Shown in pieces: positions 1 to 64,000 of a stretch of DNA of 64,000 nucleotides (position 1 is its first letter; every line of letters starts with the position of its first letter). The stretch is taken from the NCBI GenBank assembly GCA_034509735.1, contig JACGWO010000005.1, positions 26,158,383 through 26,222,382 on the forward strand. Reading direction: 5' to 3'. The notes under the pieces were generated by a model. It was not told the origin of the DNA. It saw nothing but the letters and a program-made list of their open reading frames with translations, and searched no databases. A program made the position numbers and the translations under genes. This DNA comes from Sesamum alatum. Lineage: Eukaryota > Streptophyta > Magnoliopsida > Lamiales > Pedaliaceae.

Positions 1-1129
1 CTAATTATGAATGAACTAAATTAACAAAAACAAGAGTAAAATAACTAAGATGAGATTATAGATGAAAAAGTCCAATTCAAGGGGGTTCGTCTCACCAATC
101 GTTATGTTTATCATAGATCACTAAGGGTTAATTCCATAACCAAGCATTTAACTCTGGAATTCATTAGGATAGCCGTAACAAATTCCCGTTTTCCTATCGT
201 AGTGGATTTGACTCAAGCATCTAAATCCAAACTTATTATATCAAGACTGGGCACGATAGCGTTCCATATCACATCAATAATAGCATTTGTATCAATGAAA
301 ACAGTTGAATCTAGATCAAATAATCGAGATAGCTGCAATTATCTAATCTAGTTTTCTCGTCCCCACAAATAAATCATGCAAAGCACATAATAAATTTGCT
401 CGCTACTCATACCACTCATTCATGACAATTACGGATCACTGAACTCATGGATAGCAATAGAATAATTAATATCGAATCGAATTGTCAGATCTATCAATAA
501 TAATCATTCCGTTCACAGTAAATCAAGACGAGAAATACTTGGCGAAATCAGATAAATTCAAGACCTCAAAACATAACAATAGCGTTTAATGTTTCCCTTG
601 AATTGGAATAGAAAATTAGCTACTAAACAAAAGCATGAATTCAGAGGAAGAGAGAAAAACGATGATGAGAATATGATTTTTCTCTGCGTTCTAGTCTCCC
701 TTTTATAATTGAGAGTCCTCTTCCTACGCAACTTCAGAGTCCTCTTTTCGTGCCGACTCCAGAGTCCTCTTTTCGTGCCAACTTCAGAGTCCTATTCTAA
801 ACCCGCGCAGACCTGGATGTTGGTTAAGGCGTGATCACGCCTTAGTGGTTGTTCAAGTCTGCTCATTCAAAACTCTTCTTCTCTTCCCTCGCAGACTCGG
901 GTTTCGGATAGGGCGTGATCATGCCCTAATGGTTGTTCAAGTCTGCTCATTACTATTTTGTATTTGATCACTTTCTGTCTTTATTTGGGGCTTTTTAACT
1001 CCTTTTCTTCACAACGGGTCAATCTCGATCCTTCATTCAAAACTGCATAACTCGATAAAAAATGTAAAGGAAACCTTTAAAAACCATTCGAGTTAAGCAT
1101 GCATATGAGAGATAAAATGCACCCTATCA
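1..1129 (-). repeat. 3' LTR of the Athila-like element, cut by the window edge
   Basis: Bases 1-1129 align without large gaps to 6274-7400. By eye there are about eight differences over the first 240 aligned bases, so the two LTRs have diverged by a few percent and the insertion is not brand new. On the minus strand the LTR starts TGATAGGGTGCATTTTATC, directly after the polypurine tract. It contains several copies of the palindromic GGCGTGATCACGCC-type motif around 826-845 and 917-937. Confidence 0.92.
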
Positions 1130-1142
1130 AATTCCCCCACAC
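1130..1142 (-). other. Polypurine tract of the Athila-like element
   Basis: On the minus strand this reads GTGTGGGGGAATT immediately before the 3' LTR start. A purine tract in this position primes plus-strand DNA synthesis in Ty3/gypsy elements. It is preceded on the same strand by a short self-complementary segment (1145-1170, TGCTTGAGGACAAGCA), which is commonly seen just upstream of the tract in this kind of element. Confidence 0.85.
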
Positions 1143-2719
1143 CAAAACCATGCTTGTCCTCAAGCATCTCTTGATTCAAAAAGCATGGATTATCCAAGTA
1201 GCCATACCCAAATTTCTCTTTATATTAGTCAAGTGTATCCCTTAATCAACATGCCTTTACAGTTTAAGAAGAGATAGCAATATTGAGAATAAACACTAAT
1301 GACATTAATACAACTAGCACGTATCCCATTGACTTTATCAAACGTGAACGAAACAAGTCTCAACACTCCTCACTAGGATGTCTCTCAAATCACTCAAGAA
1401 GTGTTTAAGGAATTTTTGTCACACTCAAATCAGGACATTAGAGTGCCATTGCCATAGGTTTGCTTGTGAATCAAATCTCCACTATTGCAAAATGCTTATT
1501 AGTGCATAAATCAAAAGGTCTTAACATGGTTGTAATGGGGCTAGGGTCAAGGTGTGTCAAAAAAGGTCGAATTGTGGCTTATGAATTCAAAAAGGATGGT
1601 GTCAACTTAGTTGCTTGTATTCCCCAACTCATTGCCTTTTTTTCTTCCACGCCCAAGTGTTTGAAGCATACACACTTTCGAACATGATTTTCAGTTTCAC
1701 TTTCCTCTTTGAACCTTTTCCTCTTTTCTTTTTTTTTTTTTTTCTCATTCATCATTTTCTTCTTCTTCTCTTTGTTTTTTCTTTTATTTTCTTTCTCTTC
1801 TTTTTTTTTCGTTCCTCCCCTTTGCATTTTTTTTCTTGGGTCTAGCAATATGTCTCTCATATGCCCCTTGAAACCGCTTCTCTAGATCTTTTTCGCATCG
1901 ACTTACAAGCAACCATATTAACATCATCCCCTTGAAAGGGTTCAAAAATATCTGCAGGCAATAACCAAGAAAGGGATAATCGGCTGAAGATGCGGTTTAA
2001 CCAAGAAAATAGAGGCCAAGGCTCAAATGAGTTTTCTAAGGGTGAGTTTCCAGTAGGCTCTTTTCAAGGTTAATTAGCTATTCCTAAGTGCCCTTATCAT
2101 TTTCATACACCAATATGCAAAAATGTGACCTCGAAATGTATTACACAAGCAAGTTCTAGAATGCACACACTAAGTCCGATGCCCTCAATTGAAAGGAATA
2201 TACGAGCACTATTTGAATGCAAGTGTTTTGGCTCAAAAGCTCACATAAAGGGTTTTAGTGTTGATTCTTGAACGTTGTTCATCTAATGCAATCAATGGGA
2301 TATCTTTCACACGCTATATTTTTTATGCCACTAGAGTTCGTTCCGCCTACTAATCTCAACTGAAATCACAAATTCCTATTGGCTTCAGGGACAACACAAA
2401 ACAACATGCAAGGAATTTAGTTCAAGTTACAGGACAACCCACACATTTCGTTTCAAGATCAACTCATTTCAAGCACAAATTACGGTGTTCATAACATATA
2501 ATCAGTGCCAAAACAACAATTTCACCCAAAAATTTCATCCACAAAAATTAATCCCCAACACAAATATTCAACAATACCAGCAGCACAGAATCACAAGAAT
2601 TATCAGGCCCATAACCACAGTCACCACCATACCAAATCATGCACAAACCTCCTCTACACCAAGTATATACATTTTCCCCAATGTATGCACATAAAACCAC
2701 ATATAACAAGGAAATGAAA

Positions 2720-2750
<31 letters not shown>

Positions 2751-2882
2751 GAGAGCATCCCTGAAATATGTGGTGACGGCAAAGCGGGTTAGGTAGGGGT
2801 GGTGGGGGTACAGATACCCCCAAAGCAGTCAAGGCCACGTCGAGCTTGCGGTGCAGCCACGCATCAAAGAGCTCCAGCTGGG
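1143..2882 (-). other. Non-coding 3' interior of the Athila-like element
   Basis: No conserved protein can be read on either strand. The stretch holds a long T-rich/CT-rich block at 1724-1835 and a (GA)n microsatellite at 2721-2746. Short open frames here are explained by this low complexity. Its position between the accessory ORF and the polypurine tract is typical of a long untranslated 3' region. Confidence 0.6.
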
Positions 2883-4156
2883 TTAGACGGCCTTCAATGG
2901 CGTCCAGAGATGGGGCGGCAGGCGGTGGTTTGGGCGTTCTTCAGGGTCAAGGTCGGCATAGCTCATGCCACTCGGGGCCTCATGATGATTAAAAATGTGC
3001 ATTTTGTGCAAAGTCGCCACATCCAACGGCTCCTCCTCACAAGCCAAATGTAAATCATGATTAGACAAGTTCAAGACACCCAAATTGACCGCAAGGTGAG
3101 TAATTAACGACCCAAGGCAAACATGCTTAGACGAAGTGGCAACAGTTTGAAATTGAGAAGCAAGCCAAGCACATAGATTCACATGGACCCTATTGATCAT
3201 GCTCCAGATGAAAAATAATTCAACCTTAGAACATGTACCCACAGTGGCCTGACGTCCAGAAAAGTTAAAAGCAAGGAAACGTTGCATATATACCCATTCA
3301 AATTGGCGTAAGTGACATGCCTTGGACCGAATAGGGTGATATACCCAGGAGTCCTTGGACAACTCTCGCCACACAGAGATGGGGTCAAAAACACAAAACC
3401 CATAGCCAGATTGAAATCATTTATGCTCATTCTAAAATCTCTACCAAGCAATCGAAAACGAATAACATTGGGTGCAGTGAGGGTAAAGGGGTCCGGTTTG
3501 TTGAAGACGAAAGTAGTATAGAATTCACGAATCAACTCAACAAACACAGGCATACGGATATTGGCAAACTCACGCCATTGCATATTAAAAAGCAAAGCAT
3601 CAATACTACCACAGATACCCAATGCATCTAACCACGGTAAATGTAGAGACTTACCGGGGTTGAGTGGCCGAGTTTTAATAACAGAGTACCTTTTTTTGTG
3701 TTCTCTAGAGGTGAAGTGGAGGTGACCTGCGAGGTCCGTCTCGGCTGTGGACGGAATGCCGGCGGTGGAGCTGAATCTGCCCCGTTTCTGGTAGGTGTCG
3801 CGAAGGTGTGCTGCCGTGGACGGTTCCGGCGCATCTGAATGCAGGGCCGCGGCGAAGGTAGTGGTTGTCGCCGGCGCAGATGGCGATGGTGGTTCGGTTG
3901 GAGGACTCGCCGGCGGCGACAGTGGTGCAATTGGGGCAAGGGGTGAAGCTCGACGGCGGCTGGTTTCTCTTCGAGTGGAGGCCATTGCGAAGAAGGTCAC
4001 AGTGGGGTATGGATAGTAGCAGCGGCGGCGCGGCGCGGAGGCGGCGAACGGAGAAACAACTGTGGACAGTGGCGCGGCAACAGCGACGGCGCTGTGGTGG
4101 TGCGACGCTGACCGCAGTAGTGCGAGCGGAGCAGCAGTGGCTGTTGTCGGCGGCAT
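2883..4156 (-). pseudogene. Athila-type accessory ORF, one frameshift
   Basis: Reading on the minus strand, an ATG at 4156 opens a frame whose N-terminus (about 125 residues) is rich in Ala, Pro, Ser and Thr. It then enters a conserved block with the motifs HKKRYSVIKTRPLNPGK, WLDALGICGSIDALLFN and ELIREFYTTFVFN. The conserved reading continues in another frame from about 3375 to 2883 (YHPIRSKACHLRQFEWVYMQ, ELFFIWSMINRVHVNL). One small indel near 3375-3410 therefore breaks an otherwise long ORF. The pattern resembles the Athila ORF-1 / plant retrotransposon protein family (PF03078-like) whose function is not known. It lies downstream of the pol scrap, in the env-like position. It is the best-preserved coding piece of the element. 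Confidence 0.7.
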
Positions 4157-4255
4157 GGTTGTGCGGCAGCGGCGGTGGTGGGTGGCGGCGGCTGCAATGA
4201 GAGTGGGAAATTAAGGTTTGCAAGAGGAAAGTGAGGAAATTAGGGCTTTCCAAAC

Positions 4256-4281
4256 ATATATATATATATATATATATATAT
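4256..4281. repeat. (TA)n microsatellite
   Basis: A pure run of about 13 TA units lies just upstream (minus-strand sense) of the accessory ORF start. It is a simple repeat inside the retroelement interior. Confidence 0.95.
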
Positions 4282-4701
4282 TTTGAAATAGGGAGAAGAA
4301 AATAAATAAATAAAAAACCTAGAAAGAAAAATTAATAGAAATAGATAATACAAAGAGGATTCAGATTTGTCCCCACTTTTAGGCGTGATCACGCCTAAAC
4401 AACCCCTCAAGTCTGTACGTCTAGTGAAAAATCGCCGAGCTCGGCGTCTACTTCAGACAGAAGAGACAGTGGGATAAGGCGTGATCACGCTGTGAAGTCT
4501 GTCGGACCAATGAACACGGTGTTGCATCTGGCATCAAACGGGGCATGACCACGCCTTATATGAACGTCAAATCTGCGGAGGTGAGAAGTAAAAATCCTAA
4601 ACTAAAAGTTCAAAATAAAGCATATAAAACGCCGGGGTTGCCTCCCAGCAAACGCAATTGTTTATTGTCGTTATGCTCGACGGAATGCCTCTTTTTTTTT
4701 T

Positions 4702-5193
4702 TCAAAATGTTAACTGTTGGAGTGACGCCAATGCAATACCAATGATGCTTGTGACTTCATCACCACCAAGAAATGATTTCGATCGATGGCCATTCTTTGT
4801 GTTGAGACTTTTAATTCTTGCTACACCATGAGGAAAAACATTAACACTTTCAAAATGACCAAACCAAAAAGAACTCGACTTACCTGGGATGAGCTTCAAG
4901 CGAGATTTGTAGAATAACACCTTTGTGCCAACCTCAAATAGCTTCTTTAAAATCATATGATCATGAAATCTCCATGTTTTCTCCTTGCAACTTCTCAATT
5001 CTTCTCTTCCATCCAACTTTCGTTCATTCAGCTCTGTAAACAGTCCTTTTAAAATCGTGGCAGATAATGTCTCTCGTATACCCAAATAGAGATCTTTTAG
5101 GTGGTTGGGAAAGTCTTTCAGCTTCAGTGGGGATGCCTTCGTGAAGGTATTCATTATCTCCATCTCACGCTCATCCTCCTTTGATTTCGTCAT
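4702..5193 (-). pseudogene. pol remnant: pre-RT segment fused to integrase C-terminus
   Basis: The 163-residue frame begins with a segment like the stretch preceding RT in Athila pol (SPLKLKDFPNHLKDLYLG, about residues 20-40). From about residue 50 it switches directly to the integrase C-terminal region, with KTWRFHDHMILKKLFEVG, KVLFYKSRLKLIPGKSS and a final VFPHGVARIKSL. Everything normally between these parts (RT, RNase H, integrase zinc finger and catalytic core) is missing. The join is near 5040. The reading frame is open across the join, so the deletion looks like a clean fusion. No enzymatic activity is expected. Confidence 0.8.
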
Positions 5194-5299
5194 CCTGTAT
5201 AGGGGAGGAAGATCACAAGTATTAGATGAAGAAAGTGGGATTAAATCGGACTTTACCTTTTCTTTTTAGACGTCGGTATCTTCGAGAGCCTTTTCAACT

Positions 5300-5981
5300 T
5301 CATTGGATTGCACCGGTGTTTTGTTCAATTGGGTGGATCTCCTCCCCACTCTGAACTGTTATAGCACGAACATTTGCACTTGGATTTGTCTCTGTTTGTG
5401 ACAGTAGCTTCTCGGATGTTTGAGTTTCCAACCTACTGATCGATGTCGCTAACTGCGTGAGTTGGTTCCCCAAGTGTTGAAAGCTCGCCTCCGTCCTCTC
5501 TTGAAACTGTTGAGTAGAAATAGCAAGGGATTTGACAATATCCTCCGTCCCATTGGGTGTGCCAGGGTGCCCGTGGAGGTCGGTTAAAGAATTGTGGTTG
5601 TTGCCTTGATTGCTCCCCATGACTCCTATAACTGAAGTTTGGGTGGTCTTTCCACCCCGGGTTGTAGAAATTAGAGTAAGGATCATATTTCCGTGGGGGT
5701 TTTCCAGGAAATCCCTCTACGGCATTCATTTCTGGCAACGTTCCTTGTTACAACGATGGGCATGCTTCGGTTGAATGTCCATGGCCTAAGAATATCCCAT
5801 AACCCACTGCTCCTTGAATCTTTCCTACAGCCATTTGGTGTACAAAAATAGTTAGTTCAGAGAGTTTTTCTGCCAAATCATTGGTGTTTACCTCATTAAC
5901 TTGTTGAACATCCCAATCTCTTCGAAATCCATATTGTCTATGATTCTCGGCCATGGGAGGGATCCATTGTCTTGTTGCCAT
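5300..5981 (-). pseudogene. gag C-terminal remnant of the Athila-like element
   Basis: Three overlapping minus-strand frames carry consecutive pieces of an Athila/Ty3 Gag C-terminus. The first (5748-5981) ends in a decayed knuckle-like segment, GYGIFLGHGHSTEACPSL. The second (5433-5738) has YDPYSNFYNPGWKDHPNFSY. The third (5300-5686) has FQERTEASFQHLGNQLTQLA and LETQTSEKLLSQTETNPSAN. At least two frame changes are needed. The usual retrotransposon Gag core that should precede this is absent: only about 130 bases separate the first frame from the primer site. So gag is also deleted at its 5' end. Confidence 0.8.
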
Positions 5982-6110
5982 CTCGTTTTCAATTTTCCCA
6001 AAAATAGATTCAACACCAACAGTTAGTTTATATCAAGCACGAAGGTCCCTGCATAACAAAAAGAATAGCAAGGGAAAAAGCGCAAAACTAGACTAAGAAA
6101 CTAAAAATAG

Positions 6111-6129
6111 TTCCCCAGCAACGGCGCCA
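6111..6129 (-). other. Primer binding site
   Basis: On the minus strand it reads TGGCGCCGTTGCTGGGGAA, five bases inside the 5' LTR end. It matches the tRNA-Asp-type primer site common in Athila elements, with one apparent change from the usual GTTGCCGGGGA. Confidence 0.85.
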
Positions 6130-6134
6130 AAATT

Positions 6135-7400
6135 TGATCGGTTGTCGAAGCCGTCAAATATAAAAACTGATTATAAACTGTAGTAGTCGTGGAACCAGGT
6201 CGAATCCCAAGGGAACTATCGATTAATTTCTCGATCTAGATGTAGTAACCAAAAAGGGGGTATGAATTGAATACTAATTATGAATGAACTAAATTAACAA
6301 AAGCAAGAGTAAAATAACTAAGATGAGATTATAGATGAAAAAGTCGAATTCGAGGGGGTTCGTCTCACCAATCGTTATGTTTATCATAGATCACTAAGGG
6401 TTTATTCCATAACCAAGCATTCAACTCCGGAATTCATTAGGATAGCCGTAACAAATTCCCGTTTTTCTATCGTAGTGGATTTGACTCAAGCATCTGAATC
6501 CAAACTTATTATATCAAGACTGGGCATGATAGCGTTCCATATCACATCAATAATAGCATTTGCATCATTAAAAACAGTTGAATCTAGATCAAATAACCGA
6601 GATAGCTGCAATTATCTAATCTAGTTTTCTCGTCCTCACAAATAAATCATGCAAAGCACATAATAAATTTGATCGCTACTCATACCACTCATTCATGACA
6701 ATTACGGATCACTGAACTCATGGATAGCAATAGAATAATTAATATCGAATCGAATTATCAGATCTATCAATAATAATCATTCCGTTCACAGTAAATCAAG
6801 ACGAGAAATACTTGGCGAAATCAGATAAATTCAAGACCTCAAAACAAAACAATAGGGTTTAACATTTTCCTTGAATTGGAATAGAAAATTAGCTACTAAA
6901 CAGAAGCATGAATTCAGAGGAAGAGAGAAAAACAATGATGAGAAGATGATTTTTCTCTGCGTTCTAGTCTCCCTTTTATAATTGAGAGTCCTCTTCCTAC
7001 GCTATTTTAGAGTCCTCTTTTCGTGCCAACTCCAGAGTTCTCTTTTCGTGCCAACTTCAGAGTCCTCTTCTAAACCCGCGCAGACCTGGATGTCGGTTAA
7101 GGCGTGATCACGCCTTAGTAGTTGTTCAAGTCTGCTCATTCAAAACTCTTCTTCTCTTCCCTCGCAGACTCCGGTTTCGGATAGGGCATGATCATGCCCT
7201 AATGGTTGTTCAAGTCTGCTCATTACTATTTTGTATTTGATCACTTTCTGTCTTTATTTGGGGCTTAACTCCTTTTCTTCACAACTGGTCAATCTCGATC
7301 CTTCATTTAAAACTGCATAACTCGATAAAAAATGTAAAGGAAACCTTTAAAAAACCATTCGAGTTAAGCATGCATATGAGAGATGAAATGCACCCTATCA
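6135..7400 (-). repeat. 5' LTR of the Athila-like element
   Basis: A 1266-bp LTR, bounded on the minus strand by TGATAGGG at 7400 and CCGATCA at 6135. It contains palindromic GGCGTGATCACGCC-type motifs near 7100 and 7185. The same arrangement is present in the left LTR, which confirms the pair. Confidence 0.92.
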
Positions 7401-7575
7401 GCTGTATTAACAAGATGCTTCCCTCGTCATTTCCTAGCCGCCCACTCAACCCCTTGACACCAACGTTGCATAGGCCAACACCATGTTACCATTCTTTGGA
7501 TAATCTGAATACACTCTCTTGAATAATCACAGCTGAAGAAAAGATGATCATGAGTTTCCATAGCTTTTCAGCACT
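7401..7575 (-). pseudogene. LINE ORF2 fragment (RT-associated zinc-binding region)
   Basis: The minus-strand frame reads METHDHLFFSCDYSRECIQ and then WCWPMQRWCQGVEWAARK. This is the pattern of the zinc-binding domain found after reverse transcriptase in plant L1-like LINEs (zf-RVT). The frame is cut at 7401 by the Athila insertion, with one stop just before the break. The continuation would lie left of the window. Confidence 0.75.
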
Positions 7576-7871
7576 AGGAGTGTACGCGGTGTGGGTAGGG
7601 TCAATTTAGGTAATTTTTCTGCCCAACCCAATGTTTGCTATTTGTAGAAAATTTAGCCCAAGTCCAACCTAACAGTCATCAAAACCGCACTTTGCGGTCT
7701 AATTGCGTTGGGTCAGTTTTTGCGGTCTTTAATATAGATTCAATCATTTGTACAATCATACTATTATTTTGTGCTTTCGTCAAATAAATGCATTTTCTTG
7801 GAGTGATAATTACCAAAAATATAAATATATGAGATATCAATTATAGAAGAATACAAATAAATATAAAAAAG
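7576..7871. other. AT-rich stretch with a possible hAT-like end
   Basis: The block begins CTAGGAGTGTACGCGGTGTG and has GGGTAGGGTC- and GCCCAACCCAA-like runs, the look of a hAT terminus. No matching inverted end was found. Bases 7826-7871 match the unit of the tandem repeat found on the other side of the CACTA element (14289 onward), so the CACTA element split this locus. No coding potential is seen. Confidence 0.35.
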
Positions 7872-7899
7872 AACCACTACAAAAAAATGCGGTGATTGG

Positions 7900-8530
7900 G
7901 ACGATTTAGTAGGACCTTTCCAAATTTCATTTCAAATAGGAACGGCAACTGGAACTGTTGTAGAATGGTAATCCGTTGCTGAAGTCACTTTCGTATTATT
8001 CGGAGTCAGAACGTAGGAACAGCTATACCGTTCCTATTTGTGTGCCAACATGTAATCCCACAACCGTTCCAAAAAGGGAGCAGATATATTTTGCCATTTC
8101 ATTTGGAACACATATGTGGAAATTGAAACGGTTATTTGACCATAAAAAGTGACCGTTCCAACCCATGTTCCACAACCCGGTTCCGTTTGAAACGCATGGT
8201 AGACCGTTCCAACATGTAGTGCTAAATGAGACTGTTTTACGCCTTGAGTGGACAATGTAATGCAATGATTGTTCTAAATTGTGGGTCTTGAGAAAATTAA
8301 GTTTAGTTCCAAATACCGTTCCAACATATGTTACTATTAGGAACGGTCTGTGTACATAATAGATTATGTGTTCCGAAGACCGTTCCATAAATGCTCCAAT
8401 GACTATATTATAACGGTTACTTTAGCGTGCGTATGTTCGTTCGGGAGACCGTTCCTAATGGTGGAGCAACGGCTATATTTCAACAGCTAGTTTAGTGTTC
8501 CAAATAATATTCCAATGCCCGTTCCAATAT
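7900..8530. promoter_or_regulatory. Left subterminal repeat array of the CACTA element
   Basis: Many copies of ACCGTTCC or its complement GGAACGGT, in both orientations, with spacers of 15-60 bases. In En/Spm such subterminal motifs bind the TNPA protein and bring the ends together. The same motif fills the right arm. The binding role is inferred from the family. Confidence 0.75.
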
Positions 8531-8742
8531 GTTTCCATATATATGTCCCCCTTCAATTTAATTGTTCTTATTACTCTCCAACTCATTTATTTTAACTCCC
8601 TCTCTTGATTCTTTATACATAAAATCGAGAATTTCAATAATCTGCGCTAAATTTGCATTGACCTTGAAAGGTGTTTTGCTCAAGTAAGAAGTTAAAATTC
8701 TTTAATTACTGTTGTGAATTGCTTGTGTACGTAGGACTAATC

Positions 8743-10140
8743 ATGTTAAGACAGTTGAGGAGATGGATGTATGATCGAGACGTGCTGGGTGTGATGCTGG
8801 AGTTTGAGGATTGTTACAAAATTTCTAGAATGGCCCAGTCTCAGCATGCATATATGGACGGGAAGAAGATTAAGTTCCCTTGCCAAAAGTGCAAAAACGA
8901 ACGGTTCAAAACACCGTATGAGGTAAATTTCGACTTGAGTATGAAAGGGTTTATGCCGGAGTATTATAATTGAACTTCGCATGGTGAGGAGAGGGTGCAG
9001 GAATACTTTGATGCATTGACCGCGCCTCCTGTGCAACAGCAGCAAACGCCATAACCCTATAATATTATAATTTCGAACTACCGGTCCCATGCATATAATA
9101 ATTTCAAATTGGGGTGACGCGGCTCAGATGGATTGGGTGCAGAGGATGGTATTCGATGCCGTCGGACCGTCTTTCTGGTCTTCTCATAACCAGGAGGGAC
9201 CGACTGATGATAATACTCGGTATTGTCCTTCTGATGTGGGTCCTAGTTCATATTACGGTTCGGGAGCCTATGATTATGTGTCTGGCTTGTCAGATCATTT
9301 TTTTGATGTAGTTCATACTGCCGATCAACCGTTGTGGAATGGTTGCACTACCTCTCAGTTGGCGTCAATTGCTTCTTTGGTGAATATCAAGGCCGAAGGG
9401 GATTTTTCCGAGCATACATATCATCACTTGTGCCAGTGGGTTAATAATGTAATGCCCCGTGATCACACTTTACCCATCGATTATTATAATACGAAGAGAT
9501 TGATAAGAGAATTGGGTTTACTAGTTCAGAAGATTGATGCGTGCAAAAATGATTGCATGTTGTACTGGAAGGACGGTATTGATCTGGAATATTGCAAGTT
9601 TTCTGGAGACGCTAGGTACAAGCCCACCAGGGACAGAAATCCTAGACGCAAGAAGCCCCCGTATTCCATTCTTAGGTATCTGCCGCTTACCCCTCGGCTA
9701 TAGAGGTTGTATGCGTCGGAGGCTACTGCAGAGCATATGACTTGGCATGACAGCCATCAGACGGAGGAGGGATCCATGTGTCATCCGTCTGATGCAGAGG
9801 CTTGAAAGCATTTTGACTGGACGTATCGTGATTTTGCACCTGAGCCCCGTAATGTTAGACTAGGGTTGTGCATAGATGAGTTTGCACCGCACAACCAGTA
9901 TGGTAAAACTTACTCATGTTGGCCTGTGATACTTACACCGTACAATCTCCCACCGGGATTGTCCATGAAGTCTGAGTATATGTTCCTAACGATGGTGATC
10001 CCTAGTCCATCGAATTTCAAACGTCTTATCGATGTCTACTTGGAGTCATTGATCGAGGACTTGCAGAATTTATGGCATGTGGGTGTACGTATGCACGACA
10101 CTGCGACAAACCAGGCATTCATGATGCCGGCCGTATTTTT
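8743..10140 (+). pseudogene. TNP2-like CACTA transposase gene, 3' half missing
   Basis: A start at 8743 gives the transposase-associated N-terminal domain: RRWMYDRDVLG, then HAYMDGKKIKFPCQKCKN and SMKGFMPEYYN. A TGA follows at about 8971, after which TSHGEERVQEYFDAL continues in frame. From 9089 the TNP2 body is readable (DNTRYCPSDVGPSSYYGSGA, CKNDCMLYWKDGIDLEYCKF), with more stops near 9701 and 9804. From 9866 comes the conserved core: LCIDEFAPHNQYGKTYSCWP, VILTPYNLPPGLSMKSEYMF and the LYxLWHVGVR-type segment. Homology stops abruptly at about 10140 and the remaining half of TNP2 is absent, replaced by unrelated simple sequence. No active transposase can be made. Confidence 0.85.
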
Positions 10141-10233
10141 GATTGGGAGCGGGCATAGGAACAGTCTGAACAAAATACAACCGTTCCAAATTTCTTATAT
10201 AAATTTGAGACCTGGCAGATTCTTCCTCATTTT

Positions 10234-10298
<65 letters not shown>

Positions 10299-11726
10299 GC
10301 CTCCCACCACCACTACCATCCGCCATCACTGCCCGCCGCCACCACATTGTACGCCGCCATCACTCGCCGCCGCCACCATCACTACCACCTGCCGCCTCTG
10401 CCACCGCGACTACTCTCTCTCTCTCTCTCTCGGTTGCGCCTCTCCAATCGCCACTTCCCGCCACCACCACCGCCCTTCACCACCCATTTACCATCAAGGT
10501 AGGTCGGCTTTTTCTGACACCATTTTTAAATGCATTTTTTTTAATTTTGTGCAATATTCTGAAATATTGTGCAAAATTTATGTTGCTAATTTGTGCATTT
10601 TTTTTATAATTTTGTTAAATGTTGCATTATTGGAATATTAGATGTTGGATTGTTGTAGTTCATTGTTGGAATGTTGTAGATAATTCTTGAAATATTGGTG
10701 GAATGTTTTCTAAATTTTTATTGTATTTTTTTAGTATTTTCTATTATTTTTCAATACTTTCTGAACAAAATTCAGTTTTTTTTTTTTTTTGCATTTTTCT
10801 GAAAAAATAAAATTTCTATATTTTCTGTTATTTTTCTGTTAATTATTTTTCTATAATTTTTAAATATTTTCTGAATTTTTTTTGTAGTTTTCTGCATTTT
10901 TCTGAAAAAAATAATTTCTGTAAATTCTATTATTTTTCTGTAATTATTTTTCTGTAAATTTTAAAATATTTTCTAAAAATTTTCCAAATTTTTGTAGAAA
11001 TTTATGGTAAATCTAAAGGAATTTTCAGAATTTATGATTTAATGTTAAAATTTTATGTAATTTTGAATATATTTTCTTATGAATTTCTAAAAATTCAGCC
11101 AAATTATGTGTAAATTTTTTGGAATTTTTTCAATATTTTCTAAAAATTTTCTGCTAGTTTTCTGAAATTTCTGTGAATTTTTTGGAATTTATATGAAATT
11201 GCATATAATATATTGTAATCATATTTTAGGGAAGAATTTTGGGATTTAGTATAAGGATATAGGAAAATATAAGAATTTAGCGCAATTGTATGGAAGAATT
11301 TTGAGATTTAGTATACATTTAAGAAAATAATTGCAAGATTTAGTATACATTTTAGGAAATAATTGTAAGATTTAGTATACATTGAAGGGAAAATTTCAAT
11401 AATCTAGCAATTATTAGATTAATTTTGGGAGTTAGTATACAATTTTAGAAAAAAATTAAAATTTTAGTATACATGGGATTTAGTATACAATTTTAGGAAA
11501 TAATTTAAAATTTTAGTATACATGGGATTTAGTATATATTTTAGGAAATAATTTAAAATTTTACTATACATTTTATGAAACAATTTTGGGATTTAGATTA
11601 TAACTTGTAGAGAAAATTCCAATAATCTATCATTTATTAGATTAATTTGGGACTTACACAAGAATTTGATACTTATATTTTTTTAAATTTTGATACCACT
11701 AATATTTTTTAAAAAAATTGTAGATC
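10141..11726 (+). other. Non-coding interior of the CACTA element with microsatellites
   Basis: A (TC)n run at 10237-10292 and a second at 10411-10431 lie in a stretch rich in CCACC/CGCC trinucleotides (10293-10500). After that the sequence is very AT-rich, with repeated TTTCTGTAATTATTTTTCTG-like strings (10740-10960) and an irregular tandem repeat of ATTTAGTATACATTTTAGGA-like units (11240-11600). No protein homology is visible; the long open frame across the (TC)n tract is a low-complexity artefact. Confidence 0.7.
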
Positions 11727-12792
11727 ATGTCTGGTCGGGATTTTCCTCCTTTAGGAGGTCGTCGTGCTCGTGACCGTGGTCGTGGTCGCGGTCGTGGCTC
11801 GGCAGGCACACCGCCGGCGGGTGCTGCTTCCCAGGGTGGGGAAGCGACATTCCGACCACCCCCACCACCACCACTGGCAGAGCAGCCAGCTGTCGCACCA
11901 GTGCAGGATCAGGAGCCCGATCCGTCTACTCCTGCACGTGTCCCAGAGGCTGTCAGACCATCTACTCTCGCACGGGCTGTAGATCCGGCTTGTCCATGGG
12001 TTGCACCACCCCCACCACTCCCCCCCACCATCCACGCGCCAGTATATCACCCTCGTCGACGCCAGACATTTTATTAAAAAATATTTTTGTAATTTAAATT
12101 ATTATTTTTATGTCACAATAATTATTATATAATTTCAGGCTCAGCGCAAGATACACGAGCGCATGGTGCCGCCAGAACACCAACATTTCTGGTGTGAGAG
12201 CCTGAAGGTAATGTACTTTAATTTCAATTTAATGGTATTAATTGATTTTTTTATTAAATATTTTAATTTTTTTTTTGCAGATCACATACTGGTGGTACCG
12301 TGACGACGAGTCCATGTTCAAGATCTTCCACATGTTTGTGGGGAAGTTCCTCCACAAGAAGTTCGTCCTTGTCAGACAGTCTCTGGTGAAGTATCTCTGG
12401 CTGGCGAACAAAGTCTGACAGCAGCTCCTGCTGTACTGGGACAACAAGGAATTCATGGACGAGTGTGCCAAGAACAAGACCAACCGGTCCGCCAACCCAG
12501 CTGCATCCTCTACTGTCTACCGCGGGGGTTCTGCCTCCGTCGGGATGCACAAGAGGAAGATGGTAAGAAATTTTATTTTTTTTAAAAGTATTCATCATTA
12601 TTAAATTAAAACTATAATAACTGTTCCTTTTCTTTTAGAGGAGACGCAGCTCGGTCGGCCAGTCAAGCAGATGGAGTTATTGTCCAAATGCTACGAGAAG
12701 AAGGCGGACGACGGGTGGAGCGGCCCGAGGGCAGCGGAGGTGGCAGTGAGCTTTGTATACATTTTCAAATTTATTTTCTTTTAATTTTTGGA

Positions 12793-12838
<46 letters not shown>

Positions 12839-13269
12839 GTAATAATAATAATTTACTATTTTGTAAGAGAAGTTCCAAAAGTTGTTGGAGGATCACTAGT
12901 CTCAGGCCACGGCCGATCCTGGGGATCTCCGGCAGAATCGGAGGGCTCGGTTGCGCAGACGGAGCAAGAGTTGTGGTTGGTTGCAGCGGGGGCAAGAACA
13001 AGGGAGGAGTATTCGGTCTTGGTTCTGAGGCCCACGGCCTTAGCCAGACCTTAACATCGCCATCACCACCGCCACTGACACCGCAATCGCTACCGCCAGC
13101 GTCGAACCTGGAGGATCGCATGGTCCGGCTAGAGGAGATGATGGTCGACATGATTGGCATGATGAAGACTCTGCAGACCAACAACTCTGCTGCCGGCCCA
13201 TCACGGCCTCCACGAACACACACCCCCGACGATGACGATATGGACCAGGACGAGGGGGATGGGGTATAG
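11727..13269 (+). pseudogene. Ptta/En/Spm plant transposase (Transposase_24-like), intron-containing, decayed
   Basis: The first coding block (11727-12077) is Arg/Gly then Pro-rich. Further blocks are 12139-12207 (acceptor CAG, donor GTAATG), 12281-12562 (acceptor GCAG, donor GTAAGA), about 12641-12754, and about 12868-13269. Conserved pieces are WWYRDDESMFKIFHMFVGKF, LLLYWDNKEFMDECAKNKTN, the SxxxVYRGGSASVGMHKRKM motif, and GGKNKGGVFGLGSEAH. These match the plant En/Spm transposase family PF03004. The end is an acidic tail (DDDDMDQDEGDGV). A TGA at about 12418 interrupts block three, and a frame change is needed within the last block. The first exon's donor is not evident. It is the second gene of the element, probably the TNPA-like regulatory protein. 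Confidence 0.75.
12793..12852. repeat. (AAT)n microsatellite in an intron
   Basis: About 15 AAT units, interrupted once by AGT, lie between the fourth and fifth coding blocks of the En/Spm-type gene. It is translated as poly-Asn only in an unspliced reading, so it is best seen as intronic. Confidence 0.9.
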
Positions 13270-13469
13270 ATTTAGGATTTTTTTTAAACAATTTTTATAA
13301 TTAAATTGGATAATACTTTTATTTATAATATATTTTTTTAAATTATGCATTTTTTGGTATTTAAATAATAATTATTCAACCAAATTCAAAAAACTTATTA
13401 ATATTTAAATTTTATTTTAATAATATTTATTATTAGTATATAATAATAAAAAATTTAATGATTTATTTA

Positions 13470-14255
13470 TTTAAGAACGGTGTTTTCGGCGGTCTCAGAA
13501 TTCATAAAAATCGACGTAACCGTTCCAACTGAAGACCGGTTTAATGAGCCGACTGTTCCTAAAACCGTATAAACAAGAAATCCAAATTAGGGGCCGACCG
13601 TTCCTAAAATCGTATAAACAATAATTTCAAATTAGAGGCTGACCGTTCCTAAAACCGTATAAACAGGAATTCCAAATTAAGGGCCGACCATTCCTAAAAT
13701 TAGTCCAAATTCAATGATTTCGTGGTATAGTTAGCGCTCTAAATCGAATACCTAAAACCGGTCCAAACACGTATTCCAAATCAAGATTAAAACATCGTTC
13801 CTATGTTCCTTAGAAAAACAGGTCTAGGGGTGTTCCACCGACCGTTCCAACATCTATCCCCAAACAAATAGTACACCGTTTCAATTTGTATTCCAGACTC
13901 AGTGGAAAAATGCATCTTCAATATATTTAGTCCGCTGCAACCCCAATTCCAAGTATCGTTCCAATTTACGTGATTTACGTTACATTTGACCGTTCCAAAT
14001 ATTAACAAGATGCTCCAAATACACAAATTATATATTCATACACACAAAGGTAATTAGGAACGGTTTCTACCTTGTACGCCAAAAACAGTTCCAAAATAGG
14101 AACGGTCTACATGGAACCCTTCCTACATATTAGGAACGCCTCTAGTTTCAACGGAAGGCTGACTGTTCCATAACCATTCCTAATCGAGGTCCAACATCAT
14201 CCAGTGATCTTTTGATCGTTCCAAAAGGGAAAAAAAATCGTTCCTAATGCCGTTT
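13470..14255. promoter_or_regulatory. Right subterminal repeat array of the CACTA element
   Basis: Numerous GACCGTTCC / GGAACGGTC-type motifs in both orientations. Four near-tandem units around 13500-13690 each carry GACCGTTCCTAAAACCGTAT or a close variant. The 200 bases before the array are plain AT-rich sequence. The array mirrors the left arm. Confidence 0.75.
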
Positions 14256-14282
14256 CAATTCCCACATTTTTCTGTAGTGAAC

Positions 14283-15000
14283 ACTTATTCATGGTTTATA
14301 TACTTATTATAGAATAATGCAAATAAATATAGAAAAAACTTTCCATTTTTTATGGATAAGATTGTTAAAAAAGTACTTATTTCGAATTAAATTATACAAG
14401 AAATTGATCATAATCGTATATAAATATCAAAAAATTAAATTATATAAGAAATTGATCACAATCGTATATAAATATCAAAAAAACATTATTTGAAATGAAA
14501 TAAGACAATAATGAAAACATATTGTAACAAAATAAAGGTACTGTTTATTTCAAACTCTTGCATTTATCAATGGCATAATAAAATATAGAATTTTATCAAT
14601 TACCAAGAATTAGTTAATTAATTGATCTCCTTTATATATTTATTATAGAAGAATACAAATAAATGTAAAAAAATTATTTTTATACATGGTTATATATTTA
14701 TAATAGAAGAATACAACTAAATATAAAAAAAAAACTTTCCAATTTATTTATGAATAAGATTGTAAAAAAATTTCTTATTTTGAATTAAATTATATAAGAA
14801 ACTTATTATAATCATATATAAATATCAAACAAAAATTATTTGAAATAAAATAAGATGATTGTGAAAATATATTGTAAGAAAATGAAGATATATCATCTAT
14901 TTTAAGATCTTGTATTTATCAATGGCATAAAAAAATATAGAATATGACCAATAACCAATAATTAGTTAACAGATTGATGTCATTTATATATTTATACACG
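14283..15000. repeat. Diverged ~400-bp tandem repeat
   Basis: The segment from 14287 (ATTCATGGTTTATATACTTA) is repeated from about 14684 (ATACATGGTTATATATTTAT), with the same succession of landmarks: a poly-A stretch, GGATAAGATTG, GAATTAAATTATA-AGAAA, TATAAATATCAAA, TTTATCAATGGCATAA and a final ATTAGTTAA. A third partial unit lies left of the CACTA element (7826-7871). AT-rich, no coding potential. Confidence 0.75.
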
Positions 15001-16235
15001 TAGTATGAATTTACATTGCTCTTTTATACAAACCAAATACAACATTAACAACGTCTTCTTGGCAGAAGGCATATTATTGTTTCAATGGAACTATTGAAAA
15101 AGTGGAAAATAAATCATTAATGGTATGATTCGTACAAAAAATATGTTGCATCTATCTTCAAAAGTAGCAAGGTAGTCAGCTACAAAAAAATGCAATGAGG
15201 ATGACATACAGATGACACCAAGATACGAATACAAACATTAATTTCCATAACAATGACATTCTACTATATATACATATATCTAAACATTACGTAATCTTAA
15301 TTGTCTGTAGATATAGATTATAATCAAATGTCATCCAAGGAGCTGATAGTACACTGATTACAGTGTTTGAGGAAGCAACAACGGTATATGTTGGATGCCC
15401 TATAGACGAATATCTGACATCAATTGAATATGTAATTTACTATATGACTTCATCTTATTAAAGTCATTACTATAAATGCAACAAGTGATGATGATGAAAC
15501 TCTTAACAATTAGAAAAGAAAGTATGGGACAAAATCCATGAAGGCCAGCAACAAGAAGACATTACAAGGGATCAAGATCAAAAAAGAGAAACCTGATGCA
15601 ATGTATTTATGTTACATTGTTACTTAAATTTATTATGCTCAACTTGTTTAGCTTTTTTGTGTATTAGGACAATTGTTCAAGACGACCAATTCCTTTCTAC
15701 TTTAAATTAAGAAAACTACATTTTATCAAATTGTAAAAATTACAATATTATTTTAATACAATTATACAAAACACGTGCAACACACGTTTTCATTATTAGT
15801 TAACTATAAAAGTATGAATCGCTCCAAAAATTTCTTACTTTCTTTTTTATTTGTCTAACTTTACCTCATCTTACTATTTTTTGCAGGATAATCATGTAAA
15901 ATAATGTACTTATTAACTCAACATTAATTACTTTTTACATTATATTATTTACTTGTATTAATTAATGCTTATATAATTAAATCTGGATTTAATCTATTTA
16001 TTAGAGTAAAAAAAAAAAAAAAGGTACCCTATAATAGAATAGGAAAAAACTAAAAAAATCTAGAAAACTGATCGGAGTTGTGTAAATTCATCAATTTTAT
16101 GGTTTCAGGGAAAGGTAAGATGCATGAGACAAAATCGTAATGTACAACTGCTGGAGAACCGGCACCTATAGGCAGCCAGTGATAACTGGAACCTATTACC
16201 AAGCTATGCACCATAGTCTATACAAAGTTACTGTC
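15001..16235 (+). other. AT-rich stretch; possible small Helitron 15260-15799
   Basis: No protein homology. At 15774-15799 the string ACGTGCAACACACGT can form a hairpin (ACGTG/CACGT) and is followed by TTAG, a degenerate Helitron-like 3' end. A TCTACTATATATAC at 15260 could be the 5' end, but it is not preceded by A. A poly-A run ends at 16022. The Helitron reading is weak. Confidence 0.3.
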
Positions 16236-16475
16236 TGTAAGCTAGGCCGAAAATTACAAGCTATAGACCTTCAACGAACTTGCTCTAATATCAACACCGC
16301 AAGAGCAACAACCTCTTGTTTAGTATTTTGGAATCACCTTAAGTTCCTCTCTTGCCAAAGGTGGTACGCAATAGAAGCGAACAAAGCCCCGTATGTCTGT
16401 GCCGCTGTCTAGCAGCCTACCCGACCCCTCTATCTCTATCCCGATACAGCCAATGAAACTGGAGTTCCGTCCTGA
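16236..16475 (-). pseudogene. LINE ORF2 C-terminal fragment
   Basis: Read on the minus strand, 16400 to 16250 gives FASIAYHLWQERNLR, a stop, FQNTKQEVVALAVLILEQVR, a stop and RSIACN. The YHLWQERN block is characteristic of the region after the zinc-binding domain of plant LINEs. Upstream, AARQ- and GALFASIAY-like pieces are in shifted frames. It may come from the same family as the LINE at 7401-7575. Confidence 0.65.
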
Positions 16476-16529
16476 TCTGTGTGATGCAGCATGAAGCGTA
16501 CCTGCAAGTGAAGAATAAATGATCATGTG

Positions 16530-17281
16530 TTTCTTGCATGCTTGGATCAGAAACTAAAACAAACGGAACATTTCCTATTATGGATATGGATGCAAAATAA
16601 GCCTACTAAAGTTGTTAAAATTTAATAAAATTGACTTATCTTTTATACCATATATAAATTGGTTAGATGAGCTTAACTTTGATATATGTCATATATTGAA
16701 TCATTTAGCTTAGCTAAACACCAAAAATTTAACTTTTTCCCTATGTCACCAATTTCCTAGTTGACAATCATTACGTGTTTCTGTTATAATGATTAATTTT
16801 TATAGATAAAAACTAATAATTATACAAAAAAATTATTATATTTTTCATAAATATATATCTTTTGGTAATACATAAGACGGTCATTGAGTAATACATATAA
16901 TATATTATAAGTCAATACATAATATTAAGATATTGTAGTTTATTATATATCAAATTTTATATTTATATCAATTATAGTATCTCATAGGAAATATCATGTA
17001 CCAATACATCAAATATTATGGCTACAGATCAAACATTATCGCTATATTATTATAAACTATAGTTAATAATCAATTCAGATAAAATTGGGCTTAGATTGAA
17101 TTGGGCTGCTGACTACTTTTACAATGGGCTTGGATTGAATTGGATTGATGCAATTGGGTCAAACCAACTTGCTTTGGTTAGGACTGTACATATTTTATTT
17201 GGGGTGAAAATCTTGACATGTAAATATATTTTCTATATTGTTGTACTTTTTTTTATTTAATGTTGTGTTTTTTTTTGCATA
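16530..17281. other. AT-rich stretch, nothing recognised
   Basis: Very AT-rich sequence with no long open frame. Between 17072 and 17186 a block of TTGGGCTTGGATTGAATTGG-like repeats stands out and resembles subterminal sequence of a hAT-type element, but no partner end could be matched convincingly. Confidence 0.5.
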
Positions 17282-17293
17282 ATTAATTATTTT

Positions 17294-19753
17294 TCGAGAA
17301 AAAAGAACATATTATAACCAGACGGTAATAAGACAGGGTTGGCAATCACAAAGAAAGCAAACATCTAAGGTCTATACTAAGACAAATAGGAGAGAAAGGG
17401 ATGCCTTCAGCCGGAGTCATGCAGTGGTCCAGACGGTAGGTGTAGAAGTTGTCTCCTGGCAAGCGCCACTACTTCATGCACTTGGAGACCGACCCCTTCA
17501 AAGATCAGCATGTTGTGCTGTGTCCAGAGGCTCCAGCAAGTGGCCAGGAATAGTGCGAAGTCCATAGCGTCCATAGCTCGATGAGCCTCACGTAGCCACC
17601 GCAACCCTCCTTCTGCTTGTTGTGGGAGCATCACTACTCCCAATCCAGTGATGCCAACACCAGCCGGGCAAAAGAGCAGGTGAGTAACACATGGGTAAGG
17701 TCTTCTAGATTATCCCCGCATCATGCACGCCCTCCCTCCTCGCCAAGACCTCTTCGCCACAAATTCTGCATGGTGGGCAGGCCCTCGTGGCCACATCTCC
17801 AGGCAAACATTCAGATTTTGGGGGGCACATTGCTCTTCCAGATGAAATGCCAGTCTTCCCTTGCACACGAGGTGGTCTCCGGGGTTGCTAGCTCCATTGC
17901 AAGAGAGTACGCACTGAAAACCGTAAACCGTCCCCCCTTGTCGGAATGCCAAACCATTTCATCTTGTGACGAAATGGCTTGTAGAGGAATTGAGAGGATG
18001 CACTCCGCATCCTGGGGGATGAACTCCCGACAAATCAAAGTCTCCTCCAACCACCGTTCCAGCGTAATAAGTGCCGACACCCTCTCTTCCTCATGCAAAG
18101 AAATGGGCCTCGCAATAACCTCGAATGTCATTACGGCTGAATACGATTGTGAATTTTTGGAAATTGATGCACAATCCGGAGGCCATCTCGAATTGGTCCA
18201 GCAGATCTTGCACACACTCAATTTCTAGTTGCAAGGTTGAGCAAAAAACAAGTGTTTCGTCCGCAAAGAGAAGGTGTGACACTCTCAGTGCAAGCCGGGA
18301 CACCGCAACGCCCTTTAATCTTTTGTCCCCCTCAACACGGCGGATCATAGCTAAAAACTTCGGCACAAAACAAGTAAAGATAAGGGGATAAAGGGTCCCC
18401 TTGACGGAGACCCCTTTCCGGATGCATGTTACCAAACCGCTCACTATTCAACAAAAAGGAATATGACACAGAAAGCATAATTAACGATACAGAATAAGGA
18501 TGGAAACCTATTCTAATAAGCACACTCTCAAGAAAATGCCACTCCACGCAATCATAAACCTTACTGACATCGAGCTTGAGAGACATGTGGCCGTCTTTAC
18601 CCCACATCTTATGAATCAGAAAGTGGTTAATTTCGTAAGCAATGAGCACATTATCCATAATAGATCTACCTAGAAGGAAGGCGGACTGTGAGGGAGAGAT
18701 GAGGGCGTCTAGTAGAGGTTAGGCAGTTCGCAATCGTCTTCGATGCAAGCTTATAAACAACATTGCAGAGGCTGATGGGACGAAAGGGAGTGAGGTCCTC
18801 CGGGTTGGAAATTTTTGGAATAAGCACAATATTGGTATGATTAAGGGTGGGGTGCAAGGAAACATTATTAAGGATATCAAGGACGCAAGCAATAACATCT
18901 TTTCCTACAAATCCCAATGACGTTGAATGAAAATAGGAGACATACCATCGGGTCCCTGTGACTTATACGGGTGCATTTGTTTCAGGGTGTTGGTTACCTT
19001 GTCTGGTGTATAAGGGCGGAGTAGGCTCTCGTTCATAGCGGTCGTCACATGGGGGTCAAGCGCTGAGAGTGTCTCGTTCATGACTGTAGTGTTGGGGTGT
19101 GATGACCTAAAAATTTCACCAAAATAATCCAAAATCACCCTCCATGTATCTTGGTTACCTTCAACTATCCGTCCCTGATCGTCCTTCAAGCAACGGATAA
19201 GTTTCTTTTGACCTCGCTCACTTGCCTTAGCGTGGAAAAATGCGGAATTGTGATCCCCCTCTTGAAGCCATAATGCCTTAGCCCATTGTTCTAGAGCACC
19301 TCTTCTTGGCCAGTCAGGTTTTTCAAGTTCTGCTCGAAGCCTCTCAATATCCTTCAGTGCCGCGGTTGTGAGAGCACCCTATTGGAGCTCACATGTCTGC
19401 CCATTAATCTCCCTCATATGCTGCACAATGTTGTCAAAACTCGCGCTTTGCTCCATCCCTGAAGCTCCTTTTGGTTGTGGCTGAATTTGGTGAGGAGCTC
19501 CGCCTACGAGGCGTTGCTAGAACCCGTCGCCCAGCACCTGTGAATGACCTCGGCACACCCCTGGTCTTTAACCCAAACCGCCTCAAAACAAAAAGGTCGT
19601 TGGTGATGTTGTTGAACCTCTAAAAAGCACGGCTCCAACTCTACCCGAAGCATCGAGTGGTCGGACGCAGCGGTCGGTGTATGAAGGACACGGACTGTAG
19701 GAAACAAATGCGTCCACCTCACCGTGTAGAGGCGCGGTCCTTCCTCGCCCAAT
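17294..19753 (-). mobile_element. 5'-truncated L1-like LINE with 12-bp target duplication
   Basis: ATTAATTATTTT occurs at 17282-17293 and again at 19754-19765, immediately bordering the LINE. On the minus strand the 3' end reads TTCTTTTTTCTCGAAAAA followed by the duplication, so the A tail is short. The 5' end is cut inside the endonuclease domain, as usual for incomplete target-primed reverse transcription. The flanking duplication shows this is one insertion event, not a random fragment. Confidence 0.85.
17407..19752 (-). pseudogene. LINE ORF2: endonuclease end, reverse transcriptase, zinc-binding region
   Basis: Minus-strand order: endonuclease C-terminus with HTPTAASDHSMLRVEL (19504-19752); pre-RT with LRPYTPDKVTNTLKQMHPYK and GPDGMSPIF (18905-19189); RT with NHTNIVLIPKISNPEDLTPF, RPISLCNVVYK (18666-18917), SLKLDVSKVYDCVEW and GLRQGDPLSPYLYLFCAE (18332-18658). 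The next frame (18091-18444) has VSHLLFADETLVFC. The catalytic FADD motif is therefore FADE, which alone should kill RT activity. Then come an FTVFSAYSLAM-type linker (17811-18221), a frame-shifted FAWRCGHEGLP-like zinc-binding region, and CWSLWTQHNMLIFEG at the end. At least four frame changes separate the pieces. Confidence 0.85.
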
Positions 19754-19829
19754 ATTAATTATTTTAAAATTAATTGTCTCTTAATTAATTATGTAATTAA
19801 CGGGCCAAATTAAGTCCACCCTTTTAAAA

Positions 19830-21284
19830 CTAGCAATCCACGCACACGCGATGCGTGAATAAATAAAAATCAGTTACGATAAAGATATTAATATACATTA
19901 ATTAAGCGTTTAAATCACATACTTTGATCGACTTGAATACATAGCATCAAGTGAAACGAAGTAAAATAAGAAAAAAACCAAATATATGTACATATATCAT
20001 CCAAATAAATACGTGATTCGAGATATATAAATCTAAATATTTGCAAAAACATAAATATAAATATTGTTAACAAAATTATACAACCTTTTCCTTTTACCTA
20101 CATTAAAAGAAAAATTAAATATGTTAAATATATAAGGTAATTATAAATTTGTATATTATAATCTAACTTACATAATAATATAATTACCTATCAGTTGACC
20201 TGCTCACTTAGTTGTATTCAGGGACATTCACATGTCACTTTTGGTAACGATGATCTTAATACTATAACTGTGTTAAAATAGAAAAAGAAATATTATCTAT
20301 CTATACTATTATAGAAGGAAAGGTTGTTTTCCTCTAATAATTGTCGGTTACGTCATATTTTTAGCAATTTTTTCAATTTTTCCCCTCCAAACAAAATTGG
20401 ATTTTAAGTTGAAGAAGTGTATATATTAGGATTGTTAAGGATAAAATGAAGGGTAAATTACAACTACCTCCCCTGAGGTTTGGCATAAATAAAAATACCC
20501 CATCGTTGTTTGAAAAATTACAAATACTCCCCTGAGGTTTGTAACTGTCTAACAAGTAACCCATTTCCATTCAATTTTATTGATGAACTGACCACAATGC
20601 CCTTATGCAAATTGAATTTTTTTAATTTAATTCTTAATTTGTTTGAATTTTTTTAGACTACAATGCGTTGGGAGGGGTTTCGTAAGTGTTTTACACAAAT
20701 GAGCAACAATGCAATTTGTCTCGACTAATTTTTCTACAATTTAAAAAAGAATTCAAGGGCAAAATGGTCAATTTCAGGCCTTTGGTTAACAATTACAAAC
20801 TTGAGGGGGGTATTTGTAATTTCTCAAACAACAAGGGCGTATTTATAATGATGACAAACCTGAGGGAAGGTGGCTGTAATTTACCCTAAACTGAAATAAT
20901 CCCAAAAAATGAGTTAGTTCTCATACCAAAATAATGTTAATCCGATTTTGCCATCACTATATAACAGAAAATTACGTGTAGATTTATAAATGAATAAAAG
21001 TTGCAAACGTACGTAAGTACATTAATAAAACAACAACCATAAGAATGAAGAGGAAAAAAAATAAGTTGCAGTTGTATCTTTTTTTTGTGTGTTTTAATCA
21101 AATATGTTAAAATTATAAAATCAAAACTCCTTCATTTTTTATCAACTCCTCCTTTTTTTATCCTTGATAATCCTAATAAATACAGTTCTTCAACTTAAAA
21201 TTCAATTGTGTTGTGGAGGGAAAAATTTGAAAAAAAAAATCCTAAAAATACGAGATAACAACCTTTATTTTATAATAGTATAGA
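19830..21284 (-). mobile_element. Non-autonomous Helitron hosting a MITE
   Basis: On the minus strand the element starts TCTATACTATTATAAAAT at 21284, preceded by A. It ends GCGTGGATTGCTAG at 19830, followed by T. A CACGC-ATC-GCGTG hairpin lies about 11 bases before the terminal CTAG. Insertion between A and T, a TC start and a hairpin plus CTAG end are the Helitron hallmarks. No helicase is encoded. The 436-bp MITE at 20451-20886 is nested inside. A second, inverted copy of the first ~145 bases of the 5' end lies at 20300-20441. Confidence 0.75.
20451..20886. mobile_element. MULE-type MITE, GGGTAAATTACA family (copy 1)
   Basis: Long inverted ends of about 95 bases begin GGGTAAATTACA and contain CCTCCCCTGAGGTTTG and ATTACAAATACTCCCC. 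The flanking nonamers TAAAATGAA (20442-20450) and TAAACTGAA (20887-20895) differ at one base, a 9-bp target duplication as made by Mutator-like elements. No coding sequence. Confidence 0.85.
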
Positions 21285-21288
21285 TAGA

Positions 21289-22924
21289 TTATGCTTATCC
21301 ATTAAGTGTTTTTGTAAATTAATTTTATAAAATACTTACTTAATTAACAAATATATAGTTAATGATCCACTAAACTTTGATCTAAATTAGATCATATATT
21401 AAGATTGATCAAAAGTGTACTACTTGGATATCAAGATCATATATCCTCTTACGCGCTCGAAAATGTTCAAAGCATATATTTGATTAGTACCAAAATATAT
21501 ATTGCAAATCAAATAAAAGAAATTGATCTTGTCCCTTTGGATATCAGGATCATATATCCTCTTACGCACTTCCTGATAATAGTCCAAACATATTTCTTAG
21601 AAAAAGGGGTTTAATCGTAAAGAAGTGTAACAAAATTTGGAAAGAGATACTGAATAATAAAGTACTTTTGTCCGAGTTTTTAATATGTTCCATTCAATAA
21701 GGTATATATATAGTTAACAAATAGACTTATTAGTGTACATAATATTTTTGTACAATATTTTATGAGATATTTATCAAAATTATTAAACATCTTTACCTTT
21801 ATAAAATCTCACACTGCTATCCAAGCAATTCAATTCCTTTTCTTTTCTTTTCTTTTTCTTTTTGAAGGAAAATAATTTTGGTAGTTTAATAAATTGGTAT
21901 GAGAACTACCTTGATATGAAAAATTTTCATTTTTGTCCTTTATTAATTGGTAAATTCATTTTGAAAAAGAAAATGAGTGTATTATGTGTAAGTAAAGGCA
22001 AAATATGTAAAAAGCACAAAATAACTTTCACATTTAATACAAAATGAATGTTTCTTTTTATAGTTAGTCTAGATAAAGACAATCATAAACAAATAATATT
22101 ACATAGCATTCCATGTTTAGAGTTAGAATTAATTTGAGTAGTAATTTTGTGGGATAATAATTTAGCAGGACGGAATATATTTTAAATAGATTTTGGCGAC
22201 TATTTATCATTTTTCTTGAATATTTTGAAAGAAGTTTCTAAGCAATAAATCGAAGAAAACTAAACATATTCTCATAAGGTGAGGAATTAAGACTATTGAA
22301 AATCAGAAATAGAAAAGTTATCAAACACATTTTATATGTATTATTAACAAAATTGCTACAACAACATCATTTACAGATAATATATATTTCTATATACATT
22401 TGTTCACAACTAAAAGCTATAAAAACACAAAATATTTTGAAATCAATAAAACATATAAGCGCTACTAGTCAACACAAATGTAGAGCATTATCGCCAAGAA
22501 TAGGTGATGTAGAACTAAGGCAGATGCATTTATTGAATATTTGGATAGGCAGAAGTTGAGATATAGTATCTTGCTACGTAGTTTGACAGTGGAACTTCAA
22601 ACAACCATAACTTTTGATCTGAGCGGAGCTACAAAGTGTTCTACCTATCATTTTAATCATCTTCAAGGGAAAAATCCAAACCCTCACATTGTTGCCATAA
22701 GGTGCTACAGTTTGTTGCGAAATTCCATCATTTTGACTATCATCTGAGTGTTTCTTTAAATTTTTCTATTTTTCAGTCAACTTTAGTTATTTTTCATAAT
22801 TTAATAATCATCATTTAGTCCTGATATTTTTCCACATTATTGCTAGGATATTAGGCGATTCTCGGACCAAATTTCATGAGCTTATGAGATAGTCCAAAAT
22901 TTAGCTCATTTCGGTCTTGTTTAC
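21289..22924. other. AT-rich stretch, nothing recognised
   Basis: No conserved protein, RNA gene or inverted repeat could be supported. Short tandem duplications of a TTGGATATCAAGATCATATA-like string occur at 21423 and 21537. The part from 22560 to 22920 is less AT-rich and might be a degenerate retroelement remnant, but I could not identify it. Confidence 0.5.
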
Positions 22925-23787
22925 TTTGATCAGAACTCTTCCTTATAGATAGTTGCTAACTCTGTTAAGAGATTCATTCAGCAATACAATATTACACTAC
23001 TCCGTGGTGTGCCGTCAAAGTAGACATCCGGAAAAGCATATGATATGGTGGAATGGGACTTTTTGATTGCGACGCTTCGCTTATTCAACTTCCCTTCCAT
23101 ATTTACGAGGTGGATCAGGGAATGTGTAACTACTACATCGTTTTTTTCCAGCCTTAATGCTTCCATTCATAGCTTCTTCAAAGGGGCACGGGGGTTTCGG
23201 CAAGCGGCCCTTGTCGCCCTTTCTATTTGTGCTCGTTATGAAAGTGTTTCAGATAATCTTTAAAGGTAGAGTGGGCCAAGATGCAGATTTTGATTATCAT
23301 TGGAAGTGTTCTCACTTACAACTATTAATGCTTTGTTTTGCAGATGACTTACTCATGTTTTGTGAAGTAGAGGCTGGCTCAGTCACAATCATACACCATG
23401 TCTTGGAGCAATTTGCTCATCTGTCGGGCCTTCATGCTAATCCTCATAAAAGCCAAGTATTCATCTCCAAAATCTATTTAAAAGCTTATTGCTTGATATT
23501 TTGGGTTTTCAAGAAGACGAGCTACCTATCTAGTACCTAGGACTTCCGTTGCTATCATCTATAGCGGATTGCAAGCCACTCCTATTGAAACTAGACAAGC
23601 ACATCCAAGTTATCATTTGCTGGTAGGCTGCAGTTCCTTAAATCTGCCCTTATAGCTATGCAACAATATTGGGTTGCATCGTTCTGCCTAAAGGGGTTAT
23701 CAAGGCCATGGAAGCTTGATTGAGACAAATTCGTTGGAATGGTAGTGCTGGTGTGGGACTTGCAAAAGTCTCATGGCGGCAGGTTTG
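22925..23787 (+). pseudogene. LINE reverse transcriptase fragment, second family
   Basis: Frames give CAVKVDIRK then, after a one-base shift, AYDMVEWDFLIATLRLFNFP (from about 23037). Next is a piece ending FFKGARGFRQ and, in another frame, LSPFLFVLVMKVFQ, then LLMLCFADDLLMFCE (23157-23540), so the FADD catalytic motif is kept. A final part reads YLGLPLLSSIADCKPLLLKL and LKSALIAMQQYWVASFCLPK. The sequence stops exactly where the copia LTR begins at 23788, which shows the copia element inserted into this LINE. It is distinct in sequence from the LINE at 17294-19753. Confidence 0.8.
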
Positions 23788-23997
23788 TGTGGGCATGTGT
23801 GTATATAGTATATATAGAAATGATTGATTGTATATACATAGAATAATACTATTAAGGAAAGTTAGAACAATTATAAGAGTCTGAAATATCTTTTCCTAGA
23901 ATAGAGTTCTTTTCAAGGTGTGATTGTATTGTATATATTGCTTCGATATTAGAAAATAGCTACTGAAATTTCAACCCAGAAAATATTATTGTTCACA
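23788..23997 (+). repeat. 5' LTR of the copia element
   Basis: Starts TGTGGGCATGTGTGTATATA and ends TATTGTTCACA, 210 bp. It aligns with 28493-28670 apart from the missing right end of that copy. Confidence 0.85.
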
Positions 23998-24012
23998 TGG
24001 TACCAAAGCAGG
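23998..24012 (+). other. Primer binding site of the copia element
   Basis: TGGTACCAAAGCAGG, a close variant of the TGGTATCAGAGC-type site complementary to initiator methionine tRNA, sits right after the 5' LTR. Confidence 0.85.
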
Positions 24013-24152
24013 ACTGAATTTGTCCGAAGCCTTGAATGTGAAATCCCTTACTTCTAAGCCAAGCCTTGAATTGAATTTCTTTGCCTCTAAAGAGCGAACT
24101 CAAGGTTTGAATTGATTTCCTTATACCTCTGAAGCTTATATTCAACAACCAA

Positions 24153-27100
24153 ATGGCCTCTCTTGTTCCAACCACAACGAATAACCCCCAAACACAATCA
24201 ATTATCATCCAACATGACAACTGGACCTTTCTACAAGTATTATACTTGATGAAACCAATTACTCCTTATGGTCAAAACTTATGGAGATGTGAATCGAAGC
24301 ATGCAATAAGGCGGGATATCTCACTGGAGCAACAAAAAACGTACACCTGAAGACCTAAATTTTGGGACATAGATTACAGAAAATGAAAAATGAAAGGGTT
24401 GGCTTATTGAATCATTGAGTTCGCCTCTCACACAATGATTTATTCATCTTTCTACAGCCAAAGAAATATCGGAGGCTATGTCAAAAACTTTCTATGATGG
24501 ATCTGATGAAACCCGTCTCTTTGAATTAAATAAAAGATCTTTTTCTACCAGACAAGATGGTAGACCATTATCAACATGCTATAATGAACGCGTGACTATT
24601 TTTTAAGGAAATTGATCACAGGTCAACCTCTTAAGACGGAACCGTTGAAGGTGTAGTCCAGTTACGTTCAACGATGGCTAGGCTTCGAGTTCATATATTT
24701 CTAAGTGGACTTGATTTTGAATTTGATCAAGTACGGGGAGAAATCTTACACAATAAACACAAAACTTGACATGGAAAGCACATATGCATATGTAAGGAGA
24801 GAGTATCAACAAAGACAGACAATGGTAGGACTGCACCCAATCTCTAAATCCTCAGTGATGTTGGCTAATCAAACCCGACAAGGATCATTTGACTCGGGAA
24901 AGAATCGCAAAAATCGATCCACTGGGAAGTCTTAACAAATTTCTGTGAAAATTGTGGAGAATCGGGCCACACAAAGCAACGTTGTTACGAAATCATTGGC
25001 TATCCGGACTGGTGGGATTTAAAAAAAAACATGAAAAAGACTGTCGGGAAGGCTATTGTGGCAACCATGAACGAAGTTGAGTGATGTTGAGGAAAAATCA
25101 GCACCCCTGGCAAATATTGCTCACTCAAGTATTATAGGTCAGGCAAATGCTTTTTCTATAGATTGTAAGAATAATATTTGGATTATTGATAGAGGTGCAT
25201 CTGATCATATAATTAGAGACTCTAGCCAATTTTTGTCGATTAGTCCATCCCCTCAATCTATTGTTTCCACAGCTATGGTAGTATGTGTTCTATTATTGGG
25301 CAAGGATCTGTCAACTTGTTTGATACCATTACATTAAATTCGGTCTTAGTTGTACCATCTGTCGAACATAATCTCTTATCAGTAGGACAAATTACTTCAT
25401 CTCTTAACTGTACTATAACTATATTGCCCTCATTTTGTATTTTGAGGATATTCTGACTCGGAAGACTCTTAGTTATGGTGTTAAACGAAGAAAATTATAT
25501 TACTTGGAATTAATAGAGAATGGAGGAAAAAAACTCAGTCATGCATATCAAACTAATAGTCAAGAACACACCCGAGCAAAACTCTGGTTATGGCATCGAT
25601 GTTTGGGTCATCTTTTATTTGGATATCTCATAAAATTGCAGCCACGTCTTTTTTTCAAACTTGAGTAATTTAGTTTTTTATTGTCATACTTGTGAACTGG
25701 CAAAGAGCCATCGTGTTTCTTATTTTCCTAGTTTGAATAAAAGTTCTAAACCGTTTGAAGTAATACTTTAGGATGTGTCGGGACCTGCAAGAATTCCTTC
25801 ATTGTCTAAGGTAAAGATACTTTCTTACGTTTATCGATGAATGTACACGTATGACTTGGATATCACTACTTCATAAAAAATTGATGTTTGCAAGGTGTTT
25901 CAAGAAATTTGCAACATGGCGAGTACTCAGTATGAGAGGCAAACTCAGGTTTAGCAAACTGACAATGCCATGGAATTTATGGATGCCTCTCTTGAATTTT
26001 TATTAAATTTGCATGGCATTCGGCATCAGACCTCATGGACGTATACTCCTCAACAAAATATCTTAGTAGAAAGGTGGAATAGACAGATATTAGAAGTGGT
26101 GCGCGCTTCACTTTTTGGGATGAATATACCACGATTTTATTGGGGAAAGGCTGTAAAATCTGCAGTCTATCTTATCAATCTGTCACCATCTCAGGTTTTA
26201 GATTTTCAAATTCCTTAGCAGAAAATGTAATCCTTACTTTCAATTCCTCATCTCCCAAACCTTGAACCTTGAGTTTTTGGTTGTACAGTTTATGAGTCAT
26301 ATCCCGCAGATTCTGAGAACTAAACTTGACCCATGTGCAAAGAGATGTGTGTTTGTTGGATATTCAAATTTTCAAAAAGGCTATAGGTTCTATAACTTCC
26401 AAACTCACAAATTACATGTAACTTTGGGTGTCTCTTTTCAGGAGTCAAAGCTATATTATCTAGGAAGAATTTCAACATGTTCCCTTCAGGAGGAGAGTAC
26501 CAGTGAAGGGAATATATTATGAAGCATAAAAGGCAATGTGGATGAATGCTCAGAGTTGGATTAAGGTCATTTCTTGGAGCTCGACAAAGATAATGTTCAG
26601 GATAATGTAGATAAGTGCTTAGAACTGGACGAAGTTGACAACAAAGACAGCCATAAAGAACAACTTAGCAATACAGACTTGCCTATTTTAACACCATTAA
26701 CCGAAGAATCGACCTAGAATATCCAGGACGAAAACCCTCAGGTAATCTCAAGTCCAATAGTCAATAATCTACTAATAAGTCTCTTGTTCCTCTTGAAAAT
26801 CCAACACCCAGATACCCAAACAGATTGAACAAAGGGGTGCCAAAAAAACAATATGAACCTTATCTCAAAGAAAAAATGTCAAATACCCCATCAATCATTA
26901 TGTTTCTACTAAAATATTGTACAAGTCATATGCACTTACTGTTAATCAACTATCCAGTATTTCTATTCCTAGTAATGCACAGGAAGCCCTGAGTAATAAA
27001 AAATGGGTTAAAGCAACAAATGACGATATGGAAGCTTTGCAAAGGAACTCTACATGGGAACCTGTTTCAATACCTGTAGGAAATAAAACAATCGGATGTA

Positions 27101-28420
27101 AATGAGTGTATATTATAAAACTCAAGCCTGATGGGAACACTGAAAGATATAAAGCAAGACTAGTTGCAAAGGGTTATACGCAAAAGTATGGAGTGGATTA
27201 CCAAGAGACATTTGCACCGGTGGCCCAAGCTAGATATAATCCGCATTCTTATTTCCATAGTGCAAATTGAGAATGGCCTCTAGAATAGTTTGATGTTAAG
27301 AACACATTTCTTAATGGGGATCAAGAAGAGGAGGTGTACATGGAATTGCCACTAGGACTGAAGCTTGGTTCGTCAAGAAAAAATAAGGTTTACAAGTTGA
27401 CGAAGTCGTTGTATGGACTAAAGTAGTCACCTAGAGCTTGGTCTGAGAGATTTTTCATGACAATGCAAAAGTTCGATTGTTAAAAAAGTGGTGCATATCA
27501 TACCTTGTTTATAAAGCACAAAGAAGGTAAAATAACAGTTTTAATTGTGTATGCTGATGACATGGTCTTGACAGGCGATGATTATGACAAAATGAAGCTT
27601 CTACAATAATACTTAGCTGGTGAATTTGAAATGAAGGACCTGGACAACTTAAATACTTTCTAGGTATCGATATATTGAGGACAAATCAAGGAATTGCTCT
27701 TTCAAAAAAAAAAAAAAAATATGTACTTGAGCTTTCAACTGAAACTGGCATGTTTGCCTACAAACCAGCTGAAACACCGATGGAAATGAATCATAAGCTT
27801 GGAATTTTCCCAAATCAATTTCCAACTAATATAGGGTGTTATCAATGGTTAGTTGGGAGGTTATTTATCTATCTCATACTAGTCCTGATTTATGCCGTGA
27901 GTGTTGTTAGTCAATTCATGCATCAATCGAGTGAAGAGTACATGAATGCAGTGTACCAAATCTTGACGTACTTGAAAGGTTCTTGAGAAAAAGGTTTGTT
28001 TTTCTCAAATAATGAGTCTAAAGTTGAAGGATATACGGATGTCGATTGGGCAGGTGATCAAACAACTAGGAAATGGACATTAGGTTATTTTTATCTTTGT
28101 GGGAGGTAATCTTGTAACTTGGAAAAGAAAGAAGCAGAAAGTTGTTGCAAGATCAAGTGCGAAAGCAAAATTTCAAGGTATGGCTCGAGGAATATGTGAA
28201 TTGTTATGGATTAAGTGTGTCCTATCAGATTTCGGGATTGAACATACTACACCAATGAATCTTTATTGTGATAATAAGGCTACCATTGAGATTGCGCAGA
28301 ATCATGTACAACACGATCGTACCAAGCATGTTGAACTCGACAAACATTTCATCAAGTAGAAGTTAGAGCAAAAAATCAAGTCCAAAGATCAACTTGCTGA
28401 TGTTCTTACGAAAGCAATTT
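24153..28420 (+). pseudogene. copia gag-pol pseudogene
   Basis: A possible start at 24153 opens Gag. A CCHC knuckle, CENCGESGHTKQRC, lies at about 24944-24985. Protease has WIIDRGASDHI with Arg replacing Ser/Thr in the DSGA active site (about 25180). A GAG-pre-integrase piece follows, with KLWLWHRCLGHL. Integrase has QTDNAMEFMD and WTYTPQQNILVERWNRQILE (25950-26100). RT has [39 protein letters not shown] and VYADDMVLTGDD (27100-27600). RNase H ends with ARSSAKAKFQGMARGICELL and LYCDNKATIEIAQN (28099-28359). Many stops and shifts occur throughout, so no polyprotein can be made. Confidence 0.85.
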
Positions 28421-28483
28421 CAATAAGGACATTTCAAAACGCGATTAGCAAGTTGGGCATGTGGGATATATATGCTCCAACTT

Positions 28484-28670
28484 GAGAGGGAGCGTGGGCA
28501 CATGTGTATATAGTATATATAGAAATGATTGATTGTATATACATAGATGAATACTGTTAGGAAAAGTTTGAACAATTATAGGAGTCTGATATATTTTTTC
28601 CTATAATAGAGTTCTTTCCAAAGTGTAATTGTATATATTGCTTCCATATTAGAAAACAACTACTATATTT
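28484..28670 (+). repeat. Polypurine tract and truncated 3' LTR of the copia element
   Basis: GAGAGGGAG at 28484-28492 leads into CGTGGGCACATGTGTATATA. The first LTR base is C instead of T. Homology to the 5' LTR ends near 28665, before the terminal AATATTATTGTTCACA of the other copy. Confidence 0.8.
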
Positions 28671-28677
28671 TGTATGT

Positions 28678-29969
28678 ATTTTTTGTATGTTTTCTTTTAC
28701 TACTATATTTGAATGTAATTTATTTTTAATGTATTGTTACTAAATGATTACAAACTAATTATTTATTGACTATTGCTATAAAACTATAATCAAATTGGAC
28801 AATAGTACCAATATTCGTATTGTACCACCTTATAATGTATATTAATTTTATTTCAGTATCAACTTTTTTGTATTGTCAAAATATTATTTACATGCTTTAT
28901 TAGCTTCTCAATTTTGAAATATATTATATAAAATTTTATTTTTCACCTTTATATTGCATATATTCTATATATTTTTAGTTTGACTTCTTGACTTATTTTC
29001 ATATGCATCTAATCTATATAATCTATTTCTTATTCAATAATATATTATTTTACAACTTAATCTTTTATGTCACATTAATATAAAAAATAATAGATGTAAA
29101 AATAAAGCATTCAGAATTATACTAAGAGATTCACTGAATAGTTTAGTTTTCATAAGTAATTTCAATTTAATAATATTCGATTCCTATATCAATTTTTATT
29201 CTCTTTTGTAATCATGCTTTTTAAACTTTTAAGTTATTTTTATAATATATTTCTGAAAAAATATATTAATTTTTTTTAATTTCAACATAATTAACTCATT
29301 TTTTATTATTATTGTATTGTATTGAGTTTATTCTCAAAAACTATTAATTTTCTTAATATGAAAATGTAATTGTACTAATGTGTTAGTATACAATTATTTT
29401 AAAATCTTATACTTTTAATTGTTATTGTGTTAATGTTTACTCACCATTTGACTTTTTTTTTATTTTCGTAAGGAAAAATAACATTTTTCATCCTGTAAGT
29501 TAGGTCATTTCCATTTTAATTTGATCTGTTGGTTTTGGCATTCTCACTTTTTGGTCCCATTAGTATTAAGAAGTAGCAATTTTGGTCCCATAACACCTGT
29601 TTCTTGCATATTGAATATAAAATATTATGTGGCCGTTAAGTGCATAATAGTACAAGGGGGCCAAATATTACAACTTTTATGTATCTTTTAAAGCATAAAA
29701 ATACTTATATTTGTCTTGTTAGGACCCAAGATATGTTAATTAATTTACTGCTTAATAAGGTAAGATTTTAAATTAAATTATTTATTATATTACAATTTAT
29801 ACTCTTCTTCAATGTCAATGTCGTTGGGGGGGTGTATGGTGTTTTTAGCCTATTAATATTGAAATAAAATCGATCAGTCAGAAGTCATCACTCTTTTAAA
29901 AAAATTCAATAGCACTTCTAATTTAATCAAATTGATAATTTTTATTTGTAATTAAATTTTAATACTTAT

Positions 29970-30000
<31 letters not shown>

Positions 30001-31530
30001 TACAGATAGATAGATGTAAGTTTTGGATTGATATATTTTATATTATTCATGTGTTAATTATTTTCAATTTTAATGTTCCATAGTAAATTAAAATTTTCTT
30101 AATATAGTTAAGATTTCTTATAGCAAAGTTATTGTGTTGAAATAATTATTTGCATATTTATTCTTTTAATTGAATTTGTTATTCATTCTCGAAGTTGTTT
30201 AGAGCAATTAGGACTATTAAATATTTTTGTTTTCTTTATAAAATTTTATTCTTTTATAATTAATTATTATTATTTATTATTAAAAAGAATACTTAAATAA
30301 GGGTATAATTATCCTTTCACAATGGGGACCAAACACTTGTGGATTCAATATAAAAATATAGTCGAACCTCCTTATCTTCGATTGTTTTTAGAAGAAATTC
30401 CATTTTAATAAAATTGATCAATTTGTATTTGGTAGCTTTTATTATGCCTCTTGGGGCTATTGTTTAATTTTGTTATACTTTTTGTTATATTATGCCTATG
30501 TATCTAAATATATATGTTTTCTTTTACTATTATCTTTTAATGTCATTTATTTTTATTTTATTGATATTAAATGATTACAAACTAATTATTTATTGATTAT
30601 TGTCATAAAAATATAATCTAATTGGACCATAGTACCAATATTTGTATTGTAAGATCCTATAATGTATGTTAATTATATTTCGGCATCAAGTTTTAAATAT
30701 TGTTAAAGTACTGTTTACATGTTTTATTACCTTCTAAATTTTAAAATATTATTGTATAAAATTTTACTTTTTGCCTTTATATTGCAAGTGTTAATTCTAT
30801 ACATTTTTAGTTTGACTTCTTGATCTTATTTTCATATTGGTATAATATATTTCTTATTCAATAAAATATTATGTTATAGCTTAATTTTTTACGTCACATT
30901 TGTTGTTGTAAAATTTTATGTTATTAATTAATATGAAAAAAATAGATGTAAAAGTAAAGAGTTCAGGATTATCTAATACTAAAAACATCAAGTATTAAGA
31001 GATTCACTCAATAGTTGAATTTTCATATGCAATTTTAATTTAATAATATTAGATTCATGTATCAATTTTATTTAGTAAATACATTTTGATATTTATTTGT
31101 TATTATATATATATAAGTTTATATTAGTATTTTATATATTATTCACGTGTTGTTTATTTTAAACTTTAATGTGTCATAGTAAATTAAAACTTTTTTAATA
31201 TAATTAAGATTTCTGCTCACGAAGTAATTGTGTTGAAATAGTATTGGCATATTAATTTGTTTTAGTTGAATATGTTATTCATTCTCTAAGTAATTTAGAG
31301 CAATTATGATCTTTAAACATTTTTTTTTCTTTATAGAGTTTTATTTTTTTTATAACTAATTTTTATTTATTATTAAAAGGAGCACTTATGTAAGGGTATA
31401 GTTGCCTTTTCACAATGGGGAACAAAGACTTGTGGATTCATACTTTTATTATTAAAAAGATAACTTAAGTAAAGATATGAATGTCTTTTTACAGTGGAGA
31501 ACAAACACATGAGCTATTCACACTTTTATA
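28678..31530. repeat. Diverged large direct duplication (~1 kb units)
   Basis: 28680-29205 matches 30505-31066 (shared landmarks AAATGATTACAAACTAATTA, TTAGTTTGACTTCTTGA, AGAGATTCACT). 29925-30355 matches 31066-31440 (TAAATTAAAA-TTTTCTTAATAT, TTCATTCTC-AAGT, CTTTTCACAATGGGGA). In the first unit the two halves are separated by about 720 bases (29205-29925) that the second unit lacks. No coding potential. Part of 29465-29640 resembles the arm of the foldback element at 35755. Confidence 0.7.
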
Positions 31531-31734
31531 TATAGTATAGATATAGATATAGATTTTCTTTAGAAAAGACATGCATGGCTTCTGATTGTGTATCGGAACA
31601 AATTTTGTGTTTAGTTCAAATCTATTATTTTAAAACTTACAATTTTAATTTTCAAATTCTTGTATCATACTTTTTCTTAATAAATTATTTTAACCCATTC
31701 TTTTCTTTTGTCCAGTCACAAACCTTTTGCTATT

Positions 31735-31945
31735 TTTTTTTATTGAAAGCGATCAATTTTTATTAATTAAAGTAAAGAGATTATAAGCAGTTCTGCCGAA
31801 TATTAATATCAAGTAGAGATATTATAACAATCAAATCAACAACATCACATAAATAACACATAACTATTATAGTTACAAATAATACCTATTATACAGTAGG
31901 AACAACATCATTCCACGCCGGGGTTACGAACCCATAGTATATTTT
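31735..31945 (-). mobile_element. tRNA-derived SINE, 5'-truncated
   Basis: On the minus strand GGGTTCGTAACCCC (B-box-like) at about 31920-31933 is followed by GGCGTGGAATGATGTTGTTC and a ~170-base body ending in an A-rich tail (AATAAAAAAAAA). The body aligns with the fuller copy at 35036-35275, which keeps an A box. The A box is missing here. Confidence 0.65.
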
Positions 31946-32626
31946 TTATTTATGTTAAGAGCAACTAAATAGAATAGTACTAGCTTTTTTCCTTGATGCA
32001 TTATCCGATAATTTTTCTTCATTCTTTTATATTTGATGTTCAATTTCATGCTTCTTTTGTGCTTTCCTCTTTGTTCATCCGTTAATCTTTCTTTTTTTCA
32101 TCTTTTAGATATTAATTTTTACTTTTTTTGGTGGTGAATTTATAATGAAGTGTTTTCCTTGGAGTTTTATGGTTTTAAAAATTTATGTATTTGTTCTTAT
32201 TATTAATTCCTGAATATTTAATAATAACTAGACGTTGTTTCTCATATTTGTAAATTATATTTTCTCAAGTTGTTGTAAAGTTAAACTAATTAATTTATTG
32301 CTTAATTATTTGTTAATAAGAAATTTATTTGCACAATTAGTGTACCTAAAATGTAATTTGCAATAATCGTTCTACTTCCAATAATTTGCATCTTACAATA
32401 TAATCTAATCAATCAACATTTATTCAATTGCCTTGAGAATATATATTTCACTAGTATTCTATGAGTGGATTAAATATTTAAATTTATACAAATAAAACAT
32501 ATAAATATTTTTCGATTTAGCTTTTATGTTTTATTCAAAATTTAATTTAATATCGTCGCCTATTCATAGCACGGGGATTACACTAGTATATACATATAGG
32601 TGCAATAAGACTTAATTAGTTGGGAA
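31946..32626. other. AT-rich stretch with a Helitron-like 3' terminus
   Basis: The only structured signal is at 32565-32586: GCACGGGGATTACACTAG followed by T, which looks like the 3' end of a plus-strand Helitron with a degenerate hairpin. I could not find the matching TC 5' end upstream. Confidence 0.4.
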
Positions 32627-32944
32627 CACTATAAAAAATATGATATTTAACCATGGCTAATTGTCATAGTTAATACTAAATAGCCGTAGCAAATAGTCAT
32701 TGACAACGGCCACACAACGGTTGTCGGCCGTAGTTTTTGCTAGAGTGGCTAAAATATTTGTCATGGCTAAAAGCCATGACAAATGTTTTTACCACGGCTC
32801 TCAGCCGTGGCAAATGAGTTTTTTATGATGGAAAAACTAATTTTTTTCATCGATTTTTAATTAGTCGTAGTTAATAATAGTTATTTGCCATGATTTTTAG
32901 TCATAGTCATTAAAATTATAGCTAATGTTGATTTTTTTCTAATG
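32627..32944. mobile_element. CACTA-type MITE (copy 1)
   Basis: The left end reads CACTATAAAAAATATGATAT and the right end, inward, CATTAGAAAAAAATCAACAT. The interior is self-complementary around CATGGCTAAAAGCCATG and CCACGGCTCTCAGCCGTGG. Flanking trinucleotides are GAA and AAA. Copies at 51762-52045 and 49622-49844 share the same interior. No coding sequence. Confidence 0.75.
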
Positions 32945-32947
32945 AAA

Positions 32948-33130
32948 GCTGAAGCTCCATGACTAAAATATCATGGGTTCGAGTCCCACACAAATGTGTG
33001 GATATTGATCTACTTTAATAGTAATTATTAATGTACTATAATAACAGTTATTTGTTAATTTATATATATTTGATATTGTAATTGGTGTATATGAATGAAT
33101 GATGATTAAAATTCGTAATTGTTCGTAATT
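32948..33130 (+). mobile_element. SINE-like element with tRNA B box
   Basis: ATCATGGGTTCGAGTCCCAC at 32971-32990 contains a near-perfect pol III B box. A weak A-box region lies about 30 bases upstream. The body continues to a TAATT-rich 3' end running into a (TA)n tract at 33134-33162. It differs from the SINE at 35036. No cloverleaf of a real tRNA gene can be drawn. Confidence 0.5.
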
Positions 33131-33165
<35 letters not shown>

Positions 33166-34037
33166 TTATATTTCAATTTCAATTTTGAAATCGTCGCTTA
33201 ATATTTTGCCATAAATATTTTATATCTTCGGTCCAATTTTATAGCGAAGCCCATTTCAAATATTGGTTGAAGCACCCTCCACATTGCAACATTGAACCCG
33301 CGGCCCATCTGATTTCGGGCCAAGAATTGAGAAATTGATCTTCCTTCAGCTGTCTTATTCTTTAGACCATTATATATACTGGATTAGGAGAGTGTTTGCA
33401 AGAATTTTGAAAAAATATTTTTCAACTTTTAGTTTCAAAAAAGTGTTTTGAGGTCATTGGGGTGTCAACTTTGCTTTTAAAATCCCTTAAAAAAGTACTT
33501 TTAAATCAAAAGTTGAAAAAATATAAATACAATTCCTATGATTAATTTTATTTTATTTCCTCACAATCATGTAAGTTTATTTATATAATATGAATGGACA
33601 ATATTACTTAGTGCGAGCATTATTGAATTAAATGTTGAACTTCTACTATTTTAGTACTTTAAAATATATATATATATATATATAATATTTCTGAAAAATT
33701 AAATATGAAATATGCTACTTGAAATCAAATTCTTTATTTTTGAGGAAAAATAATTATATTTGACAAAAGACAAGTGAAAATATGAAGCAAAAATAATTTC
33801 TTTTCAACACAAGGGGATGAAATGGTCTTTAATCAATTAAGTTTGTTTGATGAGTGATTTTTTTGCAAACACTGACCAATTTGATTTTTATCTGTTTCTC
33901 ACTTTTTTTACAAACACTACCCACTTTTGATTTTACTATAACTTTTAACTTTTACTATAAAAACCACTTCTCTAAAAGCAGGGTTTTTACAAAAACTCCC
34001 TGAGAACCGAAAGGATGCTGGTCAATTATTATATAGA
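33131..34037. other. AT-rich stretch, possible MITE 33375-34005
   Basis: (TA)n runs occur at 33134-33162 and 33664-33684. GAGAGTGTTTGCAAGAATTT at 33388 and AAATCACTC-GTTTGCAAAAA-type strings on the other strand at 33850-34000 suggest a hAT-like MITE with AGTGTTTGCAAA ends, but the ends do not pair cleanly. No coding potential. Confidence 0.35.
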
Positions 34038-34343
34038 CTAGTATACGTGACACACTCAAATACGGGTGCATAATTAATTAATTTTAAAATTGAAAAACTA
34101 ATTATAATTTGAAAAAATATTAATTGGATAAATAAATATATACAAAAGAATATATGAAAAATTATTGAAAAAGGAATGAAAGCAGAAAAAAAAGATATGG
34201 AAGTTGAGAAAGAGAGAAATGTAAAATTGAGGAGAGAGACAGAGAAAAATAAAAACTTAATAAAATAATTAAAAATATGACAACGAGAAAAAAGAAAAAA
34301 TTGAAAACACCAAGGATGTCTTTTTATTATATAAAGGTATAGA
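34038..34343 (-). mobile_element. Short non-autonomous Helitron
   Basis: On the minus strand it begins TCTATACCTTTATATAATAA at 34343 (preceded by A) and ends GTCACGTATACTAG at 34038 (followed by T). ACCCGTATTTGAGTGTGTCACG precedes the end but forms only a weak hairpin. The interior is A-rich without genes. Confidence 0.6.
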
Positions 34344-34853
34344 TTGTCAGAATTTCACGAATTTATGTTAAAGAGCATACAAATTTTTTTACCTGTTGCC
34401 TTAGGAGCTTTCAGACAATATATGGCTACTAATATAAACTGCTCATATATTCTTTTATCGTATAGTTTCTTACTTGGTTTATGGTTCTCTAGGATTAAAA
34501 GTTTGTTGGAGTATGGAGTCTATCTCAATTTTACATGCAACCTAAACAATTGTGAATTTAATTGTAAATTAGTTGTTGTGGTACGTCGTTTATATGTGCA
34601 TATAATAAATATTCTTTCGCGCTTTAAAATGTATTAATATAAATAAAAATAAAATATAAACCAATTTATCCCATTAAAAAGAAGAAAGAAAGAAGGAAAA
34701 TCAACTAATTTATCAATTAATGTAAATTTTGAAAGTTAAATAAATTAGTTATATTATCAGTTGATGGGCATTTTTGACTTTGTAAAAATCGTTTAGCGGT
34801 GTCAATAACCGCCATTTGTGGCTGTGGATGGCCTTTTTTTATATTAGTATAGA
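34344..34853 (-). mobile_element. Helitron 5' end, 3' boundary unclear
   Basis: The minus strand starts TCTATACTAATATAAAAAAA at 34853 and continues GGCCATCCACAGCCACAAAT. This resembles the terminus at 50730, so both belong to one family. The matching CTAG end was not found before the other Helitron at 34343. The stretch 34344-34640 holds a 97-codon open frame with no recognisable homology. Confidence 0.5.
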
Positions 34854-35035
34854 TAACGCTTATCAACGACATTAATTATCTATGATACTGCAACTTTTAA
34901 CTATGGAAAAATCGTATTTTTCGTTTCATATAATAGTATTATTTTCAATTTAGTCTCGTATATTACGCTTTTCTCAAATTGAGTTCCAACTGAGTCCCAA
35001 ATGACTTTTCCGTCTATATTCTTAACGGAAAAGTG
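34854..35035. other. AT-rich spacer
   Basis: Contains TTTCGTTTCATATAATAGTA and GAGTCCCAAATGACTTTTCC strings similar to sequence at 35330-35420 in the opposite sense, which suggests remnants of another inverted-repeat element split by the SINE. No gene. Confidence 0.35.
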
Positions 35036-35275
35036 AGGTCTAACTCGATTGGCAAAGTTGAGGCTTCATGACACCCAAGGTCATGGTTAGAACCACGCCA
35101 GCGAGGAATGTTGTTCTACTTAATAGTAGGTATATTTCTATTTTATAGTAGGTGATTAATATAGATTGTTATAGTTGTTGGTAAGTTATTGATATAAGAT
35201 ACTTGATATCAATGATTGTAATCGATTTATTCAAAATAAAAATAACAGTTCATCGCTTCATTAAAAAAAAAAATC
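35036..35275 (+). mobile_element. tRNA-derived SINE
   Basis: TTGGCAAAGTTGAGGC (A-box-like) at about 35049 and GGTTAGAACCACGCC (B-box-like) at about 35085 are spaced as in a pol III internal promoter. A 150-base body follows and an A tail (TTCATTAAAAAAAAAAA) ends near 35272. The body aligns with the minus-strand copy at 31735-31945. Two copies with the same 3' structure support a real SINE family. Confidence 0.7.
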
Positions 35276-35754
35276 CTCTCTTCCACAACAAATTGAAATT
35301 CGAACATGTATATATGTTATTTGGGAAAGAACAATTTTAGTTCCGTGAGTGCATTCAAGGACAAAAACCCATGGGTGAAATTGCTAAAATAGATTCATAT
35401 AGGACTCAAATTGACACCCGACATTCACATATATTTACATGATCAAAACTGCAATTAACTTATATATAATTAACTAATTAACTTATATTCATCTTTATAA
35501 TTATAATTTGCAATAATTACTATGTTTTACAATTTTAATAAATTAAATTCTTATTGAGATTATAGGATTATTATATATAATTAGATGCAACTCCAATTCA
35601 AAAATTATAATTAGAAAGGTCAATTGGGAGTGACAATTAAACTGTGGTCCTGTATAAGTCATAGATGCCCACATGTGGTGGATCAACAATTAAGTGTGTG
35701 TGTGTGAGAGAGATAAATTTCGTACTATAGTCATGTAAGTAGCCTCCTCATTTA
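35276..35754. other. AT-rich stretch, nothing recognised
   Basis: No open frame with homology, no clear inverted repeat of its own. A short (GT)n/(GA)n run lies at 35695-35713. Confidence 0.5.
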
Positions 35755-36391
35755 GAGGAAATAGCATTTTTGGTTTTATAAGTTAGCTTTTTTTACTTTT
35801 AGTAACATTTTTTATGGAATTAGTATTTTTGGTCCCATATTTTATAAAAAGTAGCATTTTTTATTCTCTTCCACTTTTTCATTTGTAATTTAATGGCGAA
35901 AGTCGTGTGCCCATGCGTGGCCATTAAGTATTTTTGTTTGGAGGAAAAATTGATGCGTTTTCTAGCTTGACAACACCTGGCGGATGGGCAAATATAACTA
36001 CTTTGAGGGGGGAAAAAATCTTGAAGGAAATCAAGGCAGAAAAGGGAAATTTCTCTCTTCTCTCACTAGAATTAAATCAACCCTTCCCATATTTGTATAA
36101 AGTCCCCTTGTATTAATTTTCTTCAAGATTTATTATTTTCCCTCAAAATAGTTATATTTTCCCCTAAAATATTGTCAAACTAGAAAACGCATCAATTTTT
36201 CCTCCAACCAGAAAACTTAACTGCTACGTGGTGGGCATATGCCCGTCATAGTTAAATTACAAACGAAAAAGTAAAAGCAGTCTAAAAGTATAAATTTTTT
36301 ATAAATTACAAAATCAAAAGTTCTAATAGCGTAACGGATGGTACCAAAAATTAAAAGGGCCTAACTTATCGAATAAAAAATCCTGTTCCCC
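35755..36391. mobile_element. Foldback element with ~270-bp inverted arms
   Basis: The left arm (35755-36030) and right arm (36115-36391) are inverted copies. Both contain GGAGGAAAAATTGATGCGTT, GGCATATGCCC/TGCCCATGCG and ATAAGTTAG. The flanking nonamers CCTCATTTA and TGTCATTTC agree at six of nine positions, a possible decayed Mutator-type duplication. The open frame at 35934-36116 runs across the arms and is not a gene. Confidence 0.75.
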
Positions 36392-36639
36392 TGTCATTTC
36401 ACATTAATTCAAGATTGGCAATTCATCATTAGTGCATGCATGCACACATCTTCAATCTTAACTCCTCATATGCTACACATCAAGAGGGAGAGGCTGCTTA
36501 TATTCAGAAAATGGAGCGAATCTTTCGGTTAGAAGCAATCAAAACTATTAATTTTACTCATTTATGATGACTACTTCTCCATCCAAGTTAATTATACCCA
36601 TCCACTGCTCCATCCATACTAAAATCTCAGCTGCATCCA
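36392..36639. other. Spacer, nothing recognised
   Basis: Mixed-composition sequence with no homology seen. Confidence 0.4.
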
Positions 36640-36915
36640 CTGTTGATCCGACATGAATACGTCGACATGGTGTGCCGTTCGCAACACGTTGCCTACACGC
36701 GCGGTTCTTTGAGTTTTGCAAGTCATGATGTGTTCTTGATGCGGCTTGCGACTTGATTGATGCCCCGTTGCGCGAGGTATTGTCCGCTTTGGCTCTGTAT
36801 GAGCCTCACGATTTTGTCCTGAAAAGGCGCCTCGCTAGGGAGAGGAGGCATTGGGACTTATAAACCATTCAAGCTCCTCGACTGCAATCGATGTGGGACG
36901 CTTGCTACATCATCA
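36640..36915 (-). mobile_element. TRIM-like element or solo LTR
   Basis: On the minus strand it starts TGATGTAGCAAGCGTCCCAC and continues ATCGATTGCAG, GGTTTATAAGTCCCA, GAGGCGCCTTTT, GTGAGGCTCATAC and CAAAGCGGACAATACC. This string of short conserved blocks is typical of plant TRIM/solo-LTR repeats that begin with a TGT..GTCCCACATCG-like sequence. TTTATAAG could be its TATA box. The distal boundary at 36640 is approximate. GC content is clearly above that of the surroundings. Confidence 0.6.
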
Positions 36916-37609
36916 GTTCTCTACCGTAGGTTAATTTCATACAAAATTAGTGTCGACAGTGAAAGAAATATGATTTTTGGTCATTGATTAGTTAATTTAT
37001 CATGGTTAAAGTAAAAAATCGTGCTGAATACTGAATACTACCACTGTACAATAACATTGATTAATTATGGTTAAAATTTCAGCTTTCATGATGGGGTTTT
37101 CTGGTAGATAATAATGATGTGATTTTTAGGGTTTGCATGAGTCTGTAGATACTTAATGGCTGCATTTACATTCTTGAAATTTATGATGTCTGAGTAATAA
37201 TTTGGACGAACACTGTGTGATCAACTGGTGCAGTAGTTATTTATATATTTTTACAGCTAGTAAGTCAGAGTTCTTGAACAAATTAATGAAACTGACAATT
37301 AATTACTGAAGCTGTAAAAATTTTGCAAAAATATATGGACCCCTACCCATGGTCTAAGTTAAGGATGTTTTCTTCATAATTGCTGTCAGAATCTCTTAAA
37401 GAGCAACAACTAACTTGTAATGAAGGTACAGTAATTTATGTCCCTGTGAAGGGAATTGAAATACGACAGCCCAAGACGACAGTGAAAGGGAGAAAAATAT
37501 TCTGAGTACAATTACAGATGATGATCATCAGCAATTATATGTATAATTAATGTATTCTGAATGAAGCTTTGAAAAACTGTGAGGGTGCATTTGGATTAAT
37601 AAAGTCGTG
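36916..37609. other. Low-copy-looking stretch, nothing recognised
   Basis: This 690-base stretch shows neither inverted repeats nor TE proteins, and is one of the few parts that could be ancestral single-copy or intronic DNA. No open frame with homology was found. Confidence 0.4.
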
Positions 37610-37663
37610 TGATGATATATTCGTAGTATCAAATTATTATTAGGGGTATGAGAGTATTTTTTA

Positions 37664-37923
37664 GGTAAATTACAGTGATACCCCTTGAGGTTAGACCAAA
37701 ATACACAAACACCCTCTATTTTTATTAAAATTACAATTATATCCCCTGAAATTGTAATTGTATTACAACTACACCCCTATTCAAAGGCAAAAACTTATAC
37801 TAATACCCCCTGAAAAATATTACACTAACACCCCTCAGGGGGTATAGTTGTAATTTCGCAAAAGACATGAAATATTTGTGTAATTGGGTATATAACATCA
37901 AGGGCTGTCAATGTAATTTACCC
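37664..37923. mobile_element. MULE-type MITE, GGGTAAATTACA family (copy 2)
   Basis: Starts GGTAAATTACAGTGATACCC and ends TCAATGTAATTTACCC, with repeated CCCCTGA-type blocks inside. Flanks TATTTTTTA and TATTTTCTA are a 9-bp duplication with one mismatch; the 3' LTR has a single TAATTTTTA there. The internal sequence matches the partial copy at 50229-50385. Confidence 0.75.
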
Positions 37924-37960
37924 TATTTTCTATACATAAGACACACCACAAAAAAATATA

Positions 37961-39215
37961 GGAGGGTAGCAATATTGGTCTTACAAGAATCGATTTTCGC
38001 AATATTGTCCTCTAACTTTGAAAATTTGATAATTTTGGTCCCATTTGGCCGGAAAGCCCCAATTTTAAAGGTCATGTACTCGACTCATGCGCTTTTCCGG
38101 CGAAAAGGACCAAAATTGCCAAATTTTCAAAGTTACAGTACCAAATTGCAAAAATCAATTCGCGCAGGACCATAATTGCTAACCCTAAGTTATAGGATGA
38201 AAATTGCAATTTTTCCATTTCTTTGTCGATTTGTTTAGCATTGCCCTCAATACAACATGTGCTAAGAACACATTTGCTGGGTCTGAAAATCATATCTTAT
38301 GGCTCTAATTTTTTAAATTATATATAGATTTTATTAATTTATTTTCTCCAAAGGATAAAAAGTAGGTGAATTTTTAGTAAAAGATAATATTTTTATAGTC
38401 TACTTGTTCAACGCTACCATTGCCAAGCCCTTGCTGGGGGCATGTTAACTTGCGAAGCTTGACAAAATATATTTTTAAGTCTCTAATTTTTACAATTAAA
38501 AGGCGTTATTAATTTATATTCTCTATGAGTACAAAATAATGGAATTTTCAGCAAAACAATATGAATTTTTGTAGTCTATTTGTTCACCACTTCCTTAAAC
38601 ACACCCTATGTTGGCAGCATGTTAATATACAATACTTGAAAATTTAAAATTTTTATGAATCTAATTTTTTGAATTATGGACTTTATTCATTTATTTGCTC
38701 TAAAAAGAGTAAAAACTATGTGAGACTTCTAATAAAAATAATATTTTTATTAGTCTATTTGTTCAACACAACCCTCACCAAGCTACGGGCATGTTGATTT
38801 ACAGAGCTTGAAAAATATATTTTTAACACTCTAATTTTTCAATTGTAGAAATTATTATTAATTTATTTTTTTATGAGGGGCAAACAAAGTGGAATTTTCA
38901 GCAAAACAATATGAGCTTTTTAGGGGGAAAATTGCAACTTTCATCCTGTAACTTAGCGGGGTGACAATTTCAGTCCTGTATGAATTAATTTTCACAATTT
39001 AGTCCTATAACTTCTAAAATTTGACAATTTTGGTCCCATATCGCCGGGAAGCCCCAATTGTCAAGGTCATGAGCCCGACACATGCATTTTTTCGGCCAAA
39101 AAAGACCAAAATTGCTAAATTTTGAAAGTTACAGAACTAAATTGCGAAAATCAATTCGTACATGACTAAAATTGTCACCCCCACTAAGTTACAAGATGAA
39201 AATTATAATTTTTCC
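37961..39215. mobile_element. Composite foldback/tandem-array element (copy 1)
   Basis: AAAAATATA flanks the unit on both sides (37952-37960 and 39216-39224) and occurs once at the empty site in the 3' LTR, so the 1255-bp unit inserted as a whole. It consists of a palindromic module (37961-38217), four tandem units of about 177 bases (starting near 38226, 38402, 38579, 38758), and a second palindromic module (38923-39215). The palindromes carry GGCCGGAAAGCCCCAATTTT and its complement and AACTTTGAAAATTTGA-type strings. Units one and three resemble each other more than they do two and four, so the array is a dimeric repeat. No coding capacity. The 9-bp duplication suggests mobilisation by a Mutator-like transposase. 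Confidence 0.8.
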
Positions 39216-39321
39216 AAAAATATATACCTTACCACACCCTAAAACCCCCAATTCCACTATAAACACTGAAAATATCATTTTCTAATACAAGTTACTATTT
39301 ATGATTTGACTACACATATTA

Positions 39322-40181
39322 GGATAAATCTCATTTTGGTCCCATATATTAGCTCCAGTTCAATTTTGGTCCCAATCATTATAAAAATCTCAATTTCAGG
39401 ATAATATCTTTTGATTTGTCGCAATTTTGGTCACAACGTTAGAAATTGACGAAAAAATGTTAACTTCCATTAAATCGAGGCACGTGCCCCTCACATGTTT
39501 TGTATACCTTGTGTATTGGGGCAAAATCACATAATTCTAATGCTAATTTCTTCCCCAAATCCCTGCCCTTTCCTCAGCAAAAGATCCTTGTAAGCCCTTC
39601 TTTTTTTTTTTTTTTTGAATCTCTTATCGAAGAAGTGAAAGAGCAACAAATTATTGTGAGAAGGATGAGCCTTCGAGACCCAAAGTTCAATGATTTCCCA
39701 CCATCCGATTACCGTAAGTTATTCCTCTTTCTTTTTTTTTTTTTGATTGTTGATGTTTGCTGAAATTTGAAAAAAAAAATAATGTGAATTTGTGTTCTTT
39801 AGTGTTTATACATGTTGACTCCATTTTTTTGGTAGAAGCCGAATCACTTATTGACTCCATTTTTTCAGAAATTGAAGCGGAATTTGGGTAAAGAAGGAAG
39901 AGAAAAAATCGTGTATGAATCATAATTTGAGATTTTCCCTAGCCTTTTCTGTCATTAAATGTATATATTTGTATATATTTGTCCCAAATACGTAAGGCAT
40001 ACCGAAACATGTGAGGGGCACATGCCTCGATTTAATGGAAGTTAACATTTTCCATCAATTTCCAACGTTGGGACCAAAATGAAGACAAATCAAAAGATAT
40101 TATCCTGAAATTGAGATTTTTGTAACGATTGGGACCAAAATTGAAAGGGCTAAGATATGAGACCAAAAATGAGATTTATCC
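39322..40181. mobile_element. Foldback MULE-type MITE with ~190-bp inverted ends
   Basis: The left end GGATAAATCTCATTTTGGTC and the right end are inverted copies over about 190 bases, including TTAATGGAAGTTAACATTTT and GTGAGGGGCACATGCCTCGA. ACACATATTA is present on both sides (39312-39321, 40182-40191) and once in the 3' LTR, a 10-bp target duplication. The centre has T-rich runs and no gene. Confidence 0.9.
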
Positions 40182-40279
40182 ACACATATTACTCAAAAAT
40201 TCTCTCATTAGACTTGAGGTGTAATTATGTTGTGGGTAATTTTTCGATTATTCCTTCACTCCAAATCACAACCACATCA

Positions 40280-40299
40280 TTGGTGTCGTCTGTGGGAAT
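40280..40299 (+). other. Primer binding site of the Tat element
   Basis: TTGGTGTCGTCTGTGGGAAT begins directly after the 5' LTR. It differs by little from the TTGGCGCCGTCTGTGGGAA form common in Tat elements. I do not assign the tRNA. Confidence 0.8.
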
Positions 40300-40319
40300 T
40301 CATTACCTCAACATTGAGA

Positions 40320-41730
40320 ATGCAAACCATCGTCACGAGCTCGCAATGTTCAAGGGATGGACACTGTCCACAAAATGCACGAAAACAGAGCAGAGCAGCA
40401 TCCACCCCGTGAACAGTCACCACCACATGGGGTGAACCTCCCACCCCATGAACAGCCTTAGCCGAATGGGATGGCCCAACCACCCCATGAATAGGCACCT
40501 CAGGAAGCACTTCTCCCAATGAGAAGGCATGACCCCCACCCCAAAGGGAGTCCCCCTCCATCAAGGACCGATGATTCAGTTAAACAAGAGGCATTGATAG
40601 CACTGATCCATGATGCCTCCAATCAAGCAGTCGCGCACTTGATAGCTCAATTTTCGACTAATCACCTGTGAACTCACCCCTCCTTCTCTTCGTCGAAGTC
40701 AAAAAGAGTCTCTAGACCGGAGGTCGCTCAGGACCAAGATCAACTCCCCAGGAAAGCAATGAAGCCCACGACAGCCCTACCCTCAAGGGGAGTAGAGGAA
40801 TCGTACCTCCCCTTGATCGTGGCTCCTCCAAGACGTAGCCCCTTATGTCTGGCGGGAGTGAAAGTGTCAAACCTTTCGGAATACAATGGAACAGGAGACC
40901 CTCAAGAGCATTTGGACAAATTTTATGATAAATTTGATTGGTGTGATTTGAGTGATGTCGCCTACTACAAGGTCTTCCGCATTACGCTTTCAAAGAATGC
41001 TCTAGCTTGGTTCAATGAACAGCCCGCTACAACCATCTCCAGCCTTGAGCAGTTGACCAACATTTCTTACATCATTTCTCCATGAACAAAAAAGTCCCAA
41101 AAATGGCCGCTTTTTTTTCACCATTCGCCAGAAGGAAAGGAGTCGTTAAGGGAATACGTCCAGAGATTCCTGGAGGTCATACATGAGGTGCCCCACGTCA
41201 ACCACGAGTCGTTGGCTAGCATTATCCAACAAAACCTACTTTCACGAAGGTTTAAAAAGTCTATAGTCGAAATCCCCGAGCACTTTGGAAGACTTACTCC
41301 TAGGATCGCAAAAATACATCCTAATCGAGGAGTCCAAAGCTGTGGATCCCACCCTCAGTATCAAGAAGAAGGGTAGGGAGGAAGAAAATGAACCGAAGAA
41401 TAAGGAGAACTCAAGCATGTTCCCCCCACCGGATTTACGCATTACACCCCCCCTTAACAGCTCCAGAGGAGAAATTCTCATGGTGGTGGAACAACAGGGA
41501 CTGATCAACCAGTGGCGGAGGAATATGAAAGACAACCCACAAGACTCAATCGGACAAGTATTATCGTTTTCATCGGGATGGGGGACATACGATGGAGGAG
41601 TGCCATCACCTCAAGAATGAGATAGAAAAGTTAATTCAACGTGGTTACTTGAAAGAATATGTGAATCAGCGTCCAGAAGGACAAGGATTCGATCAGGGGC
41701 CGAGTTGCCCACCCCAAAGCTCAACTTCCG
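40320..41730 (+). pseudogene. gag of the Tat element
   Basis: The first part has repeats of CACCCCATGAACAG (40390-40500), giving a Pro/His-rich N-terminus. The Gag core is readable at 40759-41085 with EYNGTGDPQEHLDKFYDKFD and ALAWFNEQPATTISSLEQL. A one-base shift near 41085 moves the frame to REYVQRFLEVIHEVPHVNHE. The C-terminal part (41285-41640) is again shifted, with CxFHRxxxHTxEECHHLKNE-type knuckle remains and KLIQRGYLKEYVNQ. Three frame changes are needed at least. Confidence 0.75.
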
Positions 41731-41777
41731 CCTAAACCCCGAATAGGGACAATCTCCCCACAGCTGGCATTATCGCC

Positions 41778-43313
41778 GTGATTTCAGGAGGCCCCGCAGG
41801 GGGAGATTCTGCCAATGCAAGGAGAGCACTTGTTCGAGAAGTCAGGGGAAACCATTGGCAAGCCCCAATACCATTAGCTTCGAAAAACATGAAGAAATTT
41901 CCTTTAGCTTGCAAGACATGGATTCCAGGAGAGACCAAAAAAATAATGTCTTGGTCATTTCGGCCACATGTTCCAACTTCTGGGTCAAGAAAGTGTTGGT
42001 AGATAGTGGGAGTTCAATAGACATCACATTCTACGATGCATATGTCCAACTAGGAATTGACAATGCTCAATTACGAAAGGTTAACACCCTACTCACCGGG
42101 TTTAGCGGAGAGATGAACGAACCATTGGGGGAGGTGACACTACCATTGTCGTTGGGCTCCTACCCGAAGAGGTCTACTAAGATGGTGAAATTTCCTGTGG
42201 TCAAGGGTCCATCCGCCTACAACATCATCTTGGCAAGACAAAGCCTAAACCTCTTTCATGCCATAGCGTTTACCTTCCATATGAAACTTAAGTTCCCCAC
42301 CTATGAGAGCGAGGGGGAGGCCGTAGGGTATGAACAACTGTCAAGAGAATATTATGCGAACACTCTAAAGAGTTTGCAGGAAAAGTTAGACGGGCGAGGG
42401 CCGGACAGTAAAGGAAAAAGGATTATGATAGACGCCGGCCCCGAGACAAGGGAAACCCCGGAGGATCCCATGGAGAGGAAGTTCAGAGAGAGGAGAGTTG
42501 AGGCCATTGAAGAATTCAAGGCGATTAATCTCGCATGGGAAGACGAGGAAAGGAATAAGAAAATAGGCAAAACAATGAGCCTCCTGTTGAGGAACGCTTT
42601 AGATGGTTTCTTAGAGAATATCAGGAGGCATTTGCATCGAGTATGGGAGACCTCCAGGGTTTCACCCAACGTTATCACTCACCACCTCAATGTGAGTCCT
42701 GATGCAAAACTCGTGAAACAAAAGAAAATGATGTTTGGAGCGAAAAGAAGTCAGGCCGTAAAAAAGGAAGTACACAAGCTACTTAGAGCCAAGTACATAC
42801 GCCCCATGCAATACCTGGAGTGGCTTGCCAATATAGTGTTGGTACCAAAATCGAACGAAAAATGGCGCCTCTACATCGACTTCACGAACTTGAACAAGGC
42901 ATATCCGAAAGATAATTTCCCTCTTCCACGGATCAACATGCTGGTTGACTCTACCTCCGGATGCAAAATGTTGAGTTTCTTAAACACATACCAGGGCTAC
43001 AATCAAATACTATTAGCCTCGAAAGATTAGGAGAAAGCAAGCTTGGTCACGGACCAAGGGGTCTTCTGCTATAATGTTATGCCATTCGGCCTGAAAAATG
43101 TGGGGGCGACATACCAACAACTTGTCAACCATATGTTTCGGAATCAGATTGACCGAAACATGGAGGTATACATTGACGACATGCTGGTTAAGAGCGTGAA
43201 GGAGAAATATCACATTAAAGACTTGCAAGAGTGTTTCCAAATACTGAAATCCTTTAGTATGAAACTAAATCCAGCTATGTGCACCTTTAGGTACGGGGGG
43301 CGAAGCTCCTAGG
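41778..43313 (+). pseudogene. Protease and reverse transcriptase of the Tat element
   Basis: GGPAGGDSANARR begins the region at 41778. A long frame (41855-43030) follows. Protease is readable with KKVLVDSGSSIDITFYDAY (the DSG active site is intact) and SAYNIILARQSLN. RT has NEKWRLYIDFTNLNKAYPKD and PRINMLVDSTSGCKMLSFL. The catalytic motif A reads FLNTYQGYNQI instead of FLDAYQGYNQI, so the first catalytic Asp is Asn. A TAG at 43028 interrupts it. The next frame (43043-43312) keeps MEVYIDDMLVKS, the YIDD motif. A shift after CTFRYGG ends RT. Confidence 0.85.
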
Positions 43314-44400
43314 ATACATGATTTCGGAGAGAGGAATACAGGCTAATCCAGAGAAAATCAGTGCCACCATTGACATGCCCCCCTAAATCGATCAAGGAAG
43401 TGCAAAAGCTAGCGGGTACACTGGCAGCCCTTAGCCGATTCATTTTGCGGTCTACGGGCAAACACTTTCTTTTCTTCAAGGTCCTCCGTGGCACGACGAA
43501 GTTCGATTGGTCAAACACTACCCAGGAGGCATTTGATGAGCTAAAGAAATACTTACTTTCGTCGTTGTTACTGATGAACCCAAGGACGGCGGAAATTCTC
43601 TATCTCTACCTGGCAGTTTCGGAGAATGCCTTCGCAGTTCCGGAGAGTGCCGTCAGCTCGGTCCTAGTGCGACAGGAGGTTAAGGAGCACCGCCCAGTGT
43701 ATTATGTTAGCAAGGTGTTATAAAGGGTGGAGTCTAGGTAGTCACAAATTGAAAAACTAGCCCTCTCCTTAGTGGTGGTAGCAAGGAAATTTAGACCTTA
43801 CTCCAGTCACACAAAGTGATTGTCTTAACAAATCACCCCTTAAAATAAGTCTTATCTGGTCCAGAGCTTTCTGGAAGAATGGTCATATAGGAGGTGAAGT
43901 TAAGCGAATTCGGCATTGAATTTCACCTGTGGCCAACCATAAAGGCACAGGTGTTAGCTGACTTTTTCGTCGAGTTAGCACACGATGAGGCAAGAAATTC
44001 CGCACCCACTTGGAGCTTATATGTTGACGGATTGTCTACGTTCGTGGGTAGCTAGGCAGGAATAGTCTTGGAGAGTTCTCAAGGGGATAATTTGGAGTAC
44101 GCTATGAAATTGGATTTCCCCATATCAAACAATGAGGCGGAATATGAAACATTATTAGCAAGAGGAGAGTTAGCTTTAGTCGTTGGAGTAAAAAATATTG
44201 TTATATATAGTGACTCACAACTGGTGGTCAATTAGATCGAGGGATCCTATGAAGCACGAGGTAAAAAAGTGGCTAAGTATCTCCTGAAAGCCAAAAATTT
44301 GCTTGAGAGATTTGAGGAGTCATCCCTCATACAAGTAACTAGCCAAGCTAGCAAGTACGATGGCGGCGATCCGAAGTAGAAGAATTACCTTTCTCTCCTC
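43314..44400 (+). pseudogene. Two RNase H regions of the Tat element
   Basis: The RT-linked RNase H is seen at 43361-43723 (PPKSIKEVQKLAGTLAALSR, STGKHFLFFKVLR, EHRPVYYVSKVL), then decays with several stops. A second, separate RNase H follows at about 44010-44300: WSLYVDGLSTFVGS, a stop, AGIVLESSQGDNLEYAMKLD, NNEAEYETLLARGELAL and NIVIYSDSQLVVN. The Asp, Glu, Asp catalytic residues are all present in it. A second RNase H is typical of the Tat lineage. Confidence 0.75.
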
Positions 44401-45810
44401 TGACAGAGTCGCCACAGAGGAGGAGGTAGAAGTTATGTGCACGGATCTAGCACCTCCAAGTTGGAAGAAGAGATCGTCAAATTCCTAACTAATGGGACAA
44501 CACTCAAAAATAAAAAAAGAAGCTCGGGCCTTGAGGGTGACAGCATCCTGTTTTGTGATGATCAGCGGTGGGTTAAACAAACGTGGTTTCTCGCAACCTT
44601 TTCTAAAATGCCTAACTCTTGAGGAGGGTCACTGCGTCCTAAGGGAAATACATGAGGAAATTTGGAAATCACCTCGGCGAGAAAGCACTAGCAGGGAAAG
44701 TTTTGAGGTAAGGTTTCTTTTGTGCCACAATGCTCCTAGATGCTTATGAGCTGGTGAAACGTTGTCGCGCGTGCCAAAAATACGCGAACATCAACCACCA
44801 GCCAGCCATTAATGCAAACCCTTGAAAGGCCTTGTCCATTTGATCAATGGGGTTTATACTTGGTCGGACCATTTTCGTAAGCCACATGACAGAGAAAATC
44901 TTTTATCATGGTCGGCGACTACTTCACGTAGTGGGTGGAAGCCGAACCCTTAGCCATGATATCCGATAAAGAAGTGATCAACTTTCTTTGAAAGAACATC
45001 ATTTGTCGCTTCAACATCCCTCGCGCTCTGGTATCCGACAATGGAACTCAGTTTTGGGGGACCAACCTTAAGGATTGGTGCAAAGGATTGGCGATTAAAC
45101 AATTTTTCACCTCAGTGATCAATTCGCAAGCAAATTGTCAAACTGAAGTCACCAATTGAACAATCCTCCAACACTTAAGACTAGGTTGGAAACCTCCAAA
45201 GCAACATCGGTAGATAAACTCCCTACTGTTTTATGGGCATACCGGACGACGCCGAGGGCGGCTTCCGAAGAGTCATCCTTTACTCTATCTTATAGGACGG
45301 AAGCCGTAGTGCCAACAGAAATAGGAGAGAGCAATTGGAAAGTAAAATACTATGATTAAACTTCTAACCAACAAGGCTTGAGGGCGAACATAGACTTAGT
45401 CGAGGTGGTAAGAGAAAACGTTGCGGTGCACGCTGCAATGACAAAGCCAGGATGGCAAAGGCATATAGAGCAGAGTTAAGCCAAGGAATTTTCAGTTTTG
45501 GCGATTTGTTGTTGAGAAAGGCCAAAGCTTCCGGTCCTATAGGGAAGTTCTACCCGAAGTGAGAAGGTCCTTATAAAGTCATGGAGATCGTGAATGCAGG
45601 AGCCTATAAGTTGCAACAGCTAGATGGGAAAGATCATCTCACGCACTTGAAACGTCGTGAACCTTAAGAAATATTATGCCTAAAGGCTAACCAGGAGGCA
45701 GAGTTCCCCTTTTGACTCTACATTTATAGGACTAGAATAGGAGATCAACATTTCATCCCCTTCCCTTTTGGCTAGTTTCCTTTCCAATCGTTATGGAACT
45801 TTGTAGCTTG
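44401..45810 (+). pseudogene. Integrase of the Tat element
   Basis: The zinc finger region is split over frames: GHCVLREIHEEIW, then DAYELVKRCRACQKYANINH (about 44740-44810). The catalytic core has VGDYFT, a stop, WVEAEPLAM, ALVSDNGTQFWG, and SQANCQTEVTN, so the D, D and E residues can be seen although stops interrupt the frame. 45156-45359 gives LPTVLWAYRTTPRAASEESS and FTLSYRTEAVVPTEIGE. The first copy of the C-terminal region (45403-45720) has several stops. Confidence 0.8.
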
Positions 45811-46219
45811 AAGAGGTAAGAGAAAAAGCCGCGGTGCGCGCTGCAATATACAAAGCCAGGATGGCAAAGGCATATAATGCGAGGGTTAGACCAAGGAATT
45901 TTCTGGTGGGCGATTTGGTGTTGAGGAAGGCGGATGCTTCCGGTTCTATAGGGAAGTTAGACCTGAAGTGGGCAGGCCCTTATAAAATTGTGGAGATCGT
46001 GAATGCAAGAGCCCATGAGTTGCAACAACTGGATGGGAAGAGCATTCCACGCACTTGGAACATGGGGAACCTTAAGAAATATTATTCCTAAAGGCTAACC
46101 AGGAGACAAAGTTCCCCTTTTGACTCTACATTTGTAGGATTAGAATAGGAGATCAACATTTCATCCCCTCCCCTTTTGGTTAGTTTCCTTTCTAATCATT
46201 TTGGAACTTTGTAGCTCGA
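45403..46219 (+). repeat. 408-bp tandem duplication covering the integrase C-terminus
   Basis: 45403-45810 and 45811-46219 align end to end with an offset of 408 bases, including the stretch GGCAAAGGCATATA and the untranslated CTTTTGACTCTACATTTATA-like trailer. The first copy has stops and small indels; the second is open. Confidence 0.9.
45834..46091 (+). pseudogene. Second, open copy of the integrase C-terminal domain
   Basis: An 85-residue frame reads KARMAKAYNARVRPRNFLVG, DLVLRKADASGSIGKLDLKW, AGPYKIVEI and ends NMGNLKKYYS. It is a complete integrase C-terminal region (GPY-type) with a stop at the expected end, while the copy preceding it is broken. On its own it has no catalytic core. 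Its better preservation could reflect a later duplication or gene conversion from an intact element. Confidence 0.75.
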
Positions 46220-46515
46220 ACTTAAGCAATGAAGTTAATTTTTCCGTCGGAGTTTGAAATTTCGCGATGTAGAGATCCCTACACCTTCGAGAAGTCCTTT
46301 GAGGCATCAATGAGTGCTCTAGGACCCCATGGACGATACTTCATTGAGATCCTCTTTAGTTATGTTTCCACGAAAAATTTGCCCCCCCTTGAAGTTGGTA
46401 GAAGATCAACTTCGAGACACGAACAAAACCACCCCTTGAGGCAACCTCCGACAAGCATAAGTTAAAAACACAAGTTTTATATATCAAGTGCAATGATCAA
46501 ATTCACAAGCGCTAA
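46220..46515 (+). other. Non-coding 3' region of the Tat element
   Basis: An open frame at 46229-46465 has no recognisable homology. The stretch lies between the end of pol and a tandem repeat. Confidence 0.4.
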
Positions 46516-46850
46516 ATCCTGTTGATTACACATCAAAACATCCAACTATGTCAGTGGGAAGAAAACCATGCGGATCACTAAATATTGTTGATTACACATC
46601 AAAACATCCAATTATAGGAGTCGGAGGAAAATCATCTCAAATACTAATTATATAACTGAATTACATGTCAAAATACCCGACTATAGGAGTCGGAGGATAA
46701 TCATCCCAGATACTAAATGTATAGACGAATTAAGCATCGACATCCGACTATAGGAGTCGGAGGAAACTCACCCCAAGTACTAAAAATTGTCGACTTACAT
46801 ACCAAAACATCATACTACAAAAGTCACCCTAGTTACTAGATGAATTACAC
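46516..46850 (+). repeat. Tandem repeat, five ~68-bp units
   Basis: Units start near 46518, 46588, 46659, 46727 and 46791. Each carries ACATCAAAACATCC-, GACTATAGGAGTCGGAGGA- and ATCC-AGATACTAA-like parts. Such 3' tandem repeats occur in many Tat elements. Confidence 0.85.
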
Positions 46851-47640
46851 AAGTGTAAGCTTCGCTATTTCCCCCAAGATCAAACTCATCACACGCCTAA
46901 AATTCGAAAACCGCCTCTTCTTTGACCTTAGCAAAGAAAGCCACTCCAAATGTGGAAGCCAAAAACTTCCTCCCCATGGACGACTCTCGCTCAAATTGGT
47001 GCTGCCAAGTAGCGGAGCTCTCCAAAGCCTCATCCCTCTCCCCCTTCAGTTGCAGAAATCAGCCTGCGGTTGCTTCAAGGCAACCTCCAACTTCCCCAAC
47101 CTTGCTGCTCGTCGATTCCTTGCCTCCGTAATCACAACATGGGCCTGCAAAAATAAGAATAAAAAAAGAAGAGCTAAATAAATTAAGCTTCATAAATTAC
47201 ACAAGTAAAAAAAGGGAACGAAACACATACCCGAGCCATATTCTCTCAGCCAACAGCTCGTCTATCTGCTCGTCGATGAGATCGTCAACTTGTCTCAAGT
47301 CATCCTCGCTCACGACGCTAATACGACGACACCTCAACTACCCATCCCACGCAGGCAACGTGCGCACGACCGCAAGCTCCAGAAGGAGCATCTTGGGACC
47401 TCTTCTATGAAGGGGACGAACTGCGCCGCCCCGTATGAACGACGGGATGAGGGCTAGAGCCATCGCCCCCTCCGAGCTCCCTAAGCTATCGCGGTCACTC
47501 CATCTTCCGTTTGCTCGCGCCTCCTTTGCTCCTTCAAGGCCGCCCTCGTCACACGTACAACCTCGATGTCGAGTTTTTTGCTTGAAAGCACGAGGTGAAC
47601 CATTAGAACGAAACAACAAATATGAACACATTCAATGAGA
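46851..47640. other. 3' non-coding region of the Tat element
   Basis: Moderately GC-rich with several short overlapping frames on both strands, none conserved. Possibly the downstream part of the antisense ORF lies here, but no motif can be followed. Confidence 0.4.
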
Positions 47641-47649
47641 ATATACAAG

Positions 47650-48600
47650 CTATGTCTAAACACTCCAAGTAACGCAAGACAATATCAAGTTAGTACTAGA
47701 GGAAAAATAAGGCCCAATGTGGATCAAGTGGCCAAACAACCCCACCGACATGAAACTCTTGCGGAGCTTCCCTAACATGAACGGTAAGGAATCTGGATAG
47801 GCAGACAACTTCACTCTATCGCTAACCCCGATTCATCATCCCTAACATAGAAGAACTTATGTTTCTAGGGACCTTTGAAAGAACAGAACCCCTCTAGGAA
47901 CTTGCACCCCAAGCGGGGACAGATATAAAAATACCGCCCATTGTCGGTAGAGGAGGAAAACTCAGCTACTCAACAGACATGAAACAAGGCATGAAAACCA
48001 TCCAAATTCCAAAGTAAAAGGAAGCCCTAGCTCTCTAAAACAGCATCGCCACGCCTCAAATACCATGAAAGAGTTAGGTGTGAGCTAGATAATGTAAACC
48101 CCAAAGCTCCTAATAAGCGCTACTAGGAGAGGATGAGGAAGAATGAGAACCGGCTGTCAAAGTAAGCAACATAAACGGTAAAGTACCCGTGAGGGGGATT
48201 CCTAATCCTCTGCCAGGAGAGGGAAGAATAAACTTATGTGCGGAGGGCAATCTACTCTCCCTCCGTGTAAAGACCAACCGCTCGTGATTGAGAATACTAT
48301 CACACATCCCCACATCCACCACGCGGGGTTTGCGGGCACCTCGTGTCGGCAGACGTCTCCAGTCATCAACCCCCAGCGCCATACCCACACTTTGCCGCCC
48401 CACCATGTCAAGAACCTCGGACTCCTCGTCCTCCCCCTCGCTTTCGACCTCTTCACTCTTGTCCTCGCTTGGAGCCCCCCACTCCCACTGCCAAACTTGT
48501 TGTTTTCACTCTCAACTTGGCTACTATCGTTACCCCCACATTCACTAGTCTCCTCCCCTCCACTACGATACATGGCTACCACCCACTCATCGAGGTCCGA
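47650..48600 (-). pseudogene. Antisense ORF of the Tat element (gypsy-type transposon domain)
   Basis: On the minus strand from about 48580 the reading gives TSGWSLHGGRVDCPPHISLF, FPLLAED, and then, in one frame broken by stops, LPHPLLVALIRSFGVYI, LTPNSFMVFEAWRCCFRELG, and VPRGVLFFQRSLET. Near 47830 FYVRDDESGLAIE follows. This layout matches the putative gypsy-type transposon domain (PF04195-like) found as an antisense ORF downstream of pol in Tat elements. At least four stops interrupt it. Function in the family is not established. Confidence 0.6.
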
Positions 48601-48834
48601 CCTACCAGAGTCATGTGAATCAAAATCAATCTAGTCTTCCAAACCATCTAATGAGTCGACAAAAGGACATTTAGGAAGGTTCATTATTGTGGCAATGTGA
48701 TCAGGTGCATAACCCACTAAATATGGAGGGACATCATCTGAGAAGAAGCATAATTGTCTGATCGATAGAAACCCGTCTCCTCATAAACAATACGCGATGA
48801 AACATCACCGGTGGACAATCCAGGCACGACCGAG

Positions 48835-49015
48835 GCTGACGTGCCGCCTTGAGTTTGGAGGGGGGCCCCTGCCCCCAGCCCAAAGCCCTCGAGGTGGGGG
48901 GCCTCGCCCCCAGCTCGAGGCACGACCTCGGGCTAGAGGGGGCACACCCCTCTCCAACTCGAGGTGGTACCCCCGCACGCTGCCCTACGCGCCGCCCCGC
49001 ACCGGCCGATCGAGG
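48835..49015. repeat. GC-rich low-complexity block
   Basis: Irregular repeats of GGGGGGCCCCTGCCCCCAGC-, CTCGAGGTGGGGGG- and CCTCG-like strings make this the most GC-rich stretch of the window. Frames through it are Pro/Gly/Arg-rich on both strands and not credible as genes. Confidence 0.75.
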
Positions 49016-49342
49016 TGAGCCACCGCCCAACCCCAACCCCCACCAAAATTCTCATCACTAGACATGGCAATATCTTGGAGTATAAACAAGATGAAAGTGA
49101 ATGAAATTGCAAGTGAGAAGAACTATAAAGAAAAAGTGTGTTTACCTTTGGAAGCCATGAGTATTGAGTAGAAGTGCTCTTGAATGGGTGAGGGAGGAGG
49201 AGTGAATGTGATAAGAGAGGCAGACGGAGAACAATTAATGATTCCCCAACCACCCTCTCCCATGTATTCAATGCCTCGGAGTTCTTCTTGCAGAGACGTC
49301 TTACTCTCGTCCGAATTCTACTACTGCCCAAGTATTTTGTCT
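49016..49342 (+). other. 3' untranslated end of the Tat element
   Basis: No conserved frame on either strand. It leads to the polypurine tract. Confidence 0.5.
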
Positions 49343-49358
49343 TAGAGTGGGGGCTATG
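49343..49358 (+). other. Polypurine tract of the Tat element
   Basis: AGAGTGGGGGCTATG precedes the 3' LTR start at 49359. Confidence 0.75.
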
Positions 49359-49621
49359 TGATGGATATATTCGTAGTATCAAATTATTATTAGGCGTACG
49401 GGAGTAATTTTTATACACACACCAAAAAATATACACCGTACCATACCCTAAAACTCCCAATTCCACTTTCAATACTAAAAATATTATTTTTTTTATACAA
49501 GTTATTATTCATGATTTGACTACACATATTACTCAAAAATTCTCTCACTAGATTTGGGGTGTGATTGTGTCGTGGGTAATTTTTCCCGATTATTTCTTCA
49601 ATCCAAACCACAACCACTTCA
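49359..49621 (+). repeat. 3' LTR of the Tat element, uninterrupted
   Basis: 263 bp from TGATGGATATATTCGTAG to ACAACCACTTCA. It retains the unoccupied forms of all three insertion sites that are filled in the 5' LTR. Confidence 0.88.
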
Positions 49622-49844
49622 TCGTAATAAATAACTATTACTAACAACGGTTTAACAAAAATTTATGCAGAAACTTAACTTATCTACCATGAAAACTATT
49701 TTTGCTATGACTTTTAGCCATAAAAAATGTAGTAGTCACACTCACAAAAATCACAATCAACATCGTTGCGTTGCCGTGGTCATTGATATTTTACTATTAC
49801 TATTTATTTTTAACCATAATTAATATGTTATATTTTTCCTAGTG
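49622..49844. mobile_element. CACTA-type MITE, partial (copy 2)
   Basis: The right end, read inward, is CACTAGGAAAAATATAACAT. The interior (ACCATGAAAACT, ATGACTTTTAGCCATAAAAA, CACAAAAATCAC) matches the copies at 32627 and 51762. About 60 left-end bases are missing; the Tat element borders it, but the missing part is not found left of 37610. Confidence 0.65.
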
Positions 49845-49958
49845 TCAGCATGCTGCTGGATTGTCGCCCTTGCTCTTCTACTTCAGAGCACGCTCCGTTT
49901 TTCCTGAAAATGCAGCGTAACGTGCAGGAGTCCTGTGATGGATACTATTACATACATG

Positions 49959-50000
<42 letters not shown>

Positions 50001-50167
50001 TCGTGATTAATTTCAAGAAAGGTTTGTGTGTTACATTTGAGAGATGTGATGACAAGAAAAGATGGGTGGTACGTAGATGTTTTATGAGTCAAGAACTGGG
50101 GCCGTTAGATTTAGTTAAAGTGGTGGAATGCAGAAAAAAGATTTAAAATAAAATAGAAGACGTAGTG

Positions 50168-50198
<31 letters not shown>

Positions 50199-50228
50199 TA
50201 AATAGAATAAGAGATATAATAAAATTTA
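49845..50228. other. Spacer with (TA)n runs, nothing recognised
   Basis: (TA)n runs at 49962-49993 and 50167-50199. The open frame 49850-50146 crosses the first run and encodes an alternating Ile-Tyr stretch; its flanking residues show no family I recognise. Confidence 0.5.
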
Positions 50229-50385
50229 GGGTAAATTACAGTAACACCCCTGAGGTTAGACTCAATTACATAAACATTCTCTATTTTGTGAAATTATAGC
50301 TACACTCCCTGAAGTTGCATTATAACTACAACCCCCTATTCAAAGGCAAAACTTACACTAATACCTCTGAAAAATATTAAAACTT
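50229..50385. mobile_element. MULE-type MITE, GGGTAAATTACA family (partial copy 3)
   Basis: GGGTAAATTACAGTAACACC and the following ~150 bases align with 37664-37840 (shared CACCCCTGAGGTTAGAC-, CCCTATTCAAAGGCAAAA-type strings). The right half and inverted end are missing. Confidence 0.75.
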
Positions 50386-50730
50386 TTTATTATCTTACAA
50401 TCTCACATATAAAAACTATCCGATAACTTTTTCTAATTCGTTAATTATCAATAAATATTTTACTCAAATTAAATTAAAAATTAAAAATTTTCCCAAAATA
50501 TGTTATTTCTATTTCAATCAACAATAAGCTTAAAAAAATGAGAGTAATTTAATTTTTTTAGTACATTAATTGCATTCAATTAACTTTTTTTTAAAAAACT
50601 TGATTAAGTAGTTAATTCAATATGAGTGGGGGAAGTTGAAGGCATTTTTGATATTATAATAATTTGGTGTAGTGGTATAAAAACCGCCACTTTGTATCTA
50701 TAAGGCCCCTTCTCTTTATAATAGTATAGA
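50386..50730 (-). mobile_element. Helitron 5' part
   Basis: The minus strand begins TCTATACTATTATAAAGAGA at 50730, then GGGGCCTTATAGATACAAAG and TGGCGGTTTTTATACC. The same succession is present at 34853. No 3' CTAG terminus is found, so the element is probably truncated where the partial MITE begins. Confidence 0.5.
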
Positions 50731-50769
50731 TATATGTAAAAAGGCAATTTTATTATTTATGTATTAACT

Positions 50770-50963
50770 TTTTAAAGAGTTTTTTCACACTCGTACGACC
50801 GAAAGCTCTTCAGTCCAAGAACATAGATTGAAGATGCTAGGCCTCATCGAAACGCTTGAAACATTAGACGTTATACTGGATAACGATCTAAGCATGGATT
50901 TGATCTTTGCCTAGCTCATTTGATAATTTTGTCGTGAACATCAAAATTATTGCAAGTACAAAG
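50770..50963 (+). pseudogene. copia gag fragment
   Basis: LIETLETLDVILDNDLSMDL is read from about 50838, then in a neighbouring frame LPSSFDNFVVNI. This is the segment of copia Gag usually written LxxLG..L..DL...LQSLPPSFDQF. It is a short orphan fragment, and its sequence differs from the copia element at 23788. Confidence 0.65.
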
Positions 50964-50964
50964 C

Positions 50965-51084
50965 AATCTTTATATAAATGTAAGTATATGATCCTAAATA
51001 AACCAGAGGTCAAGGTTAAACAATTGTTATCACTTGAATATTCAAAGAGAATTCTTAATTACCACTAACTCAAATATTATAAGC
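50965..51084. repeat. ~120-bp direct repeat, left copy
   Basis: From AATCTTTATATAAATGTAAG to CTCAAATATTATAAGC. It is repeated at 52995-53133 plus 53420-53425, on the other side of the inverted-repeat element 51085-52994. Confidence 0.85.
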
Positions 51085-51330
51085 GGGTAAATTACATATT
51101 ACTCCCCTGTATTATTTATATGTTCAAATAAGCCTTTTTGAAAAAAAAAATAAAAAATAAAAAAACACATACCACATAACTTTTTGTATTTTTTAAAAAT
51201 GAGTAAATTACCCGCTCCCCTCTAGAAGTGTACCTCACGCGCGAAAAATACGGAGGGCCCGGTAAGCATTTTTCGCCACTGCAAGGACCAAACTGCCCTT
51301 GTCTTCCCCATGTAACCACTAGAAAAAAAA

Positions 51331-51751
51331 GGGTAAATTACATCTACCTTCTCTTAGGTTTGGCATAATTACAAATACCCCCTCGTTATTTGAAAAATTA
51401 CAAATACCCCCTTGAGGTTTATAATTTTTAACCAAGGGCCTAAAATTGACCATTTTGGCCTTGAATTTTTTTTATTTAAATTATAGAAAAATCGGCCAAG
51501 ACAAATTGCATTATTGCTGCTCTGTGTAAAAAGAAACCTCTCCATCACATTGTAGTCCAAAAAAATTTTAAAAATTAAATAAAAATAATTCAGTGCATAA
51601 GGGCATTTTGGTCAATTCACCCATAAATATTGATGAAAATGGGCTATTTGTCAGACGGTTACAAACCTCAGGAGGGTATTTGTAATTTTTCAAACAACGA
51701 GGGGTATTTGTAATTATGCTAAACCTCAGGGGAGGTAGATGTAATTTACCC
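51331..51751. mobile_element. MULE-type MITE, GGGTAAATTACA family (copy 4)
   Basis: 421 bp, inverted ends of about 95 bases, flanked by GAAAAAAAA and AAAAAAAAA (9 bp, one mismatch). The interior is the reverse complement of the copy at 20451-20886. Confidence 0.88.
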
Positions 51752-51761
51752 AAAAAAAAAT

Positions 51762-52045
51762 CACTATTAGCTACATTTTTAATGCTATTGCCAAAAATCA
51801 TGGTAAATAATCATTTTTAACTACGGTTAAATAAAAATCAATGTAAAAACTAGTTTTTCCACCATGAAAAACTTATTTGTCACGGCTAAGAGCCGTGGTA
51901 AAAATATTTACCATGGCTTTTAACCACCCTCACAAAAATCACGGTCGACAACCATTGCTTGACCATGGTCAATAACTATTCGGTATGGCTATTTAGTATT
52001 AATCATGGCAATTAGCCATGATTAAATGTCATATTTATTGTAGTG
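51762..52045. mobile_element. CACTA-type MITE (copy 3)
   Basis: Ends CACTATTAGCTACATTTTTA and, inward from the right, CACTACAATAAATATGACAT. Flanking trinucleotides AAT and AAC differ at one base. The interior palindrome contains CACGGCTAAGAGCCGTGG. It abuts the previous MITE within a base. Confidence 0.85.
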
Positions 52046-52155
52046 AACCCAAAACTCCGATTATAATATGTTTATATATTTAGATATAAATTTATATATC
52101 TTTTAAGTTATACATATTTTTAAAATACGATATAAAAGAATGGTAGGAGAGGGGG

Positions 52156-52490
52156 GTGCGGGTTAGGATTTTCCGAATGAAAAAATGGAGAAACTCGTCG
52201 ACAGTTGGGAGATTGGCGGTTGGTGAAGGGTCAAAATGCTCGCTTATGGACAGGCTTTCTGACGGTGGTAGGCTGGCGTCGAGAGGTGGTCGGACGATGG
52301 AGAATAAAGTGGTAAAAGACGGCAGTGCGGGGTTAGAATTTTCTAAACGAAAAAATAGAGATAACTCGTCGACGGCTTGGAGAATGGCGGTGGGTGGGGT
52401 GTCACATGCTCATCTTTGGACGGGCTTTCGAACGGTGGTAGACTGGCATTAAGAGGTGGTCGGACGACGACAATATGGGAGGAGAGAGAA
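52156..52490. repeat. 169-bp tandem duplication, GC-richer than surroundings
   Basis: Units start at 52156 and 52325. Both contain AACTCGTCGACxGxTxGGAG, GACGGTGGTAGxCTGGC-like and GAGGTGGTCGGACGA strings. No conserved protein is recognised in either strand. It may be captured host sequence. Confidence 0.75.
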
Positions 52491-52994
52491 ACTAGATCTA
52501 AAAGTTGAGAGATGGGTGGAGGGGGTTGGGGTTGGGGGAAGGGCTCCGCAGGCGGCGGCGACAGGAGGAGGGTTCGTCGGCGGAAGGTGACTCTATAGAT
52601 ACAAAAATATATATATATTAGAACAATATATTATTATCTATATATTAAAATAATTATTATTATTTTCTATACATTTAAATTTAATATCATATAGTAATAT
52701 ATAAAAATATATGTTTAAATCTAGATGGTCGATATATTAAATCCTAGCCGTTTATTTATAAATACGTATTTGTACAAAAAAAATAATTAAATTTGAGCCA
52801 CATATTTAGATCATATTAAATATAGACCGTTGATTTAAAATGTGTATTTTTGTCATTGCAACTTAAGACTCACGTTCAAATGCACCAGGGGCAATTTACA
52901 CCTTTTGTAAAAAACACAGGAGTTATGTGGTATTTTTTTTACATGGGCTTATTTAAACATTAAGAATAACATGGGGTTAATATATAATATACCC

Positions 52995-53133
52995 AATCTT
53001 TACATATATGTGTGTGTATATATATATATATATGTAAGTAAATATATGATCCTAAATAAACCACAGATCAAGGTTAAACATATATCACTTGAATATTAGA
53101 AAAGAATTCTTAATTACCACTAACTCAAATATT
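52995..53133. repeat. ~120-bp direct repeat, right copy
   Basis: Matches 50965-51084 but contains a (TG)n/(TA)n expansion at 53010-53032. Its last six bases (ATAAGC) lie beyond the foldback MITE at 53134-53410. Confidence 0.85.
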
Positions 53134-53410
53134 GGAAAAATTTCAAGCAACCCCTGTGATATTACAAATGAGTAAATTATTCCCTATAAAAAAATATATA
53201 GCAATTTATCGTCCTGTGCTTTTTAAAATAAAGCAATTTATCCGCTGTGTTTTTTAAAATGAGGCAATTGACCTCCCTAGGCAGGGAGGTAAATTGCTTC
53301 ATTTTAAATAACACGGGGGGGGGGGGGGTAAATTATTTTTTTTTAATTTTTTTATAGAGGGATAATTTGCTCATTTGCAATATCACAGGAGTTAAATTGC
53401 ATTAAATCCC
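53134..53410. mobile_element. Palindromic MULE-type MITE
   Basis: Nearly complete palindrome centred on CCTCCCTAGGCAGGGAGG (53270-53287). TCAAATATT flanks both sides (53125-53133, 53411-53419), a perfect 9-bp duplication; the left direct-repeat copy at 51072-51080 shows the empty site. A G run lies at 53315-53328. Confidence 0.9.
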
Positions 53411-53445
53411 TCAAATATTATAAGCAGAGTTGTGAAAAGGAGAAA

Positions 53446-54314
53446 ATGCAAGGCTAAAATTGCATTTAAAAGTGACAAATTATAACCCATAATTCAATTA
53501 TTTTTAACAATTAGAGGAGTCTGATGACTAACGTTTTCTAACTTGTTGGACGTTGTTGAGGCGTACAAAATTAGGATTTTAAAATTTTAGATTTTACTGA
53601 CCAAGCATCTAAGTTGACCCCCTAGTCACATGAGCGATGACTAAAGTGCATTTTATACCCTATATATTAAGGAGTAACATTTAAGGACTACACTTATAAA
53701 ATGGGCAATTAAACACCCATAATTCATTAATCTTTTGCAATTTCAGGGCTCCTTTTTTTCCTATGTCATCAGCTTATGGTTATTAGTACATTATTTTCGC
53801 TTGGTAATTAACTTGCATATGATGCCAATATGACTTATTTGAAACAATATAAGCTAACAACACTATATGAAAAACAGGAAATAAGTGCCAACATAAATCA
53901 ATACGGTAATATATGATAACAATGTTTGAAATAAAGATGATATATACAAAATAATGTAAAGTTCTTCTGTTCTTAAAATGTAGTCCTTAAAATGCCACCC
54001 CTTAACATACAAAGGCATAAAATGTAATTTAGTCACCGTTTATGTGGTCAATAGAGGAGGAGGAGGAGGAGGTTAGGGTTGGGGTTGGGGTTTGGGGGTC
54101 GAGGGAGCTGATTGGATTAATCGTGAACAAAAATTCCAACTTAAAAACCATAATTTTGTCAATGTCAATAATTTCTGTGAATTATAAAACTCTTGAAAAT
54201 TGGAGTCCTCTAATATATTGAATTATGGGCAATAATTGGTCACCCCTATAGCTAAAGTTGTTAAGCCACCCCTTAATATACGGAGCAGTAAATGTAATTT
54301 AGCCAAAAATATAA
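53446..54314. mobile_element. Nested pair of foldback MITEs
   Basis: Outer ends: 53446-53525 (CCCATAATTCAATTATTTTT, AGAGGAGTCT) pair with 54205-54314 (AGTCCTCTAATATATTGAAT, TATGGGCAATAATT). Inner ends: 53636-53695 (TGACTAAAGTGCATTTTATA, TTAAGGACTACA) pair with 53978-54042 (TGTAGTCCTTAAAATGCCAC, AAATGTAATTTAGTCACC). The inner unit is about 407 bp. No genes. Confidence 0.65.
54054..54097 (+). repeat. (AGG)n followed by degenerate telomere-like G-rich repeat
   Basis: AGGAGGAGGAGGAGGAGG is followed by TTAGGGTTGGGGTTGGGG and TTTGGGGG. It resembles plant telomere repeats only loosely, with irregular unit length. Confidence 0.6.
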
Positions 54315-55412
54315 TATTGATCCTGTAATTATAGAAGGTGGCATTTTTTATCCTCTCTGCTTCCGAATTTGCAATGAGGGCTAAAATTTAAAAAAAGAAA
54401 AGAGAAAAAAAAAAAAGAAAGAAAAGAAATAGTACATTTAGTTGAAATATCCTTGGAAAATGTTAAATTCGTCATAAATTGGTATATACTTAGCGCGTGA
54501 CTCTTTTAATTTTGAGACTTTTATTTTCTGATTTTGCTGTTGTAACATTTTTAGGTTTGCATAATATTTATAATCATTTAAATAATTATAATATAATATA
54601 TAAAGTAATATAATTGTCGATGAGGCCCAATCTATAGTTATTAAATTAATAATACTGCCAAATAATGATTGAGGTTAATATATATATATGAATAAATATA
54701 TATATATATATATATATACACACACTTAATTAACATGATAAGATCGCAGTCGTACTGAAGGGTTGAACTCTTGTGTCTCACTAGAGAAAGACAAGTGAAG
54801 CTAGACTTTGTCACTCAAGAGATCTATATATAGGCACCTTATCAGACCTATGCAAGAAAAGAATAATTCCCTGTCTGCAGCAGCAATTTTTATTTTTTTT
54901 TATGTTCATAATTTATATACAAGTTAGATACAAATCATGTGGAAATTAGTTTGTTGATAATTTAATTAATCATAATGTATATTATATGGTCCTATTTAGT
55001 TCATGTGACAGGGTTAAACGGGATGGAAAATTGAATGTAATTAATCTCATTATCCATTATTAGTTATTTGCTTTGATGAATAGTGATATGTGATATTTCA
55101 TATTATAATGTAATCTGGTGTTTGGTTGAAGGGTTACAAAGTATGGGTAACTATAAATAGACCAGTAAGAATATCATTTTTAAAATTATTTTCATTTTAA
55201 TATTGTAGTTTGTGAATAATTACAAAAGATTAAAAAAAAAAAACTCAATATTTATTAAAATAATTGTTAAAATACAAATTCTTATGGAATATTTTTTTTC
55301 ACATTCATAGAAGCCAAAAGTTCAAAATAGACCTTCAAAAAAAAAAATGAGAGCGAATGTTTAATTTTTTTAAAAAGTTATAAAAGTGGCTAAAATTTTA
55401 CTTTCCAAAATT
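54315..55412. other. AT-rich stretch, nothing firmly recognised
   Basis: A (TA)n run lies at 54679-54717. A mixed-composition block at 54735-54880 includes a possible hairpin (GACAAGTGAAGCTAGACTTT with TCACTAGAGAAAGAC) but no known RNA. TTCATGTGACAGGGTTAAAC at 55005 may be the end of a small MITE. Confidence 0.45.
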
Positions 55413-56711
55413 GGGAAAATAGCAATTTTCATCCTGTAACTTAGAGGGATTGACAACTTTGGTCTTGCACGAATTAATTTTTGTAATTAGTCCTGTAACT
55501 TTGAAAATTTAACAATTTTAGTCTCATATGGCTGGAAAGCTCCAATTTTAAAGGTCATGTGCCTGACACAAGCGTTTTCCAGCCAAAAAGACCAAATTTG
55601 CTAATTTTTCAAAGTTATAGGACTAAATTGTAAAAATCAAGTCGTGCACAATGAAAATTGCCATCCCCTAAGTTATAGGATGAAAATTATAATTTTCCCA
55701 GTTATTTAGTCCTTTTGTTCAGCAGTGCCCTCTGCACACCCTATATTGGGGCATGTTGATGCACGGTGCTTGAAATTATATTTTTATGACTCTAAATTTT
55801 TGAGTTATGAACTTTTATCATTTATATTCTCTAAGGGAGGTAAAATAGGTGATCTTTTAGTAAAAATAATATTTTTATAGTTAACTTGTTCGCACTACTC
55901 TCGACTCTCTTACTAGTGCATGTTGATTTGCGAGGCTTGAAAAATATATATTTCAGGGCTCTGTTTTTTAACTAAATGACGTTATTAATTTATTTTTTTA
56001 ATGAAAAGTAAAAAAAAAGTTGGAATTTTTAGAAGAAAAAAAATTACAAATTTTTTTAATTTATTTTGTTCAACAATACCCTCAGCACACCCCATGTTGG
56101 GGGAGTATTGACTATGATGCTTTAAAACTATATTTTTATGGCTCTAAGTTTTTGAAATATGGACTTTATTTATTTATTTCTCTAAGAGGAGTAAAAAGTA
56201 GGTGAATTTTTAATAAAATATAATATTTTTATAGTCGTTGTTTAGCACAACCCTCACCAAATTCCATGTTGAGGACGTGTTGATTTACAGGAGTTGAAAA
56301 AGATACTTTTAAGATTGAAAAGTTATTTTTAAGACTCTAAATTTTCAATTATAGATGTTATTAATTTATTTTCTCTATAAGGAGTAAACATAGTTGAATT
56401 TTCAACAAAAAATACAAGTTTGTTTAGGAAAAAATTGCAATTTTCATCCTGTAATTTAGGGGGCGGTTTTGGTCCTGCACGGATTAATTTTTACAAATTA
56501 GTACTATAACTTTGAAAAATTGGCAATTTTATTCACATCTGGCCGGAAAGCCATAAATGTAAAGGTCATGTCTAGACACGTGTTTTTCCGGCAAAAAATG
56601 ACTACAATTGTCAAATTTTCAAAGTTACAAGACTAAATTGCAAAAATTAATTCGTACAGGACTAAAATTGTCAACCCCTCCAAGTTTCAGGATGAAAATT
56701 GCATTTTTTCC
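55413..56711. mobile_element. Composite foldback/tandem-array element (copy 2)
   Basis: Same architecture and orientation as 37961-39215: palindromic module (55413-55700), four ~177-base units (starting near 55713, 55885, 56065, 56237), second palindromic module (56430-56711). Flanking nonamers TCCAAAATT and TTTGAAATT agree at six of nine bases. The left module here is complete, whereas copy 1 lacks about 35 bases of it. Open frames inside are not conserved between copies. Confidence 0.75.
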
Positions 56712-57084
56712 TTTGAAATTAAATAACTGATCAAAACTCAAATATCTTTCTAAAAAGATGAAGCAATATTTTTTTATAATATTTTATTATTAAATTATTA
56801 TAAAAGGAGAGAGAAGAGATGGTGGAGAAAATGGGAGGGCATCTAGGTAACAAAATTTTTTAATTCTGCCTTCAATAACCTATGGAATAGTGTATCTCAC
56901 CTCTTAGGTGAGATGCATTATTCCGTAAATTCGTATTGATTAGACCAAATCTGATAATCGGGGTCTAAAATCATGAATTAAATATGTGATTATGCATGAT
57001 AGACAATCATATCACACATTATCACGCGAACCAAACGAACCTTATATATAAAGAAAGGCCCATGTAGTAGCAAAGGTTCAAAAC
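56712..57084. other. Spacer with a strong hairpin
   Basis: GGAATAGTGTATCTCACCTC and AGGTGAGATGCATTATTCC at 56884-56926 form a 41-base near-perfect hairpin. The sequence 56930-57050 ends in GCGAACCAAACGAACCTTAT, like the end of a Tourist-type MITE. A CTTTT repeat and T tract (57085-57117) mark the LINE 3' end. Confidence 0.45.
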
Positions 57085-57117
<33 letters not shown>

Positions 57118-59690
57118 GGTGAAAAGGTAAACTACATTAAAGGAAGAAACAGACAACGTGTACAACATAGTGATCCTACTCTAGCGGACCTTACAGAAGG
57201 TCGTCAATCTTACCAAGCAATTATCCGAATTCGAATTCTATACAGTGTAATCGATTGTAAGCTAACTGTCAAGTTGTCGCTCAAAATTCTACACTTAATC
57301 TTTCAACAATCATCCTAGCTATATCTTCGGGGGATGATCGAGCTTCCTGGAACCTCCTCTTGTTACCATCCCACCATAAATGATAGACTGTCGAGGCCAT
57401 GACCACCTTACTAGCCGCATTGTGAAAGTGTTGTCCTCTCCATCTCGATGAAGCCCAGTGAATGCGAAGTTGCCGATCAAGGTATGGCAAATGGAATCTT
57501 ACTCTATGCTGCAATATAACGAAACATCTCCTGAAAAATGTACACAGGAAGAAAAGATGAGAGTGCGATTCGAGCACATCTTCATCACACAAAATGCAAG
57601 TCCTATCAATTATGGGCAGCCACAGCTTATCAGCGTAGAGAGTTCGTCCAAGAGGGCAAGCCAGAGTATAAATTGATTTCGTGAATGGCCCTTTAAACAG
57701 TACTCCCCAGATCATCACCTCCCCTCTAGTTTGAAGATCTTATACGCTGCAGCTGTAGTGAAAATCCTTTGTGCAGACCTCCAAGTAACTTGATCTTGAC
57801 CACCTTGAATGGGTGGAAGGTTTTGCAATGTCAAACGTACCCATAGAGGGGCATCTCCAGGCATTATCTTGAATAACATCAGCCACAACATATTCAAGTG
57901 GCAAACCTGTAAGACGTGGCTTCTAGGATACTGCTTGATCAAGGACGCCCTACAAGATGCCATGGATCCTGCTAGAGCCAAAACCGATCCCCAATCCCAA
58001 CCTTATACTCCACATCTTGCATGAGAGTTTCCTTAAGCTTTAACATCTTCTTCTAACTCCATGATCCAGTGGTACCAGAGACTGTCCACAAAGATTTATG
58101 TCGCAATCTGTAGGTTAGACTCCATTGGACCTATACAGACCTATTATTAACGGAGATAACCATCCACAAATGCCTACTCATATTCATGGCAGAGATGCTT
58201 GAAATGCCAAGACCAAATGGAACCCGAGGCTGACCTACCGACTCCCAATAGACCTTAGCATAGCCTCTACCCAACTTTCTTTCCAAAGAAAGCCCCTAAA
58301 CCTGCCTTCAAGATCTTTAATAATGGCCTTTGGTAGGATGAAAGTCGTTGCCTAATAAATATGTAATGACTCCATCACCAATTTAATGAGTTGTAGTCTA
58401 GCAGCAAAAGACAAGCTCATAGAGTTCTAGCTTGCTATCCTCTTATCTACTTTAGTAAGAAGCGACTGGCAATCAGCTAAGGAGAGCTTGGATGCAACAA
58501 GGGGCAGGCCCTAGGTACTTGAGAGGCAACATACCCTCATAGAAACCAAATACCTGAAGTATAGCTTGCTTGGCTGAGCTTGCCGAAGTGAAGAAAATAA
58601 TCTAACTCTTGTTAGGACTAGCCACCAACCCAGAGTTACCTGAAAAGAGCTCCAATGTGGCTTTATATAGACGTGCAACTCCTTCCTCAGCCTGACAGAA
58701 GAATGAGTAAGTCATCCCCAAAGCATGACATGGTCAACTTCAGCTCAGTATACTTCCAAGGGAAAGCAAAACCTCGATCCTGAGCCACCTTATCCTTAAT
58801 TAACATTCTAAGAACTTCCATAACTAAGGCAAATAAGTAAAGGATAGAGAGTCTCATTGTCTAGTCCCCTAGCCTCTTGAAAGAAGCCCTGGATACCCCC
58901 CCCCCCCCCTTTCAACCTTATTGAGTAACTAGTCATTGACACACATTCCTGAACCTAAGAAATAAACTTGGCAGGGGAGCGAAAAAGTCTGATAGCAGCA
59001 AATAGGAAGTCCTATTCCACTGAGTCGTATGCCTTCTTGAGATCCACTTTGATGGCACATCTAGGAGGCAAATTCCTTTGGTTATACCCTGAAAACAAAT
59101 CTTGTGCACAGAGAATGTTTTTAGTAATCTTCCTTCCTGGCATGAAGACATTTTGGTTGAGGTCTACTAATAGATCCATGGTGATCTTCAGTCTATTCAC
59201 CAATACCCTTGACATGATTTTTGTAAAGGACATCACACATTGGCATGTATTCTGAAATACTGCAAGGTAACTACACCTTAGGGATGAGGGCCAGTAGGGT
59301 AGAATTGAGTTGCTTCAACAATTTACTGGTCTCAAAGAATTCCCCGACTGTTGCAGAGATCTCAAGATCAATGACGGGCCATGCTTCCTTGTAGAACTTT
59401 GCAGAAAATCCATCTAGTCCTGGAGCCTTTTCATCTGCAATTCCAAACATAGCCCGCTTGATCTCACTATTAGGAATAGGGGCTTCCAACTTTGTTTCCT
59501 TCTCTGTAGTGATCAAGTGGTTGCCCAGGGGCAAGGTGTTCCAGTTGAATATCCCTCTGCCTCTTATTCCCTCCAACCAACCTCTGAAAGAACTGGAGAA
59601 GCTTTTGTTGAATATAGTCCTGCTTAATCAGTCTTTCCCCCCGACCAGACATGATTTTGTAGACTTGCTGCGCGTGCAGTTTGAAAGCCA
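57085..59690 (-). mobile_element. L1-like LINE with poly-A tail, 5'-truncated
   Basis: On the minus strand the 3' end reads TAGTTTACCTTTTCACCA followed by a long A run and (GAAAA)n, a clear LINE tail. The endonuclease is missing and the 5' edge lies near 59690 against an LTR-like block. No target duplication could be identified. Confidence 0.8.
57281..59690 (-). pseudogene. LINE ORF2: reverse transcriptase and zinc-binding region
   Basis: Minus-strand order: pre-RT (59577-59690, KQDYIQQKLLQFFQRLVGGN in one frame), then IKRAMFGIADEKAPGLDGFS and AKFYKEAW (59271-59576), NVFMPGRKITKNILCAQDLF and CAIKVDLKKAYDSVE (59012-59236). The RT active site reads FGDDLLILLSG near 58710 rather than FADD. 57715-57981 has PGDAPLWVRLTL-like linker sequence. 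The zinc-binding and terminal part (57281-57718) has RTCILCDEDVLESHSHLFFL, WASSRWRGQHFHNAASKVVM and TVYHLWWDGNKRRFQE. The region 58000-58960 is frame-broken throughout. A run of C at 58899-58911 lies at the RGLRQGDPLSP position. Confidence 0.82.
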
Positions 59691-59699
59691 ATGGATGGC

Positions 59700-61303
59700 G
59701 TGTGGATCGTCCCGGGAGGAGTGCGAATGCGGAAGCGCGATTTAAAATAAAACATGAATTTAAAACATGCTTGTACATAATTGTAAATAACACGTTCAAG
59801 GGGTGTTCCCTTGAACCTCCCCAGCATTCGGTGTATCTCATGAGTAAACAAGACATATAAATCATGGAGGCCATAAGGTGAAATCAAAGACACAAATAAA
59901 AGGAACCTACCCGGTTGTAGTTGTGTCTTCAAACCGCTACTTCCGTTGTTCCTCATTTTGCACCAAGATCTCGAACAAGATACCCTCTAAATCGTACACG
60001 CAGTCCATCCACATATCTTGATCCTCGTGTTAGTGAAAAATCAAGTGTATATTTTAGAGAGGACGGACCGACCAAGCATTATTAGAAGTATAGTTTGACT
60101 AGGATTTTGACTTAGTCAAAGTCCTAGTCAAATTAGGCTTGGATTAGCCAAACTAATCTAGGCCCTCGATCTCTCCTCTTTAATCTCATCCGTCCATCAT
60201 AGTTCAAACTAATCTAGGCCCTTGATCTCTCCTCTTTAATCTCATCCGTCCAGCACTATGATGGATTTAATTATGAAATATTTAAATCCTATTTAAATAA
60301 ACCATAGGACTTTTAAATAAATAATGATAATAATTAATATTTATTCTAAGCCCATTTAATTTATTCCAATAAATCTAATTTATTAGTTAATTTCATTTAA
60401 TCTAATTAAATGAATTAACAAACCAAGAAACAAAAGGGAACCAATTTAATCTAGTTAAATTGTTCAACCTCTCTAAATTAATTCTAAATTAAATACCTTT
60501 GTTGCGGGCGGATTGTGTGTGACTCTTTAGGTTCACCCTCAGCTAGACTTGGCCGAATTCCCAATCATCTCATGACAAGAATTCGTCTCACCATGGGTGG
60601 TCGTCTAGCAATGGTCCATGGCACTAGAGACTAGGTGAATGTTTATGGTGTGAACACTTAGGCTCTTCAATACATTTATCCTTCCATTTACAATCTCCCT
60701 GCTTAGAGTCCAGGGCATGGATCTGTAGGTACCCATTCTTGACCTAAGCATTACCTCGTCCATACTAAACATCACAGGGGTCCTACCCATTGTTCAGTTA
60801 CTGTGGCCACAGATTTATCAGGGACGAGTCTCAGAGTAAAGTGAGATATTACCATCAGCCTTCTGATAGGAGATGGATCCTCTCTTAGGACCTATTGTCA
60901 TGCTACACATCTTGATTGCACTAGATAGGGCTTATGACAACCGAGTTACTCGACTTGATAGCCTTTTGCCATACCTAAGATACAGGCACGGTGTGTAGGT
61001 GATCTCAGTAATCCCTCAAGTCCAAGGATCAATGCGTACTGTTGGAACTGGGAATACAAGTCATACCGACCGACCCTACTCAAGGTCTTCCATATGACGG
61101 TTCCCACGAGTCACCTCAGTCAGCTGCCACCTAGCTGGCTGACCCACTAATATTGCATGGACGAACCTCGTCACTTGTCGATGAAACGTGACTGCAATTG
61201 CTTAGTGCAAGTTTCACACGGATTCTTGATACCCTATCTCGAGATTCCTTGACTTGGAGTACTTCAGACCGATCCAGAGAAACTGATTTCATGAACCACC
61301 ATC
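59700..61303. repeat. LTR-like non-coding repetitive block, unassigned
   Basis: 1.6 kb of mid-GC, non-coding sequence, unlike the AT-rich DNA elsewhere. Short frames on both strands lack homology. It contains a 56-bp tandem duplication (60150-60205 and 60206-60261, AAACTAATCTAGGCCC). I suspect an LTR or LTR piece of a retrotransposon, because it lies between two TEs and has no gene-like features, but no second copy, primer site or purine tract is in the window to prove it. Confidence 0.4.
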
Positions 61304-61559
61304 TAGAGGTGGGCGAACGTGTCGGGTTAATCGGGTCCCGACCCCACCCGTTCGAATTCGGATTAAACGGGTCTGGGTGATTCGGGTTTTATGTCGGGTT
61401 CGGGTACCCCAAAACCCGACTAATTTTTTATCGGATCGAGTTTGGGTTTTAAAACCCTACCTGATCAACCCGATCGGGTAACCGACTAGTGAAGAGGGGA
61501 AAAAAGGGGTATTATTATTTCAGTCTTAGAAGTCGGAACCCGAATTCCCCCAATTCTTT

Positions 61560-62343
61560 CAGAACTAAAAACCTAAAATCCTTAATTCCTGATTCTGAAG
61601 AACGCGATTGTGAGCCGAAGTTGCCAACGAAGAACGCGACACTGCGACAGAGTTGCCGATGAAGAACGGCGCGGTAGAGTTGTCGACGAAGAACGCGACG
61701 AAGAGTCTGAAGCCGCAAGTAACTTCGCGTGAGTCTGAAGCAGCGACGAAGATTGTGAGCCGCGATGAAGAGTCTGAAGCCGCGATTGTGACTTCGCGTA
61801 AGTCCGTGAGCAAATCCAACTAATTCTTCAATCTTCAGCATTGAGATTTGAGGTTAGTAACTTGGTATTTTCTTATGACATTAAGAGCTTTTATCCTGGG
61901 TTATTGTGCGGGCATGCTTATGTTTGAATTTGGTTTGTATTTTGTAAATTGTAATGGTGGTGGTTCTGTTGTCTTTGTGAGAAAAAAAGGAACTTGTTAA
62001 TGGTGGTGGTTCTGTTGTGTTTGTGAAAAACTATCTTGGCGAAAAGAAGGAACTTGTTAATGGTGGTTCTGTTCTATTGTGTTTCTGAATCTCTGATACC
62101 ACTTCTTTTACAAAGATGCTTGTTAAAGAATTTGAGAAGGAGCAGACAACTGGTTCCTAGAAACTAACTTCAAGGACATTATTTGTTTTCTGATTCAAAG
62201 AATTTTATTTGATTCCAGAAAGGCAATATAGATTCGGATAGACCCATTATACTTATTCATAACCATATATTCACATAATTGCTTTAAAGCTGCGTAACTT
62301 TTAACTGAGATTTTTTTTTTTTTTTTTTATCTCAATCTTGCAG
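61560..62343 (+). promoter_or_regulatory. 5' untranslated exon and intron of the hAT transposase gene
   Basis: 61600-61810 has irregular repeats of GAAGAACGCGAC, GATGAAGAGTCTGAAGCCGC and GTGACTTCGCGT. A donor-like GAG-GTTAGTAAC occurs at about 61852 and a perfect acceptor (T run then CTTGCAG) at 62343, immediately before ATG. A leader intron of about 490 bases is therefore likely. Minus-strand frames here are shadows of the repeats. Confidence 0.55.
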
Positions 62344-63990
62344 ATGTCAAATTCTCAGTTTCAATCTTCACCTACTGTAGACTTATCAGATGCTCAAGGC
62401 GTAAATATGTTTCAAAATCAGGTCAGTGGTGATAATCTTGACTTTTAGCATGATTGTGATGTTGAAAAGGGTACGGGTATATCAGAGGATGAGGATGACA
62501 ATCTACTTGATTCTAGGAAAAGAAAAAAGAGGCTAATGATTTCAAGATCACCTTGGTAGGATCATTATCATAAATTCTATTGTGAAAAGGATAAAGTTCA
62601 AAAGGCTAGATGCAAATATTGCAGTAGGGAAATCAAAGCTGATCCAAAAGTACATGGAATTAGGCCTTCGAAGAACCACTATGAATCCTGCAAGAAGAAA
62701 CCTCATGAAGTTTCCACCAATCAGGCTAGATTATCTTTTCAATCAACTTGTTTAGGCGAGAAAGATGCCCCTCTTGTTAATTGGAGATTTGAGCAAGACA
62801 AAATTAGAGAGGCTTTGTCTTACATGTTGGTTGTAGATGAGCTCCTATTTAAAATGGTTGAGAATCTCGGATTTAGACATTTCATGTCTGTTGCTTGTCC
62901 AATGTTTGCTATTCCATCAAGAAGGACAATAACAAAAGACATTTTTCAAATGTACGTGAATGAAAGAGTAAAATTGAAGTCATTTATTAAAAATCATGCT
63001 CAAAGGGTTTGCATCACCACTGACACTTGGACATCTATCCAGAAAGTCAATTATATGTGTCTCACTGCTCATTTTATTGATGGTGATTGGAATTTACATA
63101 GGGGAATTTTGAACCTTTGTCCAATTATCGGACACAAAAGTAAAGAAGTGAGTAAAGGTGTTGAGAAATATTTGCTTGAATGCGGTATTGATAAGATTTT
63201 TACTGTTATGGTTGATAATGCATCTTTTAATGACGGGGCCATGGTTTACTTAAAAAAGAAGCTTAAAAGTTGGGGTCACAACATTTTAGGTGGTAAATAT
63301 GTGCACATGAGGTGTGTGGCACATATAATTAACCTTGTGGTTCAGGATGGTTTAAAAGGCAAGGATGAGCATGATGCCATCTCTCGTATTAGAGGGGCCG
63401 TTGGGTATGTGAGAAACTCTCCGGCTAGGTACAAGAAATTTCAAGAATGTGCCGAATTTATGGAAACCAAAAATATGTTGTCTCTTGATGTACCTACTAG
63501 ATGGAACTCCACCTACTTGATTAGAAGTTCCGACATGTCTTAAGAGAGCATTTGATGCTTATGAAGACATAGATCTTGCTTATCGGACTGATCTTTCAAA
63601 GAAGCCATTTGATGGGGTTCTGATTGAACACGATTGGGATAGAGCAAAGCTACTATTGAAGTTTTTGAAGCATTTTTACCATCTCACTTTGTGCATTTCT
63701 GGTTCTTCATATATCACATCTTAATATTGTCTTTCATGAAATATGTGAAGTTGATTTGCTTCTCAGACGGTGGTTGAGTAGTTATGATATTGAGTTAAGT
63801 GAGATGGCAAGAAAAATGAAAGAAAAATATGACAAGTATTGGGGATCAATTGAAAAGATGAATATGGTTTTGTATTATGGTGTGATTCTTGATCCACGTC
63901 AAAAATTGGGATTTGTCGAATTTTCCTTTAACAAATTATATGGTGGTATTGGAAAAAGTGATGAAATGAAAAAAAAAAAAAAAAAGTAAG
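62344..63990 (+). pseudogene. hAT transposase (BED zinc finger type), decayed, 3' end outside window
   Basis: The ATG at 62344 follows the splice acceptor. In-frame TAGs lie at 62446-62448 and 62557-62559. A BED-type zinc finger is next (CKYCSREIKA to HYESC, about 62620-62690). From 62815 the catalytic part is open for 242 residues: RVCITTDTWTSIQKVNYMCL (first Asp), FTVMVDNASFNDGAM (second Asp), HMRCVAHIINLVVQDGLKG, and LDVPTRWNSTYLI. A one-base shift near 63538 moves the frame to LKRAFDAYEDIDLAYRTDLS, and another near 63720 to ICEVDLLLRRWLSSYDIELS and YYGVILDPRQKLGF. The C-terminal dimerisation domain is not reached. A poly-A run at 63968-63986 adds a Lys run in the frame. Non-functional as it stands. 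Confidence 0.85.
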
Positions 63991-64000
63991 GAATGGTCTT

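What the first reader, a model, noticed from the sequence alone, without database searches (positions are those of the whole stretch)
37961..39215. Composite mobile unit: two palindromic modules around a dimeric ~177-bp tandem array
The unit is flanked by a perfect 9-bp duplication (AAAAATATA), present once at the matching site of the 3' LTR, so modules and array moved together. A second full copy with the same order and orientation lies at 55413-56711. Units alternate in type (1 and 3 alike, 2 and 4 alike), like a higher-order satellite. A MITE carrying a satellite-like array could seed new satellite loci. I know of no named element with this layout, but could not search.
Basis: partly seen in the sequence, partly recalled or inferred. 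Interest (0 to 1): 0.8.

Follow-up and report, generated by a model that had tools for sequence, protein, structure and literature searches.

The report
Hairpin-ended transposon carrying four repeats
A plant jumping DNA about 1.3 kb long, with a long hairpin at each end and a short, nearly fixed block of four related repeats in the middle, moves as one piece; it looks like a new variant of known hairpin-type transposons rather than a seed of satellite DNA.

Summary
Copy A (37961-39215) has a palindrome at each end, four ~175-bp units between, and a perfect 9-bp AAAAATATA duplication; the 3' LTR keeps the empty site. Copy B (55413-56711) has the same layout at 75% identity, with only a 6/9 duplication. 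Forty genome places were scored and fetched; with copy B, 37 of 41 have both modules and all four units in order. Of 29 with intact ends, 15 have perfect 9-10-bp duplications and 8 have one mismatch; swapped flanks gave 0 and 10 of 812. Modules and array keep together: 29 of 30 fetched array loci carry both modules; 38 of 40 module hits adjoin array DNA. Satellite seeding is not supported: units group by position, no decomposed locus exceeds four units, and an exact junction motif occurs at most three times per locus. The two palindromes are direct repeats. Best reading: a nonautonomous Mutator-type foldback composite with a fossil array, perhaps captured when a palindromic MITE landed in an older tandem array. 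No transposase was linked to it.

The parts
37952..37960 (.). left copy of the 9-bp target duplication AAAAATATA of copy A
37961..38216 (+). left palindromic module of copy A, about 31 nt of its outer end missing
38231..38921 (+). array of copy A: units 38231-38403, 38404-38579, 38580-38758, 38759-38921 (1 and 3 alike, 2 and 4 alike)
38925..39215 (+). right palindromic module of copy A, direct repeat of the left one
39216..39224 (.). right copy of AAAAATATA
49425..49433 (.). empty site: AAAAATATA once, in the 3' LTR (coordinates from the flank match)
55413..55699 (+). left palindromic module of copy B
55715..56424 (+). array of copy B: units from 55715, 55886, 56066, 56238
56429..56711 (+). 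right palindromic module of copy B; flanking duplication weak (TCCAAAATT / TTTGAAATT, 6 of 9)

Best explanation
It is a nonautonomous Mutator-type foldback composite transposon. Each end is a ~290-bp imperfect palindrome (M). Because M is its own inverse, two M copies in direct orientation still present matching inverted sequences at the two outer ends. Shown: the whole M-4u-M unit inserts with 9-10-bp duplications at many loci; the modules are direct repeats; the array is inherited as four fixed, diverged units. Inferred: a Mutator-like transposase supplied in trans cuts at the outer ends, and the array is passive cargo. Inferred origin (about 45% likely by itself): M inserted once into an older ~177-bp tandem array, M plus four units was duplicated in tandem, and one M-4u-M segment was then mobilised.
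For: Empty site and perfect duplication for A. Of 29 intact copies, 15 perfect and 8 one-mismatch duplications against 0 and 10 of 812 swapped flanks. 37 of 41 sources complete and in order. Array and modules co-occur. Units group by position: 5 label changes where 3 is the least and 68.9 the shuffled mean. All modules point the same way. Array starts and ends at the same unit phase with about 9 bp of overlap. Consensus L/R modules 92.4% alike, same-type units 81.5-82.5%, cross-type 72-77%, although modules vary more between copies than units do, so the array looks older than the module pair. 14 modules examined singly have no duplication of their own, 0 of 14.
Against: No transposase was linked to these ends: the PF10551 search did not complete. 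6 of 29 intact copies, B among them, have no good duplication, and none of the 8 damaged copies passed the automatic test, copy A included. The L/R split in the tree is not clean: two changes are forced and the bootstrap had not settled. Gene conversion between modules could make L and R look younger than they are. No locus with M inside a longer array, and no module-free array, was seen. The 9-base match of the array ends (7 of 9) is partly due to the array's own periodicity.
Confidence: 0.8

Rival explanations
1. The array arose inside the element: a spacer between two modules was multiplied in tandem (monomer, dimer, two dimers) after the module pair had formed, rather than being captured from an older array.
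For: No module-free array was found. Unit numbers of three and perhaps two occur. Short direct repeats at both ends of the array could drive slippage.
Against: Units differ more from each other than the two modules do, although units vary less between copies.
Confidence: 0.35
2. Satellite-seeding element: the array expands and contracts and gives rise to long arrays elsewhere.
For: Tandem, dimeric organisation; some variation in unit number; precedent in Tetris (passages).
Against: Units are inherited by position; none of 41 plus 30 partly overlapping decomposed loci exceeds four units; the junction motif occurs at most three times per locus.
Confidence: 0.05
3. Two independent MITE insertions flank a short local array, or copies spread by segmental duplication, so it is not one mobile unit.
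For: Each module resembles a complete hairpin MITE. One cluster on C82 near 28.48-28.67 Mb could be segmental.
Against: The duplications lie outside the whole unit and differ between copies, with an empty site for A; no duplication around single modules in 14 of 14 examined.
Confidence: 0.02
4. It is a foldback element of another superfamily that also makes ~9-bp duplications.
For: No transposase was linked to it here.
Against: 9-10-bp duplications and long inverted ends match the MULE definition in PMC3310237 and the description of MuTAnT and FARE1 as MULEs.
Confidence: 0.12

Closest known systems
FARE1 (Arabidopsis foldback, now classed with MULEs)
   Same: Described as a foldback carrying long palindromic repeats on both ends (as reported in PMC4486113, passages).
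   Different: Internal four-unit array and direct orientation could not be compared; the original paper is not held.
MuTAnT (Medicago, Mutator-like)
   Same: A 292-bp MULE hairpin element with 144-bp TIRs, very like one module here in size and form (PMC4486113, passages and one section).
   Different: Targets TA microsatellites; most are 200-300 bp; no composite with an array in what I read.
MULEs with multiple TIRs (tomato and others)
   Same: Extra TIR copies, one outer 9-11-bp duplication, none around the inner TIRs (PMC3310237, parts 1-4 of 6).
   Different: TIRs mostly in tandem at each end; no tandem array as interior in what I read.
Tetris (Drosophila virilis foldback)
   Same: Foldback with ~220-bp tandem repeats inside a transposon (passages).
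   Different: The array lies in the TIRs, varies in number, gave satellite arrays and shares 37 bp with the flanking TIR domain; here number is nearly fixed and no module-array similarity was found at E 1e-3.
Tm1 (Meloidogyne Mutator/foldback)
   Same: Foldback-type ends, mostly 9-bp duplications, Mutator-related (passages).
   Different: The repeats are a ~14-bp motif inside the TIRs.
miDNA4 and Xstir (Xenopus MITEs with satellite arrays)
   Same: MITEs holding tandem arrays; for miDNA4 capture of a pre-existing tandem repeat was proposed (review PMC12628747, passages).
   Different: miDNA4 is Tc1/mariner and its array varies in number; originals not read.

Membership tests
Mutator superfamily (MULE) | 9-11-bp target duplication | tested here: met
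   15 of 29 intact copies perfect at 9-10 bp, 8 with one mismatch, control 0 and 10 of 812; copy A perfect
Mutator superfamily (MULE) | long terminal inverted repeats, typically 100-500 bp | tested here: met
   self-inverse ~290-bp modules at both ends, so the outer ends are inverted repeats
Mutator superfamily (MULE) | mobilised by a mudrA-like transposase | not tested
   PF10551 search did not complete
Foldback transposon | ends that fold back on themselves | tested here: met
   z -11.5 for the right module of A, the one module folded; inverted arms in all four window modules
MITE (nonautonomous) | no coding capacity, many copies, target duplications | tested here: met
   no ORF of 150 aa or more in either window copy; 40 places scored of 1034 candidates; duplications. 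At ~1.3 kb it is long for a MITE
FARE (named family) | sequence relatedness to FARE | not tested
   paper not held
MULE with multiple TIRs | extra TIR copies without a duplication of their own | tested here: met
   0 of 14 single modules have a duplication; the four window modules best 3 of 9. Tandem orientation as in tomato is not met: here arms are inverted within each module
Tetris-like array-bearing foldback | array unit related to the TIR | tested here: not met
   no module-array match at E 1e-3 within the window
Satellite DNA | long, homogenised tandem arrays | tested here: not met
   at most four units in decomposed loci, at most three junction motifs per locus, units group by position; unassembled or diverged arrays not excluded

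The most novel reading that the evidence does not exclude
A palindromic MITE acts like a bacterial insertion sequence: being its own inverse, any two copies, even in direct orientation, can form a composite transposon. Here such a pair captured four repeats of an older tandem array, froze them, and spread that array fragment through a plant genome by Mutator-type transposition.
Probability: 0.45. Interest if true: 0.55.

Novelty: new variant of a known kind. Interest (0 to 1): 0.4.

Why it matters
It gives a plant case in which self-inverse ends make a composite transposon out of direct repeats, and in which a tandem array travels without expanding. That is a counter-example to the idea that arrays inside MITEs readily become satellites, and suggests a simple route by which foldback MITEs could pick up neighbouring DNA.

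Tried and rejected
Satellite seeding: I looked for long arrays with units 2-3, an exact junction motif over the genome and by decomposing loci; none seen. The DNA search skips very common words, and diverged or unassembled arrays would be missed.

Solo modules: 14 of the 40 scored module hits lay outside known composites and looked solo. Short stretches showed array DNA on the left in 12 of 14 by alignment (left-flank scores 60-108, right flanks 9-27), one more (L088) by the array match beside it, and one (L086) by eye only. Weaker module-like stretches outside composites exist: 9 places in 8 of the 40 sources held (226 kb), two of them in the window; two further sources show array pieces (L025 a 26-base match, L035 its own displaced unit). 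One of these stretches, 29465-29700, does not fold better than shuffles.

Sequence words in papers: 0 hits. Viral-contig scan with a module core: 0 hits. Host: a hAT fragment at 62815-63543 has named matches in many dicots, among them Sesamum, Cinchona and Primulina; Lamiales is a guess.

First duplication count (12 of 31 perfect, 18 of 31 with at most one mismatch; control 0 and 1% of 930) was replaced with better end-finding; both automatic versions miss the duplication of copy A because its left end is shortened, and the hand result stands.

Not answered, so left open: units of type 1 alone and Mutator transposase genes.

Full report
WHAT IS THERE. The window is AT-rich (64% from the base counts), TE-dense DNA that I take to be plant. 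Copy A runs from 37961 to 39215: a left palindrome, four ~175-bp units starting at 38231, 38404, 38580 and 38759, and a right palindrome at 38925-39215. Copy B (55413-56711) has the same order and direction, 75.4% identical over 1287 columns. The right module of A folds at -68.8 kcal/mol against a mean of -24.6 for shuffles, z -11.5; the array of A does not stand out, z -0.5. No ORF of 150 aa or more lies in either copy.

INSERTION. Copy A sits in the 5' LTR of a retrotransposon whose 3' LTR keeps the empty site: AAAAATATA twice around A and once in the 3' LTR. The LTR pieces differ at 27 of 256 aligned sites, so A inserted after the LTRs had begun to diverge, while A and B differ by about 25%; the layout is thus probably older than the insertion of A. 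The duplication around B is 6 of 9, a level reached by 1.7% of random pairs.

GENOME-WIDE. The assembly has 527.7 Mb in 89 contigs. With the whole of A as query, 40 places were scored out of 1034 first-look candidates; all 40 were fetched. With B, 41 sources were decomposed: 37 have both modules and all four units in order, with both modules on the strand of the array; L035, L037, L038 and L039 are truncated or interrupted in the stretch held; none has more than four units. Of the 37, 29 have both ends intact: 15 perfect 9-10-bp duplications, 8 with one mismatch, 6 without, B among these six; swapped flanks gave 0 perfect and 10 with at most one mismatch of 812. The 8 damaged copies passed nothing in that automatic test; one is A, whose perfect duplication was seen by hand.

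TOGETHER OR APART. Array to module: with units 2-3 as query, 40 places were scored of 325 candidates, 35 of them already known; 30 were fetched, 29 of them known; 29 of 30 have both modules and the other has the right one only. Module to array: with the right module as query, 40 were scored of 1109. Of these 25 lie in composites already decomposed; of 14 others fetched, 12 adjoin array DNA by alignment, one more by the array match next to it, and one by eye only; one (C82:32131404) lies about 3.5 kb from a composite lacking its right end and was not read. So 38 of 40 are shown to adjoin array DNA. Candidates beyond the 40 best of each search were not scored. With copy B as query, 40 places were scored of 945; apart from B itself, 27 match almost the whole query at 73-77%, so B is an old, isolated copy with the same layout.

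NUMBER OF UNITS. Four is the rule in the loci read. From coordinates alone, three units fit C79:44785857-44786962, C82:30847542-30848682, C82:16170226-16171383 and C77:13171575-13172660, and two fit a loop spacing of 639 at C82:10543691. Ranking by best match works against short arrays, so these may be under-counted. An exact junction motif has 88 matches in the genome (control 0) at 73 loci, at most three per locus. A module-loop motif with up to two mismatches has 234 matches (control 0), of which 100 were listed; 38 of the 100 have the exact unit motif within 1.3 kb on the same strand and 0 on the opposite strand; 9 of 13 neighbouring loop pairs are 911-1007 bases apart, as four units predict.

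EVOLUTION. The eight window units split into odd and even types (support 100/98, first of 35 splits). With 124 units from 31 copies, units group by position: 5 label changes, least possible 3, shuffled mean 68.9; the odd/even branch has 100/100. Left and right modules also separate largely, with 2 changes against a shuffled mean of 21, but a clean split is rejected by the starred branches and the bootstrap had not settled. The array is thus four fixed, diverged paralogues copied by transposition. In the consensus L and R are 92.4% alike, same-type units 81.5-82.5%, different types 72-77%. Between copies, units agree with the consensus at 0.93-0.94 and module parts at 0.82-0.92, so slow-changing modules do not explain why L and R are closer than the units.

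MECHANISM. The loops show that all four window modules point the same way (6 of 6 pairs). An ordinary TIR element has opposite ends; here each module is self-inverse, so direct copies still give inverted outer ends. The array begins and ends at the same unit phase with about 9 bp of overlap, as if one module had landed in a unit and left a 9-bp duplication, followed by tandem duplication of module plus four units. Shown: whole-unit movement, direct modules, nearly fixed array. Inferred: Mutator transposase in trans, captured older array. The match of the array ends is partly due to the array's own periodicity, and an origin by internal amplification remains a serious rival.

KNOWN KINDS. The MULE features (9-11-bp duplication, long TIRs) are taken from PMC3310237, of which I read parts 1-4 of 6; they are met, and the transposase was not tested. 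FARE1, a foldback with long palindromic repeats on both ends, and MuTAnT, a 292-bp MULE hairpin, were seen in passages and one section of PMC4486113. Foldbacks or MITEs with repeats: Tetris (PMC4079207, passages), Tm1 (PMC3169594, passages), Muta1 (PMC5225508, passages), miDNA4 and Xstir (review PMC12628747, passages; PMC9659126, passages). Palindromic MULE ends as direct repeats around a four-unit array were not met in the listings of nine open-access searches.

LIMITS.

Noticed in passing
39322-40181: A second foldback-type insertion in the same 5' LTR: inverted arms of ~206 bp at 87.5% and a perfect 10-bp duplication ACACATATTA.
   Followed up: partly
37664-37922: A third insertion in the same 5' LTR, with ends GGTAAATTACA..TGTAATTTACC and an 8 of 10 duplication; similar ends at 51331-51751 and 20450-20887. 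All three insertions start GG and end CC.
   Followed up: partly
35757-36390: A ~634-bp imperfect palindrome (69%) starting GGAAATAGCA; no clear duplication.
   Followed up: no
45400-46220: A 408-bp unit present twice in tandem (86%) in the stretch between the two LTR copies that flank this region.
   Followed up: no
1-1129 and 6274-7400: A direct repeat of ~1.1 kb at 96.4%, perhaps the LTR pair of a younger retrotransposon.
   Followed up: no
G000:C82:28484402-28666537, outside the window: Five unit-motif matches and five module-loop matches on one strand within ~180 kb, perhaps a local amplification of a variant copy.
   Followed up: no
53149-53393: A 245-bp weak palindrome with ends AACCCCTGTGATATT / AATATCACAGGAGTT and no duplication found.
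   Followed up: no
62815-63543: An ORF of 242 aa related to hAT-type transposases of plants.
   Followed up: no
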